Assembly: GCA_009693575.1 (NCBI GenBank)
Contig: SHWZ01000005.1
Coordinates: 19,082-83,081, forward strand
Direction: 5' to 3'
Source: Flavobacteriaceae bacterium
Lineage (GTDB): Bacteria > Bacteroidota > Bacteroidia > UKL13-3
Length of the DNA: 64,000 nt
Positions within the stretch are counted from its first letter, which is position 1, and every line of letters begins with the position of its first letter. Under the pieces are notes generated by a model. That model was not told the DNA's origin and did not search any database. It saw only the letters and a list, made by a program, of their open reading frames with translations. The position numbers and the translations under genes were made by a program. Below are positions 1-64,000 of this stretch, one piece after another.

Positions 1-710
1 CTTGCGGAGCGGCTGAACGGGAAACAGCTTTGGACGCTTGGAGAGATGCATTGGCGGGAGATCCAGTTTCAGCTTTTGGCGGAGTGGTAGCTTTTAATAG
101 GGAAATAGATGCGGCTGTTGCAAAGGAAATTGACAGTATATTTTTTGAGCTACTGATTGCTCCTGCATTTACCAATGAGGCAATTGAAATTCTGAAATCA
201 AAAAAGAACAGAATTGTATTGAAGTTGAAGAAATTTTCGCCAGCCAAATACCAACACAAATCATTGCTAGGGGGCGTGTTGGTGCAGCAAAAAGATATTT
301 TTCAAGAACAAAAGACACACCTTAAAACGACTACAGAAAAGGCACCAACCGAAGCAGAAATAAATGATTTACTCTTTGCTTTGCGATTGGTGAAACATAC
401 CAAAAGTAACACCATTGTGTTGGCAAAAAATAGACAGCTGCTAGGCAGCGGCTGCGGAATGACTTCGAGGGTGGATGCATTGAAACATGCTATCAAAAAA
501 TCCCAGGAATTTGGTTTTGATTTGAAAGGTGCTGTGATGGCAAGCGATGCTTTTTTTCCTTTCCCAGATTGTGTAGAGATAGCGAATGAGTCGGGGATAA
601 AAGCAGTGGTGCAGCCAGGCGGTTCAGTGAAAGACCAACTTAGCATTGACTACTGCAATCAACACCAAGTGGCCATGGTGTTCACAGGCATCAGGCATTT
701 CAAACATTGA
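1..710 (+). CDS. purH: Bifunctional AICAR transformylase/IMP cyclohydrolase PurH, C-terminal part (5' end outside window)
   Basis: Frame is open to the window edge; DALAGDPVSAFGGVVAFN, KHTKSNTIVLAKN, ASDAFFPFPDCVEIANESGIKAVVQPGGSVKDQ and MVFTGIRHFKH are typical PurH motifs. Confidence 0.96.
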   Translation, partial: CGAAERETALDAWRDALAGDPVSAFGGVVAFNREIDAAVAKEIDSIFFELLIAPAFTNEAIEILKSKKNRIVLKLKKFSPAKYQHKSLLGGVLVQQKDIFQEQKTHLKTTTEKAPTEAEINDLLFALRLVKHTKSNTIVLAKNRQLLGSGCGMTSRVDALKHAIKKSQEFGFDLKGAVMASDAFFPFPDCVEIANESGIKAVVQPGGSVKDQLSIDYCNQHQVAMVFTGIRHFKH

Positions 711-1615
711 TGGGAAAAGTAGAACTTTTTTTTAATAAAAACCTTCCTTCGCGGGTTGATGAAATATATGACCCGCTCTTCGATGACAAGCAACTAAAAG
801 TATATGTCAAGCGTGATGATCTGCTGCACCCACACATAAGCGGTAACAAATGGCGGAAGCTAAAATACTTGCTTATGCAAGCAGAAGTGGAGAGCAAAAA
901 GCATATTGTTTCTTTTGGAGGGGCTTACTCCAATCACTTACCTGCTTTGGCTGCAGCCTGTCATGAACTTGGGTTTGATTCAACGGGCATTATACGAGGA
1001 GAGGAACTGAATGATGAAAGCAATGCACAGCTTTCATTCTGCAAAAAAAAAGGAATGAACTTGATTTTTGTGGGGCGGGAAAAGTATAAAAATAAAAAAC
1101 AAATTTTTGATGAATTTTTGGCATGGACACCAACCTCGGACAACCATTTTGGACAAAGCAGCACTACACTATTTGTAGACGAAGGAGGCTACTCCATATT
1201 GGGAGCTAAAGGTTGTGAAGCAATCATTGATGAGTTGGAATGTGAATATGATCATATAATTCTACCTGTAGGAACCGGAACTACTTTGGCAGGCATGGAG
1301 AATGCTATAAATCTATCAAAGACAAAACTTCACGGTATCGTAGTTTTAAAAGGTGCTGAATACTTGGCTGAGCAGATAAAGATATTAGCACCAGAAAGTA
1401 CTAATTGGCAATTGCACCATCAATTTCATGCCGGTGGCTTTGCCAAGGCTACAAAGGAACTTCTAAAATTTATCCAAACAAAACAAATGGTTTGGAATAT
1501 ACCTTTTGAACCTGTTTATTCGGGCAAGATGGCCTTCGGGTTTTATAGGTTGGCAAGTGAAGGATTGTTTGAAGAAGGGACAAAGGTGCTGATGGTGCAT
1601 ACGGGAGGACTTTAA
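707..1615 (+). CDS. 1-aminocyclopropane-1-carboxylate deaminase / D-cysteine desulfhydrase family PLP enzyme
   Basis: VKRDDLLHPHISGNKWRKLKYLL, SFGGAYSNHLPALAAACHELG and LPVGTGTTLAGM motifs; overlaps the purH stop. Confidence 0.88.
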   Translation: MMGKVELFFNKNLPSRVDEIYDPLFDDKQLKVYVKRDDLLHPHISGNKWRKLKYLLMQAEVESKKHIVSFGGAYSNHLPALAAACHELGFDSTGIIRGEELNDESNAQLSFCKKKGMNLIFVGREKYKNKKQIFDEFLAWTPTSDNHFGQSSTTLFVDEGGYSILGAKGCEAIIDELECEYDHIILPVGTGTTLAGMENAINLSKTKLHGIVVLKGAEYLAEQIKILAPESTNWQLHHQFHAGGFAKATKELLKFIQTKQMVWNIPFEPVYSGKMAFGFYRLASEGLFEEGTKVLMVHTGGL

Positions 1616-1686
1616 GTTAGTGACTCGTCCTAAAAAAAGTTTACAGTTTGCTCAACAAGGCTGATAAACAATTACCGAGTTAGCTA

Positions 1687-2280
1687 ATGGACTATTCCTA
1701 CCTTTGCACTGTGCACGATATCGAACCCTATTTTAACTGGCGGAACTTGTATACGAGTGAGAACGACCCTCGCTCACCTTACTACAAAAAAAAGCACAAC
1801 GAGTTTGAATACCACAATAAAATTTACAACTTCCTTATTCACCCACAATGGGATGAGTTTGGCTCAGCTACTTTATACTTGAAACTTCTTTTTGTAGATT
1901 ATGCAGAAGGATATGCCGTTATTGAATTCATCGGCGAATGGAACGATGCTGTGAACAACGACATCATGTGGTTAAAGCGGGAAGTGCTGGAGGTGCTGGC
2001 TACAGAGGGTATCGCTAAATATATACTCATTGGTGAAAACGTAATGAACTTTCATAGCTCCGACGATTGCTACTACGAAGAATGGTTTCAGGAGGTGGGT
2101 GATGGTTGGATTGCTGCCATCAATTTCAAGAAACATGTGCAACAGGAATTTGGTAATGTGAATGTTGACTACTATCTCAATTTTGGCGGCGAACTGGACA
2201 CCATGAATTGGCGTATACTTACTCCTCAATTGTTGTTTGAACGGGTGAGCTGGGTAATGGGTAGTCGGCTGGGAGCTTAA
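1687..2280 (+). CDS. Conserved hypothetical protein (start may be GTG at 1711)
   Basis: 197-aa ORF; TACCTTTG -7-like box at 1699-1706 lies inside the ORF just before an in-frame GTG (1711). Confidence 0.7.
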   Translation: MDYSYLCTVHDIEPYFNWRNLYTSENDPRSPYYKKKHNEFEYHNKIYNFLIHPQWDEFGSATLYLKLLFVDYAEGYAVIEFIGEWNDAVNNDIMWLKREVLEVLATEGIAKYILIGENVMNFHSSDDCYYEEWFQEVGDGWIAAINFKKHVQQEFGNVNVDYYLNFGGELDTMNWRILTPQLLFERVSWVMGSRLGA

Positions 2281-2526
2281 TTCTAACTCACCATCCTACT
2301 GCCCAGTTAGATCAAAAGTAAAGTAACATGAGACCATAGTTGAATAATCAAGACGTTTTGAAGCCAATTTGCGATAACACTTTATTTGTTTCAAGTTCAA
2401 GGTTACTTTTGTGCGGTGGAGTGAGTGTGAGAATTTGATGATGTGGAAGTGTGTTTAGTTTATTTATCCGAAGCCCTGCATCAAAGATTTTCAAATTAGC
2501 ATCTCACCGAATTACTTAATACTTAA

Positions 2527-3939
2527 ATGTCCTTCTCTCCCCGCCAACCCGACGAAGACCCAGAAACCTTGAAGGCTGTAGAAGCCTTTGAGTTGATGTT
2601 GCAGGGCAAAGGGCCAGCCTATTTTGAAGAAGAGCAACTGGAAGAGATCATAGACCACTACATGATGAAAAGCCAGTTGAAGAAAGCTGAGATGGCCATA
2701 GACCATGCCGAACAAACCTATCCATATAGCACAGGGTTTTTGGTGAAACGTGCCTCCATCAACCTCATGAAAGGCGACCTGAAACAGGCCAACGAATTGA
2801 TAGAAAAAGCCGAAACAATAGAGCCTAACAACCCCGATATTTATTTGCTAAAGGCAGAGCTGGCTTCGCAAAACGATGACTTTGACAAGGTAGAGGAATA
2901 TTTCAAAAAAGCCCTAGCATATACCGACGACAAAAACGATGTGTGCTTTGGTATGGCCGTTATCTACATCAATGCCATGCGGTTTGAAAAAGCCGCCAAC
3001 GTGCTGGAAAAAGTGGTGGAAAACGACCCCGAAAACGAACACGCCATCTACGAACTGGCCATGTGTTACCACGAAAGCGGCAAGCACAACGAAGCCATTC
3101 GCTGGTTCAATAAATTTTTGGATATAGAACCTTACTCACCCTTTGCATGGTTCAACCTGGGAACTGCTTATTCGGCCAAAGGCCAAAATGCCAAGGCCGT
3201 GGAAGCCTACGACTATGCCCTCGTTATTGACGAAACCTTTGCCTCCGCTTGGTTCAACAAGGCCAATGCCCTGTATGAGCAAGGCAAGTATGATGAAGCC
3301 CTCGCCTGCTTCAAAACAGTGATGGAGATTGAGGGCAAGGATGCCACCACCATGTGCAATATTGCCAACTGCTACCATGCTTTAGAGAATTTGGAAGAAT
3401 CGGAAAGCTGGTACCGCAGCACCTTGGAAATGAACCCCAAATATGCCGATGCGTGGTTTGGCCTTGGTCTGTGTGCCGATAGCCGCAACCAGTTTGACAA
3501 AGCGGCATTCCACTACCGCCGTGCCTTGTTGATAGACGGCAGCAACGCGGAATACCTACATGCTTTTGGGGATGTGAACTACGAACTGAACGAAATGCAG
3601 GCCGCCCTCCACTGCTACCAAAAGGTATGTGAACTGGAGCCCGAAAATGCAGATGCCTGGCACGACCAAGGTGTTACCCTCTTTGGCATGGGCCAAGTGG
3701 AAGCAGCTATAGAAGCCCTGCTGAAAGGCATGAAAATATTGCCTCAGCAAACGGAATTCCTGTACCGCATAGCATCCTTTCTTTTAGAAACCGCAGGCCG
3801 CGAAAAAGATGGCCTATTCTGGCTTGAAAAAGCCCTGCTGAAAGAGCCCGAAAAAGCCTATTGCCTGTTTCATTTTGAACCAAGCCTGAAAGACAACCCA
3901 AACGTGGCCGATTTGGTGAAGCGGTTTGAGCGGGGGTGA
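2527..3939 (+). CDS. Tetratricopeptide repeat (TPR) protein
   Basis: Multiple TPR units, e.g. PYSPFAWFNLGTAYSAKGQNAKAVEAYDYALVID, FASAWFNKANALYEQGKYDEALACFKTVMEI. Confidence 0.92.
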   Translation: MSFSPRQPDEDPETLKAVEAFELMLQGKGPAYFEEEQLEEIIDHYMMKSQLKKAEMAIDHAEQTYPYSTGFLVKRASINLMKGDLKQANELIEKAETIEPNNPDIYLLKAELASQNDDFDKVEEYFKKALAYTDDKNDVCFGMAVIYINAMRFEKAANVLEKVVENDPENEHAIYELAMCYHESGKHNEAIRWFNKFLDIEPYSPFAWFNLGTAYSAKGQNAKAVEAYDYALVIDETFASAWFNKANALYEQGKYDEALACFKTVMEIEGKDATTMCNIANCYHALENLEESESWYRSTLEMNPKYADAWFGLGLCADSRNQFDKAAFHYRRALLIDGSNAEYLHAFGDVNYELNEMQAALHCYQKVCELEPENADAWHDQGVTLFGMGQVEAAIEALLKGMKILPQQTEFLYRIASFLLETAGREKDGLFWLEKALLKEPEKAYCLFHFEPSLKDNPNVADLVKRFERG

Positions 3940-3977
3940 GGGGTTAATTTCGCAGCCTCCATTTCACTAACCCAGCC

Positions 3978-5678
3978 TTGGCCAAAAGACCCAACATCCG
4001 TTTTCAATCCCTAACCGGGCTGCTTCTTGCCACAGCTTTGCTGCTGGTTTTGAATTTGCTTTCGCAGCAGTTTTTCCTCCGACTCGACCTAACGGCTGAG
4101 AAGCGTTACACTCTGGCCAAGCCCAGCCGCGACTTGGCCAAAGGCTTGAAAGATGTGGCCTATTTCAAAATATACTTGGAGGGCGATTTCCCGGCAGGGT
4201 ACAAGCACCTGCAAAAAGCCACGTTGGAGATTTTGGAAGAATACCGAGCGTATGCCGGGGCCAATATTGAATTTGAATTTGAAGACCCATTTGAAAAAGC
4301 AGGAACGCAGGAAGAGAAAGATAAAATAACTGAACAGCTATACAAGAAAGGGCTGCAACCCATGCCCGTGAAGTTGGATGAAACAGATGAACTTTCTACC
4401 AAAACTATTATACCCGGTGCTGTGGTCAGCTATCAAGGCAAAGAGTTTCCGCTGAACCTAATGCGACAGCAGTTTTTCCCGGGGGCCAACAACGAAGAGG
4501 AACTGAACAAGAGTGTAGAAAACCTGGAATACTGTATATCGGATGTGCTTCGCAAATGCGTGACCGAAAAGAAGAAACGCATAGGCTTCACTGCAGGCCA
4601 TGGCGAACTGCCACGTGACGAGCTGGCCTCTGCCGCCAATGGGCTGATGGAAAGCTACGACGTGGAACGCATCAAGCTACAAGACCTGCCGCCCGTCGAA
4701 CTAAACAAATATGATGTACTGGTTGTCGCCAAGCCAGATTCTATATACAATCCTTACGAACGTTTTAAACTTGACCAATATGTGATGCACGGCGGCAAGG
4801 TTCTTTGGTTGGTAGAAAATGTGGTGGCCGATATGGATAGCATCAGCCGTTACAAAGAATTTCTGACCCCCACGATAGAAACAGGATTGGAAGAACTGCT
4901 CTTCAAATACGGGGCACGGGTGAACTACAGCCTGCTGAGCGATTTGCAGTGCAACTTTATACCCGTGATAAAACAGATGCAGAACGGGCAGCCCGGGCAG
5001 GATATGGTTCCATGGACATTTTACCCGATACTTTCAAGCACCTCCAAGCACCCCATCGTGAAGAACCTGGAACCTGTGTGGGGGCAGTTCACTTGCACCA
5101 TTGACACAGTGGGCGGCAAGGGCATACGCAAAACGGTATTGCTCAGCAGCAGCGACCACAGCCGCACCCTCAGCAGCCCGGTGATGATTAGTATAAAAAA
5201 CTCGGTGGTGAGGCAGCAAGATGTTGGGCTTTTCAACAAAGCTAACCTGCCAGTATCGGTACTGTTGGAAGGCAAGTTCAAATCCTTTTTTGCCAACTAC
5301 ACCATGGACTCTGTGCCGGCAGAATTGGACTTCAAAAGCGAATCGCCCGAAAGCCGCATGATAGTGGTAGGCGATGGCGACATCATACGAAACCAGGTGA
5401 AACGCAGCACCGGAGAAATATATCCTTTGGGCTACGACCGCTATACCCGCACCACCTTCGGCAACATGAAATTCATACAAAATTGTATAGACTACCTGCT
5501 GGATGGCCACGGCCTGATAGAAGTACGCACCAAAGAGTTTCAGGTGCGATTGCTCGACCGGGCAAAGGTGAAACAGGAACGCTTCAAATGGCAGGTAATC
5601 AATATGGCTTTGCCGCTGCTGCTGCTGTTTGTATTCGCTGGTGCAAACAATGCTGTGCGGAAGAAGAAGTATGGGTGA
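3978..5678 (+). CDS. gldG: Gliding-motility ABC transporter auxiliary protein GldG
   Basis: N-terminal TM, LDLTAEKRYTLAKPSRDLAKGLKDVAYFKIYLEGDFPAGYKHL, KKKRIGFTAGHGEL, LLWLVENV-type segment, C-terminal TM; TTG start. Confidence 0.88.
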   Translation: MAKRPNIRFQSLTGLLLATALLLVLNLLSQQFFLRLDLTAEKRYTLAKPSRDLAKGLKDVAYFKIYLEGDFPAGYKHLQKATLEILEEYRAYAGANIEFEFEDPFEKAGTQEEKDKITEQLYKKGLQPMPVKLDETDELSTKTIIPGAVVSYQGKEFPLNLMRQQFFPGANNEEELNKSVENLEYCISDVLRKCVTEKKKRIGFTAGHGELPRDELASAANGLMESYDVERIKLQDLPPVELNKYDVLVVAKPDSIYNPYERFKLDQYVMHGGKVLWLVENVVADMDSISRYKEFLTPTIETGLEELLFKYGARVNYSLLSDLQCNFIPVIKQMQNGQPGQDMVPWTFYPILSSTSKHPIVKNLEPVWGQFTCTIDTVGGKGIRKTVLLSSSDHSRTLSSPVMISIKNSVVRQQDVGLFNKANLPVSVLLEGKFKSFFANYTMDSVPAELDFKSESPESRMIVVGDGDIIRNQVKRSTGEIYPLGYDRYTRTTFGNMKFIQNCIDYLLDGHGLIEVRTKEFQVRLLDRAKVKQERFKWQVINMALPLLLLFVFAGANNAVRKKKYG

Positions 5679-5690
5679 AAGGGAAGTACG

Positions 5691-5708
5691 TCCCGATAGC
5701 TATCGGGA
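5691..5708. repeat. Perfect 18-nt palindrome tcccgatagctatcggga flanked by direct repeats gggaagtacg
   Basis: Read directly; direct repeats at 5681-5690 and 5711-5720. Confidence 0.85.
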
Positions 5709-5829
5709 TTGGGAAGTACGAAGTACGAATGATTCAAATTAAAGCAACTACATCAAGCCTTCATTCGTTCTAACATTGCCCAAACTATTTTACCCAATTT
5801 GCCCAATTCACATACTTTACCTAATAATA

Positions 5830-6834
5830 ATGAAACGCAACCTCATACTACTTCTTCTACTTCTATTGGCTTCGGGAGGCTATTGGCTTTTCAGCAAAGG
5901 ATATTTCTCAAGCAAAAAGCCAGAGTTAAGTGATTTTGCGGTAGCCGACTCCAATAGCATCACCAAGATATTTTTGGCCGACAGGCTAGGAAATACGGTG
6001 ACCTTGGAGCGGAAAGATGAAGTGTGGATGGTAAATGGAAAATTTGAAGCCCACCGAGGATATTTGAAGCAATTGCTACAGACAGTAACCAAAGTGCAAG
6101 TGAAAAGCCCAGTGCCTAAAGAGCAATTTAACGGGGTGGTGAAGGACATAGCTGCCCAGCATGTTAAAGTAGAAATATACCAAGACAACGAATTAGAGAA
6201 GACCTACTATGTGGGCAACAGTACCCTGGACCGAATGGGAACTTATATGCTCATGGACGGCAGCAGCTCTCCCTTTATATGTGAACTGACAGGGTTTGAG
6301 GGTTTTCTTACCCCTCGCTACATAACCAACGAACTCACATGGCGAAACAAGTGCATTTTCAATGTGCCATTGGAAAAGGTGAATAGTGTTTCTCTTAACT
6401 ATACTGACAGCCCCAGCTTAGGTTTCACACTTACATGGAGCGGCAATACTTTTCAGCTCAATGATGGCTTTGGCAAGGCAAATTCTTGGATTGTAGATAC
6501 AGGTATGGTGCATTACTATCGTGGTTTGTTTGCAGGTGTTTATGCCGAAGCTTTCGGCACTGTGGAGTCCAGTGAAAATGTAGATTCTATCAGGAAATCA
6601 AAGCCCTGGTGTCTCTTGACAATTAAAAGCAACGAAAGGACTAGTTCCCTAGCAATCTATAAAAAGGGAGTAGACATACGTACCAAGATGCAGTACGATA
6701 CCCAAGGCCGCCCTAATGGTTTCGATACAGAACGATACTATGCCTTCCTGAATGATGTCAATGAACCGATGCTAATTCAGGATTATGTGTTTGGAAACAT
6801 ACTGCGAAGGGCTAGAGATTTTGTAAGGAAATAA
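5830..6834 (+). CDS. DUF4340-like lipoprotein/membrane-anchored protein
   Basis: MKRNLILLLLLLLASGGYWLF signal anchor, then DSNSITKIFLADRLGNTVTLERKDEVWMVNGKFEA; start set to the internal Met preceding the hydrophobic segment. Confidence 0.7.
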   Translation: MKRNLILLLLLLLASGGYWLFSKGYFSSKKPELSDFAVADSNSITKIFLADRLGNTVTLERKDEVWMVNGKFEAHRGYLKQLLQTVTKVQVKSPVPKEQFNGVVKDIAAQHVKVEIYQDNELEKTYYVGNSTLDRMGTYMLMDGSSSPFICELTGFEGFLTPRYITNELTWRNKCIFNVPLEKVNSVSLNYTDSPSLGFTLTWSGNTFQLNDGFGKANSWIVDTGMVHYYRGLFAGVYAEAFGTVESSENVDSIRKSKPWCLLTIKSNERTSSLAIYKKGVDIRTKMQYDTQGRPNGFDTERYYAFLNDVNEPMLIQDYVFGNILRRARDFVRK

Positions 6835-6882
6835 ATATGCATTTTGTGTGTAAAAATCAGTTACGTGGATAATACAACTTCT

Positions 6883-6890
6883 TAACTTTG
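6883..6890 (+). promoter_or_regulatory. -7 box TAACTTTG upstream of the PurF-type gene
   Basis: TAnnTTTG consensus, 17 nt before the ATG at 6908. Confidence 0.4.
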
Positions 6891-6907
6891 CAGCCACAAC
6901 ATATCCT

Positions 6908-8797
6908 ATGAGCGACCCAATAAAACATGAGTGTGGAATCGCACTCATACGCCTGCTTAAACCCCTTGATTATTATAGGCAGAAATATGGCTCATCGTTG
7001 TATGGCCTAAAAAAGCTGTACCTGCTGATGGAAAAACAACGCAACCGCGGCCAGGACGGTGCAGGGGTAGCCACCATCAAACTTGATCCAGAGCCAGGAA
7101 GCCATTATATAAACCGTCACCGCAGCTACGAAAGCAATGCGGTAACCGATATTTTTTCTGAGATTTATAGGCAGATGCCCACCGATCAAGCAAAACTTGC
7201 CGATTCAGATTGGTTGAAGCAAAACGTACCCTATATGGGTGAACTGCTGATGGGTCACCTTCGCTACGGCACACATGGAAGCAATAGTGTAGACAAATGC
7301 CACCCAATGATTCGGGACAATAACTGGATGAGCAGAACATTGGTTCTTGCAGGTAATTTTAATCTTACTAATGTAGACGAGCTTTTCAATACTTTAGTAG
7401 AACTTGGGCAACATCCGATAGAGAAAGGTGACACAGTTACAGTACTTGAGCGTATAGGCCATTTCTTGGATGAAGAAGTACAAGCAGAGTTTGAAGGATA
7501 TAAAAGCAAGGGATTCGACAACCCACAAATAACCCAATTGATAGCGGACGGTATTTCGGTAGAGAAAGTCCTGAAACGAGCAACTAAAAAATTTGATGGA
7601 GGCTATGCTATTGCAGGTATGATTGGCCATGGAGACGGATTCGTGATGCGTGATCCCAACGGCATTCGCCCAGCATATTACTACCATAACGACGAGATAG
7701 CTGTGGTGGCTAGCGAACGCCCTGCTATACAAACGACATTCAATCTTCAATACGAAGATATTTTGGAAGTGCCGCCTGGGTCAGCTCTCATTATTCGCAA
7801 AGATGGAAGGATTTATGAAGCACAAATAAACCCAGTGGCAGAGAACAAAGCTTGTAGTTTTGAGCGGATTTATTTCAGCAGAGGCAACGATGCAGAAATA
7901 TACAAGGAGCGAAAAATGCTTGGAAGATTGATTTCACCTATTGTGTTAAGTGCGGTCGACCACGACACGCAAAGCACCGTCTTCAGCTATATCCCTAACA
8001 CTGCCGCCACCTCCTTTTATGGTATGATAGACGGGGTGCTTTCTTATTTGGATGAATATAAGCGACAGGCTATAATGAACCTAGGGGGCAACATCACCGA
8101 AGAAAAGCTGACCGAAATATTAAGCCTGAAACCACGAAGAGAAAAGATAGCTGTGAAGGACGTAAAGCTTCGCACTTTCATAAGTGATGATACAAGCCGT
8201 GATGACCTAGTAGCACATGTCTACGATGTCACCTATGGTATCATTCGCTCTGGCAAAGACAATTTGGTAGTAATTGACGATTCCATTGTGAGGGGAACCA
8301 CTCTTAAAAACTCCATCATTCGAATCCTTGACAGACTAAATCCCAAACGTATCATTATCGTTTCATCTGCTCCGCAAATCAGATACCCGGACTGCTATGG
8401 TATAGACATGAGCAGGTTGGGTGAATTTGTAGCATTTCAGGCCATGATAGCCTTGGTGAAGGAAAGTGGCCAAGAGGATTTGCTAAAAGAAACATATGAC
8501 CGATGCAAGATGATGCTTAGCATTCCGAAAGAGAACAATGTAAATTTGGTAAAAGCCCTTTATGATCTATTTTCAGCGGATGAAATTACTCGAAGAATAG
8601 CTCAAATAATAACACCTGATGATGTGAAAGCAGAAGTACAGGTTATTTATCAAACTATTGAAAATCTCCATATAGCTTGTCCTAAAAACCTCGGTGACTG
8701 GTATTTTTCTGGTAATTACCCAACTCCAGGGGGAAATAAGGTTGTAAATAAAGCTTTCATCAACTTTATGGATGGTGTGCATGAAAGGTCGTATTAA
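6908..8797 (+). CDS. Amidophosphoribosyltransferase (PurF-type, class II glutamine amidotransferase)
   Basis: HECGIALIRLLKP near the N-terminus, NRGQDGAGVAT, GHLRYGTHG, RDPNGIRPAYYY, and PRPP loop VVIDDSIVRGTTLKNSI. Confidence 0.92.
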   Translation: MSDPIKHECGIALIRLLKPLDYYRQKYGSSLYGLKKLYLLMEKQRNRGQDGAGVATIKLDPEPGSHYINRHRSYESNAVTDIFSEIYRQMPTDQAKLADSDWLKQNVPYMGELLMGHLRYGTHGSNSVDKCHPMIRDNNWMSRTLVLAGNFNLTNVDELFNTLVELGQHPIEKGDTVTVLERIGHFLDEEVQAEFEGYKSKGFDNPQITQLIADGISVEKVLKRATKKFDGGYAIAGMIGHGDGFVMRDPNGIRPAYYYHNDEIAVVASERPAIQTTFNLQYEDILEVPPGSALIIRKDGRIYEAQINPVAENKACSFERIYFSRGNDAEIYKERKMLGRLISPIVLSAVDHDTQSTVFSYIPNTAATSFYGMIDGVLSYLDEYKRQAIMNLGGNITEEKLTEILSLKPRREKIAVKDVKLRTFISDDTSRDDLVAHVYDVTYGIIRSGKDNLVVIDDSIVRGTTLKNSIIRILDRLNPKRIIIVSSAPQIRYPDCYGIDMSRLGEFVAFQAMIALVKESGQEDLLKETYDRCKMMLSIPKENNVNLVKALYDLFSADEITRRIAQIITPDDVKAEVQVIYQTIENLHIACPKNLGDWYFSGNYPTPGGNKVVNKAFINFMDGVHERSY

Positions 8798-8907
8798 TTC
8801 TGTTTGCCAGAATCAATATTAAAAGAATATTAATCATTGTGTTACGTGCAATAAATGGAATTGCACTTTGCAAATTCCTGCCAAACCTTACATGAGGTCT
8901 GATTTAA

Positions 8908-8940
8908 TTTGGGAAGTGTTTGGGAAGACATCTACTTTTG
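8908..8940 (+). promoter_or_regulatory. Bacteroidota-type promoter for the secreted-protein pair
   Basis: TTTG (8908-8911), 21-nt spacer, TACTTTTG (8933-8940), start at 8966. Confidence 0.6.
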
Positions 8941-8965
8941 AAGTTCAAAGTAAGAAAAAACAACT

Positions 8966-10561
8966 ATGAGACACATGAATAAAAAGCTACAAAAAAATCT
9001 TTATACAATAGTTTTTGTGTGTGTCAGCCTCGGGGCATTTGCTCAAGGTCAACAAGCAGACAAATACTTATACGTGAGCAAGCAGACTGGTGAGTTTTGC
9101 CAGTTTCAAGGCGGTCAGGGTAAAACTACTGATAAGTATGAGCATGGTGGAGTAACCAATGTGGTTGTGGATGGCCCCATCCAATATCAGGTGAACCCTG
9201 CCGACATGACCATAGGCATTAACCAAACCAAGAACTGGCAAGGTAAAGTGTGGCCAATCTTGGCACAATGCCCTGCTCCAGGTAACTCTGTGTGGTCAAA
9301 GCTAATAGCCCACTACGATGTGACCTATAGCCGCCCTCAAGGGGTTGGTATGGGTGGCAATGTGCAATCTACCTACGAATGTGGTGCAGGTTCTATTGAC
9401 GATGGCTGTGCATTTCACGGCCCTGCTGGTGGCACCCACGAAATAATAAATAAGATTGGTACTGAAGAACAGCCTTTCGAGGTGTTCAGTATCAACTGTG
9501 TTATTCCTGCGGCATTCACTTGCCAAAATGGAACAGCTACTCTTCATGCTGACATTTACCCTGGAAACGGTGGCGATGTTACTTGGCAGACTCCTTTTGG
9601 GCAGTTGCAAGGAAATGACATCACTGTGAACCTCCCCGCCAATTTTAACAATATACCTGTAACTGCTACTTATACTGTATGTGGTTGCAGTTACACAGCC
9701 CAAGGCGTTATTCGTCCTAATAATTTTACTGGCTTTGGTCTACCTTGCTGCGTTAGCGGTACACAAGTTGTGGCCAATATAGCTGTTCTTCAGTTCGATG
9801 GCCCGTGTTGGCCTCCAGTAGTCTTCAGCCAAGCGGCTGTAGCCCCAATGCCCGACATGATGACTGCCGCACACACGGTTACGGCAATTTCGAATGGAGT
9901 GCCTTTTGTGGCTTCGACTGTGGCAGTTGCCGAAAACAATACTTGGACATACACCCCACTTGCAGTTGACTTTACCAAACTGGGCAAAATAGTAGAGACT
10001 ATTGCCGATGCTGTGAAAAGCGTATCCGGCTCCCCATTTAGCCCAAGTGTAAATGTTACTGGTCAAATAAACATAGGCTCTGGAAAAATTTGTTGCCCAG
10101 GATTACCGAATTGCGTTCAAAACGCTGACAAAATTGAAGGACAAGTAGGTGTGGGAGCTTCTTTAAGTTGCCGATTCCCAGTATACGGAATACCTTATGT
10201 AGCCTCACTCGATGCTTTGCTTGATGTGGGGGTAAATGCTTCAGTAGGAGCAAATATAACAACTACTTGTACGGACCCTAAGGCTTGTATTACAGGAGCT
10301 GCTTCACTCACTCTTGGCCTTGGCCTTGGCCTGTCGCTAGCTGGTGGACTTGTAACCGCCGACCTGCGTGCAGTAGTCGAAGGTGCAGGGGTTGAACTCC
10401 AATATTGTTTTTTACCTGCACCTGCTACAGCAGCCTATACAGTAACCCTTGGCAAGATAAAAATTGTTGGGTCAGTTACTACGCTAGAAATATTCAACTA
10501 CTCGGTAGAGTATGTATTGTTTGAAGGCTGGCAGTCGGGCCCGCATCCAATCAATCTTTAA
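8966..10561 (+). CDS. Secreted Cys-rich protein with hydrophobic Gly-rich segment, unknown function
   Basis: Signal peptide NLYTIVFVCVSLGAFAQGQQ; many Cys; GAASLTLGLGLGLSLAGGLV segment; good upstream promoter. Confidence 0.8.
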   Translation: MRHMNKKLQKNLYTIVFVCVSLGAFAQGQQADKYLYVSKQTGEFCQFQGGQGKTTDKYEHGGVTNVVVDGPIQYQVNPADMTIGINQTKNWQGKVWPILAQCPAPGNSVWSKLIAHYDVTYSRPQGVGMGGNVQSTYECGAGSIDDGCAFHGPAGGTHEIINKIGTEEQPFEVFSINCVIPAAFTCQNGTATLHADIYPGNGGDVTWQTPFGQLQGNDITVNLPANFNNIPVTATYTVCGCSYTAQGVIRPNNFTGFGLPCCVSGTQVVANIAVLQFDGPCWPPVVFSQAAVAPMPDMMTAAHTVTAISNGVPFVASTVAVAENNTWTYTPLAVDFTKLGKIVETIADAVKSVSGSPFSPSVNVTGQINIGSGKICCPGLPNCVQNADKIEGQVGVGASLSCRFPVYGIPYVASLDALLDVGVNASVGANITTTCTDPKACITGAASLTLGLGLGLSLAGGLVTADLRAVVEGAGVELQYCFLPAPATAAYTVTLGKIKIVGSVTTLEIFNYSVEYVLFEGWQSGPHPINL

Positions 10562-10583
10562 TTTTTCAAGACCCATTGAAGTC

Positions 10584-11507
10584 ATGAAAAATATCATTCT
10601 AGCAAGTTTGATGGTGAATACATTCATCGCCGTCTCAGCAGAAGACCGCATCCCCAAGTTTGAGGTTGCTCCGGTTGAAGTAGCTTTTTCTGCCACATTC
10701 ACTGGAATACAGCCTGATGCCTCGCACAAGTCAGGCGACAACCTTATTTACAAATTCACCGGCCAAGTGTTTGGCCCTGGAATGGACGGACAACTACAAC
10801 TCGAAGGTTTCAGCGGCAAAACAGACCGCAAGACACCTTGGGAAACACTCACCGAACTGGTGAACGCATACAAAAGGAAAGACTACGAAAAGATAATGTC
10901 CTTATATAGCAAAGTCAGCCGCGATGATTTGGATGCTATGCTGGCTGGCGACATGAAAGACAAATACCTGAACCATATAGGCAAAATACAGTCAGCACAG
11001 ATTATTGCTGGATTTGAATACAAAGGTGGTTTCTTGGTAATATACCAAGCCAAGGGAATAGGCATGAGCACCTGCTACATGACCCAAAGCAAAAAGAAGT
11101 TTCTGATTACTGCTTTCAAAGACGATGGCCCTGAGTCTTGGAACCTGTCACTATATTTCAAGTTCAAGCCTGAGCCAATGAAGCAACCTGAATTGATTAC
11201 CAAAATGGATAGCTTTGAAGTATCAGACAGCAAAAGCTTTTCGTTCCGCCTGAGCAAGCCCGGCAATTGGCTGGTGGTGTTCAAAGACAAAGTAGGCGAA
11301 GGCACTCTTTATAATGCCCAAGATGGTAGCAACGGCGATGTAAACAAAGAAGAAGGTGTAATGGATGTGGAGTTCAACAGCCGCAAGGTTTCGTCAAACA
11401 AAGACTACACACTCTACGCGGTGGAAACAAACTACCCCGTAACCATGGTGACCGAAACATTGATAAAAAATGCCATGAGGTTTGGCTTCAGGGTTTACAA
11501 GAAATAA
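10584..11507 (+). CDS. Secreted/periplasmic hypothetical protein, partner of the preceding gene
   Basis: MKNIILASLMVNTFIAVSA signal peptide; ORF follows 8966-10561 closely and is followed by a hairpin terminator. Confidence 0.78.
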   Translation: MKNIILASLMVNTFIAVSAEDRIPKFEVAPVEVAFSATFTGIQPDASHKSGDNLIYKFTGQVFGPGMDGQLQLEGFSGKTDRKTPWETLTELVNAYKRKDYEKIMSLYSKVSRDDLDAMLAGDMKDKYLNHIGKIQSAQIIAGFEYKGGFLVIYQAKGIGMSTCYMTQSKKKFLITAFKDDGPESWNLSLYFKFKPEPMKQPELITKMDSFEVSDSKSFSFRLSKPGNWLVVFKDKVGEGTLYNAQDGSNGDVNKEEGVMDVEFNSRKVSSNKDYTLYAVETNYPVTMVTETLIKNAMRFGFRVYKK

Positions 11508-11525
11508 CCATAGATAACTTGACGA

Positions 11526-11554
11526 AAAGGCCGCTTACTTTGGGCGGCTTTTTT
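11526..11554 (+). terminator. Rho-independent-like terminator after the secreted-protein pair
   Basis: aaaggccgcttactttgggcggctttttt: GCCGC/GCGGC stem followed by T run. Confidence 0.75.
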
Positions 11555-11560
11555 AGTGTA

Positions 11561-13174
11561 TCAATGTTGAACTACTAACTTAATTGGTCTACTTAAGCCG
11601 ATTTGCAACACATAAATTCCCGCAGCTAAATCTGCAATACGAAGGAGATTAATCCCTGCATGTAGCTGCTGATTTAATAGTGCTTTACCACTAATGTCAA
11701 TTATGTTGGCAACGGCGATATTCGTTATTTCTATTGAAATTACATCAGTCGCCGGATTTGGAAAAACGTTTAATTGCCTTGAGGCAACTTCTGCCACACC
11801 AATAGTACAGTTCATATCATTCAAGTATTTCAACGGCTTGTAGGCATTCAGTCGGCCACCGCTTTTGGTGATGGTGGCAAGGGCAGTATTTGAGTCTGTA
11901 TTGTTGAGCAGGATGCTGATAAGATCGGAAGCTATGGAGTCAGGCTTTTGGTTGTATAAGTGCAAATACTTGGGGCAAGCTGCCGAAAACATCAAACCCA
12001 CCACCCCTGCTACTTGCGGACTGGCAAAGGAAGTGCCGCCGTCTTCGGTATATCCGTTGGAGGTGGTGGTGCAGAGTATATCTACTCCAGGAGCTGCAAT
12101 ATCCACTGCGTTTTTGCCGTAGCCACAGCCATTAACCTTTTTGTCGTCACGGTCGGTACTTGTCACCATTATCAAAAACTTGCTGGAGCAACTTGTTGGA
12201 ATATCAAAGCTGGTGTCAATATTTTGAGAGAAGTTGGAAGTGCTTGCCACCGAAATTATCCCCGCCTTGCCCAGCGAATCATACATTCTGCACCAAATAG
12301 GGAAATCAGCAGGCATGCCAAAATCAACCCCAAAGGAGGAGTTGACACAGACCACAAAAGCCCCCTTTTGTCCGTTGCTGTTGTTATACATCCTTCTCAT
12401 TTTCAGGATATATGCATAACTCTCCACCACACTGCTTTCTACATTGGTGAAGCAGGCCACAGGCAGCATCTTTATGTTCCAGTTCACACCCGAAATGCCA
12501 ATCTTATTATTACCCGTTGCCCCAATAATACCCATCACTTGTGTGCCGTGGGGAAGTGGGAGAATATTGTCGTTGCCATTGGGAACATCCAGCCCACGAT
12601 AGTCGTCTTTGTAGCCATTGCCGTCATCATCGAGGTTGTTGCCGGGTATTTCATTGCGGTTCACAAAAAGGTTGGCCACCAAGTCGGGGTGGTTCAAATC
12701 CATGCCGCCATCCACCATGGCTACCACAATGGTATCTCCATTTTTAGTGACCCCGCCTGTGCTAATGTCCCATGCTTTAGTAACGGCAATATCCGCCCCG
12801 GCAGTGCCACCATTTTGACCCGTATTCAGCAAACCGTATTGTTGGGCAAACAAGCTGTCGTTGGGTGTTTTGCTTCGCAATGTCACGCGGTGGTTTAGCT
12901 GCACTGCATCTACTTCGGGCAAGGTGTTCATTGCATCCAAGGCTTGCTCATCCGTATATTTTTTTGCATCATATTGCAGCAACCACAGCCCCATCTCCAT
13001 CGAAATCTTTTGCTTTACTTGGATGCCATCCGGCAAATGCGTGACAAGGGATTCAAAGTCATCAGCTTGTTTCAGGGCTACTATTAGTTCCCCGGCAACA
13101 GCATTGGTTTGTGCCGAAACACTCAACCGAAGAAGGCAGGAGAAAAGCAGAGGTGCTATTGTCAAACGGAGCAT
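11561..13174 (-). CDS. S8 (subtilisin-like) serine peptidase with T9SS type A sorting domain
   Basis: VAMVDGGMDLNHPDL, PHGTQVMGIIGA, GGTSFASPQVAGVVGLM triad motifs; C-terminus VFPNPATDVISIEI...GIYVLQI. Start set at the Met before LRLTIAPLLFSCLL. Confidence 0.92.
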   Translation of the reverse strand: MLRLTIAPLLFSCLLRLSVSAQTNAVAGELIVALKQADDFESLVTHLPDGIQVKQKISMEMGLWLLQYDAKKYTDEQALDAMNTLPEVDAVQLNHRVTLRSKTPNDSLFAQQYGLLNTGQNGGTAGADIAVTKAWDISTGGVTKNGDTIVVAMVDGGMDLNHPDLVANLFVNRNEIPGNNLDDDGNGYKDDYRGLDVPNGNDNILPLPHGTQVMGIIGATGNNKIGISGVNWNIKMLPVACFTNVESSVVESYAYILKMRRMYNNSNGQKGAFVVCVNSSFGVDFGMPADFPIWCRMYDSLGKAGIISVASTSNFSQNIDTSFDIPTSCSSKFLIMVTSTDRDDKKVNGCGYGKNAVDIAAPGVDILCTTTSNGYTEDGGTSFASPQVAGVVGLMFSAACPKYLHLYNQKPDSIASDLISILLNNTDSNTALATITKSGGRLNAYKPLKYLNDMNCTIGVAEVASRQLNVFPNPATDVISIEITNIAVANIIDISGKALLNQQLHAGINLLRIADLAAGIYVLQIGLSRPIKLVVQH

Positions 13175-13216
13175 AGTCGAAGTATTTTTTGTAGTAGTTA
13201 AATGCAATAAAGACCT

Positions 13217-13633
13217 TTAGGGTTGCACCAACTTTGGCACTAGGTCGAACGATTTTTTGCCATGTTTCATCTTCAAGGTATAATAGAAATCCAAGTTGGT
13301 TGACAGTAGAAAGGTGTCGCACCGTGTGCTGTCTTGCCGCTTGTAAAGCACAGCCTGGCAAGGTGGTTCGCCATCCAGCCACATCCGGCCATACACTTTC
13401 GATTGAGTGATATTTCCGCTGCTATCAATATGTATGTTCACTGGGTTTTTGCGATTGCTACCTGTGTAAAACAAGTCGAAATCGCCAGCTAAAAGAAAAG
13501 GTTTTGCCGTATCAATAGGTAGGGTAGAGTTGTCTTTTGTAGGCTTGATTGAAGCTTTAGGTATCATTTTTTTATCCTGCCCAGATTGGCCACTGCCAAA
13601 CAATACTATTGTGCAATAAATCCATTTTTTCAC
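13217..13633 (-). CDS. Hypothetical secreted protein
   Basis: 138-aa ORF with short hydrophobic N-terminus, divergent from tdk. Confidence 0.55.
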
Positions 13634-13668
13634 TGGGCAAAAGTAAAGTGGCTTCTACATTTGCCGCA

Positions 13669-14268
13669 ATGTTTATAGAACCACGCCGTAGTAAAGCCCA
13701 TCGTGGATGGATAGAGGTAGTATGCGGAAGTATGTTTTCGGGAAAGACTGAAGAACTCATTCGCCGTTTGAAACGAGCCAAGATTGCCAACCAAAAAGTT
13801 GAAATTTTCAAGCCTGCCATCGATGTTCGTTACGATGAAAAGAAAGTAGTAAGCCACGACCAAAATTCTATCATGAGCACCCCAGTAGCCAACAGCCTCG
13901 AAATTTTACCACTGATAAACAACATGGAAGTAGTAGGCATTGACGAAGCCCAGTTTTTCGATGAAGACCTGCCAGCAGTATGCGAAGCCATAGCCAACCG
14001 TGGCATCCGTGTCATAATTGCAGGTCTGGATATGGATTATTTGGGCAAACCATTTGGCCCCATGTCAGCATTGATGAGCATTGCTGAATATGTGACTAAG
14101 GTACATGCTATTTGCATGGTATGCGGTGATATTGCATCACACTCCTACCGCCACCACAAAGGCGACATATTGGTGATGCTTGGCGAACAAGATGTATATG
14201 AGCCTCGATGCAGGCAGTGTTTCGAAGAAGGCATGGTTAAAGAAAATCCTACCCTTTTCCCTGATTGA
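13669..14268 (+). CDS. tdk: Thymidine kinase
   Basis: [22 protein letters not shown] Walker [31 protein letters not shown], zinc cysteines (CMVCGD, PRCRQC). Confidence 0.95.
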
Positions 14269-14276
14269 TGCCTCTA

Positions 14277-15239
14277 TCACTTCTTAAACACCCTCACAGC
14301 ACACCAGCCCAAAACGGGCAGGGTTAAAGTAGCAGCGAATGCAGTGATGCAAGGTAAGAAGCAGCAAAGTACCGCCGCAAATAGTAGGTAATACAAAGGA
14401 TAAAGCAGAATCAAAAAACCAAACAACATGGAGTCATAGAACACACTACCCTGGTTCAATTTGGCTGCAATTCTATTCAGAGGATAGTAAAATGGTGCAT
14501 TGCACAACCAGCCTAGCAAAGCAGGGGCAAGTAGCAGCAACCGAAGAAGCATCGGAGTATCGTGGTGCAGTTTCATCACCTTTTCTTTGTCCCAAGTCAG
14601 TGGCTTCATTCGGCCCTCCAGCAAGGTGTTGAATCGGTTGAGGCAAGCAGCATCCATGGATGGTTCCCCTACATCGGCAATAGCTATTGGTTTATCATAC
14701 ACCATCTCAAGGCTCTTGCCTGGCCCTGCAAATGAAGTATAGTTGAGCCCGGTTGGAATTATCCTCAGTTTGTCTTTTAGTTCAGGATCAAGAAATGCTT
14801 GCATGGCCACTCTTGCCAATCCTTTTTTCAAGGGTCTAAGTTTATACTCATGCACACAAAGGCCCTCCGGATAAAAATAGATGATGCCATTGTTTTTGAG
14901 TGTCTTTCGGCATAGTTCGAACAGTTCATCATTTTTCAGTACATGCTCACGTCCACCATCGTTTCCACGATATGCTGGAATCATATGCAGACCATTAAAA
15001 ATTTTACGAAGTAGCCCTTTTTTAAACACATCCCCTCGCACCACAGTATGGCCGGGTTCTTTCATCATAGCACCCTGAACCACGGTATCGAAAAAAGAGT
15101 TTGGGTGGTTGCTAGCCATTATTGCAGGCCCTTTCAGGTTTCGCACCCAATCAGGTGGCGTATTCCTTTTTTTGAAATAGATATAGGCAGCAGGCCTAGC
15201 CAGAAAGGTGGCAAATCGGTATAAAAAATTTGGTTTCAT
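14277..15239 (-). CDS. 1-acyl-sn-glycerol-3-phosphate acyltransferase family protein
   Basis: ASNHPNSFFD (NHxxxxD), YFYPEGLC motif, hydrophobic C-terminal region. Confidence 0.85.
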   Translation of the reverse strand: MKPNFLYRFATFLARPAAYIYFKKRNTPPDWVRNLKGPAIMASNHPNSFFDTVVQGAMMKEPGHTVVRGDVFKKGLLRKIFNGLHMIPAYRGNDGGREHVLKNDELFELCRKTLKNNGIIYFYPEGLCVHEYKLRPLKKGLARVAMQAFLDPELKDKLRIIPTGLNYTSFAGPGKSLEMVYDKPIAIADVGEPSMDAACLNRFNTLLEGRMKPLTWDKEKVMKLHHDTPMLLRLLLLAPALLGWLCNAPFYYPLNRIAAKLNQGSVFYDSMLFGFLILLYPLYYLLFAAVLCCFLPCITAFAATLTLPVLGWCAVRVFKK

Positions 15240-18067
15240 TACTTGCTCAAATACATACTTTTCTCTTTGTAAAGCTGCCTGAAGTAAGGGTCGTAAAGGT
15301 CCTTGATAAATAGGATGGCTTCGCCCGTTGATTTCATTTCTGGGCCCAGTTCTTTTTCAATTTCTGGAAACTTGTTGTAGGAGAAAACAGGTTCTTTGAT
15401 GGCAAATCCTTCCAGCTTTCGCATGATGTTGAAGTCTTTGAGTTTTTTAGCTCCGAGCATTACCTGCGTAGCTATGTTGATATAAGGAACTTGATAGGCT
15501 TTGGCAATGAAAGGCACGGTGCGGCTGGCTCGGGGGTTGGCTTCAATCACATACACATAGTTATCTTTGATGGCAAACTGTATATTCAACAATCCCCGAA
15601 TGTTCATGCTATGTGCCAGTTTCACCGCATAGTCGGTCATGGTTTTAACCACACCTGCATTCAACGTAAAAGGAGGCAGCACCGCCGATGAATCTCCGCT
15701 GTGAATTCCAGCGGGCTCTATGTGTTCCATCACTCCTATGATATGAACATCATCACCATCGCATATACAGTCCACCTCAGCTTCCTCAGCCCTGTCCAGA
15801 AAGTGGTCAATCAGCACCCGGTTGCCAGGAAGTTCCCTTAAAAGATTTACTACAGCAGTTTCAAGTTCCTCGTCGTTTATTACTATTTTCATGCCTTGTC
15901 CACCTAGCACATAGCTAGGTCTCACCAGCACAGGGTAGCCCACTTCCTTGGCCACTTGGATGGCTTCGTCAGCAGTTTCGGCAACTCCATATTGTGGGTA
16001 GGGGATGCCTAGTTCTTTGAGCAGGTCGCTAAACAATCCCCTGTCTTCGGCAGTGTCCATGTCCTCGTAGCTTGTGCCAATGATGGGTATGCTATGTTCT
16101 TTCAGTTTCTTGGAAAGTTTCAAGGCTGTTTGGCCACCCAGTTGCACAATTACCCCTTCTGGTTTTTCATGTAGAATTATCTCTCGCAAATGTTCCCAAA
16201 ATACTGGTTCAAAGTATAGCTTGTCGGCCATGTCGAAGTCTGTACTTACCGTTTCGGGGTTGCAATTTATCATGATAGCTTCGTAACCACATTCTTGAGC
16301 AGCCATCAGACCGTGTACACAGCTATAATCGAACTCGATGCCCTGCCCTATTCGGTTAGGCCCTGAACCCAGCACTATAATTTTTTTCTTGTTGGATGTT
16401 ATGGATTCGTTGCTTTCAGCTACTCGCTGCTCAAATGTACTATAAAAATAATTGGTACTACTCTCAAACTCTGCCGCACAGGTGTCCACCATTTTGTAAC
16501 TGCGTTTGATGTCCATCTCGTGGTAGCGTTTGTCGAACACTTCGTCTTCGGTGCAACCAACCAAATAAGCTATCTGCACATCACTGTAGCCCATGCGTTT
16601 CAGTTCGGCCATCAGCGGTATTGCTATATTCTGAATAGTATATCGCTTGGCCTCGATTTCAATAGTTACCAAGTCTTGCAACTGCATCAAAAACCAACGG
16701 TCAATCCGAGTTGCTTTTTCAATACTGCTAATTGGCACACCAAGGCTGAGGGCATCTTTGAGATGAAAAATTCGATCCCAACTTGGGTGAGCAAGGCTTT
16801 CCATTATCTGATCCAAATTGCGAAGCTGTTTTCCGTCAGCCCCCAAGCCTGAGCGGTTAATTTCCAAGCTCTGAATTGCTTTTTGCAAAGCCTCCAAGAA
16901 GCTGCGACCAATGCCCATTACTTCACCAACACTTTTCATTTGTATACCAAGTGTTTTATTCGCACCTTTGAATTTATCAAAATTCCAACGAGGTATTTTT
17001 ACTATTACATAATCCAACGCAGGCTCAAAGTATGCGGAAGTGGTTTTGGTCACTGGATTCATTAGCTCGTCCAATGTAAAACCAATGGCTAATTTGCTGG
17101 CTATTTTGGCTATGGGATAGCCTGTGGCTTTGCTTGCAAGAGCTGAAGATCGGCTTACCCGTGGATTGATTTCTACAGAGATGATTTCTTCGTCCTCTGG
17201 GTTCACAGCAAACTGCACATTGCAGCCACCAGCGAAGGTGCCTATACTCCGAATCATGTGGATGGCTTGACTTCGCATTTCTTGGAAACAAGTATCACTC
17301 AAAGTCATGGCAGGAGCTACTGTAATGCTATCTCCCGTATGTATTCCCATTGGGTCAAAATTTTCGATAGTACATATCACAGCCACGTTGTCATTACTGT
17401 CTCGTAGAAGCTCTAGTTCATATTCTTTCCAACCAATCACGGCTTTTTCAACCAAAACTTCATGGGTAGGGCTGGCCTTCAATCCACGCATCAAGGCAGT
17501 GTCAAAATCTTCTTTTTTATGAATAATTCCTCCACCATAGCCGCCCAAGGTATAGCTGGGGCGAATCACCAGAGGGAAACCGATTCGTTGGGCAATTTCC
17601 TTTCCCTCCAAAAAGGAATTAGCTACATCAGAAGGTGCGACACCCACCCCAATCTCAATCATCAATTTACGGAATTTGTCGCGGTTTTCGGTACTTTCTA
17701 TGGCTGCAATGTCAACCCCAATGATCCGCACTTTATACTTTTCCCAGATGCCGAGTTCGTCGGCTTCTTTACAAAGGTTGAGAGCAGTTTGGCCGCCCAT
17801 TGTTGGTAGCACTGCATCTATTTGTTGCTCCTCTAATATCTGTACAATGCTTTCAACCGTGAGCGGTTTCAAATACACATGGTCGGCCATCACCGGGTCG
17901 GTCATGATGGTTGCTGGATTGCTATTGATAAGTGTTACAGAAATTCCTTCTTCTCGAAGGGAGCGGGCTGCTTGGGTGCCGCTGTAGTCAAATTCGCAGG
18001 CTTGGCCTATGATTATGGGGCCTGAGCCAATGATGAGAACCGACTTTATTGAGTTGTCTTTGGGCAT
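15239..18067 (-). CDS. carB: Carbamoyl-phosphate synthase large subunit, lacking the C-terminal MGS-like regulatory domain
   Basis: Two ATP-grasp halves: LIIGSGPIIIGQACEFDYSGTQAARSLREEG and IVLGSGPNRIGQGIEFDYSCVHG; ends shortly after FKSTGEAILFIKDLY. Start at MPKDN rather than upstream. Confidence 0.95.
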   Translation of the reverse strand: MPKDNSIKSVLIIGSGPIIIGQACEFDYSGTQAARSLREEGISVTLINSNPATIMTDPVMADHVYLKPLTVESIVQILEEQQIDAVLPTMGGQTALNLCKEADELGIWEKYKVRIIGVDIAAIESTENRDKFRKLMIEIGVGVAPSDVANSFLEGKEIAQRIGFPLVIRPSYTLGGYGGGIIHKKEDFDTALMRGLKASPTHEVLVEKAVIGWKEYELELLRDSNDNVAVICTIENFDPMGIHTGDSITVAPAMTLSDTCFQEMRSQAIHMIRSIGTFAGGCNVQFAVNPEDEEIISVEINPRVSRSSALASKATGYPIAKIASKLAIGFTLDELMNPVTKTTSAYFEPALDYVIVKIPRWNFDKFKGANKTLGIQMKSVGEVMGIGRSFLEALQKAIQSLEINRSGLGADGKQLRNLDQIMESLAHPSWDRIFHLKDALSLGVPISSIEKATRIDRWFLMQLQDLVTIEIEAKRYTIQNIAIPLMAELKRMGYSDVQIAYLVGCTEDEVFDKRYHEMDIKRSYKMVDTCAAEFESSTNYFYSTFEQRVAESNESITSNKKKIIVLGSGPNRIGQGIEFDYSCVHGLMAAQECGYEAIMINCNPETVSTDFDMADKLYFEPVFWEHLREIILHEKPEGVIVQLGGQTALKLSKKLKEHSIPIIGTSYEDMDTAEDRGLFSDLLKELGIPYPQYGVAETADEAIQVAKEVGYPVLVRPSYVLGGQGMKIVINDEELETAVVNLLRELPGNRVLIDHFLDRAEEAEVDCICDGDDVHIIGVMEHIEPAGIHSGDSSAVLPPFTLNAGVVKTMTDYAVKLAHSMNIRGLLNIQFAIKDNYVYVIEANPRASRTVPFIAKAYQVPYINIATQVMLGAKKLKDFNIMRKLEGFAIKEPVFSYNKFPEIEKELGPEMKSTGEAILFIKDLYDPYFRQLYKEKSMYLSK

Positions 18068-18077
18068 TTTTTTTTTA

Positions 18078-18093
18078 TCCCGCCTGTGCGGGA
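18078..18093. repeat. Inverted repeat tcccgc-ctgt-gcggga in the carB leader
   Basis: Perfect 6-bp arms, adjacent to an A/T run directly before the carB start. Confidence 0.75.
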
Positions 18094-18161
18094 CATCCAA
18101 AAATGTGTTTGAGAAAGTGTTGCAAAATTAAGGGAAAATGGTTTTGTAGTCAGAACGATTC

Positions 18162-18830
18162 TATCCACAAAATGATGCTATACTTGATGCAAGCCACTGC
18201 ATGTCGAACCGTTCGTAGGGATACGAGGTATTAGGAAAAACGTCCAATTGTCGTTTCTTAAGCATTGAATAGTCATGTGCCGTATTGGCAACTCCTTCCG
18301 AAGTATCAAGGTCACCGATGCCAAGCCAGGGGAAGAATTGCCAAAACCTCTTCGCTCAGGTATTGCTTTGTTACTAAGTAAATAAGCAAGACGTTGGGTT
18401 TTTCCAGCAAATTTTTCCATCCATATATATGTGTTTTGCCCAACTGAGCTGCAAAAAGAGGAAGCTTTTCCTCTAGCTTTGAGGCATCCATCATGCGAAA
18501 TTTTTTAAAAAACTGCCTCATCCCTCTTCAGCATTGTTCCCAAAGTAAAAACCATGGAGACCCTTTCAAGGCTGGTATTTGCCAAATGTAAATCCATATA
18601 CCCACCCCTGATGTGGCCAAAAAGGTTGGCCTGCTTAATCTGGTTTTCATCCATAAATCTCAACCTGATCATCCAGAAACTGAATGCTGAATTCCTCAAT
18701 AAAAGCTATTTCGCCATCCCATAAAACTAAGGTGAGAAAATGCCCCAAGTTTGGCGGAGCATTTTTTTTTTAGTGAGTCAAATTGTTAGGTACATCCAAG
18801 TGCCTCTTGAAGGAGGATGAGTATGTTCAT
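18162..18830 (-). pseudogene. Multiply frameshifted protein-coding gene, unknown family
   Basis: Protein-like segments continue across frames: HLDVPNNLTH / NAPPNLGHFLTLVLWDGEIAFIEEFSIQFLDDQVEIYG / ENQIKQANLFGHIRGGYMDLHLANTSLERVSMVFTLGTMLKRDEAVF / KKFRMMDASKLEEKLPLFAAQLGKTHIYGWKNLLEKPNVLLIYLVTKQYLSEEVLA / FWQFFPWLGIGDLDTSEGVANTAHDYSMLKKRQLDVFPNTSYPYERFDMQWLASSIASFCG. Confidence 0.7.
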
Positions 18831-18946
18831 AGCAGTGAGCAAAGAATATTCAGCAACATAAAATTCATTTATTCAGCATTGCCATAGCGTACTTTTGAAA
18901 TCTAATCTTTTTCAATTGTCCAAGTACGATTCATTATATTAATAAT

Positions 18947-19381
18947 ATGGAAACCCACGAACGCTTTATGCGAGAGGCATTGAAAGAGGCACAGAAAGCT
19001 TTTGATGCGAAGGAAGTACCTGTTGGATGCGTAGTGGTGTGCCAAGGTGTAGTAATTGGTCGAGGCCATAACCTCACCGAGCGGCTTACGGATGCAACTG
19101 CTCACGCAGAGATGCAAGCTATCACAGCTGCTGCAAATCATATTGGTGGTAAATACCTGATTGAGTGTGCCCTGTATGTGACTCTTGAACCTTGTGTGAT
19201 GTGTGCCGGAGCTATTTATTGGAGTCAGCTTGGTGGGCTGGTATGGGGTGCAAGTGATGAAAAGCGAGGGTTCAGCAAGATATCTCCGACAATCATTCAC
19301 CCAAAAACCGAAGTGACCAAAGGCGTACTTGCCGAAGAGTCTGAAAAGTTGCTGAAAGATTTTTTTAAGAAGTTGCGTTAA
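18947..19381 (+). CDS. tadA: tRNA-adenosine/nucleoside deaminase (TadA-like)
   Basis: VPVGCVVV, AHAEMQAI (HAE) and EPCVMCAGAI (PCxxC) deaminase motifs. Confidence 0.88.
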   Translation: METHERFMREALKEAQKAFDAKEVPVGCVVVCQGVVIGRGHNLTERLTDATAHAEMQAITAAANHIGGKYLIECALYVTLEPCVMCAGAIYWSQLGGLVWGASDEKRGFSKISPTIIHPKTEVTKGVLAEESEKLLKDFFKKLR

Positions 19382-20720
19382 GATTTCCCACGAAGTGTTT
19401 TTGGTAAAAATGTGCGAGCCCCTTCAACTCATTTTGGTTTCGACGGGGAAGATTCTCAACCTTTGAAAGTGCTTCAGTAAGGTGCTTAAACCTTAGTTCC
19501 ATCTTTTCTTTGTCGAAGCTGGCATAAAGCGGCACTGCCTCCACTTGCTCTAGCTGCGAATACGGTTGACCGTTTAGCAAACCAATACTGAGTTTTAGTT
19601 TTAGATAAACAGGTAGATGCCCCCAAGTGAATATATCGTAGGCAACAAAATCGCCCAACGAATAGATGGCAAATCCTTTTTTCTGCCTGCCAGTGCTTTG
19701 GTCTGCAAAAGTGTATGTTTCCATTGGCTGTATATTATGGGGGTGGCTGCCCAAAATAATGTCGGGGCCACACTCATCGAACACCCGATGAAACAAATCA
19801 ACGATATGCGAAGAAGGGTAGGCTTGGTATGCGTTTCCGCAGTGTAGCGATATTGCCGTAAAAGCAGCTCCTCGCTCTTTTGCTAAGCGGCATTGCTCTT
19901 TGAGCAAGGTCAAATCGCATCCGGGGGTGTTCAATGGAAGGTGGTTCGTAAGCCAAGGCTTGTGTTTGGGATTTATTTCTCTGTTAAGAGAGTAAGTATA
20001 GCTTAGAAAAGCTGTGCGGATTCCATTTCTTTCCAAAATGGGAAAGCTATGCAAATCCGTTTCAGTCAATGCTGCTCCGCAGTGGGCTATTTTTTTCTCA
20101 TCCAAAAATGCAAGGGTATCGGCCAACCCCGTTTCCCCCATATCAAGCGAATGATTGTTGGCCACACTTAGCACATCGAAGCCACTGTAGTTTCCATTTC
20201 CATTGAAGATATTAAACATCTCTTCTGAACCATTGAAGTACATATGATATAGCATCATCTCTGGGACTGCCTGCTGCTTTTTGCTTGTCACAATAGGGGT
20301 TTCCAAGTTAGCAGTCACTATGTCTGCTCCAAAAAAATCCTTGCCCACCTCATCCCAAAGATGCTTGGCTGTATTGGCATTGATGAGTTTATAGGGCATC
20401 AGGTCGCCACCTGCATGAAGTGTGATTGAGTTGATTGCTACAAAACCTTCAGGCATGTGAAAATCCAAATCCTGCTCGGCGAAATACGTCTCGGCATCAA
20501 AGCCCTTGCTACCAGTGTTGTGTGGGTTTTGGTAATATTTGTAGCCAAGGTAGATCACTCCGTGTGCACCCATACTGCGTGGGTCTTCCTCAAAATCGCG
20601 AACTGGAAATTTCCATTTGCCCCAATGCAGCCATCCCAGAAATCGATAGATTGCAGCCAATATGGGAATAGTTAAATAGCCTACCCAAGTAACTCCTTTT
20701 GCCGCCTTAGGCTTTTTCAT
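19365..20720 (-). CDS. CapA family protein (poly-gamma-glutamate synthesis-type metallophosphatase)
   Basis: HAGGDLMPYK, VTANLETPIV, SVANNHSLDMGETGLADTLAFLDE, ISLHCGNAY, GPDIILGSHPHNIQPME. Confidence 0.88.
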   Translation of the reverse strand: MKKPKAAKGVTWVGYLTIPILAAIYRFLGWLHWGKWKFPVRDFEEDPRSMGAHGVIYLGYKYYQNPHNTGSKGFDAETYFAEQDLDFHMPEGFVAINSITLHAGGDLMPYKLINANTAKHLWDEVGKDFFGADIVTANLETPIVTSKKQQAVPEMMLYHMYFNGSEEMFNIFNGNGNYSGFDVLSVANNHSLDMGETGLADTLAFLDEKKIAHCGAALTETDLHSFPILERNGIRTAFLSYTYSLNREINPKHKPWLTNHLPLNTPGCDLTLLKEQCRLAKERGAAFTAISLHCGNAYQAYPSSHIVDLFHRVFDECGPDIILGSHPHNIQPMETYTFADQSTGRQKKGFAIYSLGDFVAYDIFTWGHLPVYLKLKLSIGLLNGQPYSQLEQVEAVPLYASFDKEKMELRFKHLTEALSKVENLPRRNQNELKGLAHFYQKHFVGNLNATS

Positions 20721-20768
20721 TCTGCCGCAAAATAATGCTGAAAAAGGATTGCATCAAAGCAATCACCT

Positions 20769-21842
20769 TCAAATCTTCACCCGCATGGCCACACTCAGGC
20801 TGGCACTCCACAGGTGTTCTTTCAATAGTTGCTTGTTGGGATAGCTGTTGGTAAGGCTGCAGTGGAACTCAGGGCCGGCCAGCAGTTCTACTTTGCCAAA
20901 TTGCATTTTCATTCGGGGATTGAATATAGCTGATACTTGCATCAAAGGTTTACGGCGATTGTCGCTATAGGGAGCGTAGTTATCAGCTAAGGGTGACTTT
21001 TCTGCCAGCATCACTGCGGGCAAAAGCCCCTGCCGTAGTTCCAGTTTGGCTTTTCCAATATTCAATTTGTAATCAGCCAATAGCGGCACTTCTAAGCGGT
21101 AACTAGCATATTGACCTAGTTTGGTGTTGCTGCCAGCCTTGTGTATATCGCTCGTGTAAATAGTGTATCCATATTTGCTCAACAAAAGCCCTGTGGTAAT
21201 ATTCCAATTTTTGCTCACTTGTTTGCTCACCATAGCTCCCACAGAAACGAAAGTGGCAGGCCTTTGTTTTAGCATCGAAAGTTGGGAGGTGTTGGAATAG
21301 GTTTGCACATTACTGCCAACAAAAATGGTTCGGTGAGATATGCCCATACTGCCAAACATTTCCAAGGTTAGATTCTTTCTAGGGCATCCTTCCCTGGGCT
21401 TATCGCAAGTAGGTGTTGGTTTATTTTTGAGAAATCCAGCTTCCATTTTTGGTGCTGATAGGGGCAGCATTACTATTTGCAAAGGCCTCGGCATAGGCTC
21501 CATGGCTGGAAGAGGAAATGCTTTTTCGGAAAGTACTATCGAAGGTTGGGTTACTGATTTATTTTCAGCAAAAAAAACTAGTTTTACCTCTGCTACTATC
21601 TCAGCGTTTGCCAACTGCCTATTTACTCGTATTTCCTTGCTTGCAGTTTCGTTTGGGTTAAGATATTTGCCCACGAACATCAACAACACAAATACTGATG
21701 CAAAAGCACCCCATTGAAACATCCTACCCCTTTGCTCGATGCTATGCAGGGCTGATGCCAGAGCATTCCATGAGTCTGAGCTAGTTTTTAGCTCAAAATC
21801 TTTAGCTGCTTTTTTGAGTATATTTTCAGTCGTGCTTTTCAC
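20769..21842 (-). CDS. Predicted anti-sigma-like protein: cytoplasmic N-terminus, one TM helix, Pro-rich linker, C-terminal beta-barrel-like domain
   Basis: GTG start; TM FQWGAFASVFVLLMFVGKYL at about aa 42-61; C-terminal half rich in alternating strands (FVSVGAMVSKQVSKNWNITTGLLLSKYGYTIYT...LPAVMLAEKS...LWSASLSVAMRVKI); lies downstream of a sigma factor. Confidence 0.72.
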   Translation of the reverse strand: MKSTTENILKKAAKDFELKTSSDSWNALASALHSIEQRGRMFQWGAFASVFVLLMFVGKYLNPNETASKEIRVNRQLANAEIVAEVKLVFFAENKSVTQPSIVLSEKAFPLPAMEPMPRPLQIVMLPLSAPKMEAGFLKNKPTPTCDKPREGCPRKNLTLEMFGSMGISHRTIFVGSNVQTYSNTSQLSMLKQRPATFVSVGAMVSKQVSKNWNITTGLLLSKYGYTIYTSDIHKAGSNTKLGQYASYRLEVPLLADYKLNIGKAKLELRQGLLPAVMLAEKSPLADNYAPYSDNRRKPLMQVSAIFNPRMKMQFGKVELLAGPEFHCSLTNSYPNKQLLKEHLWSASLSVAMRVKI

Positions 21843-21981
21843 TGTCCTGGTTTTCTATTTGCCCTTTATTTTCAGATTCTTCTTCCCACCCTTTCTCGGG
21901 CTTGGCCTCCACCGATTTGCCGACTGCTTCCAATAGTTCGTCAAACTGGTCACGCTCGTCCATGCTGGGCTGGTTTTTCAT
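21826..21981 (-). CDS. 51-aa acidic micro-ORF between sigma factor and membrane protein (absent from the supplied ORF track)
   Basis: MKNQPSMDERDQFDELLEAVGKSVEAKPEKGWEEESENKGQIENQDSEKHD; ATGA overlap with the sigma stop and overlap with the downstream GTG start. Confidence 0.6.
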   Translation of the reverse strand: MKNQPSMDERDQFDELLEAVGKSVEAKPEKGWEEESENKGQIENQDSEKHD

Positions 21982-22598
21982 TTAAGGATTGTTACGGTTT
22001 CGAGTGCTATTTCATGTAGTCTTCCTTTGGCGGCTATTAGTCGGGCCATTAACATTCTGGCACGGGTATAATAGTTGCGGATGGTATGTTCTTCAAGCCT
22101 CAATAACGATGCTATTTCCTCATGGTGTTTTCCCTCGATGCTGTACAGATTGAGCACCACCCGATAAGCCGCTGGAAGCGACACAATCATCTCTACAATA
22201 TCGCTGCTGTGCAGTCCCGAGTCAGTTTCTATGTCTTCAAAGTAGCTTTCTGCCAGCACAGGTTCAGGGTATTCTTCAAAGGCCAAGTCAGCCTTAGCCC
22301 ACCGCACAATATTGCTTAGCATGGTGGCCGACAGCCAATCTTGAAAATGCCCTTGAAAACGGTAAAGCTGAATTTTAGAAAATGCCTCAACAAAACCTTG
22401 CTGCATCAGCTCCTCCGCTTTTTGTAGCCCACCGGTGTAGCGATAACAAAGCCCCAACATCTTGGAGGAGTATGCCTCAAACAATGCCTGCTGCGATGGC
22501 CGATGACCATCAAGGCAGCGGCGGATACGTTCCTGTTCTAACCTTGTAGCTGCGTCTCTCAACTCTGACTCAGCATAGAATTCCTGCTTTTGTTTCAT
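21978..22598 (-). CDS. RNA polymerase sigma factor, ECF-type sigma-70 family
   Basis: SQQALFEAYSSKMLGLCYRYTGGLQKAEELMQQGFVEAFSKIQLYRFQGHFQDWL (region 2) and IVSLPAAYRVVLNLYSIEGKHHEEIASLLRLEEHTIRNYYTRARMLM (region 4). Confidence 0.92.
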   Translation of the reverse strand: MKQKQEFYAESELRDAATRLEQERIRRCLDGHRPSQQALFEAYSSKMLGLCYRYTGGLQKAEELMQQGFVEAFSKIQLYRFQGHFQDWLSATMLSNIVRWAKADLAFEEYPEPVLAESYFEDIETDSGLHSSDIVEMIVSLPAAYRVVLNLYSIEGKHHEEIASLLRLEEHTIRNYYTRARMLMARLIAAKGRLHEIALETVTILK

Positions 22599-22658
22599 TT
22601 GATAAGTATGACGTAGAAATGTTGCAGAGCGTTAGTTGGTTTATTTAATTTGGGTAGG

Positions 22659-22686
22659 CAAATATAAGTAAAAACTAAGAATCAAA
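22659..22686 (-). promoter_or_regulatory. Bacteroidota-type promoter for the sigma factor gene
   Basis: On the minus strand: TTTG (22686-22683), 16-nt spacer, TATATTTG (22666-22659). Confidence 0.5.
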
Positions 22687-22824
22687 CCCGATGGTTTTTT
22701 ATTCTGTACATACCTCTTTAATCAATTGATAATTTTAAGTTAACCATTAATCAAATGCATAAATTGTTTCATAGTTCAAGAAAAGAAATAACATACGAGA
22801 ATAAATCAAATTCTCTGAATTCAA

Positions 22825-25170
22825 CTACTCCCCATCAAACTCCACCAACTGGCTGCCGAGTTCCTTTTTCATGTTCACAATTTTTTCGAGGCTTAGTAGC
22901 AATGCTGGCAGCAAAATGAGGTTCATGAACATGCCAATGAACAAGGTGATGGAGGTGAGCAGTCCTAGTGCTTGTGTGCCTCCAAAGGTGCTGAACACAA
23001 AGATGACAAAGCCACAAAAAAGAATGACGGAAGTATAAACAATACTCACCCCGCTTTCGATAATGCTATCTTTCACTGCAGGGCCTATTTTCCAATTGTT
23101 CTTCTTCAGGAAGTAGCGGTATTTGGCCAAGAAATGGATAGTAAAGTCTATACTGATGCCATAGGTGATACTGAAAATGATGATGGTGCTTGGCTTCAAG
23201 TTGATGTCGCCAAAGCCCATGATGCCAAGTGTGATGATGAGTGGGATGATGTTTGGCACAAGAGAAATCAACACCATACGCCAACTAAAAAACAGGAATG
23301 CCATGAGTATACTGTTGATGAGGAGTGCCAGTACCATACTGGTTGTGAGGTTGCTGATGAGGTAAGAGTTTCCTTTGAGGAATATCAGGCTTGTTCCTGT
23401 TAGTTTTACTTCAAACTTCTCAAATGGGAATATGCTGTCTGCTCTCGCCTGTATTATTTTGCGTAGCTTCTCGGTTTCCACACTACCTATATCAGCCATT
23501 TGCACACTTATCCGAGCAACTTTGTAGTTGCTGTCAACGAGCCCCTTCAACATGTTATTCTTCTGTCCTTTCTTTGGTCGCATGAAGGTTTGCAGGGCTA
23601 TAAATTCATCACTGCTGGGCAGCACATAGCTTTCAGGGTCGTAGCTGTGAAGAGCTTGACTGCTGAACTTTATCATTTCCAACAGACTCACTGGTTTGCT
23701 GAATTGCGGATACTCGGAAAGCACCTTGCTCAGGTCGTCCATTTTTTGTAGGTTGGGAAGGCTGCGAAAAGCACCTTTCTTTTTTGCTTCTATCTGCACC
23801 TCGAATGGCATCACTCCATGGAAATGTTTTTCAAAGAATTTTAGGTCGGTAAATACTTTTTCTCGCTTGGGCACATCATCAAGTATGTAGCCAATGTTTT
23901 TTACTTTGGTGAAACCCCAAAAACCCAGCCCCATAAGCACAAACGTAATGACATAGATGGCAGGGCGTTGATTGATAACCATGCGATGACACCATTGTGT
24001 AAAGAAGCCAAGTCGTTCGTTTTTTAGGTGTTTTAGTTGCTTGGGGTTAGGCGGTGGAAGGTAGCTAAATACGATTGGCAAGAAGAGGGCAGAAACCGCA
24101 TATACAACCATGATATTGATACTGGAAATAATCGAGAATTCATCTAACAAGGAACTACCCGTAAAATTGAATACTCCGAAGCCAACAGCCGTGGTAACAT
24201 TGGTAAGAAACAATGCCAATCCGTTTTTACTGGTGACCCGTGTGAGGGCTAAAATTTTGTTGCCGTGTGCTGCATATTCCATATGGTATACGTTCAGCAA
24301 ATAGATACAGTTTTGTATGCCAATAATCACAATGAGCGGAGGAACCAATCCTATCAACACAGAAATCTTGTAGCCCAGTAATGCGGTAGTTCCTAACGTG
24401 AATATCACACCAAGGATAACTACAATGATGGAATAGAACACCGCCACAAACGAGCGGAAGAAAAACCACATAATAAGGCTGGTGATAAATATACTTATGA
24501 AGGTGAACGTGAGCAGTTCGTTTCTGATTTTAACCGCATATACCGTACGTATGTATGGCAGTCCGCTAAAGCATACTTCTTCACCGTGTTTTTTGGCAAA
24601 TTCGTTGGCCATTTTTTCGATATCCCCCACCAAACCAATGCGTTCTTTTGTATCTAACTTTTGCTTGCTCAAGGTCACGCCCATCAGGGTCACATTGGCC
24701 GAATCGTTCAACAACAAACCTTTGTAAAATCCCAGCCCTGTTATCACAGACTTCATGCTGTCAAGCTCATGCTGGTTTTCCGGTTCACGGTCAAAAAGCG
24801 GATTGACAACAAAGCGTTCCTCGGCTTCGTTGCGGTCTATCTTATACATCTGGGCGATGCTTACCACTTTCTCTACTCCTTCGGTAGCTTGCAACTTTTG
24901 CGATAACTCATACCACTCATTAAAAAAATCAAGTTGCCACAGTTTTTCGCTTTTAACCCCAAGCACCAGCACCGAACCATCCTCGCCAAACCGCTGCTTG
25001 AACGCCATGTAATCCACATAGTCGCTATCGTTTTTGGGGATGACCTTGGCAAAATCGTAGCTGAGCCCTATACGTGTGCTTTGCCATATCATTAGCAAGG
25101 TGAAAGCAGGCAATGAAATGAGCACCCAAAACCGTTGTCGCAGCATAAATCCTGCTATCTTAGACCACAT
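22825..25170 (-). CDS. RND/MMPL family transporter
   Basis: About 12 hydrophobic segments in two halves, large loops, IFSITYGISIDFTIHFLAKYRYF; start set at MWSKIAGF. Confidence 0.9.
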   Translation of the reverse strand: MWSKIAGFMLRQRFWVLISLPAFTLLMIWQSTRIGLSYDFAKVIPKNDSDYVDYMAFKQRFGEDGSVLVLGVKSEKLWQLDFFNEWYELSQKLQATEGVEKVVSIAQMYKIDRNEAEERFVVNPLFDREPENQHELDSMKSVITGLGFYKGLLLNDSANVTLMGVTLSKQKLDTKERIGLVGDIEKMANEFAKKHGEEVCFSGLPYIRTVYAVKIRNELLTFTFISIFITSLIMWFFFRSFVAVFYSIIVVILGVIFTLGTTALLGYKISVLIGLVPPLIVIIGIQNCIYLLNVYHMEYAAHGNKILALTRVTSKNGLALFLTNVTTAVGFGVFNFTGSSLLDEFSIISSINIMVVYAVSALFLPIVFSYLPPPNPKQLKHLKNERLGFFTQWCHRMVINQRPAIYVITFVLMGLGFWGFTKVKNIGYILDDVPKREKVFTDLKFFEKHFHGVMPFEVQIEAKKKGAFRSLPNLQKMDDLSKVLSEYPQFSKPVSLLEMIKFSSQALHSYDPESYVLPSSDEFIALQTFMRPKKGQKNNMLKGLVDSNYKVARISVQMADIGSVETEKLRKIIQARADSIFPFEKFEVKLTGTSLIFLKGNSYLISNLTTSMVLALLINSILMAFLFFSWRMVLISLVPNIIPLIITLGIMGFGDINLKPSTIIIFSITYGISIDFTIHFLAKYRYFLKKNNWKIGPAVKDSIIESGVSIVYTSVILFCGFVIFVFSTFGGTQALGLLTSITLFIGMFMNLILLPALLLSLEKIVNMKKELGSQLVEFDGE

Positions 25171-25382
25171 AAACTTTTTTATTTTGCGGGCAAAGGTATG
25201 GGGCGGGTGATTCGTTAATTTGTTGATTCGTTGGTTGGCAACCGATTGAGTAGTATCGTCCACTTTTGTTTCAAGTTTGATTGCAATAAATCACTAATCC
25301 ACAGCCCTGTTGATATTAACTTATTACATACCAACTTGAGGTCATTATTCAGTAGCTACATTGCAGCCCTAATCATAATTTT

Positions 25383-25853
25383 ATGTGGCAAAAATTTAAT
25401 GGCGAAAACCTATCGGACAACATACTGCTAGAGGTGGAAGACACACTAAAAGCGGAAGAAGCACGAGGGCATAAACTCAAAGTGTGCATTGGAACTGATA
25501 GTCAAGTGAAGGGAGCAATCATAGAGTTTGCTACAGTGATAGTGTTCGTAAGAGAGCAGCGGGGTGGTTTTATGTTTATACACCATGAGAAAACCCGAAG
25601 TGGTATGGGCATCAAAGAACGGATGATTACCGAGGTAGCCAAAAGCATTGATGTCGCCTATCAACTTTGCAATCTACTGGATCATTACCATGTTGACTTG
25701 GAGGTGCATGCCGACATAAATACAAACCCGTATTTCAAGAGCCACTCTGCTCTGAGCGAGGCCATGGGCTATATTCTGAGCATGGGTTTCGTTTTCAAGG
25801 CCAAGCCCGATGCTTTTGCTAGTAGCTATTGTGCTGATAAGGTTGTGCATTGA
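25383..25853 (+). CDS. Ribonuclease H-like YkuK family protein (DUF458)
   Basis: KVCIGTDSQVKG, HADINTNPYFKSHSALSEAMGYILSMGF, AKPDAFASSYCADKVVH. Confidence 0.8.
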   Translation: MWQKFNGENLSDNILLEVEDTLKAEEARGHKLKVCIGTDSQVKGAIIEFATVIVFVREQRGGFMFIHHEKTRSGMGIKERMITEVAKSIDVAYQLCNLLDHYHVDLEVHADINTNPYFKSHSALSEAMGYILSMGFVFKAKPDAFASSYCADKVVH

Positions 25854-25860
25854 TGGCTTT

Positions 25861-25876
25861 CCCGAAATTGATCGGG
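25861..25876. repeat. Member of dispersed palindromic repeat (cccga-aattga-tcgggg)
   Basis: Inverted repeat just after the YkuK stop; resembles copies at 5691, 63041 and 63121. Confidence 0.5.
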
Positions 25877-25941
25877 GCAGGCTCTATAAGCTTTACATCG
25901 CTTACTCAGTTTAACAACTTTCCCGCCTCTATTTTTGCCCA

Positions 25942-26643
25942 ATGGACAAAAGAATAGCAAACGCTGATGAGGCTGTGAAAGATATACATAATGGAATGAC
26001 CGTGATGCTTGGTGGTTTTGGACTTTGTGGTATACCCGAAAACTGCATAACCGCTTTAGTAAAGTCAGGAGTAAAAGGATTGACTTGCATTAGCAACAAT
26101 GCTGGAGTAGATGATTTCGGCATTGGCTTGATGCTGCAACAAAGACAAGTGAAGAAAATGATAAGCAGCTATGTGGGGGAAAATGCAGAGTTTGAACGCC
26201 AACTGATGAGCGGAGAACTAGAGGTGGAACTAATACCGCAAGGCACATTGGCCACCCGCTGCTGGATGGGTGGAGCAGGCATCCCCGCATTCTATACACC
26301 AGCAGGAGTAGGCACTGAAGTAGCAGAGGGAAAAGAGCAAAGAAACTTCCATGGCAAAGAATACTTAATGGAGCAATGGTTGCGAGCTGATTTCTCCATA
26401 GTGAAGGCTTGGAAAGGTGACACTCATGGCAACTTAATATACAAAGAAACGGCAAGAAATTTTAATCCTATGATGGCGATGGCAGGAAAAATAACCATAG
26501 CCGAAGTGGAGGAACTATTGCCAGCGGGTGCACTTGATCCAAACCAAATACACACCCCTGGTATTTTCGTGCACCGAATTTTTCAAGGAAAGAACTACGA
26601 AAAACGAATTGAACAAATAACCGTACGAAAAAAGGGGCAGTGA
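25942..26643 (+). CDS. 3-oxoacid (succinyl-CoA:3-ketoacid) CoA-transferase subunit A
   Basis: [87 protein letters not shown]. Confidence 0.92.
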
Positions 26644-26680
26644 AACACCGACCCTTTTTAGAAATTTTGAAGCAATAGAA

Positions 26681-27163
26681 TTATTGTTTGGTCATTTCGA
26701 GCAGTTTGATGTTTAAGCCACCTACTTGGTCGGGACCGGCATCTCTTACCGCAATAGTACTACCACCGTATGTCCATGTTTGCTTGGTAGCTGTATTGGT
26801 ACTGGCTATCCAAGTTACAGGGCCTTCTGTTCCGCATGTAGTTGTTACAGATGTCAAATCATTAAGCCAAGTAATGGGTCCAGTTACAATATACGTTTGA
26901 GCTGCTGGAGCCGCCAAGTCAAATTTAACTGTGATGGTGCCAGTAAGAACGTCATCTACTTTGTTCAGAACTACTGTTCCTGAACTGTTATTATTTTCAT
27001 TCACCGTAATTCTTGTAGACGATCCTGTGGGTATCAAATCAGATGAAATTTTGTCAATCTTCCAAGTTCCTACCAGCATTTCTGTCTGTTTTTTAAGGTC
27101 GGAAGTACAGCCACTAAGCAGTAAAACAGTAGCAACGAATAGGGTTAGTGATAATTTTTTCAT
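26681..27163 (-). CDS. Lipocalin-like lipoprotein
   Basis: MKKLSLTLFVATVLLLSGCTSD lipobox; LVGTWKIDKIS motif. Confidence 0.75.
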   Translation of the reverse strand: MKKLSLTLFVATVLLLSGCTSDLKKQTEMLVGTWKIDKISSDLIPTGSSTRITVNENNNSSGTVVLNKVDDVLTGTITVKFDLAAPAAQTYIVTGPITWLNDLTSVTTTCGTEGPVTWIASTNTATKQTWTYGGSTIAVRDAGPDQVGGLNIKLLEMTKQ

Positions 27164-27226
27164 TTGGAGTATTTGGGGTTTAGTTGAATCACAAATAACG
27201 GGCATTTTGTGCAAAGGCAAAAAAAA

Positions 27227-27901
27227 TTATCCTACGAGAATCAAAAACAAATAAGCTGCTGGAGCTGTAAAAAACAATGCATCAAACCGGTCGAGAAAAC
27301 CACCATGACCTGGAAGCAAAGTGCCGCTGTCCTTCACGCCAGCCAATCGTTTAAGCTTGCTTTCAAAGAGGTCTCCACAAGTGGCGGCAATGCTTATTAC
27401 AGCTCCGAAAAAAAGATAACTTATTTCTATATCTCCAAGTTTCCAATAGCTGTAGAATCCACCCATTGCTACGGCACATAGAAAACCTCCAATTGTTCCT
27501 TCCCACGTTTTCTTGGGCGATAGCTTTGGTACAAATGGGGTGCGGCCAAGCCATCTGCCTGTGAGGTAAGCGAAGGTGTCGTTGGTCCAGGTAAGCACGA
27601 GTACTAGAATAGGCAAATCGGGAGAAAAGTCACCCTTATAATCAAAACCACCGGAAATAAACCCCAAGTTAAAAAACATCAGTAATGGCAGTGAAGTATA
27701 GACCAAACCACCCAAAGCTTTTAGCCACCTTATCGAGCCTGTTTTGTCAAACACAAATAGCTTGCAAAATTCCCAATAACTAAACCCAAACACAAGTAGG
27801 CAAAGTGGCCACAACGACCACTCGTGCAGGCTGCACCATAGCATTACTATTACAAATACAAAACCCGTGAGGGCACGCTGAGCAAAATTGTTGAGAACCA
27901 T
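27227..27901 (-). CDS. cdsA: Phosphatidate cytidylyltransferase
   Basis: Multiple TMs; LTGRWLGRTPFVPKLSPKKTWEGTIGG, GDLFESKLKRLAGVKDSGTLLPGHGGFLDRFDAL. Confidence 0.93.
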   Translation of the reverse strand: MVLNNFAQRALTGFVFVIVMLWCSLHEWSLWPLCLLVFGFSYWEFCKLFVFDKTGSIRWLKALGGLVYTSLPLLMFFNLGFISGGFDYKGDFSPDLPILVLVLTWTNDTFAYLTGRWLGRTPFVPKLSPKKTWEGTIGGFLCAVAMGGFYSYWKLGDIEISYLFFGAVISIAATCGDLFESKLKRLAGVKDSGTLLPGHGGFLDRFDALFFTAPAAYLFLILVG

Positions 27902-27937
27902 TCGGGGGCAAAGGTCTTTGATTAGTATTATTTTTCG

Positions 27938-28765
27938 TTAGCTTAAAAGTATATTGTCAATCAGCCGAACGCTTGGCAATTTTACGGCCACCAGCAATAC
28001 CGTTGGCCATTCCCAAGTTGTTGCAGGCTTCAAATCCGTTGTATCCACTATGGCTGCATACTCCACGACCATACCTGCATTCCCCAACTCTTTTGTAGCC
28101 CATTGTCCAAGCATTTCCGGGCTCAGGGTTTCCTTTTTTATCGTAGCCGTTGAAAGGGTTTTGTATATGTTGGAGGCAGTTTTTCGTTCCTCAGCACTCA
28201 GGCGGATATTGCGGGAACTCATGGCCAGTCCATCATCTTCACGCACAATGTCGCACATCCTGAAACTGATTTTCATGTCAAAATTCCGCATCATCTTGCG
28301 AATCACACTGCATTGCTGAAAGTCCTTTTGCCCAAAGAAAACATGGGTTGGCCGCACAGCATCGAACAATTTTTTTACCACAGTCACCACCCCTTGAAAA
28401 TGGCCGGGCCGGATTGCTCCTTCCCACAGGGCATCCAGTCCGCCAAGGTCGGTTTGCAGCAGTTCATCCGTTTTGTAAAGGTCATCATATTCCGGCAAAA
28501 ACAGGGCATCACAACCCGCTTGCAACAGCAGTTCGATATCACTCCCAATTGGTCGGGGGTATTTGGCCAAATCAGCCGGGTCGTTGAATTGGGTTGGGTT
28601 CACAAAAATGCTGCAAACCGTCAGCTCGCATTCCCGCTTCGATTGCTCAATCAACGAAATATGCCCACGATGCAATGCTCCCATGGTGGGTACAAAACCA
28701 ATGCAGACCTTTCCTTGCCGTGAAATCCAGTTCCTTAAATCACTTTGCTTTTTGAAAATTAACAT
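27938..28765 (-). CDS. panC: Pantoate--beta-alanine ligase
   Basis: VGFVPTMGALHRGHISLIEQ-type motif, FVNPTQFNDPADLAKYPR, GHFQGVVTVVKKLF, FFGQKDFQQC, MSSRNIRLS. Confidence 0.95.
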   Translation of the reverse strand: MLIFKKQSDLRNWISRQGKVCIGFVPTMGALHRGHISLIEQSKRECELTVCSIFVNPTQFNDPADLAKYPRPIGSDIELLLQAGCDALFLPEYDDLYKTDELLQTDLGGLDALWEGAIRPGHFQGVVTVVKKLFDAVRPTHVFFGQKDFQQCSVIRKMMRNFDMKISFRMCDIVREDDGLAMSSRNIRLSAEERKTASNIYKTLSTATIKKETLSPEMLGQWATKELGNAGMVVEYAAIVDTTDLKPATTWEWPTVLLVAVKLPSVRLIDNILLS

Positions 28766-28804
28766 ACGTATGACAATACATTACAACATTTTCATATTAC
28801 CAAT

Positions 28805-29698
28805 TCACTTATCCATATATCCAAACTCCTTCAGCATCCGGTCATTTTCCCGCCAGTTTTCTTTCACTTTCACAAAAGTCTTTAGAAATATTTTCTTGCC
28901 AAAAAATTTCTCCATCTCCAAGCGGGAGGCTGTCCCAAGCCGTTTTAGTCTTTCCCCTCCTTTGCCTATGATGATGGGTTTCTGGCTTTCGCGGATAATG
29001 TATATTTCGGCTTCAATACGTAGGATTGTTGGCTCATCTTTGAACGATGTAATACCAACTTCCACCGTGTAGGGAACTTCCTCTTGGTATTGCAGCAATA
29101 TCTTTTCACGGATGATTTCGGCAGCTATAAACCGTTCGGATTTATCAGTCAGTTGTTCCTTGTCAAAATAGGCGGGGCCTTCTGGCAGAAGCGATTTTAC
29201 CAAGTCAAGCAAGGCCGTGATATTGAACTTTGACAACACCGAAAGTGGCACCACATAGTTAGCTCCCAAGCTGGCTTTAATTATATCAAGCATCTCTTGG
29301 GTCTGCTCTTGGGTCAGTTGGTCCACTTTGTTCAGCACCACGATGGTGGGCACTTTGCTGGCAAATACCTTCTCTGAATATTCATCAGGTTCCCAGGGTG
29401 CAACCGCATCTATCATATATACAAATACGTCAGCATCTTCGTAACTTTCTTTTACAAAGTTCATCATCTTTTCGTGTAGCTTATGCGATGGTACAATTGT
29501 ACCGGGAGTATCCGAAAACACTATCTGAAAATCGTCGCCACTCAATATCCCTTTGATGCGGTGTCGTGTCGTTTGGGCCTTGTGTGTGATGATGCTTATA
29601 CGTTCACCAAGCAAGGCATTTATCAACGAAGATTTTCCAGCATTGGGCTTACCAATGATAGATACATAACCTGAACGATGGGTGATAGTTGTTTCCAT
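28805..29698 (-). CDS. era: GTPase Era
   Basis: GKPNAGKSSLINALLGE, DTPGTI, NKVDQL, C-terminal KH domain IIGKGGERLKRLGTASRLEMEKFFGKKIFL. Confidence 0.96.
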   Translation of the reverse strand: METTITHRSGYVSIIGKPNAGKSSLINALLGERISIITHKAQTTRHRIKGILSGDDFQIVFSDTPGTIVPSHKLHEKMMNFVKESYEDADVFVYMIDAVAPWEPDEYSEKVFASKVPTIVVLNKVDQLTQEQTQEMLDIIKASLGANYVVPLSVLSKFNITALLDLVKSLLPEGPAYFDKEQLTDKSERFIAAEIIREKILLQYQEEVPYTVEVGITSFKDEPTILRIEAEIYIIRESQKPIIIGKGGERLKRLGTASRLEMEKFFGKKIFLKTFVKVKENWRENDRMLKEFGYMDK

Positions 29699-29700
29699 GT

Positions 29701-31083
29701 TTATAGTATAAATTCATCTCCTGCTTCGGGCAGCCACACTTCGGGCAGTCCTCCTTCTTCGAGCTTTTGTTGCAGCGTTTCCATGTTCAATCCTTCGCCG
29801 TGCACCAAGAATGTTTTGCCTGCATTTGCCTGCAATATATCGTATGTCAGTTGTTCTCCATCAGCATGACTGCTGAATGCATCGGTTGAAGCAACGGTAG
29901 CGTACACCGGCAGCTCCCTGTTTTTTATGCGAATAGTTTGCATCCCTTGCAAAAGGCGATGGCCGAGAGTTCCTTCGGCACAATAGCCTGCAATGAGTAT
30001 AGTTGAGTAGGGGTTGGATATATTGTTGGCCACATGCTGCTGTATGCGTCCACCCTCCACCATACCGGCTGCACTTACAATAATGCAAGGGTCGAAATAG
30101 CTATCGAGTTCTTTGCTGTGTTCGGCATCTTCCACCAGTTGCAGGTTTTCCCAGTGGAACAAATCTCCATGCGATTTCAGAAATTCCCTTGCCTCATCGT
30201 TAAGTAAGTGTATATTCTTTTCGTAAATGTCAATGCCTTTGATGGCCAATGGGCTATCTACAAAAACCTTTATGGGTGGGAGTTTGCCTTGTTCGTGTAG
30301 CTTTTTCAGGCAAAACAAAATGGCTTGTGTACGCCCAACAGAGAATGCTGGGATAATTAACCTTCCGTTCTTTTGCACACAACAGCTTTCTACAAACTGC
30401 ATCAGTTCTTCAGCAGGGTCTATTCCCTTTCGGTGATTGCGGTTTCCATAGGTGCTTTCGCTAATCAGTGCATCGCATTTCTGTATAGGTTCGGCATCAG
30501 GGGTTAGGGGTGAATTATTTCGGCCACGGTCACCAGTAAAATATAGTGTTTTGAGTTTTCCTTTGTCTTCAATTTTTAGCAAAACAGCAGCAGCACCCAA
30601 CAGATGCCCGGCTCCGCAGAACTCCATTTCCACATGTTCGTGCAGTCGAAATGGTTTGTGAAAGTCAAGGGTCACAAACTGCTCCATGCTTTCATTCACG
30701 TTGCTTGTGGTATATAAAGGTTTGGGCGATTTTACCTTGCCCTTTTTGCCTTTTTTATATTCATAGCTTTGTATCTTAGCCGAATCGAGCAGCAATTGCC
30801 GACTTAGTTGCAATGTAGGCGGGGTGCATAGTATCTGCCCCCTGAACCCTTGTCGCACAAGGTTGGGTATATTTCCAGAATGGTCGATGTGTGCATGAGA
30901 AAGGATAACGCAGCCGATAGAAGTTGGTTCAAATGGAAATGAAACTTGTGGAGCATAATGAAAATTACGTTTCTGTTCATAATCCAGTCCACAATCCAGC
31001 AAAATGCGGTAGCCATCATGCAACTCTATTAAGTGCATACTGCCAGTTACCTGCCTGGCTGCTCCCCAGAATATCAGTTTCAC
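29701..31083 (-). CDS. MBL-fold RNA-specificity (beta-CASP) metallohydrolase
   Basis: LSHAHIDHSGNIPNL, SESTYGNRNH, IPAFSVGRTQ, AAGMVEGGRIQQHV, FSSHADGEQL, FLVHGE. Confidence 0.92.
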   Translation of the reverse strand: MKLIFWGAARQVTGSMHLIELHDGYRILLDCGLDYEQKRNFHYAPQVSFPFEPTSIGCVILSHAHIDHSGNIPNLVRQGFRGQILCTPPTLQLSRQLLLDSAKIQSYEYKKGKKGKVKSPKPLYTTSNVNESMEQFVTLDFHKPFRLHEHVEMEFCGAGHLLGAAAVLLKIEDKGKLKTLYFTGDRGRNNSPLTPDAEPIQKCDALISESTYGNRNHRKGIDPAEELMQFVESCCVQKNGRLIIPAFSVGRTQAILFCLKKLHEQGKLPPIKVFVDSPLAIKGIDIYEKNIHLLNDEAREFLKSHGDLFHWENLQLVEDAEHSKELDSYFDPCIIVSAAGMVEGGRIQQHVANNISNPYSTILIAGYCAEGTLGHRLLQGMQTIRIKNRELPVYATVASTDAFSSHADGEQLTYDILQANAGKTFLVHGEGLNMETLQQKLEEGGLPEVWLPEAGDEFIL

Positions 31084-31895
31084 TCTTTGATAAATTTATA
31101 GTTTTTGCCTCCCCACGATACAATATACAAACCTGCCTTCAAGCTAGAAATATCCACTTGCCCATTTGCAATAGTAAACGATTTACTTTTCCCATCCAAC
31201 CCAACAATAGTAACCCTTTCTAAACTTGATGGGACAAGCAGAAAGTCGTTCGCAGGATTGGGGTAAACCATCGTTCCCTTCTTATCCCATTCCAATATAT
31301 CAAGGGTTTTGTTGCTAAATGAGAATGCATCCAGCCACAACGATTCTCCATTTTTAGGAACAGCCGTAGTCGGAAAAGAAACTGTCAACGAACACCGTTG
31401 TGCTGTTTGATTAATGATATAATTTATTGGCAGGCTCCACTCCGTCCACGAGTTGGCTGCTCCAAGCTGGGTGCTGCTGCTGGCAGACATGACCCAGTTG
31501 CCATTGCTGTCCTTCACCAAGAATTCTAGGCTGATATTGAAAGACGATCCTGTGAGTTTGTAGAAGCCTTTTAACTCGGTTGGTTTTCCTTTAAAATTGA
31601 AAGGAAGTATGAGAGTTTCCCCTACGGTAAAGCCACTAGAATCACGAGCTGAGGTGATCATCAAACTATATGTTCCATTTTTTGAATCGTTGCTGCGTTG
31701 TATTCTTGGGGTATCGCCATTAGCCAACAGTTTTGCAGCATACTCCAAATTCCAATTTTTTGGTTTGATATATTTTCCAGTGTCAATATTTTCCCATTCC
31801 TCAAAACTAAAATTGGGTATAAAAGTCTGGGCATTGCTATCCCAAACAAACACTTGAAAACCCAGCAAAATGAAGCATAGCCTTGAATACAACAA
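31080..31895 (-). CDS. Secreted protein with T9SS type A sorting domain
   Basis: Signal peptide; NFSFEEWENIDTGKYIKPKNWN domain; C-terminus VYPNPANDFLLVPS...LKAGLYIVSWGGKNYKFIKE. Confidence 0.8.
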   Translation of the reverse strand: MLYSRLCFILLGFQVFVWDSNAQTFIPNFSFEEWENIDTGKYIKPKNWNLEYAAKLLANGDTPRIQRSNDSKNGTYSLMITSARDSSGFTVGETLILPFNFKGKPTELKGFYKLTGSSFNISLEFLVKDSNGNWVMSASSSTQLGAANSWTEWSLPINYIINQTAQRCSLTVSFPTTAVPKNGESLWLDAFSFSNKTLDILEWDKKGTMVYPNPANDFLLVPSSLERVTIVGLDGKSKSFTIANGQVDISSLKAGLYIVSWGGKNYKFIKE

Positions 31896-31899
31896 TAAA

Positions 31900-32865
31900 T
31901 TATTTTAAGGATTTTGGTTGCTCGGCAGGTTCAAGTTCGTAATGGTTTTGTGAAATAACCGAATGACGGTCAATATACCTTGGGCCTTCTACAGTCCAAT
32001 CTGCCAGCGATTTTTTGTCGTAGCGGCAGGTGTTGCATATAAATCCTGAGTTGCCTTCGGGAGTATCTTCTACTTCTCCCCATTGGTCTTTGCGGCCGGT
32101 AACACGCAGCACTTCATCGCCAAAAAGCCACACTGCTGCACGGCCACTGCATTTGTCGCAGTTGCGGTGGGCATCCATCGGCCTGGTGAACCACACACGG
32201 CTTTTGAACCGAAACGTTTTATCGGTCAATGCACCTACAGGGCAAACGTCAATCACGTTGCCACTGAAATCATTGTCAACCACATTTTCTATGTAGGTAG
32301 AAATTTCAGCATGGTCTCCACGACCAAGCACACCGTGAACCCTCTTGTCAGTTATCTGGTCGGCGGTGTTCACACAGCGGTAGCAAAGGATACAGCGATT
32401 CATGTGCAACTTTATATGTTCGCCAATATCAACTGGCTCAAAGGTGCGGCGTTCAAATTCAAAACGGGTTTTCTCCAGGCCATGCTCGTAGCTAAGGTCT
32501 TGCAGATGGCATTCTCCAGCCTGGTCGCAGATGGGGCAGTCGAGTGGGTGGTTCATTAGCAAGTATTCCACCACACCGTTGCGTGCGTCAAGCACCCGTT
32601 CGCTGGTAGTATTTTTTACTATCATTCCATCCATGATTGGTGTACTGCAGCTGGCTACCAACTTAGGCATAGGGCGTGGGTCTTTGGTGCTTCCAGCTGA
32701 AACTTCTACCAAGCATGTACGACATTTCCCGCCACTCACTTTTAGTTTGCTATAATAGCACATGGCAGGGGGCGACACGTCGGGTCCTATCATGCGGGCA
32801 GCGTTCAGAATGGTTGTACCGTCAGGCACTTCTATTTCACGGTCATCTATGGTTACTATGGGCAT
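31900..32865 (-). CDS. nuoG: NADH-quinone oxidoreductase subunit G (short form, Fe-S N-terminal region)
   Basis: CYYSKLKVSGGKCRTCLVEV (2Fe-2S), HPLDCPICDQAGECHLQD, MNRCILCYRCVNTADQI, DVCPVGALTDKTFRFKSRVW. Confidence 0.93.
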   Translation of the reverse strand: MPIVTIDDREIEVPDGTTILNAARMIGPDVSPPAMCYYSKLKVSGGKCRTCLVEVSAGSTKDPRPMPKLVASCSTPIMDGMIVKNTTSERVLDARNGVVEYLLMNHPLDCPICDQAGECHLQDLSYEHGLEKTRFEFERRTFEPVDIGEHIKLHMNRCILCYRCVNTADQITDKRVHGVLGRGDHAEISTYIENVVDNDFSGNVIDVCPVGALTDKTFRFKSRVWFTRPMDAHRNCDKCSGRAAVWLFGDEVLRVTGRKDQWGEVEDTPEGNSGFICNTCRYDKKSLADWTVEGPRYIDRHSVISQNHYELEPAEQPKSLK

Positions 32866-32891
32866 TGCTGTGATACTTTTTGTTAAATAAA

Positions 32892-34247
32892 TTAAGCACT
32901 TGCGGTTTCATATTTCGTTTCACCAACCAATCCATAGCTTTTTGTTTGGGCCAACTGTGGATTCTTCACATGCCATTCAAACTCTTCCCGGAAATGGCGG
33001 ATGGCTGCCGCTACAGGCCAGGCTGCGGCATCTCCCAATGGACAAATGGTGTTGCCTTCTATTCTGCGTTGGATGTCCCATAGCAGATCAATATCTTCCA
33101 TGGTTGCTCCTTTGCCATGTTCTATTTTGTCGAGCACTTTTAACATCCAGCCGGTGCCTTCACGGCAGGGGCTGCATTGGCCACAGCTTTCATGATTGTA
33201 AAAGCGGGTGAAATTCCAGGTGTTACGAACAATACATTGGTCTTCGTCATATACAATAAATCCACCTGAGCCCATCATGGTGCCACTGGCAAATCCTCCA
33301 TCAGCAAGGCTCTCATAGGTCATTAGTCTGTCTTCGCCTTTTATGTTTTTGTAAAATAATCCAGCAGGAACAATTGGCACTGATGAGCCTCCGGGAACTA
33401 CGGCTTTCAATCTCTTTCCATGGGCCACACCACCACAGTATTCATCACTATTCAGGAACTCCTCTACTGGTAAGCCCATTTCCAATTCAAACACACCCGG
33501 GGTTTTTATATTGCCGCAAGCGGAAATAAGTTTTGTTCCAGTGCTTTTGCCAATACCAATTTTGGCATATTCATCACCACCATCATTCACGATCGGAACA
33601 ACTGCTGCAATGGTTTCCACATTGTTCACCACCGTAGGGCAGCCCCACAATCCTTTCACTGCTGGGAAGGGTGGTTTCATACGTGGATTTCCCCGTTTTC
33701 CTTCCAGGGATTCCAATAAGGCAGTTTCTTCGCCGCAGATATATGCACCACCACCGGGCTGCATGTAAAGTTCAAAATCAAATCCACTGCCGAGTATATT
33801 TTTTCCAATAAAGCCCTTTGCTCGTGCTTCTTCAATGGCTGTTTCTAGAATTTCATAAATCCAGCGGTATTCGCCACGAATGTAAATATAGGAAACTTTT
33901 GCACCCAAAGCATAGCTGCTAGTTATCATTCCTTCTATAAGTAAATGAGGAAGGTACTCCATCAAGTAACGGTCTTTGAATGTACCGGGTTCGCTTTCGT
34001 CGGCATTGCACACGAGGTAGCGGGGCACTCCTTCGGGCTTGGCCAAAAAGCTCCACTTCATGCCAGTAGGGAAACCTGCTCCACCACGCCCGCGAAGGCC
34101 AGATTTTTTCACTTCTTCTACTACCTCTTCGGGGGTCATTTTCTTCAAAGCTTTCTCCACCGAGCGATAGCCGCCATGCTTCATGTAGGTATCTATATGG
34201 CGAATGCCTTCTACCTTGTCGTGTTCGAGTAATAGTTTGCGTGGCAT
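32892..34247 (-). CDS. nuoF: NADH-quinone oxidoreductase subunit F
   Basis: [83 protein letters not shown]. Confidence 0.97.
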
Positions 34248-34248
34248 A

Positions 34249-34764
34249 TTATTTATTCCTCCAATCTCCTATTAGTTTGTCCATTTTTTCTGGGGTGAGA
34301 TACTCATGGAAATTATCTCCCACCTGCATCATGGGGGCATAGCCGCAAGCCCCAAGGCATTCTACCGTTCGCCAGGTGAAAAGTCCATCTGCGGTTATTT
34401 CACCTTCCTTTATTCCCAGCTTGTTTTCAAGGTATTTACATATATCCTCAGCACCCACAATCATGCAAGGCCCGGTGCGGCATACTTCTAATACATATTG
34501 TCCCACAGGGTGGAGGTGAAACATAGTATAGAACGTGGCAACCTCATATACTTCTATGGGTTGGAGTTGCAGCAGTTCTGCTACTTTGTCTTGAGCCTCC
34601 ACACTCACCCATCCATATTTTTTTTGTACAATATGAAGAAGTGGAATAATAGCAGATTTCTGTTTCCCTGCTGGGTATTGTTTGGTAAAATGCTCCACCT
34701 GAGCCATCATTTCAGGGGTGAATACTACGGCTGCTTTGCTATGCGAAGGTTTTGTGCTGTGCAT
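34249..34764 (-). CDS. nuoE: NADH-quinone oxidoreductase subunit E
   Basis: [71 protein letters not shown]. Confidence 0.96.
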
Positions 34765-34788
34765 TGATTTAGCTTCTCAATTTTATAT

Positions 34789-35988
34789 TTAGGCGTCTAA
34801 TTCTCCTGCGATTACGTTCATGCTGCTCAGGGTTACCACGGCATCGCTCAGCAAAGCTCCCTTTATCATTTCGGGATAGGCTTGGTAATAAATAAAACAA
34901 GGCCTGCGGAAATGCAAACGGAATGGCTGACGGGTTCCATCAGAAACCAAGTAGAACCCTAGTTCTCCATTGCCGCCTTCTACCGAATGATATACTTCAC
35001 CTTTGGGTACATCCATTTCACCCATCACTATTTTGAAATGATAGATGAGGGCTTCCATGTTATTATACACATCATCCTTCGGAGGAAGATAAAAATCGGG
35101 CACATCGGCATGGTAATCTCCTTCGGGCAAATTGGCCAAAGCATCTTTCACTAATTTGAAACTCTCTAAAATTTCCTGTTGCCGCACCATGAAACGGTCG
35201 TAGGTGTCGCCTTGCGTACCCACCGGAATGGCAAAGTTAAAATCCTGATAACTGCTGTAGGGGTTCATTACTCGCACGTCATGATCAACACCAGCAGCCC
35301 GCAGGTTTGGACCAGTAAAGCCATAGTTCATTGCCCGCTCTGCCGAAATGGGCCCAGCCCCAATGCATCTGTCCATGAAAATACGGTTGCGTTCCAACAA
35401 ATCGCTAAACTGCTGAAAAACCTTTGGGAAACCTTTGATAAAGTCGTTCAATTTTTCATAAAACCGTGTACTGAAATCACGCTCGAAACCGCCTATTCGG
35501 CCAATGTTGGTTGTTAGTCTTGCACCACAAACTTCCTCAAAAATATCGTATATTTTTTCGCGTTGCTGAAATACATAAGTAAACCCGGTCAAAGCACCCG
35601 TGTCAACAGCTATCACTGAGTTGCACACCAAATGATCTGAAATACGGGCAAGCTCCATGATGATGATTCGCATGTAGTCCACACGTTTGGGTACTGTGCA
35701 TTTTATTAACTTTTCTACCGTCATGTGCCAGCCCAGGTTGTTGATAGGCGACGAGCAATAATTAAGGCGGTCAGTAAGCGGGGTTATCTGGTTGTAGGGC
35801 TTGTGTTCCGCTATCTTCTCAAAAGCACGGTGAATGTAGCCCACTGTCTGCTCACTATTGTGTATCCGCTCCCCGTTCATGGTGAGGATATTCTGAAAAA
35901 TGCCGTGCGTTGCTGGGTGTGTTGGCCCCAGATTCAATATTGACATTTCGCCTTCGAGGCTGTCAATTTCTTGTAGTTCGGTGCTCAT
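34789..35988 (-). CDS. nuoD: NADH-quinone oxidoreductase subunit D
   Basis: LNLGPTHPATHGIFQNILTMNGERI, GYIHRAFEKIAEHKPYNQITPLTDRLNYCS, GEVYHSVEGGNGELGFYLVSDGTRQPFRLHFRRPC. Confidence 0.97.
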   Translation of the reverse strand: MSTELQEIDSLEGEMSILNLGPTHPATHGIFQNILTMNGERIHNSEQTVGYIHRAFEKIAEHKPYNQITPLTDRLNYCSSPINNLGWHMTVEKLIKCTVPKRVDYMRIIIMELARISDHLVCNSVIAVDTGALTGFTYVFQQREKIYDIFEEVCGARLTTNIGRIGGFERDFSTRFYEKLNDFIKGFPKVFQQFSDLLERNRIFMDRCIGAGPISAERAMNYGFTGPNLRAAGVDHDVRVMNPYSSYQDFNFAIPVGTQGDTYDRFMVRQQEILESFKLVKDALANLPEGDYHADVPDFYLPPKDDVYNNMEALIYHFKIVMGEMDVPKGEVYHSVEGGNGELGFYLVSDGTRQPFRLHFRRPCFIYYQAYPEMIKGALLSDAVVTLSSMNVIAGELDA

Positions 35989-35991
35989 TTC

Positions 35992-36531
35992 TTATTTGAT
36001 ATACCTCTGGTCAAATTCCTGTCCTTTGTTTCCATCGCGGCCAAAGTAGCGGTCGTCTTTGTCGGTGCGTGTGCCATCTTCGAGTGCATATTCTTTTCGC
36101 ATCGGGTGGTAATCCATATCATCCATATTCAATATCCGTCGCAGGTTTGGGTGGCCTGTGAATAGTATACCATAGAAGTCGTAGGTTTCTCGCTCCATCC
36201 AATTTGCAGCATCGTAAAGTGATACAATGCTCGGCACTTCGGGCTTGGCCTTGGGCACAAAACACTTAAGGCGGATGCGTATATTTTTTGTCCACGAATG
36301 AACCAAATATACTACCCCCAGTTCGCGGCCCGCCTGTTCAGGATAATGAACCCCGCAGAGGTCAGTGAGGAAGCCGCATTGCAGCGTTTCTTCATCACGC
36401 AGAAAGGTGAGGATTGGTAACAGGCTATCAGGTTTCACTTCCAGCGTTAGCATCTCGTAAGGCTCATCAAAAGCCAGAATGCTGTCGGCAAAACGGGTGC
36501 GGATGAGGTCTAAAATTTCTTGATTGTTCAT
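35992..36531 (-). CDS. nuoC: NADH-quinone oxidoreductase subunit C
   Basis: DLCGVHYPEQAGRELGVVYLVHSW, SIVSLYDAANWMERETYDFYGILFTGHPNLRRIL. Confidence 0.95.
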   Translation of the reverse strand: MNNQEILDLIRTRFADSILAFDEPYEMLTLEVKPDSLLPILTFLRDEETLQCGFLTDLCGVHYPEQAGRELGVVYLVHSWTKNIRIRLKCFVPKAKPEVPSIVSLYDAANWMERETYDFYGILFTGHPNLRRILNMDDMDYHPMRKEYALEDGTRTDKDDRYFGRDGNKGQEFDQRYIK

Positions 36532-36532
36532 G

Positions 36533-37075
36533 TTACTTCAAATCATGACTATCCTGCAAAGCCTTGTACTCTGGTGAATTTCTCCTTCTCAAACTCTCAT
36601 GTTTCACCATCTCCTGTATTTTTATGATGCCATCCATAAACTGTTCGGGGCGGGGCGGGCAGCCTGGTACATATACATCCACAGGAATAATTCTATCTAT
36701 ACCCTGAAGAACAGAATAGGTATCGAAAATGCCACCGCTACTGGCACAAGCACCCACGGAAAGTACCCATTTAGGCTCAGCCATTTGTTCATACACTTGC
36801 TTCAAAACGGGCCCCAGTTTCTTGGCTATTGTTCCGGCCACAATCAGCATATCTGCCTGACGTGGACTAAAACTCATGCGTTCCATTCCGAAACGAGCAA
36901 GGTCGTAATTACTGCCCATAGTGGCCATAAACTCAATACCGCAGCATGAAGTAGCAAATGGCAATGGCCAAAGGCTGTTGGCTCGGGCAAGGCCAATCAT
37001 TTTATCTATAGCTCCAGTGCTGGTGGCCATAAAACCAGGGCCTTCAAAGCCGGGTATTTGTTGTTGGTCGCTCAT
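36533..37075 (-). CDS. nuoB: NADH-quinone oxidoreductase subunit B
   Basis: LWPLPFATSCCGIEFMA, FSPRQADMLIVAGTIAKKLGPVLKQVYEQMAEPKWVLSVGACASSGGIF, DVYVPGCPPRPEQFMDGI. Confidence 0.97.
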   Translation of the reverse strand: MSDQQQIPGFEGPGFMATSTGAIDKMIGLARANSLWPLPFATSCCGIEFMATMGSNYDLARFGMERMSFSPRQADMLIVAGTIAKKLGPVLKQVYEQMAEPKWVLSVGACASSGGIFDTYSVLQGIDRIIPVDVYVPGCPPRPEQFMDGIIKIQEMVKHESLRRRNSPEYKALQDSHDLK

Positions 37076-37125
37076 TTTCCTAAGTTAAAAATCGTACTTC
37101 GTAAATTGTATTTTGTACTTGCTTC

Positions 37126-37488
37126 TTATCTCTCCCACTCCAAGGCTCCCTTTTTCAATACATAAAAAAAACCAATGAGGAAAAAAGTAACGAACATGAC
37201 TACAGCAATGAAGCCTTCGCTGCCTAGTTCCTTAAAGTTGACTGCATAAGGATAAAAGAAAATTACCTCTACATCAAACAACACAAAAAGAATAGCGGTG
37301 AGGAAGTATTTCACCGAGAATTGAACACGGGCATTGCCCTGTATTTCGATGCCACATTCGAAATTTTCGTCTTTCACAGCTCCTTTACGGCGTGGGCCAA
37401 GGAAGTGGGTAACTACCAGCACCAGCCCTACAAAGCCTACGGCAACCATTGATTGCAGTACAATTGGTAAATAATCTTGAGTTTCCAT
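37126..37488 (-). CDS. nuoA: NADH-quinone oxidoreductase subunit A
   Basis: Three TMs; FECGIEIQGNARVQFSVKYFLTAILFVLFDVEVIFFYPYAV; start at METQDYLP, just after a TACATTTG box. Confidence 0.95.
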   Translation of the reverse strand: METQDYLPIVLQSMVAVGFVGLVLVVTHFLGPRRKGAVKDENFECGIEIQGNARVQFSVKYFLTAILFVLFDVEVIFFYPYAVNFKELGSEGFIAVVMFVTFFLIGFFYVLKKGALEWER

Positions 37489-37499
37489 AAATCGTGCTG

Positions 37500-37507
37500 C
37501 AAATGTA
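37500..37507 (-). promoter_or_regulatory. -7 box (TACATTTG on minus strand) upstream of nuoA
   Basis: Matches TAnnTTTG 11 nt upstream of the nuoA ATG; TTTC at the -33 position (19-nt spacer). Confidence 0.4.
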
Positions 37508-37607
37508 ACACGGGCAACGGTGCTGCGAAAATGGTAATTGGCAAATTTATTTCGCATAAAAAAGCACATTAGCTTAACTTTACGCCCTTAATTATCAAGG
37601 TCTGATT

Positions 37608-40600
37608 GTGAATAATACTTTTTTGAGCCTCTTTTTATTCTGGCTTGCCATGTCCATTGGCAATAAAAATCAGGCTCAGGTTGTCATCAACGAGCTACAG
37701 GGCATGAACCTAGGCAATATTCTTGACGAAGATGGGCAACCATCCAACTGGGTTGAACTTTACAATAGCGACTCTTTTGATGTGAACCTTCAAGGGTATT
37801 TTTTGAGCAACAAAAACGATAAACAGCAACGTTGGCCTTTGCCCCCAATTATTTTACAGTCAGGCAAGCATTTATTAATTTTTACCTCTGGCAAGGATCG
37901 AAGCTATTTTATTGACCACTGGGAAACGCCAGTTTGGTACAATGATATGTGGAAGTATAGGGTGCCGGCGGCAAACATGGCTAACTGGAATCAGCCCAAC
38001 TTTAATGACGCCCTTTGGGCAAATGGGAAAGGTGGAATTGGATTTGGAGATGGGGACGACAGCACCAATGTAGGAACCTGCACCAGTCTTTACCTGCGAA
38101 AGAAATTTGATGTGACCGATACAGCACAAGTGCTCAAAATGTTGTTTGCTCTTGATTATGATGATGGATATGTAGCCTACCTGAATGGCCAAGAAATTGC
38201 ACGAAATGGGCTAGGTGGCAATCCTCCAAACTGGAATGATCTTGCTTCTATAAACCATGAAGCCGTTATATATACAGGTGGACAACCTGATACGGTGAGT
38301 GTTTTGTCAAATGTTTTCAAAGGCTTACTGAAACCCACTGGTAATCTTTTGGCTATAGAAATCCACAACAATACCGGTAACAGCACTGATATGTCTGCCA
38401 TTCCTTTTTTAAGCTTAGCAATTACTGATTCTGGACAGTGGTATCCAAGCCACAACCTTAGTTGGATTCCTTCTTCGGGCAAAAATTACTTTCACACCAA
38501 TTTTACTACAAAACGCAACACTACAGTTTATCTTAGTGACGCATCGGGAAAAATTCTTGATGAAAAAAGCACTGGATATTTAGATAGCGGTTTGGTGGCT
38601 GCAAGAATTCCTGATGGAAAAAACTGGTGCATAAGTGCTACAGAAACACCTGACAGCAGCAACAATGGGCAAAAATGTATTGCAGGATATGCACCAACTC
38701 CGAGCTTCAACCTGAAGGCTGGATTCTACAATTCCAACCAAAGTCTTGCTCTCTCAAGTCCCAACAATAAATGCATCATTCGATTCACCACCAATTGCAA
38801 AGAACCGGATAGCAGCTCAAAACTTTTCACAGGGTCAATTATTCTTCAAAAAAGTACAGTGGTGAAAGCTCGTTGCTTTGACACATCAGGGTCCATGCTT
38901 CCAAGTAAGGTTGTTACCAATAGCTATTTTATTAAGGAGAGTGTTGATTTGCCTGTGATTTCTATATCCGCTGATTCAAGTGATATTTGGGACTACTACA
39001 AAGGTATCTATGTATATGGTCCCAACGCCGACTCGGTGAATTTCCCCTACTTTGGTTCTAATTTTTGGCAAAACTGGGAAAAACCATGTCATGTAGAATA
39101 TTTCAAGCCCAGCAAGAAGGGCAATCAATTGTTTGAGTTAGATGCCGGATTGAGCATACACGGCAACTGGAGCAAAGGTTTCCCTCAACGAAGTTTCAGA
39201 ATAGAAACCCGAAATATGTATGATAGTTCCAAGATTAACTATCCATTATGGGATGTGAGAGGCTATTCAGAAATTGAAAACTTTAATATACGCAATGCTG
39301 GCATAGATTGGATGAACTGCCACTTGCGTGATGATGTGATGCAGCAAAATGTATTGAACACCCATAACGACATAATGGCAAGTCAGCCATGTGTGGTTTT
39401 TTTGAATGGATTGTATTGGGGTGTTTACCAAATTCGCGAGAAGCAAGACCAAGACTACTTGAAAGCTATTCATGGCATAGACCCCGCCAATGTAGATATA
39501 CTGAAATGGAATAACTCGGTTGAACGAGGTGATGGCACTGACTGGACCAATCTTTATTCATTCATCTCGAGTAGCGATATGACCCAAGCCAATAGCTATG
39601 ACAGCCTGACAAAGCTCGTGGACATCGAAAACTATGCAGACTATTTTGCCTCAGAAACTTATTATGTAAACAATGATTGGCTGGGAGATTGGACCAATAA
39701 TATTAAGTTCTGGAAGGAGAAAAAACAGGGCAGAAAGTGGCGTTATATTATGTGGGATACTGATTTTGGACTTGGCCTGTCCAGTAGTCCAGACTATGAT
39801 AAACTATATGCTCTTCGCTATCCTAATTCATGGAACTGGCATTCGGTTATGTTTGATACTATTATCACCAACTCAAACTTCCGGAAGTATTTTGTGAACC
39901 GATATGCAGATTTAATCAATACGGTCTTTCTGCCCTCCCACCTCAAGACAACACTGAAAGAGTTTGTAGATACCATGGACGATGAGATGCTACGCAGCTA
40001 TAAGCGGTGGACAGCTCAAACTGACCTAACGAATTGGCAAAACAATCTCACAAATATGCGGAATTTTATTGACGCACGTCCGGCATATGCCCGCAATTTT
40101 ATTCAAAGCAATTTCAACCTTGGCGGACAAGTAACTCTTACGTTGGATGTGCAGCCGGCTGGAGCTGGCAAAATTCATATAAGCACCATAACACCAACTA
40201 AATATCCGTGGAATGGAGTATATTTTAATGGGGTGCCTGTTATGATTACGGCCATTGCCAACCCTGGTTACACATTCAGTCATTATGCTATTGGGGCTGC
40301 TACAGACAGCAGTCAGTCTGTGTTAAAAAACTATACCTCTTCAACAACTATCAAAGCTTATTTCACAGGAGGAAAAATGGCTTTGAAATTGGCGGTAAGT
40401 GAAATAAACTACAACTCGCCTGACACGATAGACCCTGGTAACTGGGTGGAGCTGCACAACTATGGCAATTATCCACTCGACATTAGTGAGTATACCCTTC
40501 ATACACAAGGTGATTTCAGAAAGTTTAGTATCCCTTTGGGAACGGTTATTCCAACCAACAGCTATTTGGTGTTATGTGAAGATTCGGTGAAGTTCAAACA

Positions 40601-43600
40601 ATCGAATCCCCTTGTAAAAAACCTCCTTGGCAACCTAGGCTTTTCGCTGGGTAACAATAGCGATTCCATTACCCTGAAAGACTGGACGGGTAAGACTCTA
40701 CAAAAATTTGCATATAGTGACACCATGCCTTGGCCACAACTGACTGATGGCTGGGGTCGCACCCTCGAACACCTCAACGATTCTGCCTATCCTAACCTAC
40801 CCGAAAGTTGGTTCAACGGCTGTATTGGTGGCTCACCTGGGCAAAGATTTTCTCCATGCAATGAGGCAGTAGTTGTTTCTGAAATTAATTACAAATCGGA
40901 TAGCAAGAATGATGCGGGAGACTGGGTGGAGTTGCACAACAGTACCAGCAGTGCAATCAATTTAGGGGGTTGGAAGTTCTATGACAACGATGACAACGCT
41001 GTCTATACAATTCCAAAAAACACTACTATTGCGGCCAGTGGATATTTGGTTCTTGCTAGCAGTATCAGCAAGTTTCAAAATATATATCCAAACGTGGGCA
41101 ATGCAGTTGGCTCATTCAGTTTCGGGCTGAACGCCAGTGGCGAAGTATTGCGACTCTTTGATAGCATGGGTAACCTCCAGTTCAACATGCGTTATGACCG
41201 CAAACAACCTCAATGGCCCTACAAACCAGACGGGTTAGGATATACTTTGGAAATAAAGGATTCTACATTGGATTATTCATCAGGTGAAAGTTGGACAAGT
41301 GGGTGCTATCTTGGTTCTCCAGGCAATGCAAGAAACTTTTGCAAAGAAGATTTAACCATTTCAGAAATTAACCCAAATATGGAAACTTCGCTTGATAAGG
41401 GCGACTATTTGGAATTATATAATTTCGGGACACATGATTTACAACTTGGTGGCTGGCTTTTGAAAACAAGAACCCAAAACTGGATTTTTCCCAAAGGTAC
41501 AGAAATAAAAAATGGGAGACGTCTTCTACTTTGTGGTATCGATAGCAATCTTTCTTCTTGGAATCACTTGGCTTTGCAAGGGTTTTATTTGGATAATACT
41601 TCGGATTCCATACTGCTTACGGACGAAAATGGCAATGTGGTTCTAGCCGCCAATTATGATCAAGTTTCAGGGTATCCCGAGATGGTTTTTGGCAAAGGTT
41701 TTACCTTTGAGTTAAAGACCGATACCGCCAATCTCCTTAATCCCTTTTCATGGTTTGCGGGTTGCTTGGGAGGTAGCCCAGGAGTAGCCTACAAACCGTG
41801 TGCTTCTAATATTTTAGTGTCTGAAATTAACTATAGTTCCGCCCCTGAAATAGATGCAGGCGATTGGCTGGAATTATATAATTCAACGGCCAATGCAATT
41901 TCGCTGAGCAGCTGGAGTCTAACAACTAAACAAATCAATTCCAAACTAAGTACGATAAATATACAATCTTCTTCTCGTTTAGTATTAGCAGCCGATTCCA
42001 TCAAATTCAGCAAACAGTTTCCAGCGGTTCGCAATGTGGTTTTTTATTCAAGCATAAACCTAGACAGCTACACTGATTATATAAAGCTATACGATAGTGC
42101 AGGCACTTTGAAACTTAGTCTAGGCTATCATTCTACAACACCCTGGGATGTGTATGCCGCCAGTAATGGATATACTTTGGAGCTAAAAAATGGCCTCATT
42201 AATCCAACGAATTTTTCTGAGCCTGTATCGTGGCAGCATGGGTGCTTGGGAGGTAGCCCCGGAGATAGCACCGGTAGTTGTGTGGCCGAAATTTCTGTTT
42301 CTGAGCTTAGCCTAAAACCTGACACTTTGCTCAATAGTGGCAAATGGATTGAGCTTCACAATTTTGGAAATAAACCGCAAAACCTGTTAGGCTTCTCAGT
42401 TTTTGTAAGTGGTAATAGTTATGTTTTCAAACAAAATAATTGGCTCCACCCCAATGGCTATTTGCCTTTAGCTATGGATTCTTCATTATTTAACAAGGCC
42501 TATAAAATACGTTCCACTGGCCAAATTAATCTGGATTCAATAGCCACAAATGCGAGTATTCTATTGGCTGATGAAAAAGGCAGAAACATTTACAAATCAG
42601 GATATGTCTTATCAAACAGCTTACTCGGATATGGACCTACCTTGGAAAGCCGGAATGATACCGGAGCGACTACCTCCAATTGGTTCCTCGGATGTCCGGG
42701 TGGCTCTCCAGGTGCTGCATTTTCATTATGTTCCTTCAATCCCTTGATTGCTGAAATAAATACAAACCCAGACCCAAAGCTCGATGATGGTCAGTGGCTT
42801 GAAATATGGAATAAAGATAGCATAACAACACTTGACCTTAGTGGATGGGCTGTTGGTGGAGACGCAGCTGCTTTGGCATTTACCCTTCCGTCCAAAATCA
42901 TCCTGAAACCTAATGCTCGTTTGGTACTTTGTTCGGATACTTTGAAGTTCAAAGCGGTTCATCCTTTTAGCAAAAACTATATTGGAAACATAAGCTTCAA
43001 ATTGGACAGCACGGGCGTTTTAAGACTTTGGAGCCAACAAGTCCAGCCAGAGCTCGTGTTATTTTATCACAACATTTACCAACAGCCCGGCTATTCATTG
43101 GAATTGCTAAAAGTAGATAACCAGCTAGAAGGATTTTCAAATACCGCAGCATGGCAAAAGGGCTGTTATACTGGTTCGCCCACTTTGCCCTATGAGTCTT
43201 GTAACACATCTATCTGGGTCTCGGAAATAAACTACCACAGCAGCTTGGCCAATGATGCTGGCGATTGGCTTGAACTATGGAACAAAACTGCTTTACCATT
43301 TTTAATGAATGGTTGGAATATCCTGAATGAGTCTGGGAAGCGTATTGCGTTGGGCAATCTCACTGTCCCTGAAGATTCTTTCTGGGTGATAGCCTCAGAC
43401 TCTGTCAAATTTGCTAAGCAACACCCAGCTGTAAGCAACGAAACATTCGAATCTTTCTCCTTGACTAATACCGATCGCCTTCGCTTATACAGTGGGGATG
43501 GCCGTCTTCATTGGATGCAAAAATGGAGTAACATCTCCCCATGGAACGACTCGGCCGATGGACTGGGCTATACGCTGGAATTAAACTTGAAAGCGTCTGA

Positions 43601-43922
43601 CCCTACTCAGCCGCAAAGCTGGTTCATTGGCTGCTTTGGTGGTTCGCCGAACAAGAGGTTTCAATCGTGCGTAAAATCTGGAATAAGTCAGGGGCAAATT
43701 AACAATAACGAATTGCGAATTTATCCAAACCCAGCCAAAAACGAAATCACCATTGATTGTTTAGATTTATTCAGACAAACGCTTACTATTGTGGATATGC
43801 TAGGTAGAACCACATATGAAACCTCATTTCAGGGCAAAACAATTTTGCCAGTGGCTGATTGGTCCAGGGGCATATATATAATCAACATTGGTAGTTCAAG
43901 GGTGAAGTTGGTGATTGATTAA
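37608..43922 (+). CDS. Giant secreted CotH kinase-like / lamin-tail-domain protein with T9SS type A sorting domain (2104 aa)
   Basis: GTG start, signal peptide, N-terminal lamin-tail motif (VINELQGMNLGNILDEDGQPSNWVELYN), CotH-like region (VISISADSSDIWDYYKGIYVYG, LSIHGNWSKGFPQRSFRIETR, GVYQIREKQDQDYLKAIHG), seven tandem LTD-like repeats, C-terminal IYPNPAKNEITID...GIYIINIGSSRVKLVID. Confidence 0.9.
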   Translation: MNNTFLSLFLFWLAMSIGNKNQAQVVINELQGMNLGNILDEDGQPSNWVELYNSDSFDVNLQGYFLSNKNDKQQRWPLPPIILQSGKHLLIFTSGKDRSYFIDHWETPVWYNDMWKYRVPAANMANWNQPNFNDALWANGKGGIGFGDGDDSTNVGTCTSLYLRKKFDVTDTAQVLKMLFALDYDDGYVAYLNGQEIARNGLGGNPPNWNDLASINHEAVIYTGGQPDTVSVLSNVFKGLLKPTGNLLAIEIHNNTGNSTDMSAIPFLSLAITDSGQWYPSHNLSWIPSSGKNYFHTNFTTKRNTTVYLSDASGKILDEKSTGYLDSGLVAARIPDGKNWCISATETPDSSNNGQKCIAGYAPTPSFNLKAGFYNSNQSLALSSPNNKCIIRFTTNCKEPDSSSKLFTGSIILQKSTVVKARCFDTSGSMLPSKVVTNSYFIKESVDLPVISISADSSDIWDYYKGIYVYGPNADSVNFPYFGSNFWQNWEKPCHVEYFKPSKKGNQLFELDAGLSIHGNWSKGFPQRSFRIETRNMYDSSKINYPLWDVRGYSEIENFNIRNAGIDWMNCHLRDDVMQQNVLNTHNDIMASQPCVVFLNGLYWGVYQIREKQDQDYLKAIHGIDPANVDILKWNNSVERGDGTDWTNLYSFISSSDMTQANSYDSLTKLVDIENYADYFASETYYVNNDWLGDWTNNIKFWKEKKQGRKWRYIMWDTDFGLGLSSSPDYDKLYALRYPNSWNWHSVMFDTIITNSNFRKYFVNRYADLINTVFLPSHLKTTLKEFVDTMDDEMLRSYKRWTAQTDLTNWQNNLTNMRNFIDARPAYARNFIQSNFNLGGQVTLTLDVQPAGAGKIHISTITPTKYPWNGVYFNGVPVMITAIANPGYTFSHYAIGAATDSSQSVLKNYTSSTTIKAYFTGGKMALKLAVSEINYNSPDTIDPGNWVELHNYGNYPLDISEYTLHTQGDFRKFSIPLGTVIPTNSYLVLCEDSVKFKQSNPLVKNLLGNLGFSLGNNSDSITLKDWTGKTLQKFAYSDTMPWPQLTDGWGRTLEHLNDSAYPNLPESWFNGCIGGSPGQRFSPCNEAVVVSEINYKSDSKNDAGDWVELHNSTSSAINLGGWKFYDNDDNAVYTIPKNTTIAASGYLVLASSISKFQNIYPNVGNAVGSFSFGLNASGEVLRLFDSMGNLQFNMRYDRKQPQWPYKPDGLGYTLEIKDSTLDYSSGESWTSGCYLGSPGNARNFCKEDLTISEINPNMETSLDKGDYLELYNFGTHDLQLGGWLLKTRTQNWIFPKGTEIKNGRRLLLCGIDSNLSSWNHLALQGFYLDNTSDSILLTDENGNVVLAANYDQVSGYPEMVFGKGFTFELKTDTANLLNPFSWFAGCLGGSPGVAYKPCASNILVSEINYSSAPEIDAGDWLELYNSTANAISLSSWSLTTKQINSKLSTINIQSSSRLVLAADSIKFSKQFPAVRNVVFYSSINLDSYTDYIKLYDSAGTLKLSLGYHSTTPWDVYAASNGYTLELKNGLINPTNFSEPVSWQHGCLGGSPGDSTGSCVAEISVSELSLKPDTLLNSGKWIELHNFGNKPQNLLGFSVFVSGNSYVFKQNNWLHPNGYLPLAMDSSLFNKAYKIRSTGQINLDSIATNASILLADEKGRNIYKSGYVLSNSLLGYGPTLESRNDTGATTSNWFLGCPGGSPGAAFSLCSFNPLIAEINTNPDPKLDDGQWLEIWNKDSITTLDLSGWAVGGDAAALAFTLPSKIILKPNARLVLCSDTLKFKAVHPFSKNYIGNISFKLDSTGVLRLWSQQVQPELVLFYHNIYQQPGYSLELLKVDNQLEGFSNTAAWQKGCYTGSPTLPYESCNTSIWVSEINYHSSLANDAGDWLELWNKTALPFLMNGWNILNESGKRIALGNLTVPEDSFWVIASDSVKFAKQHPAVSNETFESFSLTNTDRLRLYSGDGRLHWMQKWSNISPWNDSADGLGYTLELNLKASDPTQPQSWFIGCFGGSPNKRFQSCVKSGISQGQINNNELRIYPNPAKNEITIDCLDLFRQTLTIVDMLGRTTYETSFQGKTILPVADWSRGIYIINIGSSRVKLVID
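40390..43670 (+). repeat. Seven tandem lamin-tail-like domain repeats (about 450-485 nt each) within the giant CDS
   Basis: Repeats begin SEINYNSPD..GNWVELHN, SEINYKSDS..GDWVELHN, SEINPNMET..GDYLELYN, SEINYSSAP..GDWLELYN, SELSLKPDT..GKWIELHN, AEINTNPDP..GQWLEIWN, SEINYHSSL..GDWLELWN; each ends near sW..GC.gGSPg. Confidence 0.85.
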
Positions 43923-44043
43923 CTACTAAAAGTTAGCCCTTTGCCATGCTCACAAAAATGGGCAACTTGCGAAAGCCAGTGTTCACATCAGCAAAAACTT
44001 CCTTCGAGTGTATCAGCCTCAGCCCCATATTTGTGCCGTCATT

Positions 44044-45015
44044 ATGGCTCCTGAAAAAATAGAAGTAAGTCAGCAACAAGTGTCTTCAATGGTGAAGCTG
44101 TTGGACGACAACGACCAAGAGGTGAGCCGCCATGTAGAAGACAAGTTGTTGAGCTACGGGGCAAGTGTGGTGCAGCTGCTGCAAACCGAATGGGAAACTA
44201 GCTTTGAGGCTATCATTCAACAGAAGCTGGAAAATTTGATAGCCAAAATACAATTTGATGATGTAAAAAAATGCCTGACTGCTTGGGCTGCCAACAGTGA
44301 AGAAGACCTGCTGGAAGGTGTATGTGTTATTGCCCGTTACAAATATCCAGATCTCGACAAGCAGGAGATTAGCAATATGTTGGATAAGATTAGGTTGGAT
44401 ATTTGGCTTGAGTTACACTACCAACTGTCTTCGCTTGAAAAGGTCAAGATAATAAACCATGTGCTTTTCAACTTGTATGGCTTCAATGCCAATGTGAACC
44501 ACTATCACTCACCACAAAATTCTTACATAAACAATGTGTTGGAGAGTCGGAAGGGAAATCCGATTTCGCTCTCAGTGGTGTACCAATTGGTGGCTCAGCG
44601 GCTCAATATTCCTATTTATGGCGTGAACCTGCCCCAACATTTTGTGCTAGCCTACTGTAATGATAGTGGGCTGGAAACTCTTGACCATTTCAAAGACCCG
44701 ATTGATTTGAACAACTTTAACAAAGGTCGCATCCTTTTTTACATCAATGCCTTCAACCGAGGAGCGGTGCTATCACTCGCGAATATTGAGCAGTTTGTAA
44801 AACAACTGAACCTGCCTCACGATCCACATTATTTTGCCCCTTGCACCAATTTGAATATAGCCAAGCGGATGCTACGAAATCTGCAACATGCCTATGCTCA
44901 TCATAACGACCCCAACCGCGAAAGGGATGTGCGTGAGATGCTGGCCATACTTGGCGAAGTGCAGGTAGAACAAGAGCCGGGCCTTGATGCGAGTGATGGG
45001 GAGGAAGAGGATTAA
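44044..45015 (+). CDS. Transglutaminase-like / SirB1 family protein
   Basis: VCVIARYKYPDLD, INHVLFNLYGFNANVNHYHSPQNSYINNVLESRKGNPISLSVVYQLVAQRLNIPIYGVNLPQHFVLAY. Confidence 0.88.
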   Translation: MAPEKIEVSQQQVSSMVKLLDDNDQEVSRHVEDKLLSYGASVVQLLQTEWETSFEAIIQQKLENLIAKIQFDDVKKCLTAWAANSEEDLLEGVCVIARYKYPDLDKQEISNMLDKIRLDIWLELHYQLSSLEKVKIINHVLFNLYGFNANVNHYHSPQNSYINNVLESRKGNPISLSVVYQLVAQRLNIPIYGVNLPQHFVLAYCNDSGLETLDHFKDPIDLNNFNKGRILFYINAFNRGAVLSLANIEQFVKQLNLPHDPHYFAPCTNLNIAKRMLRNLQHAYAHHNDPNRERDVREMLAILGEVQVEQEPGLDASDGEEED

Positions 45016-45018
45016 CAT

Positions 45019-45052
45019 AAAAAACCCCGCCGAATTATTTTACGGCAGGGCT
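45019..45052 (+). terminator. Probable hairpin terminator between convergent genes
   Basis: aaaaccccgccgaattattttacggcagggcttt: imperfect GC-rich inverted repeat right after the SirB1-like stop. Confidence 0.55.
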
Positions 45053-45081
45053 TTGGGTGTGTATCAGCTATAGTGAATTTT

Positions 45082-45402
45082 TTAGGCTATGCTAGGTATC
45101 ATGCCCGGGCGGTATTGCGTTCGCAGTATGTCCAACTGCATTAGTATGCGGTTGTTTAGTTCTATCAGCATCTTCACCTGGTTTCGCACCAGTGGGCGGT
45201 CTTGCTTTATTTTTGGTAGAAATTGTATGAGGTTGGAAAATGTGCAAGACAGTATGTTTTGCCGCTTTTCGAACATTGGAAGCTCCAACTCGAAGGTTCT
45301 GCTTTGGGGGTTTAGGTTTGAAAGCCCCGCCTCTACTTCCATCATCCGCGACTGCAGGCCGCTAAGTTCTTTGTTGTAATTTTCTAAGTTAATATGTTTC
45401 AT
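45082..45402 (-). CDS. Hypothetical coiled-coil protein
   Basis: 106-aa ORF in its own intergenic slot, helix-rich (MKHINLENYNKELSGLQSRMMEVEAGL...). Confidence 0.6.
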   Translation of the reverse strand: MKHINLENYNKELSGLQSRMMEVEAGLSNLNPQSRTFELELPMFEKRQNILSCTFSNLIQFLPKIKQDRPLVRNQVKMLIELNNRILMQLDILRTQYRPGMIPSIA

Positions 45403-45604
45403 TACTGTGTGTTATTTGATATTGCAAGATTCGGCCATAAATCTTTCGCAATGTTTCAAATTTCTTGTAAAATGTTACATATCGTCAACGAATGGTAAAA
45501 TATCTGCCATTTATCGTGGCAGTTTTTTTAGAAATAATTTTTCTTAGCCCCGCAATAAATTCCTACTATTGTGGTTAGTTAATTCCTACTAACCTAAAAA
45601 TCAA

Positions 45605-46174
45605 ATGAAAACCACAATCACTCTTTGGCTAATTAGCCAAATGGCTACTGCCCAATTTGGAACTTATCATGTGTGGGACTAAGTAAACCAAAGTGCGGTG
45701 CATCGACAGCAGAACGATTCCAAGCAAAAACCTTGGATTGACAGCACTCGCAATAGCAAAGTGTACAAGTATATGTCGGTTTCATTCAAACTGGGCAAAG
45801 GCGGGAAGATGAAAATGACTGACTCAACTATTTCGACCAAAAACAGCCACGGTTACTACGATCACACCATCAGCTACAACAGCAAGGGTAGGTTGTTTTG
45901 GGAGAAAACCATAGGGAGGAATGAAAAAGGAAGGATGCTATGTTACCAACAAACGTATTACCAGAAAAAGAAAAAATCGCGAACCTCGGCTTACTTATCA
46001 GAACAAGCTGCGGTAGGATATTTTGGAAAAAGGGGGTTCGTTGGGGAAGCAATGGGGGGGTATAACACATATAGGCTTTTTGGCAAAAACCTTTTAACCG
46101 AAACGGATGTTAAATATTATAGGAAAAACAATAAACTACATAAAAGATGGAAAAATTACCACCGAACAACTTGA
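45605..46174 (+). pseudogene. Secreted protein interrupted by an in-frame TAA (45680-45682)
   Basis: MKTTITLWLISQMATAQFGTYHVWD*VNQSAVHRQQNDSKQKPWIDSTRNSKVYKYMSVSFKLG... stays in one frame either side of the stop. Confidence 0.65.
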
Positions 46175-46244
46175 ACACTGGCTCGCCAGAAAACCAACTG
46201 ATGCTACACAACTTGAAAGACTTATTGGAAATAACAGACTTGAG

Positions 46245-46307
46245 GCAGAGCATGGAAGAATCATCGCAGAGCATGGAAGAGTCGTTGCAGAGCATGAGAG
46301 AGTCGTT
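46245..46307 (+). repeat. Three tandem 21-nt repeats (gcagagcatggaagaatcatc-like)
   Basis: 46245-46265, 46266-46286, 46287-46307; encode heptads AEHGRxx in one frame and QSMEESx in another. Confidence 0.9.
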
Positions 46308-46429
46308 GCAGATACTTCAGGAAGAATTAGCACGGCGAAAATTGCTGAATCTCTAAAGCGATTAGATGAACTTATAGCTCCGATGGACTGCTGACCGATG
46401 CCACCACGTTCAATGGCGATAGCAGCAAG

Positions 46430-46786
46430 ATGATTGACCGTTACATGCTGGCCAATATTGTTGCCGGCAACAATATTGGCAGTATGCACTACGAAAAAAG
46501 CAAGCTGAGAAATAGAATGGTGTATGAGTATTATGACGATGGTGAAAAGAAAGCAACCAGGTACTTTACCCCCAAAAGAAAACTAAGCTATGTGACCAAC
46601 TACGAATGCAAAAGCGTGGGGGTGACTCAGCCACCAAAGCAAAAGGACACCACGACCGTATGTGTTCGCAGCGACAGAGATGAACTTGGTAGGAGAATGG
46701 AGGTGAGCGAATATGCCTATGGAGGCAAAATGACCAAGTTCATCAACTACTTTGATAGCCTAAGACCAAATGGTGGAGAACAATAG
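46430..46786 (+). CDS. Protein fragment with Y-x-G type repeats, probably a remnant
   Basis: Open frame also extends upstream (TYSSDGLLTDATTFNGDSSKMIDRYMLANIVAGNNIGS...) without a clear start. Confidence 0.45.
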   Translation: MIDRYMLANIVAGNNIGSMHYEKSKLRNRMVYEYYDDGEKKATRYFTPKRKLSYVTNYECKSVGVTQPPKQKDTTTVCVRSDRDELGRRMEVSEYAYGGKMTKFINYFDSLRPNGGEQ

Positions 46787-47002
46787 CTACAACCATAAAA
46801 ACGAAATACGAACCCGATGGAAAGTAATTAGGATTGATAAAAACCATACTCAGTATGTGGTGTACAAAAAGGGCGGGGGGGGAATTTATATATTAATGAT
46901 TTAATTGACCACGCTGACGGAAGCGGCTACACCTCTACTTTTCTTTCAAAAGGAGTAAAACCATTGAGCATTACAAAAGGCTATAATTTTAAGCGGGAGT
47001 AA
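46772..47002 (+). pseudogene. Frameshifted C-terminal fragment with a G8 tract
   Basis: VENNSYNHKNEIRTRWKVIRIDKNHTQYVVYKKGGGG then, with one extra G, NLYINDLIDHADGSGYTSTFLSKGVKPLSITKGYNFKRE*. Confidence 0.6.
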
Positions 47003-47009
47003 TTACAGG

Positions 47010-48284
47010 TCAATCCTGTTCGCCAGCCCAAGGCTGAACCCGTATCTCATCTATGCGTGTGCCGTCCATGCTCAGTATTTCAAATTCGTATTTGCCAGCG
47101 TGTATTTTTTGGCTTTGTTCGGGTACGCTTTCATGCACTGAGTAGATGTAGCCGCCCAAGGTTTCGTATTCCCCATCGGGTAGTTTTAGGTCGTAGCGTT
47201 GGTTTAAGTGGTCAATCTCGAGACGGGCTGAAAAGATAAAAATGTCATCGCCTTCTTCCTTTTCGGTGAGTTGTTCCTCGTCAAATTCATCTTTTATCTC
47301 TCCAAATATTTCTTCCAAAATATCCTCGATGGTGACAATGCCAGCCGTTCCGCCAAACTCATCCACCACCGTAGCCATGCTTTTGCGGCTCGAGGTGAAT
47401 TTATCCAGAAGTTCACGGGCAGGCATACTTTCAGTAGCTACCACTATAGGTATTAGGCAGGAGCGTATATCTTTTGGCCTACTGAACATACTGGTTTGAT
47501 GCACGTAGCCAATAATGAGATCCACACTTTCTTCGTAAACCAAAACCTTGCTGTGGCCGCTTTCGGTAAAGGATTGAAACAGCACATCCATCGGGTCTTT
47601 GACTTCCACGGCTACTATTTCTGTGCGAGGTATCATGCAGTCTCGTACTTTTACATTTCCAAAGTCTAAGGCATTCAAAAACATCTCTGTATCCACTTCT
47701 GCATCCTCGGCAATATCGACAGGAGCACTCTCGCTCACATATTGGTCAAGGTCTAATTTGTTAAACACTGGTTTGCCTTCATTCCACTCCATTTTCAGTA
47801 TATCGTTTAGCAATCGCTTAGCAAGCCACATGATGAAATGCACCAACGGATAGAACAAGTAATAGAAAAACAGGAACGGCACAGCCAGCAGTTGGAGCAC
47901 CAAATCTGGATTGATTCGGAACAAAACTTTTGGCAAAAACTCAGCAGTGAACAAGATAAAAATGGTTGACACAAAAGATTCTACAAGCACTTTCAGTATT
48001 TCGCTATGATACAAGGCAGGTAATTGTAATTGTATCCATTCGTCTAGAATTCGGTTTTCGAAATAGATGGTATAGATAACTAGGCTAACACTGTTTCCAA
48101 CCAGTGTCGTGCTGATAAATTTGCTTGGGGCTTTCACAAAAGGCGAAAGCAGCTTTGCCGAAAAATTCCCCTGCTTTGTTAGCAATTCCAGCCGCAGCTT
48201 GTTGGCCGAAATAAAGGCAATCTCTATCCCCGAAAAGAAGGCACAGGCCAGCAGGGTAAGCAGTATGACGACGGGGTCGCTCAT
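47010..48284 (-). CDS. Hemolysin C/CNNM-type transporter-associated protein (DUF21 + CBS + CorC_HlyC)
   Basis: Hydrophobic N-terminal DUF21-like region, VRDCMIPRTEIVAVEV, VDEFGGTAGIVTIEDILEEIFGEIKDEFDEE. Confidence 0.9.
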   Translation of the reverse strand: MSDPVVILLTLLACAFFSGIEIAFISANKLRLELLTKQGNFSAKLLSPFVKAPSKFISTTLVGNSVSLVIYTIYFENRILDEWIQLQLPALYHSEILKVLVESFVSTIFILFTAEFLPKVLFRINPDLVLQLLAVPFLFFYYLFYPLVHFIMWLAKRLLNDILKMEWNEGKPVFNKLDLDQYVSESAPVDIAEDAEVDTEMFLNALDFGNVKVRDCMIPRTEIVAVEVKDPMDVLFQSFTESGHSKVLVYEESVDLIIGYVHQTSMFSRPKDIRSCLIPIVVATESMPARELLDKFTSSRKSMATVVDEFGGTAGIVTIEDILEEIFGEIKDEFDEEQLTEKEEGDDIFIFSARLEIDHLNQRYDLKLPDGEYETLGGYIYSVHESVPEQSQKIHAGKYEFEILSMDGTRIDEIRVQPWAGEQD

Positions 48285-48287
48285 GTA

Positions 48288-49421
48288 TTATTCAAAATAA
48301 TTTAAGGTACTGAAACCGCCTTCTTGCAGGTATTGGTCTTTCTTCACCCATTTCAAGTCCGCCAGCATCATATCGGCCACCAGCGATTGCAGGTGGTGCT
48401 TCGGGTTCCAACCCAATTGGGTGCGGGCTTTGGTAGCGTCTCCTATCAGTAAGTCCACTTCTGTTGGTCGGAAATAACGGGGGTCAACCGCCACAATTTC
48501 CTGCCCAGCTTTCAACGAGCAATTCAAGCCCATTGCTTGCAGTTTGTCGGTGTCCAAGCTTTCCACAAAGCCAACTTCTTTGTCACCTTCCCCTTTGAAG
48601 CCAACCACAATACCCGCCTCAGCAAAGGCCATTTTCACAAAATCCCTAACAGCGGTGGTTGTTCCGGTGGCTATCACATAGTCTTCTGGTTTGTCTTGCT
48701 GCAATATCAGCCACATGGCTTCTACATAATCTTTGGCATGTCCCCAATCCCTCTTGGCTCCAAGGTTTCCAAGGTATACCTTGTCTTGCAAGCCCATTGC
48801 TATGCGGCTGGCCGCTCTGGTTATTTTCCGGGTCACAAACGTTTCGCCACGTACAGGGCTTTCGTGGTTGAACAAGATACCGTTGCAGGCATACATGCCA
48901 TAGGCTTCGCGGTAGTTCACCGTTATCCAATATGCATACATCTTAGCCACCGCATAGGGTGACCGAGGATAGAAGGGAGTCTTTTCGCTTTGGGGCACCT
49001 CCTGCACCAGTCCATACAATTCGGAGGTACTTGCTTGGTATATTCTAGTTTTGTCAGTAAGCCCGGCCAGCCTTACTGCTTCCAGTATCCGCAGCGTTCC
49101 TGTTCCGTCGGCGTTGGCTGTGTATTCAGGTGTCTCAAAGCTTACTTTCACATGGCTTTGTGCAGCCAGATTGTATATTTCGTCGGGTTTGGTTTCCTGT
49201 ACTATGCGTATTAGGTTCGTGCTGTCCGTCATGTCGCCAAAATGCAGTTTGAAATGCACTTCCCGCTCGTGTTGGTCGCGGTAGAGGTGGTCAATACGGT
49301 CGGTATTGAACAGCGAAGATCGGCGTTTGATGCCATGCACCATATATCCTTTGCGAAGCAGGAACTCGGCCAGGTAAGCTCCGTCTTGCCCGGTGATGCC
49401 AGTGATGAGGGCGGTTTTCAT
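48288..49421 (-). CDS. gmd: GDP-mannose 4,6-dehydratase
   Basis: [118 protein letters not shown]. Confidence 0.97.
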
Positions 49422-49533
49422 TTGTTGGGTGTCCCCTTTTTTGTTTTGGTTAAAGATGCGAAATTAAGGCCGGTGTGTGTTTCTAGCTTGAAATCAGTTG
49501 ATGGGATTATTTTTGCCAAAAAATAATTCGACT

Positions 49534-50073
49534 ATGTTAGAAAATCTTGGCATCGGCACCCGCCTCACACACGCAGACCTTGGCGAAGGCGTGGTGGTAA
49601 ACGAAAAATCAGCCACTTATTCTGTGTGTTACATAAAACACGGAATGCGTGAATTGCAAAAAACCGATTCGGAAAAAGTGACCGTGACCGACCAGCTCGA
49701 CCCTGACGAAGACAACGTGAGCCTCTTCGATGTGGAACGCATCCTGACACATGTGGTAAAAAAATATATTGAATACCCGGAGCAAGTAGAACTGGGCGTG
49801 AAATGGAAAGGAGGCAAAATGATACTGAAGCCCGGCGACTCAGGCTTGGCCAGCAAGGAAGTTCCCATCGAACAATTCTTTCATAAAATAGTGATGGCCC
49901 GCGACCGCATGCGGACATTGGAGCAACGCATCAACGCCAACCCCAAGCTGGAAGACGAAGAAAAGGTGAACCTACAGCAGTATATCACCAAAGTGTACGG
50001 AAGCCTCACCACCTTCAATATATTCTTCAAAAACGAATCGGATAAGTTTGTGGGGGATAAGGGAGATTATTAA
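49534..50073 (+). CDS. Conserved hypothetical protein
   Basis: MLENLGIGTRLTHADLGEGVVVNEKSATYSVCYIKHGMREL...; unique coding frame in this slot. Confidence 0.75.
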   Translation: MLENLGIGTRLTHADLGEGVVVNEKSATYSVCYIKHGMRELQKTDSEKVTVTDQLDPDEDNVSLFDVERILTHVVKKYIEYPEQVELGVKWKGGKMILKPGDSGLASKEVPIEQFFHKIVMARDRMRTLEQRINANPKLEDEEKVNLQQYITKVYGSLTTFNIFFKNESDKFVGDKGDY

Positions 50074-50197
50074 GGGTGAGTGGACTCAGCGTGTACTTTA
50101 GCACCTCACCTCATATATCCACCAAGTCCCTACCCTGCTCATGCCAAGCTCTAAGAGACTCGGCTACGAAAAAATCACATAGTTTTGCCATCAAAAA

Positions 50198-50878
50198 ATG
50201 AAACTCACTTACTACGGCCATTCCTGTTTTCTGTTGGATACTGGCAGCCACCAAATACTGTTCGACCCATTTATCCGAGGCAACGAGCTGGCCAAGCACA
50301 TCCATGTGGATGAAATAAGCCCCGACTTTATATGCCTGAGCCATGCCCACCAAGACCACATGGCAGACTGCGAAGAGATAGCCAACCGCAGCGGGGCATT
50401 GGTGATATGCAATTGGGAAATACACGAGTGGCTGAACAAAAAAGGCATGACCAATACCCATCCCATGAACATGGGCGGCTGGCGGCAATTTGGTTTTGGC
50501 CGGTTGCGATGTGTGGCAGCCTTGCACAGCAGCATGTTGCCCGATGGCAACAATGGTGGCAACCCTATGGGATTCGTGCTTGAAATTGCCGACAAAAAGA
50601 TATACTATGCCGGCGACACAGCCCTCACAATGGATATGAAACTGGTAGGCGAATACTGGAAGCCCGACATAGCCCTGCTGCCCCTTGGTGGCAACTTTAC
50701 GATGGATGTGGAGGATGCCCTGCTGTGTTCCGACTTTATCCAATGCAACACCATTGTGGGGATGCACTTCGACACCTTTGGCTACATAGTGATGGATAAG
50801 TCTGCCGCTGCCAAAGCATTTGCCGACAGGCACAAAACCCTGCACCTGATGGATATTGGCAAAACCCGCGATATTTAA
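50198..50878 (+). CDS. UlaG-like metal-dependent hydrolase (MBL fold)
   Basis: KLTYYGHSCFLL, LSHAHQDHMADCEEIA, YAGDTALTMDMKLVGEYWKPDIALLPLGGNFTMD, GMHFDTF. Confidence 0.93.
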   Translation: MKLTYYGHSCFLLDTGSHQILFDPFIRGNELAKHIHVDEISPDFICLSHAHQDHMADCEEIANRSGALVICNWEIHEWLNKKGMTNTHPMNMGGWRQFGFGRLRCVAALHSSMLPDGNNGGNPMGFVLEIADKKIYYAGDTALTMDMKLVGEYWKPDIALLPLGGNFTMDVEDALLCSDFIQCNTIVGMHFDTFGYIVMDKSAAAKAFADRHKTLHLMDIGKTRDI

Positions 50879-50929
50879 GCCCATCTTTGTAAGCTTTATT
50901 AAGGCAAGATATTTGACAAGCAACCAACC

Positions 50930-52372
50930 GTGCATTCTACTTTCAGAAAAACAAGTTCCCTATCAATCGTGCTACTGCTGGCAGAGTTTGCTCATGCCCA
51001 ACTTCAGTTTCAGAGCATACGCCACGACTATGGAACTATACCCAAAGCCCGCAAGCTGATGTCGGAATTTGTGGTGACCAACACAGGTGCTACTGATGAA
51101 TACATACTTCGGCTAAGTGGTAGCAGGCAGTTTTCATTTGTGTTTATGCAAGAAGTACTGAAGCCCGGGCAGAGCGATACCGTAAAACTGCTTTATGCAC
51201 CGCAGCAAAAAGGAGCTTTCAGCGAGAAGATACAAGTATATTTGAGTAGTCCAATGGAGCCTATTACGTTAAGCATAAAAGGGGTAGTAGGGGAGCTTGA
51301 CCCCGACGCACTTTCTATATGTTATTCATTCAAATACAATCACCCCAACGACTATCAGGCAGTAGCGGTTACTGGGCAAAAGGTGACAGTAATAGACAAG
51401 AAAACGGGTAAGCCCATCCCTGAAGCTTTTGTTCAGGTGTTCTCGCTGTCCGACCGCATCTCGTCCGACTATACAAAGGCTGACGGCACGGTTGGCTTTA
51501 TACTTCCGCCCAACCTGTATGAACTACGTGTGCGAGCCGATTTCTATACTTCGGCTACCCAAGAACAATACATGAACAAAACCACAACGGATGTAGTGAT
51601 AGCCTTGGAACGAAATGAAGATATAACCGACACAGCCATTTTGCAAAGCACCCAAGTGCAGGCTGTTCGGATTGACACCGTAAAACCTCTGGAAGTAGTA
51701 ATACCAAAAGTGGACACAATGCCAGTGGTAGTATCAACACCAAAGGATACGGTGATAATACCACCATTAGATAATACACCAAAGCCCGAACTGTTGAACG
51801 GACTGCTAAACCCAGATGTATACGCCCCAAGCAATGTCGTTTTTCTCTTGGATATTTCTGGCTCCATGCAGCAGGAAACTCGACTACCCTCACTAAAAAA
51901 ATCAATGAAAGCCTTGGTGGAACAGCTGCGGCATACCGACAAGATTACAATTTTGGCCTACAATGAATCAATAAAAATAGTGTTTCCCACAGGCTATGTG
52001 ACTGACAAAGCCAAGCTATTCAAACAAATAGATACGCTGAAAGCTGGTGGACTAACAGCTACCGACCGTGGCCTCAAATTGGCCTACGAAATGGCATTGA
52101 GTGGATTTATTCCTGGGGGGAATAACCAAGTGATACTGGCTACGGATGGTATTTTTGGGGTGACACCAGTAGAGAAAACTATGATAAACAAAGCTGCTCA
52201 TGCATTACAACCCGTAATACTTTCTGTGATGGGTTTTGGACTTGCTCCTGTCATCAATGAAAAGCTTGCCAACTTGGCCGCAGAGGGCAATGGAAGTTTC
52301 TTTTCAGGACGTGGTCCGGGAGGGATGACTGCATTGGCTGAAGAGATAAAAGCCAAGAGTAGGATAAAATAA
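50930..52372 (+). CDS. Secreted protein: DUF1573/Ig-like N-terminus, carboxypeptidase-regulatory-like domain, von Willebrand factor A domain
   Basis: FQSIRHDYGTIPKARKLMSEFVVTNTGATD..., VIDKKTGKPIPEAFVQVFSLSD, and VFLLDISGSMQQETRLPSLKKSMKALVEQL (MIDAS). Confidence 0.88.
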   Translation: MHSTFRKTSSLSIVLLLAEFAHAQLQFQSIRHDYGTIPKARKLMSEFVVTNTGATDEYILRLSGSRQFSFVFMQEVLKPGQSDTVKLLYAPQQKGAFSEKIQVYLSSPMEPITLSIKGVVGELDPDALSICYSFKYNHPNDYQAVAVTGQKVTVIDKKTGKPIPEAFVQVFSLSDRISSDYTKADGTVGFILPPNLYELRVRADFYTSATQEQYMNKTTTDVVIALERNEDITDTAILQSTQVQAVRIDTVKPLEVVIPKVDTMPVVVSTPKDTVIIPPLDNTPKPELLNGLLNPDVYAPSNVVFLLDISGSMQQETRLPSLKKSMKALVEQLRHTDKITILAYNESIKIVFPTGYVTDKAKLFKQIDTLKAGGLTATDRGLKLAYEMALSGFIPGGNNQVILATDGIFGVTPVEKTMINKAAHALQPVILSVMGFGLAPVINEKLANLAAEGNGSFFSGRGPGGMTALAEEIKAKSRIK

Positions 52373-52455
52373 AGTTGATGCCACTAAATGAGTTAGCAGT
52401 ACTTTTTTGCAAAAGTGGACGGACAAGTCTTTGTTGATAGGGTAAAATTCATCGC

Positions 52456-52677
52456 CTATCGGTCAAGGCCGATGAGCTTTACCTGGCCTTCCTGCTGAAA
52501 AGAGTGTTTGTCCTGGAGGTTCATTTTCACACTTTTGTCCATGTGCCCAGCTAATACATATTGGGCAAATATAATGATTTCTTCTGCCTTTCCTGGTGTG
52601 AGGGCTTCAAGAATTTCGAGCATTTTTGTTTTCATTACTGTCGCCTTCAAAAGGCCTTTTTTGTTTATTGTACTCAT
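52456..52677 (-). CDS. Small hypothetical protein (73 aa)
   Basis: Only plausible frame in a convergent gap; EILEALTPGKAEEIIIFAQYVLAG. Confidence 0.5.
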   Translation of the reverse strand: MSTINKKGLLKATVMKTKMLEILEALTPGKAEEIIIFAQYVLAGHMDKSVKMNLQDKHSFQQEGQVKLIGLDR

Positions 52678-52734
52678 AGGTTCATTTATTTATAAATTGT
52701 GAGCGATTTAGAACTAATGGCGAGTGATTGATTT

Positions 52735-54369
52735 ATGTTTGCAAAGATGAGAACTAATTTTATCGCAGTATTTTTGTTTTCCTGTGTTTCCTTACACTGT
52801 AATTTGAACAAAAAAACTAACTCAAACGTTTTTTTTTACAATGAGGATGCTGGCATTTCTTCACTAGATCCTGCGTTTTCCAAAGACCAATCTACGATTT
52901 GGGCTTGTTTGCAATTATTCAACGGGCTTGTTCAGTTAGATAGTTTCTTACATGTTTTTCCTTGCATTGCAAAAAGCTGGGAAATCACTGAAGGTGGTAA
53001 ATCGTACATATTTCACCTTCGGGCCGATGTTTTCTTCCATGAAAATGAAACTGTTTTTGGCAAGCAAAAAACAAGATTGGCCACAGCACATGATTTTGTT
53101 TATAGTTTCAAACGTTTGGTTTCGCCAACGACTGCCAGCCCTGGAGCGTGGATATTCAATGGCAAAATCTCATACCCAGACTCTGCTTTCACCGCCCCCA
53201 ACGATTCTACATTTGTCTTGCGATTGATCAATCCATTCCCGCCTATGCTTGGTTTGTTAAGTATGCCTTATTGTGCTGTGGTGCCGCACGAGGCTATTGA
53301 AAAATATAGTAAAGACATTGGCTCGCATCCAATAGGCACCGGGCCTTTCAGGTTGCGGGCTTGGCACGAGGGTATTAAATTGTTGTTGGAGCGAAACCCC
53401 TCTTATTTTGAGAAAGATGAACAGGGTAAGTCCTTGCCCTATTTGGATGGGGTAGAAGTTGGTTTTATTGAAAGTAAGCAGGCAGCTTTCTTTGAGTTTG
53501 TGAAAGGACACCTTGATTTTATGAATGGGTTGGAAAGTAGTTTCAAAGACGAGATACTAACCCGTAAAGGAAGACTGCGGCAACAGTATCAAGGCAAATT
53601 CAAGCTGGTGACTGGCCCATACCTCAACACCGAATACCTTGCCTTCATGCTCGACAGTGCACATCTTTCCGACCCAAACAATCCCTTGCGGCATCTAAAA
53701 ATGAGGCAGGCTATCGCCTACGCCATTGACCGCAAAAAAATGCTGCAATACCTACGAAACAATATTGGAAGCGGTGCCGTTCGTGGCTTTGTGCCTGATG
53801 GTTTGCCGGGCATGGCCACCGAAATTTATGCCTATAATCCAGTCAAGGCAAGGAAGCTTTTGCAGGAAGTTGGCTACGACCAAAAAACTATGCCACCTAT
53901 CGTAATCAACACCACCAAAAGCTATGTAGATCTCACTGTGTATATCCAAAACCAGTTGTCGGCTGTCGGTATAAAAAGCAGCATAGAAGTAAGCCCTGGG
54001 CCTACCCACCGCGAGATGGTGAGCAAAGGGGGGCTTTCTTTTTTTCGTGGTTCGTGGATAGCTGACTATCCTGATGCCGAGAACTACCTGTCTTTATTTT
54101 ATGGAAAAAATGCAGCACCCAATGGGCCCAATACTACCCGCTACAGTAACGCCACCTTTGACCAGCTGTATACCCAAGCCATGCAACAGCCCAACGCAGA
54201 AACCCGAAGTCAACTCTATACCCAATTGGACAGCCTGATGATGCAGGATTGCCCAGTAGTGGTGCTATTCTACGACCGTAGTATCCGCTTGGTACAAAAC
54301 ACTATTGCCGGGCTGGAAACCAACCCGATGAACAACCTTGTGCTAAAAAGGGTGAAGAAGGTGAGGTGA
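52735..54369 (+). CDS. ABC transporter (peptide/oligopeptide) substrate-binding protein
   Basis: SLDPAFSKDQSTIWACLQLFNGLVQLD, CIAKSWEITEGGKSYIFHLRADVFFHE, TAHDFVYSFKRLVSP, MRQAIAYAIDRKKML, SBP_bac_5-type. Confidence 0.9.
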   Translation: MFAKMRTNFIAVFLFSCVSLHCNLNKKTNSNVFFYNEDAGISSLDPAFSKDQSTIWACLQLFNGLVQLDSFLHVFPCIAKSWEITEGGKSYIFHLRADVFFHENETVFGKQKTRLATAHDFVYSFKRLVSPTTASPGAWIFNGKISYPDSAFTAPNDSTFVLRLINPFPPMLGLLSMPYCAVVPHEAIEKYSKDIGSHPIGTGPFRLRAWHEGIKLLLERNPSYFEKDEQGKSLPYLDGVEVGFIESKQAAFFEFVKGHLDFMNGLESSFKDEILTRKGRLRQQYQGKFKLVTGPYLNTEYLAFMLDSAHLSDPNNPLRHLKMRQAIAYAIDRKKMLQYLRNNIGSGAVRGFVPDGLPGMATEIYAYNPVKARKLLQEVGYDQKTMPPIVINTTKSYVDLTVYIQNQLSAVGIKSSIEVSPGPTHREMVSKGGLSFFRGSWIADYPDAENYLSLFYGKNAAPNGPNTTRYSNATFDQLYTQAMQQPNAETRSQLYTQLDSLMMQDCPVVVLFYDRSIRLVQNTIAGLETNPMNNLVLKRVKKVR

Positions 54370-54383
54370 GGTGAGGTGAAAGG

Positions 54384-55244
54384 CTATTTTCTCAGCACCA
54401 CTGCCTCCACACGTCTATTGGTGGTCTTTTCTTCTTCCGTTCTTTCTTCAGTAATTCTATTGGTCGCCCCCATTCCTTTGTAGCGAAGGCGTTTTTCTGA
54501 GATGCCATTCTTCACCAAAAAGTCGTAAACAGCTTTTGCTCTGGCCTCCGATAGATTCCATTTTCCAGTGTCAAAATCTTGCCCATCGCCAGCATTTTCA
54601 GGAAAACAACAGATATATCCAAGTATCTCTATTTCCAATCGAAGGTTTGCTTTCAGGCTCTCGAGCAACTCTTTCAGTGAGTTATGCGAACTGGGCAAGA
54701 AAACATGCCGTCCACCTTCAAAATTAATATTTCGCAGCACCAGCCGCTCCCCCATTTGCAGCATAGAAGTATCTATTTTGCCACTAATTTCTTTGCTGCC
54801 TTGAATTTCAACTTTTACAAGTGGTATCGTGGTTTTCCTTCTACCATATTGGATGAGTATCTCTACCCTACGGTTGGCTTGTCGGTCTGCCTCATTCCTA
54901 TTTTTGTTCAGGGGCTTGGTTTTGCCGTAGCCTTTCACCTGCTTTATCAATGTATCTGCTATATGCAAATTCGCAAAAAACCCTTTAATGGTATTGGCTC
55001 TCCTTTCCGAAAGTGAATCGTTGAACCCTGCTCGGCCAATAGAATCAGTATGCCCGCGTAGGTATATGCTTTTGATTTCGAACTTTTGCAGAAACGAATC
55101 GCTCATGTGGTTTAGCACTATCAAAGTGGCTGGTGTCAATTCGTGCTTCTCGAAATCAAAGTAAACCATACGGATGACACGTTGTGCCAAGCTAGTGGAG
55201 TACACAACTAACAGCAACCCACAAGCTAACAAAATCTTCCTCAT
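54384..55244 (-). CDS. OmpA family protein with two tandem OmpA-like domains
   Basis: IYLRGHTDSIGRAGFNDSLSERRANTIKGFF...QANRRVEILIQ and IEILGYICCF...NLSEARAKAVYDFLVKNGISEKRLRYKGMGAT...NRRVEAVVL. Confidence 0.9.
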   Translation of the reverse strand: MRKILLACGLLLVVYSTSLAQRVIRMVYFDFEKHELTPATLIVLNHMSDSFLQKFEIKSIYLRGHTDSIGRAGFNDSLSERRANTIKGFFANLHIADTLIKQVKGYGKTKPLNKNRNEADRQANRRVEILIQYGRRKTTIPLVKVEIQGSKEISGKIDTSMLQMGERLVLRNINFEGGRHVFLPSSHNSLKELLESLKANLRLEIEILGYICCFPENAGDGQDFDTGKWNLSEARAKAVYDFLVKNGISEKRLRYKGMGATNRITEERTEEEKTTNRRVEAVVLRK

Positions 55245-55439
55245 GATAGCACAAACGTAGGGGTAAGCCTTTTATTGTATTTGAGAAATGGCTGTTAACC
55301 AACGTGTATGTCTGGCTTGTGGTTTTAGAAGTTCAACCAAAGTCTTAATCCCGATTATCCTACTCAATGATTTAGCATACATTCTCTCTACTCACTTATT
55401 TTTGCATCCATTACTTGGCACGATTGCCTAACAAAATAT

Positions 55440-56141
55440 ATGAAAACCAAACTGAAGGAATTGTTGGAGTGGGATGTGCCGAACTGGAGTCAAGCACTGG
55501 CTTTCTGGCAGCCACACTTAGATGGGGCATATAAGGAAGGTACGCCCGTTCTTACCATAGGAGAACGATACGGTGGACTATCACTTTGGCTTGCAAAGCA
55601 AGGTAAGGCGAATATTTGTACTGACTATGTGATACCAAGCGACAAAGCCATGGAACTGCACCAAAGCCATGGTGTGAGTGAATTGGTGAAGTATGAAATG
55701 GTTAATATTTTCGAGTTGCCATACCCTGACAATAGCTTTGATGTAGTAGTAATAAAGTCAGTGATTGGAGGTCTGAAATTAACGTATAGTGATAAGAAAA
55801 GTCGAACCTTAGAAAACCAAAAAAAAGCAATAGCTGAAATCATTCGGGTGCTGAAACCAGGCGGAGTATACCTCGGTGCAGAGAATATGCGGGGAGGGTT
55901 GCTGCACAGATTTTTACGTAAAAAAACGGGTCGCGACAAGCACTGGAGGTATTTGGACAAAAAAGAGCTTAGTTATTTATTGGACGGATTTGCTAAAGTG
56001 TATACTAAATTTTACGGTTATCTTGGTTCCAATTTTAAGAATAAGATTTTCAATTCCCTAACATCTTTTGCAGATAAGGTTTTCTCAGCACTTTTGCCCG
56101 GTAGTAGGTTATACATTGGTTTTTTTGTTGGCAAGAAATAA
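55440..56141 (+). CDS. Class I SAM-dependent methyltransferase
   Basis: VLTIGERYGGLSLWLAKQG, NIFELPYPDNSFDVVVIKSVIGG, EIIRVLKPGGVYLGAENM. Confidence 0.88.
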   Translation: MKTKLKELLEWDVPNWSQALAFWQPHLDGAYKEGTPVLTIGERYGGLSLWLAKQGKANICTDYVIPSDKAMELHQSHGVSELVKYEMVNIFELPYPDNSFDVVVIKSVIGGLKLTYSDKKSRTLENQKKAIAEIIRVLKPGGVYLGAENMRGGLLHRFLRKKTGRDKHWRYLDKKELSYLLDGFAKVYTKFYGYLGSNFKNKIFNSLTSFADKVFSALLPGSRLYIGFFVGKK

Positions 56142-56228
56142 AACCAAAAGGCATGCGTACTTTCCTTAATGTATTTTCACAAGCTGCCAGCCCATGCAAA
56201 TCTGAAGCTAATATTGCCCCACCAAAAC

Positions 56229-56996
56229 ATGAGTAGCCTTTTTTCTTGGATTCCCAATTTTCTTACTCTTTGCAACCTACTTATGGGCTGCTTGGCCATC
56301 ATGTGTGTAGTGGATGTTCAGATAGACCCAAACAACGGCAGTCTGAGTTACAACAATCTACTGGATGCAACTGTCTTTGTTGGGCTGGGAATGCTGTTCG
56401 ACTTTGCCGACGGGCTGGCTGCAAGGTTGTTGAATGTGCATAGCAAGATTGGAAAGGAACTCGATTCACTTGCAGATGTGGTGACCTTTGGTGTAGCCCC
56501 AGCTTTTATACTTTTTAGCTTGCTTAGCCCTGCCCATGCTGACTATAGCCACTGGCCTTGGGGCAACCCACAGTACGTGCAATGCCTTGCTTTTGCTGTC
56601 GCTTTAGCATCTGCCTATCGCCTTGCCAAATTCAATGTGGACGATTCGCAGGAATATGTTTTCAAGGGCCTTCCAGTGCCCACCAATGCCCTACTTTTGT
56701 GCAGCCTGCCATGGATAGTAGCCACTGCTGATCCATCATGGTCAGCAAGGCTGAGTAATCCTTACTGGCTGTTATTCTTTATCTGTTTGTCAAGTTGGCT
56801 GCCTGTCTCCAAATTGCCCTTCATTTCTCTAAAAACGAAAGGACTGGGCTGGGCTGAAAATAAGTTCAGGTATATGCTGTTGGCTGGGGGCATCATACTT
56901 TTCGTATTGCTACAATGGTTATCCATCCCGCTGTTTATTGCTTGGTATGCTATCATTTCTTTTCTATCCGAAAAATCAAAACCCAAAGAAGCCTAA
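56229..56996 (+). CDS. pssA: CDP-diacylglycerol--serine O-phosphatidyltransferase
   Basis: SLFSWIPNFLTLCNLLMGCLAI, FDFADGLAARLLNVHSKIGKELDSLADVVTFGVAPA (CDP-alcohol phosphotransferase motif). Confidence 0.93.
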   Translation: MSSLFSWIPNFLTLCNLLMGCLAIMCVVDVQIDPNNGSLSYNNLLDATVFVGLGMLFDFADGLAARLLNVHSKIGKELDSLADVVTFGVAPAFILFSLLSPAHADYSHWPWGNPQYVQCLAFAVALASAYRLAKFNVDDSQEYVFKGLPVPTNALLLCSLPWIVATADPSWSARLSNPYWLLFFICLSSWLPVSKLPFISLKTKGLGWAENKFRYMLLAGGIILFVLLQWLSIPLFIAWYAIISFLSEKSKPKEA

Positions 56997-57067
56997 CCCC
57001 CTATCCCCCGAAAGGTGAAAGCCATACCCCACTCCCATCTCCCCGCTTCCCGCTAAAATTCACTTCA

Positions 57068-57322
57068 ATGAAATATACCGCACACATAAACATTATGCCC
57101 CAGAAAGCATTACTCGACCCGCAAGGCAAGGCTGTGACAGGCAGCATGAAAAACATTGGCCTACCAGAAATAGAAAACGTGCGTGTTGGCAAACACATCA
57201 CCCTAGAAATAGATGCCGCCAATGAAGCCGCTGCCAAAGGTAAGGTGGATGATGCGTGCACAAAGTTGTTGGCCAACCTCATCATGGAAACCTATGAGTT
57301 TCACCTGCAGCCAATGAACTAA
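57068..57322 (+). CDS. purS: Phosphoribosylformylglycinamidine synthase subunit PurS
   Basis: MKYTAHINIMPQKALLDPQGKAVTGSMKNIGLPEIENVRVGKHITLEID...CTKLLANLIMETYEF. Confidence 0.95.
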   Translation: MKYTAHINIMPQKALLDPQGKAVTGSMKNIGLPEIENVRVGKHITLEIDAANEAAAKGKVDDACTKLLANLIMETYEFHLQPMN

Positions 57323-57325
57323 TTG

Positions 57326-58585
57326 ATGAGGCGGGTAGCCCTTCTTATTTGTATATGCTCAATCTACCTAGCAAAGGCACAGGATAAAACCTATGCCATG
57401 CGTGTTATTAACGCCCTTTGCTCGGAGGAAATGAATGGCCGAGGCTATGTGAAACAGGGTGACAGAACCGCTGCCAACTATATTTCTAAGGAATATTCTT
57501 CTGTCGGCTTGAAGCCTTTTGGTAGCAACTATTTCCAATACTTTGGATTCCCTGTTAACTATTTTCCATATGATATTTCCGTATGGCTTGATGGGCTTCA
57601 ACTAAAGCCTGGCATTGATTTTCTTGTGTCGCCCGACTGCCCTCCACTTTCTGGGAACTACAAATTAGTGTATGTCGATTCGGAAACTGTGACCATCGAA
57701 AGCCGCTTCAAGAATTTTTTGCGGAAACGGATTCGCAACCGCTTCGTGATTATTGATAAAACAAAACCTTGGATGACGGCAGAAAAAGTGCATCAAATGG
57801 AAAGCAACACTATGCTGGCCAAAGGTTTTATCTACCTTGAAAATAAGCTGACTTGGGGCGTTTCAACCGAACGTAAGCAGCCCGTAAAGCTGCATGTTTT
57901 AAAATCAGTAGCCCGCAGTTTTTTCAGGATGGTGAGGGTAGAAATATTGGCCGACATCAGCCATAGCTATCCTACCCAAAACGTGATTGGATATATCCCT
58001 GGCACACAGTATCCCGATTCGTTTGTGGTGCTAACCGCCCATTACGACCACCTTGGCCGCATGGGGCCTGATGCACTTTTTGCAGGTGCAAACGACAATG
58101 CTTCGGGGGTTGCAATGCTGTTGGATATGGCCAAATACTACAAACTGCATCCACCCAAAATGAGCATGGCTTTTATATGCTTTGCAGGTGAAGAAGCAGG
58201 GTTGCTGGGTTCGGCTTTTTATGTGAGCAATCCTGTCTTTCCGTTAGAAAAAATTCGCTTCCTGCTGAACATGGATTTGATGGGTACGGGCGAAAATGGG
58301 ATGACGGTGGTGAACGCAACGTTGTTCAAACAGGAATATGATACACTGGTGTATTTGAATGATGGGCTTGGATATCTGAAGACGGTGAACCCACGAGGCA
58401 AGGCAGCCAATTCAGACCATTATTGGTTTGGTGAAAAAGGAGTGAGATGCTTCTTTGTTTATCTTCTAGGTGATTACACCTTCTATCACGATGTATTTGA
58501 CCGCCCTGATATGCTTAGCCTGAAAAAATACGACGAATCATTCAAGCTGCTTTCACGGTTTTTGGACACCCTGACTGGCAACTAA
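57326..58585 (+). CDS. M28 family metallopeptidase (secreted)
   Basis: Signal peptide; VVLTAHYDHLGRMG, GANDNASGVAMLLDMAKY, FAGEEAGLLGSAFYV, NSDHYWFGEKGVRCFFVYL. Confidence 0.92.
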   Translation: MRRVALLICICSIYLAKAQDKTYAMRVINALCSEEMNGRGYVKQGDRTAANYISKEYSSVGLKPFGSNYFQYFGFPVNYFPYDISVWLDGLQLKPGIDFLVSPDCPPLSGNYKLVYVDSETVTIESRFKNFLRKRIRNRFVIIDKTKPWMTAEKVHQMESNTMLAKGFIYLENKLTWGVSTERKQPVKLHVLKSVARSFFRMVRVEILADISHSYPTQNVIGYIPGTQYPDSFVVLTAHYDHLGRMGPDALFAGANDNASGVAMLLDMAKYYKLHPPKMSMAFICFAGEEAGLLGSAFYVSNPVFPLEKIRFLLNMDLMGTGENGMTVVNATLFKQEYDTLVYLNDGLGYLKTVNPRGKAANSDHYWFGEKGVRCFFVYLLGDYTFYHDVFDRPDMLSLKKYDESFKLLSRFLDTLTGN

Positions 58586-58663
58586 GCCTTCCCATGTATC
58601 TTATTCATTCTTAGGCTTTCTAATCAAAGTGCAATATCCCCTTACCTTTGCCGTTTAATTGGC

Positions 58664-59689
58664 ATGGAAGAAAACAAGAACCCTTATACTTTTCATTTGC
58701 TAGACCTTTTGCAGGTTTTCTGGCGTTGGCGTGCGAAAATAATTGTGGTCACATTGCTGTCTGGTGTGCTTATGGCCGTGTTCTCTGGGCCCTGGTTCAT
58801 CACTCCCAAGTTCAAGAGCGACATGATATTTTTTCCTACGGTGAACAACTCTTTCTCTGCCTCTTTCTTGAGGGAAAATGGAGAGAAAGCCGACCCTTTG
58901 GAATTTGGAACGGAAACTCAGGTGGAGGAGATGCTCCAAATACTCAACTCCGATTTGATGAAGGGTGAAGTCATTCGAAGGTTCAACTTGATGTACAACT
59001 ACAACATTGACACTACCGACAAATACAAGTACCAAAAGCTTGGCAACATCTACGACCACAATATTTCTTTCAAGCGTACCGAATTTACTTCGATACTTTG
59101 CACCGTGCAAGACGAAGACAAGCAAACAGCCTCCGACATGGTGGATGGCATTTCGCTGATAATAGATTCGCTGAAAACGGCCATACAAAGGCAGGTGGCT
59201 TATCAGGCATTGGCCATGGTGGAAAATTTGTACCACGAAAAGCAGCAAGAGATAAAATGGTTGAACGATTCGCTGGAAATATTGGCACAAATGGGTGTGT
59301 ACAATGCATCGGAGCAGGCTAAAACCCTAACCGACCGCCTGAGCAAAGGAGGTTTTAGTCAAGGCGAAATAGAGAAGCAGCAGCAACTGTTGGCTAAATA
59401 TGGAAGAGCCTACGAAACCCTGAGCCGCACCGTGCATCTGGAACTGGAAAAGCTGAGCGACCTGAAAAAAAAATACGACGAGGCTAAAGTAGACGCCAAC
59501 TCGAGCCTTACCCACAAATTTGTGGTGAGCAAAAGTGGCCGTAGCGAAATAAAGTCGTACCCCATCCGCTCCATGATGGTGATGGTGGCATTGTTTAGCA
59601 CCTTCCTGCTTTCGCTTGTCTTAATTTTTATTTTTGAAAAGATATACAAACCCCTTCGCCAAGGCAATGCTGAAACAGCTAAAGCCTGA
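58664..59689 (+). CDS. Wzz/chain-length-determinant domain protein
   Basis: N-terminal VFWRWRAKIIVVTLLSGVLMAVFS and C-terminal TM SMMVMVALFSTFLLSLVLIFIFEKIYKP flanking a coiled coil. Confidence 0.82.
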   Translation: MEENKNPYTFHLLDLLQVFWRWRAKIIVVTLLSGVLMAVFSGPWFITPKFKSDMIFFPTVNNSFSASFLRENGEKADPLEFGTETQVEEMLQILNSDLMKGEVIRRFNLMYNYNIDTTDKYKYQKLGNIYDHNISFKRTEFTSILCTVQDEDKQTASDMVDGISLIIDSLKTAIQRQVAYQALAMVENLYHEKQQEIKWLNDSLEILAQMGVYNASEQAKTLTDRLSKGGFSQGEIEKQQQLLAKYGRAYETLSRTVHLELEKLSDLKKKYDEAKVDANSSLTHKFVVSKSGRSEIKSYPIRSMMVMVALFSTFLLSLVLIFIFEKIYKPLRQGNAETAKA

Positions 59690-61115
59690 GCAAGGTTCAT
59701 GGCCATTCCTGATTACCGCTGGGGTACTCTTTGTGGTGGCTAATGCCTTCCTCATTCGTGAGGGATATTGGTTGGGCTGGGGCTTGCCATTTGTGCTCAT
59801 CATTGTGCTGCTGTTAGTTTTTTCGTTCGACAAACTCCTTTGGATTACTGTACTTTTTACTCCGCTATCGGTCAGGTATGAGAATGTGTTTGCCGGGGTG
59901 GGCATGGATGTACCAAGCGATATATTCATCACCTTGCTGTCTGTTTCGGTTATTTTCAAGTTCCTCTTCGACGAGCGGTTCGACAAACGCATCCTGAAAC
60001 ACCCGCTAAGCATAGCCATCATGCTCAACCTTGTGTGGCTGCTTTTCACTTCCATCACCAGTTCCATGCCCTTGGTCTCCTTGAAATTTCTGGTGTCACG
60101 CAGTTGGTATGTGCTGCTTTTCTACTTCGTGCTGTCGCAAACTTTTTCGGATACCAAGAATATCAAAAAATATCTGTGGCTATATATGCTGCCGCTCATT
60201 TTCGTGGTGTTTTACACGTTGATGAACCACAACGAGTACAACTTCGACCAGCGAGCCAGCTACGGCATGTCGCAGCCTTTCTTCGTGAACCACGGCATCT
60301 ATGCTGCCGCTCTCGCCATGTTCCTGCCTTTCTTGTGGCTGGGACTTTTTGGAAGCAACAAAATGGGCTATTCGCTACCAGCAAAAATATGTATGTTTCT
60401 GCTGCTGTGTCTGTTTTTGGTCGGAATGGTTTTTAGCTACACCCGTGCGGCATGGATAAGTTTAGCTGCCGCTATTGCTATCGGGGCTTTGCTTTATCTG
60501 AGGTTTTCGGTATCTACTTATGTGTTGGGAATCTTTGTAGCGGGGCTTGTTTTATTTTCCATGAAAGACCGTATTTCACTGACATTACAACGCAATCAGC
60601 AGGTGTCAGCCGACAACTTCGATGACCACGTTAAATCCATTTACAATATAAAAAACGACGATAGCAACTTGGAACGCATCAACCGCTGGAAATGTGCTTT
60701 CAGGATGACGGAAGACCGCCCAGTACTTGGCTTTGGCCCCGGCACATATGTGTTTCAATATGCCCCTTATCAACGTGCAAAAGAAATAACCAAAATAAGT
60801 ACCAACGTGGGCAGTTTGGGCAATTGCCACAGTGAATTTTTGCAGCCATTGGCCGAAACTGGAATCCCCGGATTTTTGACTTGGCTGATATTGATTGCCA
60901 CAGGAATTTTTACTGGAATAAAACTATACTGGGGCAAGCACAGCCCTGAAGTGAAAGCCCTTGCACTCAGTGCCACACTGGGACTCATCACCTATTTCGT
61001 ACACGGATTACTCAACAACTACAGCGACCTTGACAAGGCTGCCGTACTCATATGGGGATTCTTCGCTATAATTGTATCGCTCGACGTATATCACACTAAA
61101 CAAATAAAAACATGA
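59667..61115 (+). CDS. O-antigen ligase family protein
   Basis: Polytopic; FSYTRAAWISLAAAIAIGALLYL, GFGPGTYVFQYAP, GNCHSEFLQPLAETGIPGFLTWL. Confidence 0.9.
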   Translation: MLKQLKPEQGSWPFLITAGVLFVVANAFLIREGYWLGWGLPFVLIIVLLLVFSFDKLLWITVLFTPLSVRYENVFAGVGMDVPSDIFITLLSVSVIFKFLFDERFDKRILKHPLSIAIMLNLVWLLFTSITSSMPLVSLKFLVSRSWYVLLFYFVLSQTFSDTKNIKKYLWLYMLPLIFVVFYTLMNHNEYNFDQRASYGMSQPFFVNHGIYAAALAMFLPFLWLGLFGSNKMGYSLPAKICMFLLLCLFLVGMVFSYTRAAWISLAAAIAIGALLYLRFSVSTYVLGIFVAGLVLFSMKDRISLTLQRNQQVSADNFDDHVKSIYNIKNDDSNLERINRWKCAFRMTEDRPVLGFGPGTYVFQYAPYQRAKEITKISTNVGSLGNCHSEFLQPLAETGIPGFLTWLILIATGIFTGIKLYWGKHSPEVKALALSATLGLITYFVHGLLNNYSDLDKAAVLIWGFFAIIVSLDVYHTKQIKT

Positions 61116-61552
61116 TTCGTAAATACCAATCCTCCAACTTTTCCGTGCTTCGGAAAATTTTCATACTCAATACCCCTGCTTTTTTCGACAAGCAAGAGCA
61201 GCCGCTTTTTGAAGGCTACTTTAAGAAACCTGAGCTTTGTTACTTCACCCTAATAACAGAAGACGGCGAAATAATAGGTGGTGGCGGCATCGGCTTCGAC
61301 CTCGAAAAGATAGAGGCTCATTTTCTCTGGGATTTGGTTCACCCCAAATACCAAAAGCAAGGGTTTGGCAAGGACCTGCTGCAACACTGCATTGCACACG
61401 TAAAAGATAATACTACCTATAAAGTTATTAAGGCAAATGCCACCATCAAGAATTACAAATTCTACCAAAAAATGGGCTTCAAAATGCTAAAGAAAACCAA
61501 AGACCATTATGGTCCTGGAGTAGATATGTATGCCATGGGAATGGCATTGTAG
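61112..61552 (+). CDS. GNAT family N-acetyltransferase
   Basis: GEIIGGGGIGFDLEKIEAHFLWDLVHPKYQKQGFGKDLLQHCI, NYKFYQKMGFKM. Confidence 0.9.
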   Translation: MIRKYQSSNFSVLRKIFILNTPAFFDKQEQPLFEGYFKKPELCYFTLITEDGEIIGGGGIGFDLEKIEAHFLWDLVHPKYQKQGFGKDLLQHCIAHVKDNTTYKVIKANATIKNYKFYQKMGFKMLKKTKDHYGPGVDMYAMGMAL

Positions 61553-61556
61553 TTAA

Positions 61557-62936
61557 CTACAACCCATATTCACTCAGCAAATAAAGCATTGCCCCGATGG
61601 TGGCTGAGCCAAGTTCCAACTCGCGGCGGTTCACGTTTTTCATTATATCTATCTCCGTGTGGTGCAGGTCAAAATAGCGTTGGCTGTCGGGAATGAAACC
61701 CATCTGTGGCACACCTTGTTCTCTTAGTGGGCCTATGTCGGTACCGCCACCGTGGTTGGTAAATTCATATACATGGTAGGGCTGGAATAGCTTGGCAAAC
61801 TCCATAAATTTTTTCATTTGTTCCTCGGAAGCTCCGCTCATACCAAAGCCTTTGGGCACATGCCCTCCCCCATCACTTTCTATGGCTACTATATGTTTTT
61901 CGTTATTCAGTTTTGCTAGTTCAGCATATTTGTTTCCGCCACGCACACCATTTTCTTCGTTCATAAACAACACCGCCCGGATAGTCCTTTTGGGACGAAT
62001 GCCCAATGCCTTGAACAGCCGCACCGCCTCAATGCTATGCACACATCCAGCCCCGTCGTCGTGAGCTCCATCGCCATTGTCCCAGCTATCAAGGTGTCCA
62101 CCTACACATATAATTTCCTCCGGCTTTTCGCTGCCACGAATCTCTCCCACCACATTGTAGCTAAGGGTATCGGGCAGGGTTTTACAATTCATTTTCATAT
62201 ACAGTTTGGCATGTGGGTCTGTCTTCAAAATCTTCATCAAGTCTTCCGCTGCTTGGGTGCTAATAGCCCCACAAGGAACTTTGGGAAATGAATCATTATA
62301 CTTCATGGTACCTGTGTGTGGGTAGTCGCTGATGCCAATATCCATACTCCGGACTATCGTACCCACCGCTCCGTATTGGGCGGCTTCACTTGGCCCGGAA
62401 TACCGCTGGTCAACCGCCCCACCGTAAGCCTCGAAAGTAGTAATCTTTGCTCGGTCCATTGGGCGACTGAAAAACACGATTTTGCCTTTCACCTTGGCTT
62501 CGCCCAGCTTGGCCAGCTCACTCACACTGTCCACCATCACTATCTCAGCGGTGATGCCTTCTTTGGGCGTAGCCATTGACCCGCCCAAAGCACAGATACG
62601 CAGTTTCTCCGAAGTAAATAATTTGCCTTTGCTATACTTTACAGAACATTCCTCCTTAGCTCCCCTCACCCAATGCGGCACCATGCAGGGCTGCAACCAC
62701 ACCGAATCAAAGCCCCATTTCTCCATCACCTTTTTGCCCCATGCCACTGCTTTGTATGATTGGGGTGAGCCGCTCAGCCTGCCACCTATTCCGCCAGCCA
62801 ATTGCTCCAGCATTTGGTAGCTCTGCCCTTTGGTGAGGGCTGTGCGGTACATTTGGGCAATAATGGAAGAGTCAGTTTGGGCAGTAACCTCACAAAGCCA
62901 AAACAGCGAAAGAATAAATAGGGAACGGATTTTCAT
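61557..62936 (-). CDS. M20/M28-type peptidase (carboxypeptidase Q-like)
   Basis: ICVGGHLDSWDNGDGAHDDGAGCVHSIEAVRLF, VLFMNEENGVRGGNKYAE, GGGTDIGPLREQGVPQMGFIPDSQRYFDLHHTEID. Confidence 0.92.
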   Translation of the reverse strand: MKIRSLFILSLFWLCEVTAQTDSSIIAQMYRTALTKGQSYQMLEQLAGGIGGRLSGSPQSYKAVAWGKKVMEKWGFDSVWLQPCMVPHWVRGAKEECSVKYSKGKLFTSEKLRICALGGSMATPKEGITAEIVMVDSVSELAKLGEAKVKGKIVFFSRPMDRAKITTFEAYGGAVDQRYSGPSEAAQYGAVGTIVRSMDIGISDYPHTGTMKYNDSFPKVPCGAISTQAAEDLMKILKTDPHAKLYMKMNCKTLPDTLSYNVVGEIRGSEKPEEIICVGGHLDSWDNGDGAHDDGAGCVHSIEAVRLFKALGIRPKRTIRAVLFMNEENGVRGGNKYAELAKLNNEKHIVAIESDGGGHVPKGFGMSGASEEQMKKFMEFAKLFQPYHVYEFTNHGGGTDIGPLREQGVPQMGFIPDSQRYFDLHHTEIDIMKNVNRRELELGSATIGAMLYLLSEYGL

Positions 62937-63040
62937 TTCAATAAATTTGCTTCAAAGAACGGGGGGAGAGGGGGAAAAGGCAGTTTGCAATGGGCAGCAT
63001 TGTCCAAGAGAACCACATTGTGCTAAAAAATGTTGCTCTT

Positions 63041-63138
63041 CCCCGATAGTGATCGGGGCAAGCTAACTCAGAGTGACATTTTTTTTGAGCATCGTCAAAG
63101 AGAAGCACTCTGTCAGGCTGTCCCTATAGCCATCGGGA
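63041..63138. repeat. Two degenerate copies of the tcccgatagctatcggga palindrome (63041-63058 and 63121-63138)
   Basis: ccccgatagtgatcgggg and tccctatagccatcggga. Confidence 0.65.
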
Positions 63139-63321
63139 TTATCGAAGCATTGGCCAAGTGAAGCACACAGTCAGGCTGAGTAGTTTACCCTGAGCGATAG
63201 CCGAAGTGAAGCCCTGCCGAAGTGAACCCCAACAGCACTGCCTCGTAAAAGGTGGGGCTGTTGTTTGCCCATAGTTTGTACTTTTGGTAAAATGCGTTTC
63301 CTTTGCAGCAGTTTAATAATT

Positions 63322-63606
63322 ATGGCAACTAACTTTTTCACCAACAAAGACGACAACACTCTGCTCAAAAAGTTTGAGGGTGTTTTTACACATGTAGAAA
63401 GCATCAGACACTTTGATGCTTTGGTTGGCTATTTCAGAACGTCGGCAAGTGATACCAACGATTATGTATGCAAATATCAACGCATCCCATCTTCATTATA
63501 TTCAGGCATGTTAGTCAACGAATATATTGCAAGCAAATTATTAAAGCACTGGGGTATTGAAAGTCCAGAAACGGCCATTGTGAAGGTAAAGCCCTTGCTG
63601 CGGTAA
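63322..63606 (+). pseudogene. Chimeric remnant: helicase/PLD-like N-terminus joined to a HipA-like fragment
   Basis: MATNFFTNKDDNTLLKKFEGVFTHVESIRHFDALVGYFRTS resembles the N-terminus of PLD-like/helicase proteins; NDYVCKYQRIPSSLYSGMLVNEYIASKLLKHWGIESPETAIVKVKP resembles the HipA-like kinase N-lobe. Confidence 0.6.
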
Positions 63607-63877
63607 GTCTTCCGATGGATGACTTGCCGCTTCCCAATGGTAGGCGGTCTTTCGACCGCCACTAAGAACAAAAGTATTATGCTAATAGAACAATTGATGG
63701 CTTGGCCGCGTGAGGGATGGAAGCGGCATCCTCGCCCACTTCCCCTTGGGCGAGATATAGCGGACAGCCCGACCCCCGTTGTATTTTTGGTTTCACGGGG
63801 GGCACGCCCAAATTGATTCAGCTGCCAAAGAAACCCCTGACACTCCTTTCCCTTAAATTCGCACCCCTTTTCCCATT

Positions 63878-64000
63878 TTGATAACCGCCGCTACCATATC
63901 CCGCATTTTTCATGCTGCCAACATAGAGGAGGTGGTGGGCGAGTATGTGGCCCTCAAAAAGCGGGGCGGCAACCTGCTGGGGCTTTGTCCTTTCCACAAC
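63878..64000 (+). CDS. dnaG: DNA primase, N-terminal fragment (runs off window)
   Basis: TTG start; ITAATISRIFHAANIEEVVGEYVALKKRGGNLLGLCPFHN matches DnaG N-terminus including the start of the CHC2 zinc motif. Confidence 0.93.
   Translation, partial: MITAATISRIFHAANIEEVVGEYVALKKRGGNLLGLCPFHN

Follow-up and report, generated by a model that had tools for sequence, protein, structure and literature searches.

A putative split Dma-type anti-sigma system with a free-standing 51-residue copy of the Dma N-terminal motif

What does a 51-aa open reading frame (ORF) contribute when it lies between the gene for an ECF-type sigma factor and the gene for a protein that appears to reach both membranes of the cell envelope? 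The question is raised by three genes in the window, by which we mean the whole 64,000-nucleotide stretch of DNA analyzed here, from an uncultured member of the Bacteroidota. In Bacteroides, the dual membrane-spanning anti-sigma (Dma) factor Dma2 consists of an anti-sigma region, a transmembrane (TM) helix, a tether, and a barrel, and the phenotypes of its deletion require the neighbouring sigma factor Das2 (PMC13088901). The same study gives no account of the way in which a Dma protein retains its sigma factor and lets it go (PMC13088901). Of the ECF sigma factors of Bacteroidetes, only 6% are accompanied by a class I anti-sigma domain (PMC7406223).

Gene layout and the Dma-like protein

All features of the gene set are on the minus strand, where the order is sigma factor, 51-aa ORF, 357-aa protein, each gene overlapping the next. 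The first gene (positions 21978..22598) encodes a Das-like, ECF-type sigma factor of 206 aa, with Pfam matches over the cut-off for sigma region 2 (PF04542, E=1.6e-7) and region 4 (PF08281, E=1.6e-10) and an NCBIfam match to TIGR02937 (5e-15). The ATG of the 51-aa ORF (21826..21981) shares an ATGA with the sigma stop codon, and 17 nt are common to this ORF and the gene for the 357-aa protein (20769..21842). The latter gene begins at a GTG with an in-frame stop five codons upstream; since the upstream frame is closed, no other start codon would preserve the N-terminus of the protein.

Upstream of the sigma gene, at 22659-22666 (minus), is TATATTTG, which resembles the Bacteroidota vegetative -7 element. 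A similar CATATTTGC precedes the sigma gene at each of the four orthologous loci described below, and basal transcription of the set may not depend on the ECF sigma factor. Downstream, 48 bp after the stop codon of the 357-aa protein, a gene for a CapA/poly-gamma-glutamate-synthesis-like protein (19365-20720, minus; assigned by eye) could be co-transcribed. At two of the orthologous loci, both in genus g4, a different gene, apparently for a lipoprotein, occupies this place, so the downstream neighbour is not conserved. Because gene neighbours vary among loci, a regulon could not be inferred.

The 357-aa protein was modelled with AlphaFold2 (model m4efb93f730cd) from an input alignment of seven rows of relatives. 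The model has helices at aa 3-14 and 22-60, and the second contains a hydrophobic stretch, aa 41-60 (21663..21722; Kyte-Doolittle mean 1.52 over 19 residues from aa 41), that is the predicted inner-membrane helix. Residues 55-153 are disordered, with pLDDT under 50, and we assign a Pro-containing periplasmic tether of ~97 aa to residues 61-157 (21372..21662). The remainder, aa 158-356 (20775..21371), is predicted to form an outer-membrane barrel of eight main strands, a block in which pLDDT is mostly 80-86. This assignment agrees with a Pfam match to OMP_b-brl_2 at aa 173-294 (E=5.8e-9) and with Foldseek matches to OmpA-class barrels in the PDB (best E=6.4e-8). The mean pLDDT of the model is only 56 because of the tether; values are low outside the barrel, and with its helices at about 50 the helical part of the model is a sketch.

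Ahead of the TM helix, at about aa 5-36 (21735..21830), hmmsearch identified a motif that recurs in the N-termini of related proteins. The match has E=4.3e-4 with a motif model built without split systems (those with a separate small ORF), and E=0.0035 with a cross-validated model whose training loci all came from the genome collection. No anti-sigma domain model in Pfam or NCBIfam matched either the 51-aa or the 357-aa protein, the relatives scanned had no anti-sigma domain match in Pfam, and by this measure neither protein of the window falls within the class I anti-sigma domain (ASDI) group. The predicted architecture of the 357-aa protein is that of the Bacteroides Dma factors. A preliminary description of this locus had proposed an ECF sigma factor, an ATGA-overlapping 51-aa ORF, and a 357-aa protein with one TM helix at about aa 42-61, a Pro-rich linker, and a C-terminal region resembling an outer-membrane barrel, and had likened the last to dual membrane-spanning anti-sigma factors. 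The gene set and the identity of the sigma factor were borne out, and the model places a TM segment and a barrel in one chain, joined by a disordered linker, as that likeness demands; the anti-sigma function of the protein is still putative.

Distribution and origin of the split arrangement

Searches with the Dma-like protein found almost nothing. As this protein evolves fast, the sigma factor was used as the handle for relatives. Four orthologous loci were identified, three in genomes of genus g4 and one in genus g12, with sigma factors 42-47% identical to that of the window. All four have a sigma gene, an ORF of 54-67 aa, and a gene for a TM-plus-barrel protein in the same order as in the window, a synteny that the preliminary description had put forward as a check. 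Within the family, these four loci score 335-370 bits against the sigma profile, compared to 205 for the next. When six Bacteroides genomes were searched with this profile, Dma-linked and Dma3-like fused sigma factors ranked first at 105-149 bits, whereas no other ECF exceeded 58 bits; part of the high-scoring loci were read individually.

Split loci thus number five in total, all in one family, of whose 14 genera three are represented. In a set of 105 distinct sigma loci from many Bacteroidota families, each followed by a gene for a TM protein, the small ORF is absent outside these five. A profile of the microproteins searched against 395 genomes of the class found only the window genome, G003, and G011, plus one match in another family (L168) that was discarded as an antisense chance match. 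Locus L169 has no micro-ORF.

In a tree of the sigma factors, the five split loci form one clade with support of 99/94, so that the arrangement has a single origin on this tree. The clade adjoins genus g14, where there is a single motif and the micro-ORF is absent, and several long branches make this exact sister less certain than the clade itself. The g14 loci closest to the split clade (L029, L041, and L132) have one motif, GTG as the first start codon of Dma, and a gap of 63-104 bp between the sigma and Dma genes; this gap is possibly a remnant of a lost micro-ORF. A further g14 locus, L042, is unreadable because of a run of N after the sigma gene.

The microprotein and the N-terminal motif

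The 51-aa ORF is protein-coding and under purifying selection. Its open frame is kept in 5/5 orthologous loci. Among the three g4 sequences, dN is about 0.10-0.12 and dS about 0.9-1.2, both computed outside the overlap with the Dma gene, for a dN/dS of about 0.09-0.13. No substitution occurs at E-R-D, F-D, L, P, or W across the five loci and three genera. AlphaFold2 predicts a helix-loop-helix (helices 7-23 and 32-49), the same layout as in the Dma N-terminus.

The N-termini of the Dma-like proteins have in common a helix-loop-helix motif of ~30 residues, roughly F[DE]xxL-x10-P-x4-WxxI. In its full loose form, this motif is found in 90/100 non-split N-termini, compared to a mean of 4.9 and a maximum of 12 in 200 shuffles. 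One, two, or three copies precede the TM helix; for these counts the cross-validated model was preferred, as a loose pattern overcounted some proteins. In a tandem group from the window's family, the model trained only on genome-collection loci recovered two successive copies. The 2.4 Mb genome that holds the window has at least four further sigma/Dma-like pairs, L007 (C33), L011 (C5), L012 (C15), and L013 (C62), which have one, three, two, and one copies, respectively. For L011 the model recovers two copies, and the third, insignificant by score, is readable by eye. Motif copy number therefore varies among paralogues within one genome.

Several comparisons show that the microprotein is a free-standing homologue of this motif. 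Since single-sequence HMM scores of the microproteins are weak (best E=0.025), we used a profile-profile comparison with shuffles. The micro alignment was compared by hhalign with 131 Dma motif copies, none of them from split systems. Over 32 collinear columns the score was 23.6 (E=6.8e-5); shuffling the columns of the micro alignment 200 times gave 14.5 at best. Columns 11-42 of the micro alignment match columns 2-33 of the motif, which places the motif of the window's microprotein at aa 10-40 (RDQFDELLEAVGKSVEAKPEKGWEEESENKG; 21862..21954). At the G011 locus, the microprotein and the Dma N-terminus align directly (p<0.001). The spaced pattern F[DE]..[LI].{9,11}P.{3,5}W is present in 5/5 microproteins and 1/6767 control ORFs; because this pattern was devised with the microproteins already in view, more weight falls on the profile comparison. 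The window's microprotein is the most degenerate of the five, having lost the hydrophobic residue after the tryptophan and having one residue fewer between P and W, and it is not significant on its own against the motif model. The claim of homology thus belongs to the family of microproteins. The preliminary description was right to suspect in the ORF an additional, uncharacterized component; it is not an unrelated one, and is instead a detached copy of the Dma N-terminal motif. A match of the micro profile to a chemokine in the PDB (E=0.022) was judged to be chance.

Proposed mechanism and comparison with known systems

We think it probable that the locus encodes a Dma-type switch from envelope to cytoplasm that has been split, with the second motif copy acting as a soluble 51-aa co-anti-sigma factor. 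The barrel would sit in the outer membrane, with the long disordered tether crossing the periplasm and one helix crossing the inner membrane. The short cytoplasmic helix-loop-helix motif would hold the co-encoded ECF sigma factor at the inner membrane until some state of the barrel or tether releases it. The soluble microprotein would also bind this sigma factor, whether jointly with the Dma motif or following release, and would set the threshold and the speed of shut-off. The simplest role for the free copy is that of a second inhibitor acting in trans, given that single chains of other family members carry additional motifs. The whole mechanism depends on binding of the sigma factor by both the microprotein and the Dma motif, which we infer, as we do inhibition, translational coupling, and the part played by the free copy. 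Our broader proposal is tentative, and we hold it at a little under even confidence: in a divided Dma switch, the free copy would buffer or re-capture the sigma factor after an envelope signal, and the copy number and placement of the motif would be an adjustable part of Dma signalling.

The main rival explanation leaves binding in place and alters its consequence. The microprotein could compete with the membrane-bound Dma protein for the sigma factor, in a chaperone-like or priming role, and not be a further inhibitor. It is soluble and homologous to the presumed sigma-binding motif, and the window's copy is weakened after the tryptophan, as might suit a weak binder. However, the existence of chains with tandem copies suggests that additional copies usually contribute to one and the same function, and we consider a competitor unlikely. 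We give little credence to the idea that the ORF is a leader without protein function that ties translation of Dma to that of the sigma gene. While the overlaps with both neighbours in the window (ATGA and 17 nt) and the GTG start of Dma would suit such an ORF, the genes do not overlap in G011, and a leader would not account for the low dN/dS, the residues invariant across three genera, or the homology to the Dma motif.

The remaining alternatives would remove the split itself or the anti-sigma role of the larger protein. A +1 ribosomal frameshift at the overlap might also yield a micro-Dma fusion, equivalent to the two-motif chains of relatives; in the window and at the three loci of g4, the two genes do overlap, and Dma is read in the +1 frame with respect to the micro-ORF. 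The genes in G011 are 2 nt apart and in another frame relation, and no slippery site was identified. As the frame relation is not conserved, such a fusion is not supported, and we regard it as very unlikely. Next to negligible is the chance that a frameshift error in sequencing or assembly has broken up what is really a normal two-motif Dma protein: although the window comes from a draft genome of 86 contigs, four further genomes, from two other genera, show the same split with a separate start and stop for each gene, which largely refutes such an error. Under the last alternative, the 357-aa protein would lose a signal sequence by cleavage, reside in the outer membrane, and have no anti-sigma role. 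The hydrophobic helix ahead of the barrel might be taken for a long signal peptide, and initiation at an ATG at aa 41, in place of the GTG, would remove the N-terminal motif. The motif is nevertheless conserved before the TM helix in 90 of 100 relatives that adjoin sigma genes, and Dma2 deletion phenotypes in Bacteroides need Das2 (PMC13088901), making this alternative highly improbable.

Neither a split Dma nor the ~30-residue motif was found described in the literature searched; the founding Dma1 paper was outside that literature, so a prior description of the motif is possible. Structurally, the locus is a Dma system, and the micro-ORF as a free copy of the motif is its new part. Found one to three times before the TM helix and here free, the motif points to a likely sigma-binding module, and the microprotein would be a natural minimal construct for binding and structure work. 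A free motif copy would also explain an otherwise unannotated 51-aa ORF.

Several known systems resemble that of the window. ASDI proteins (PMC7406223), like the window's motif, place a short helical cytoplasmic inhibitor before a TM helix. However, ASDI has three plus one helices, compared to two in the motif, which no Pfam anti-sigma model matches. In Bacillus subtilis, two proteins, YhdL and YhdK, together restrain one ECF sigma factor, SigM, as a complex (PMC6827917), similar to what we propose here. YhdL and YhdK are unrelated to the window's proteins by sequence as far as is known. Their system has no outer membrane, and the small partner in the window is a paralogue of the large partner's motif.

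Bacteroides Dma3, in which a sigma domain is fused to Dma (PMC13088901), has a sigma factor of the same subfamily and the same TM-tether-barrel layout as the window, but its sigma domain runs straight into the TM helix with no F-P-W motif as read here. Likely Dma3-like cases, with sigma fused to TM and barrel, are L163:576-2198 (B. nordii) and L164:705-2333, minus (B. salyersiae). Neither has the F-P-W motif, and fusions that dispense with it fit a sigma-holding role of the motif without proving it. The closest likeness is to the Bacteroides Dma systems, which have in common with the window an adjacent ECF sigma gene, an N-terminal cytoplasmic region, one TM helix, a long disordered tether, and a C-terminal barrel (PMC13088901). 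The described Dma operons and about 100 other loci have no micro-ORF between sigma and Dma; in the window, a copy of the motif is a separate protein.
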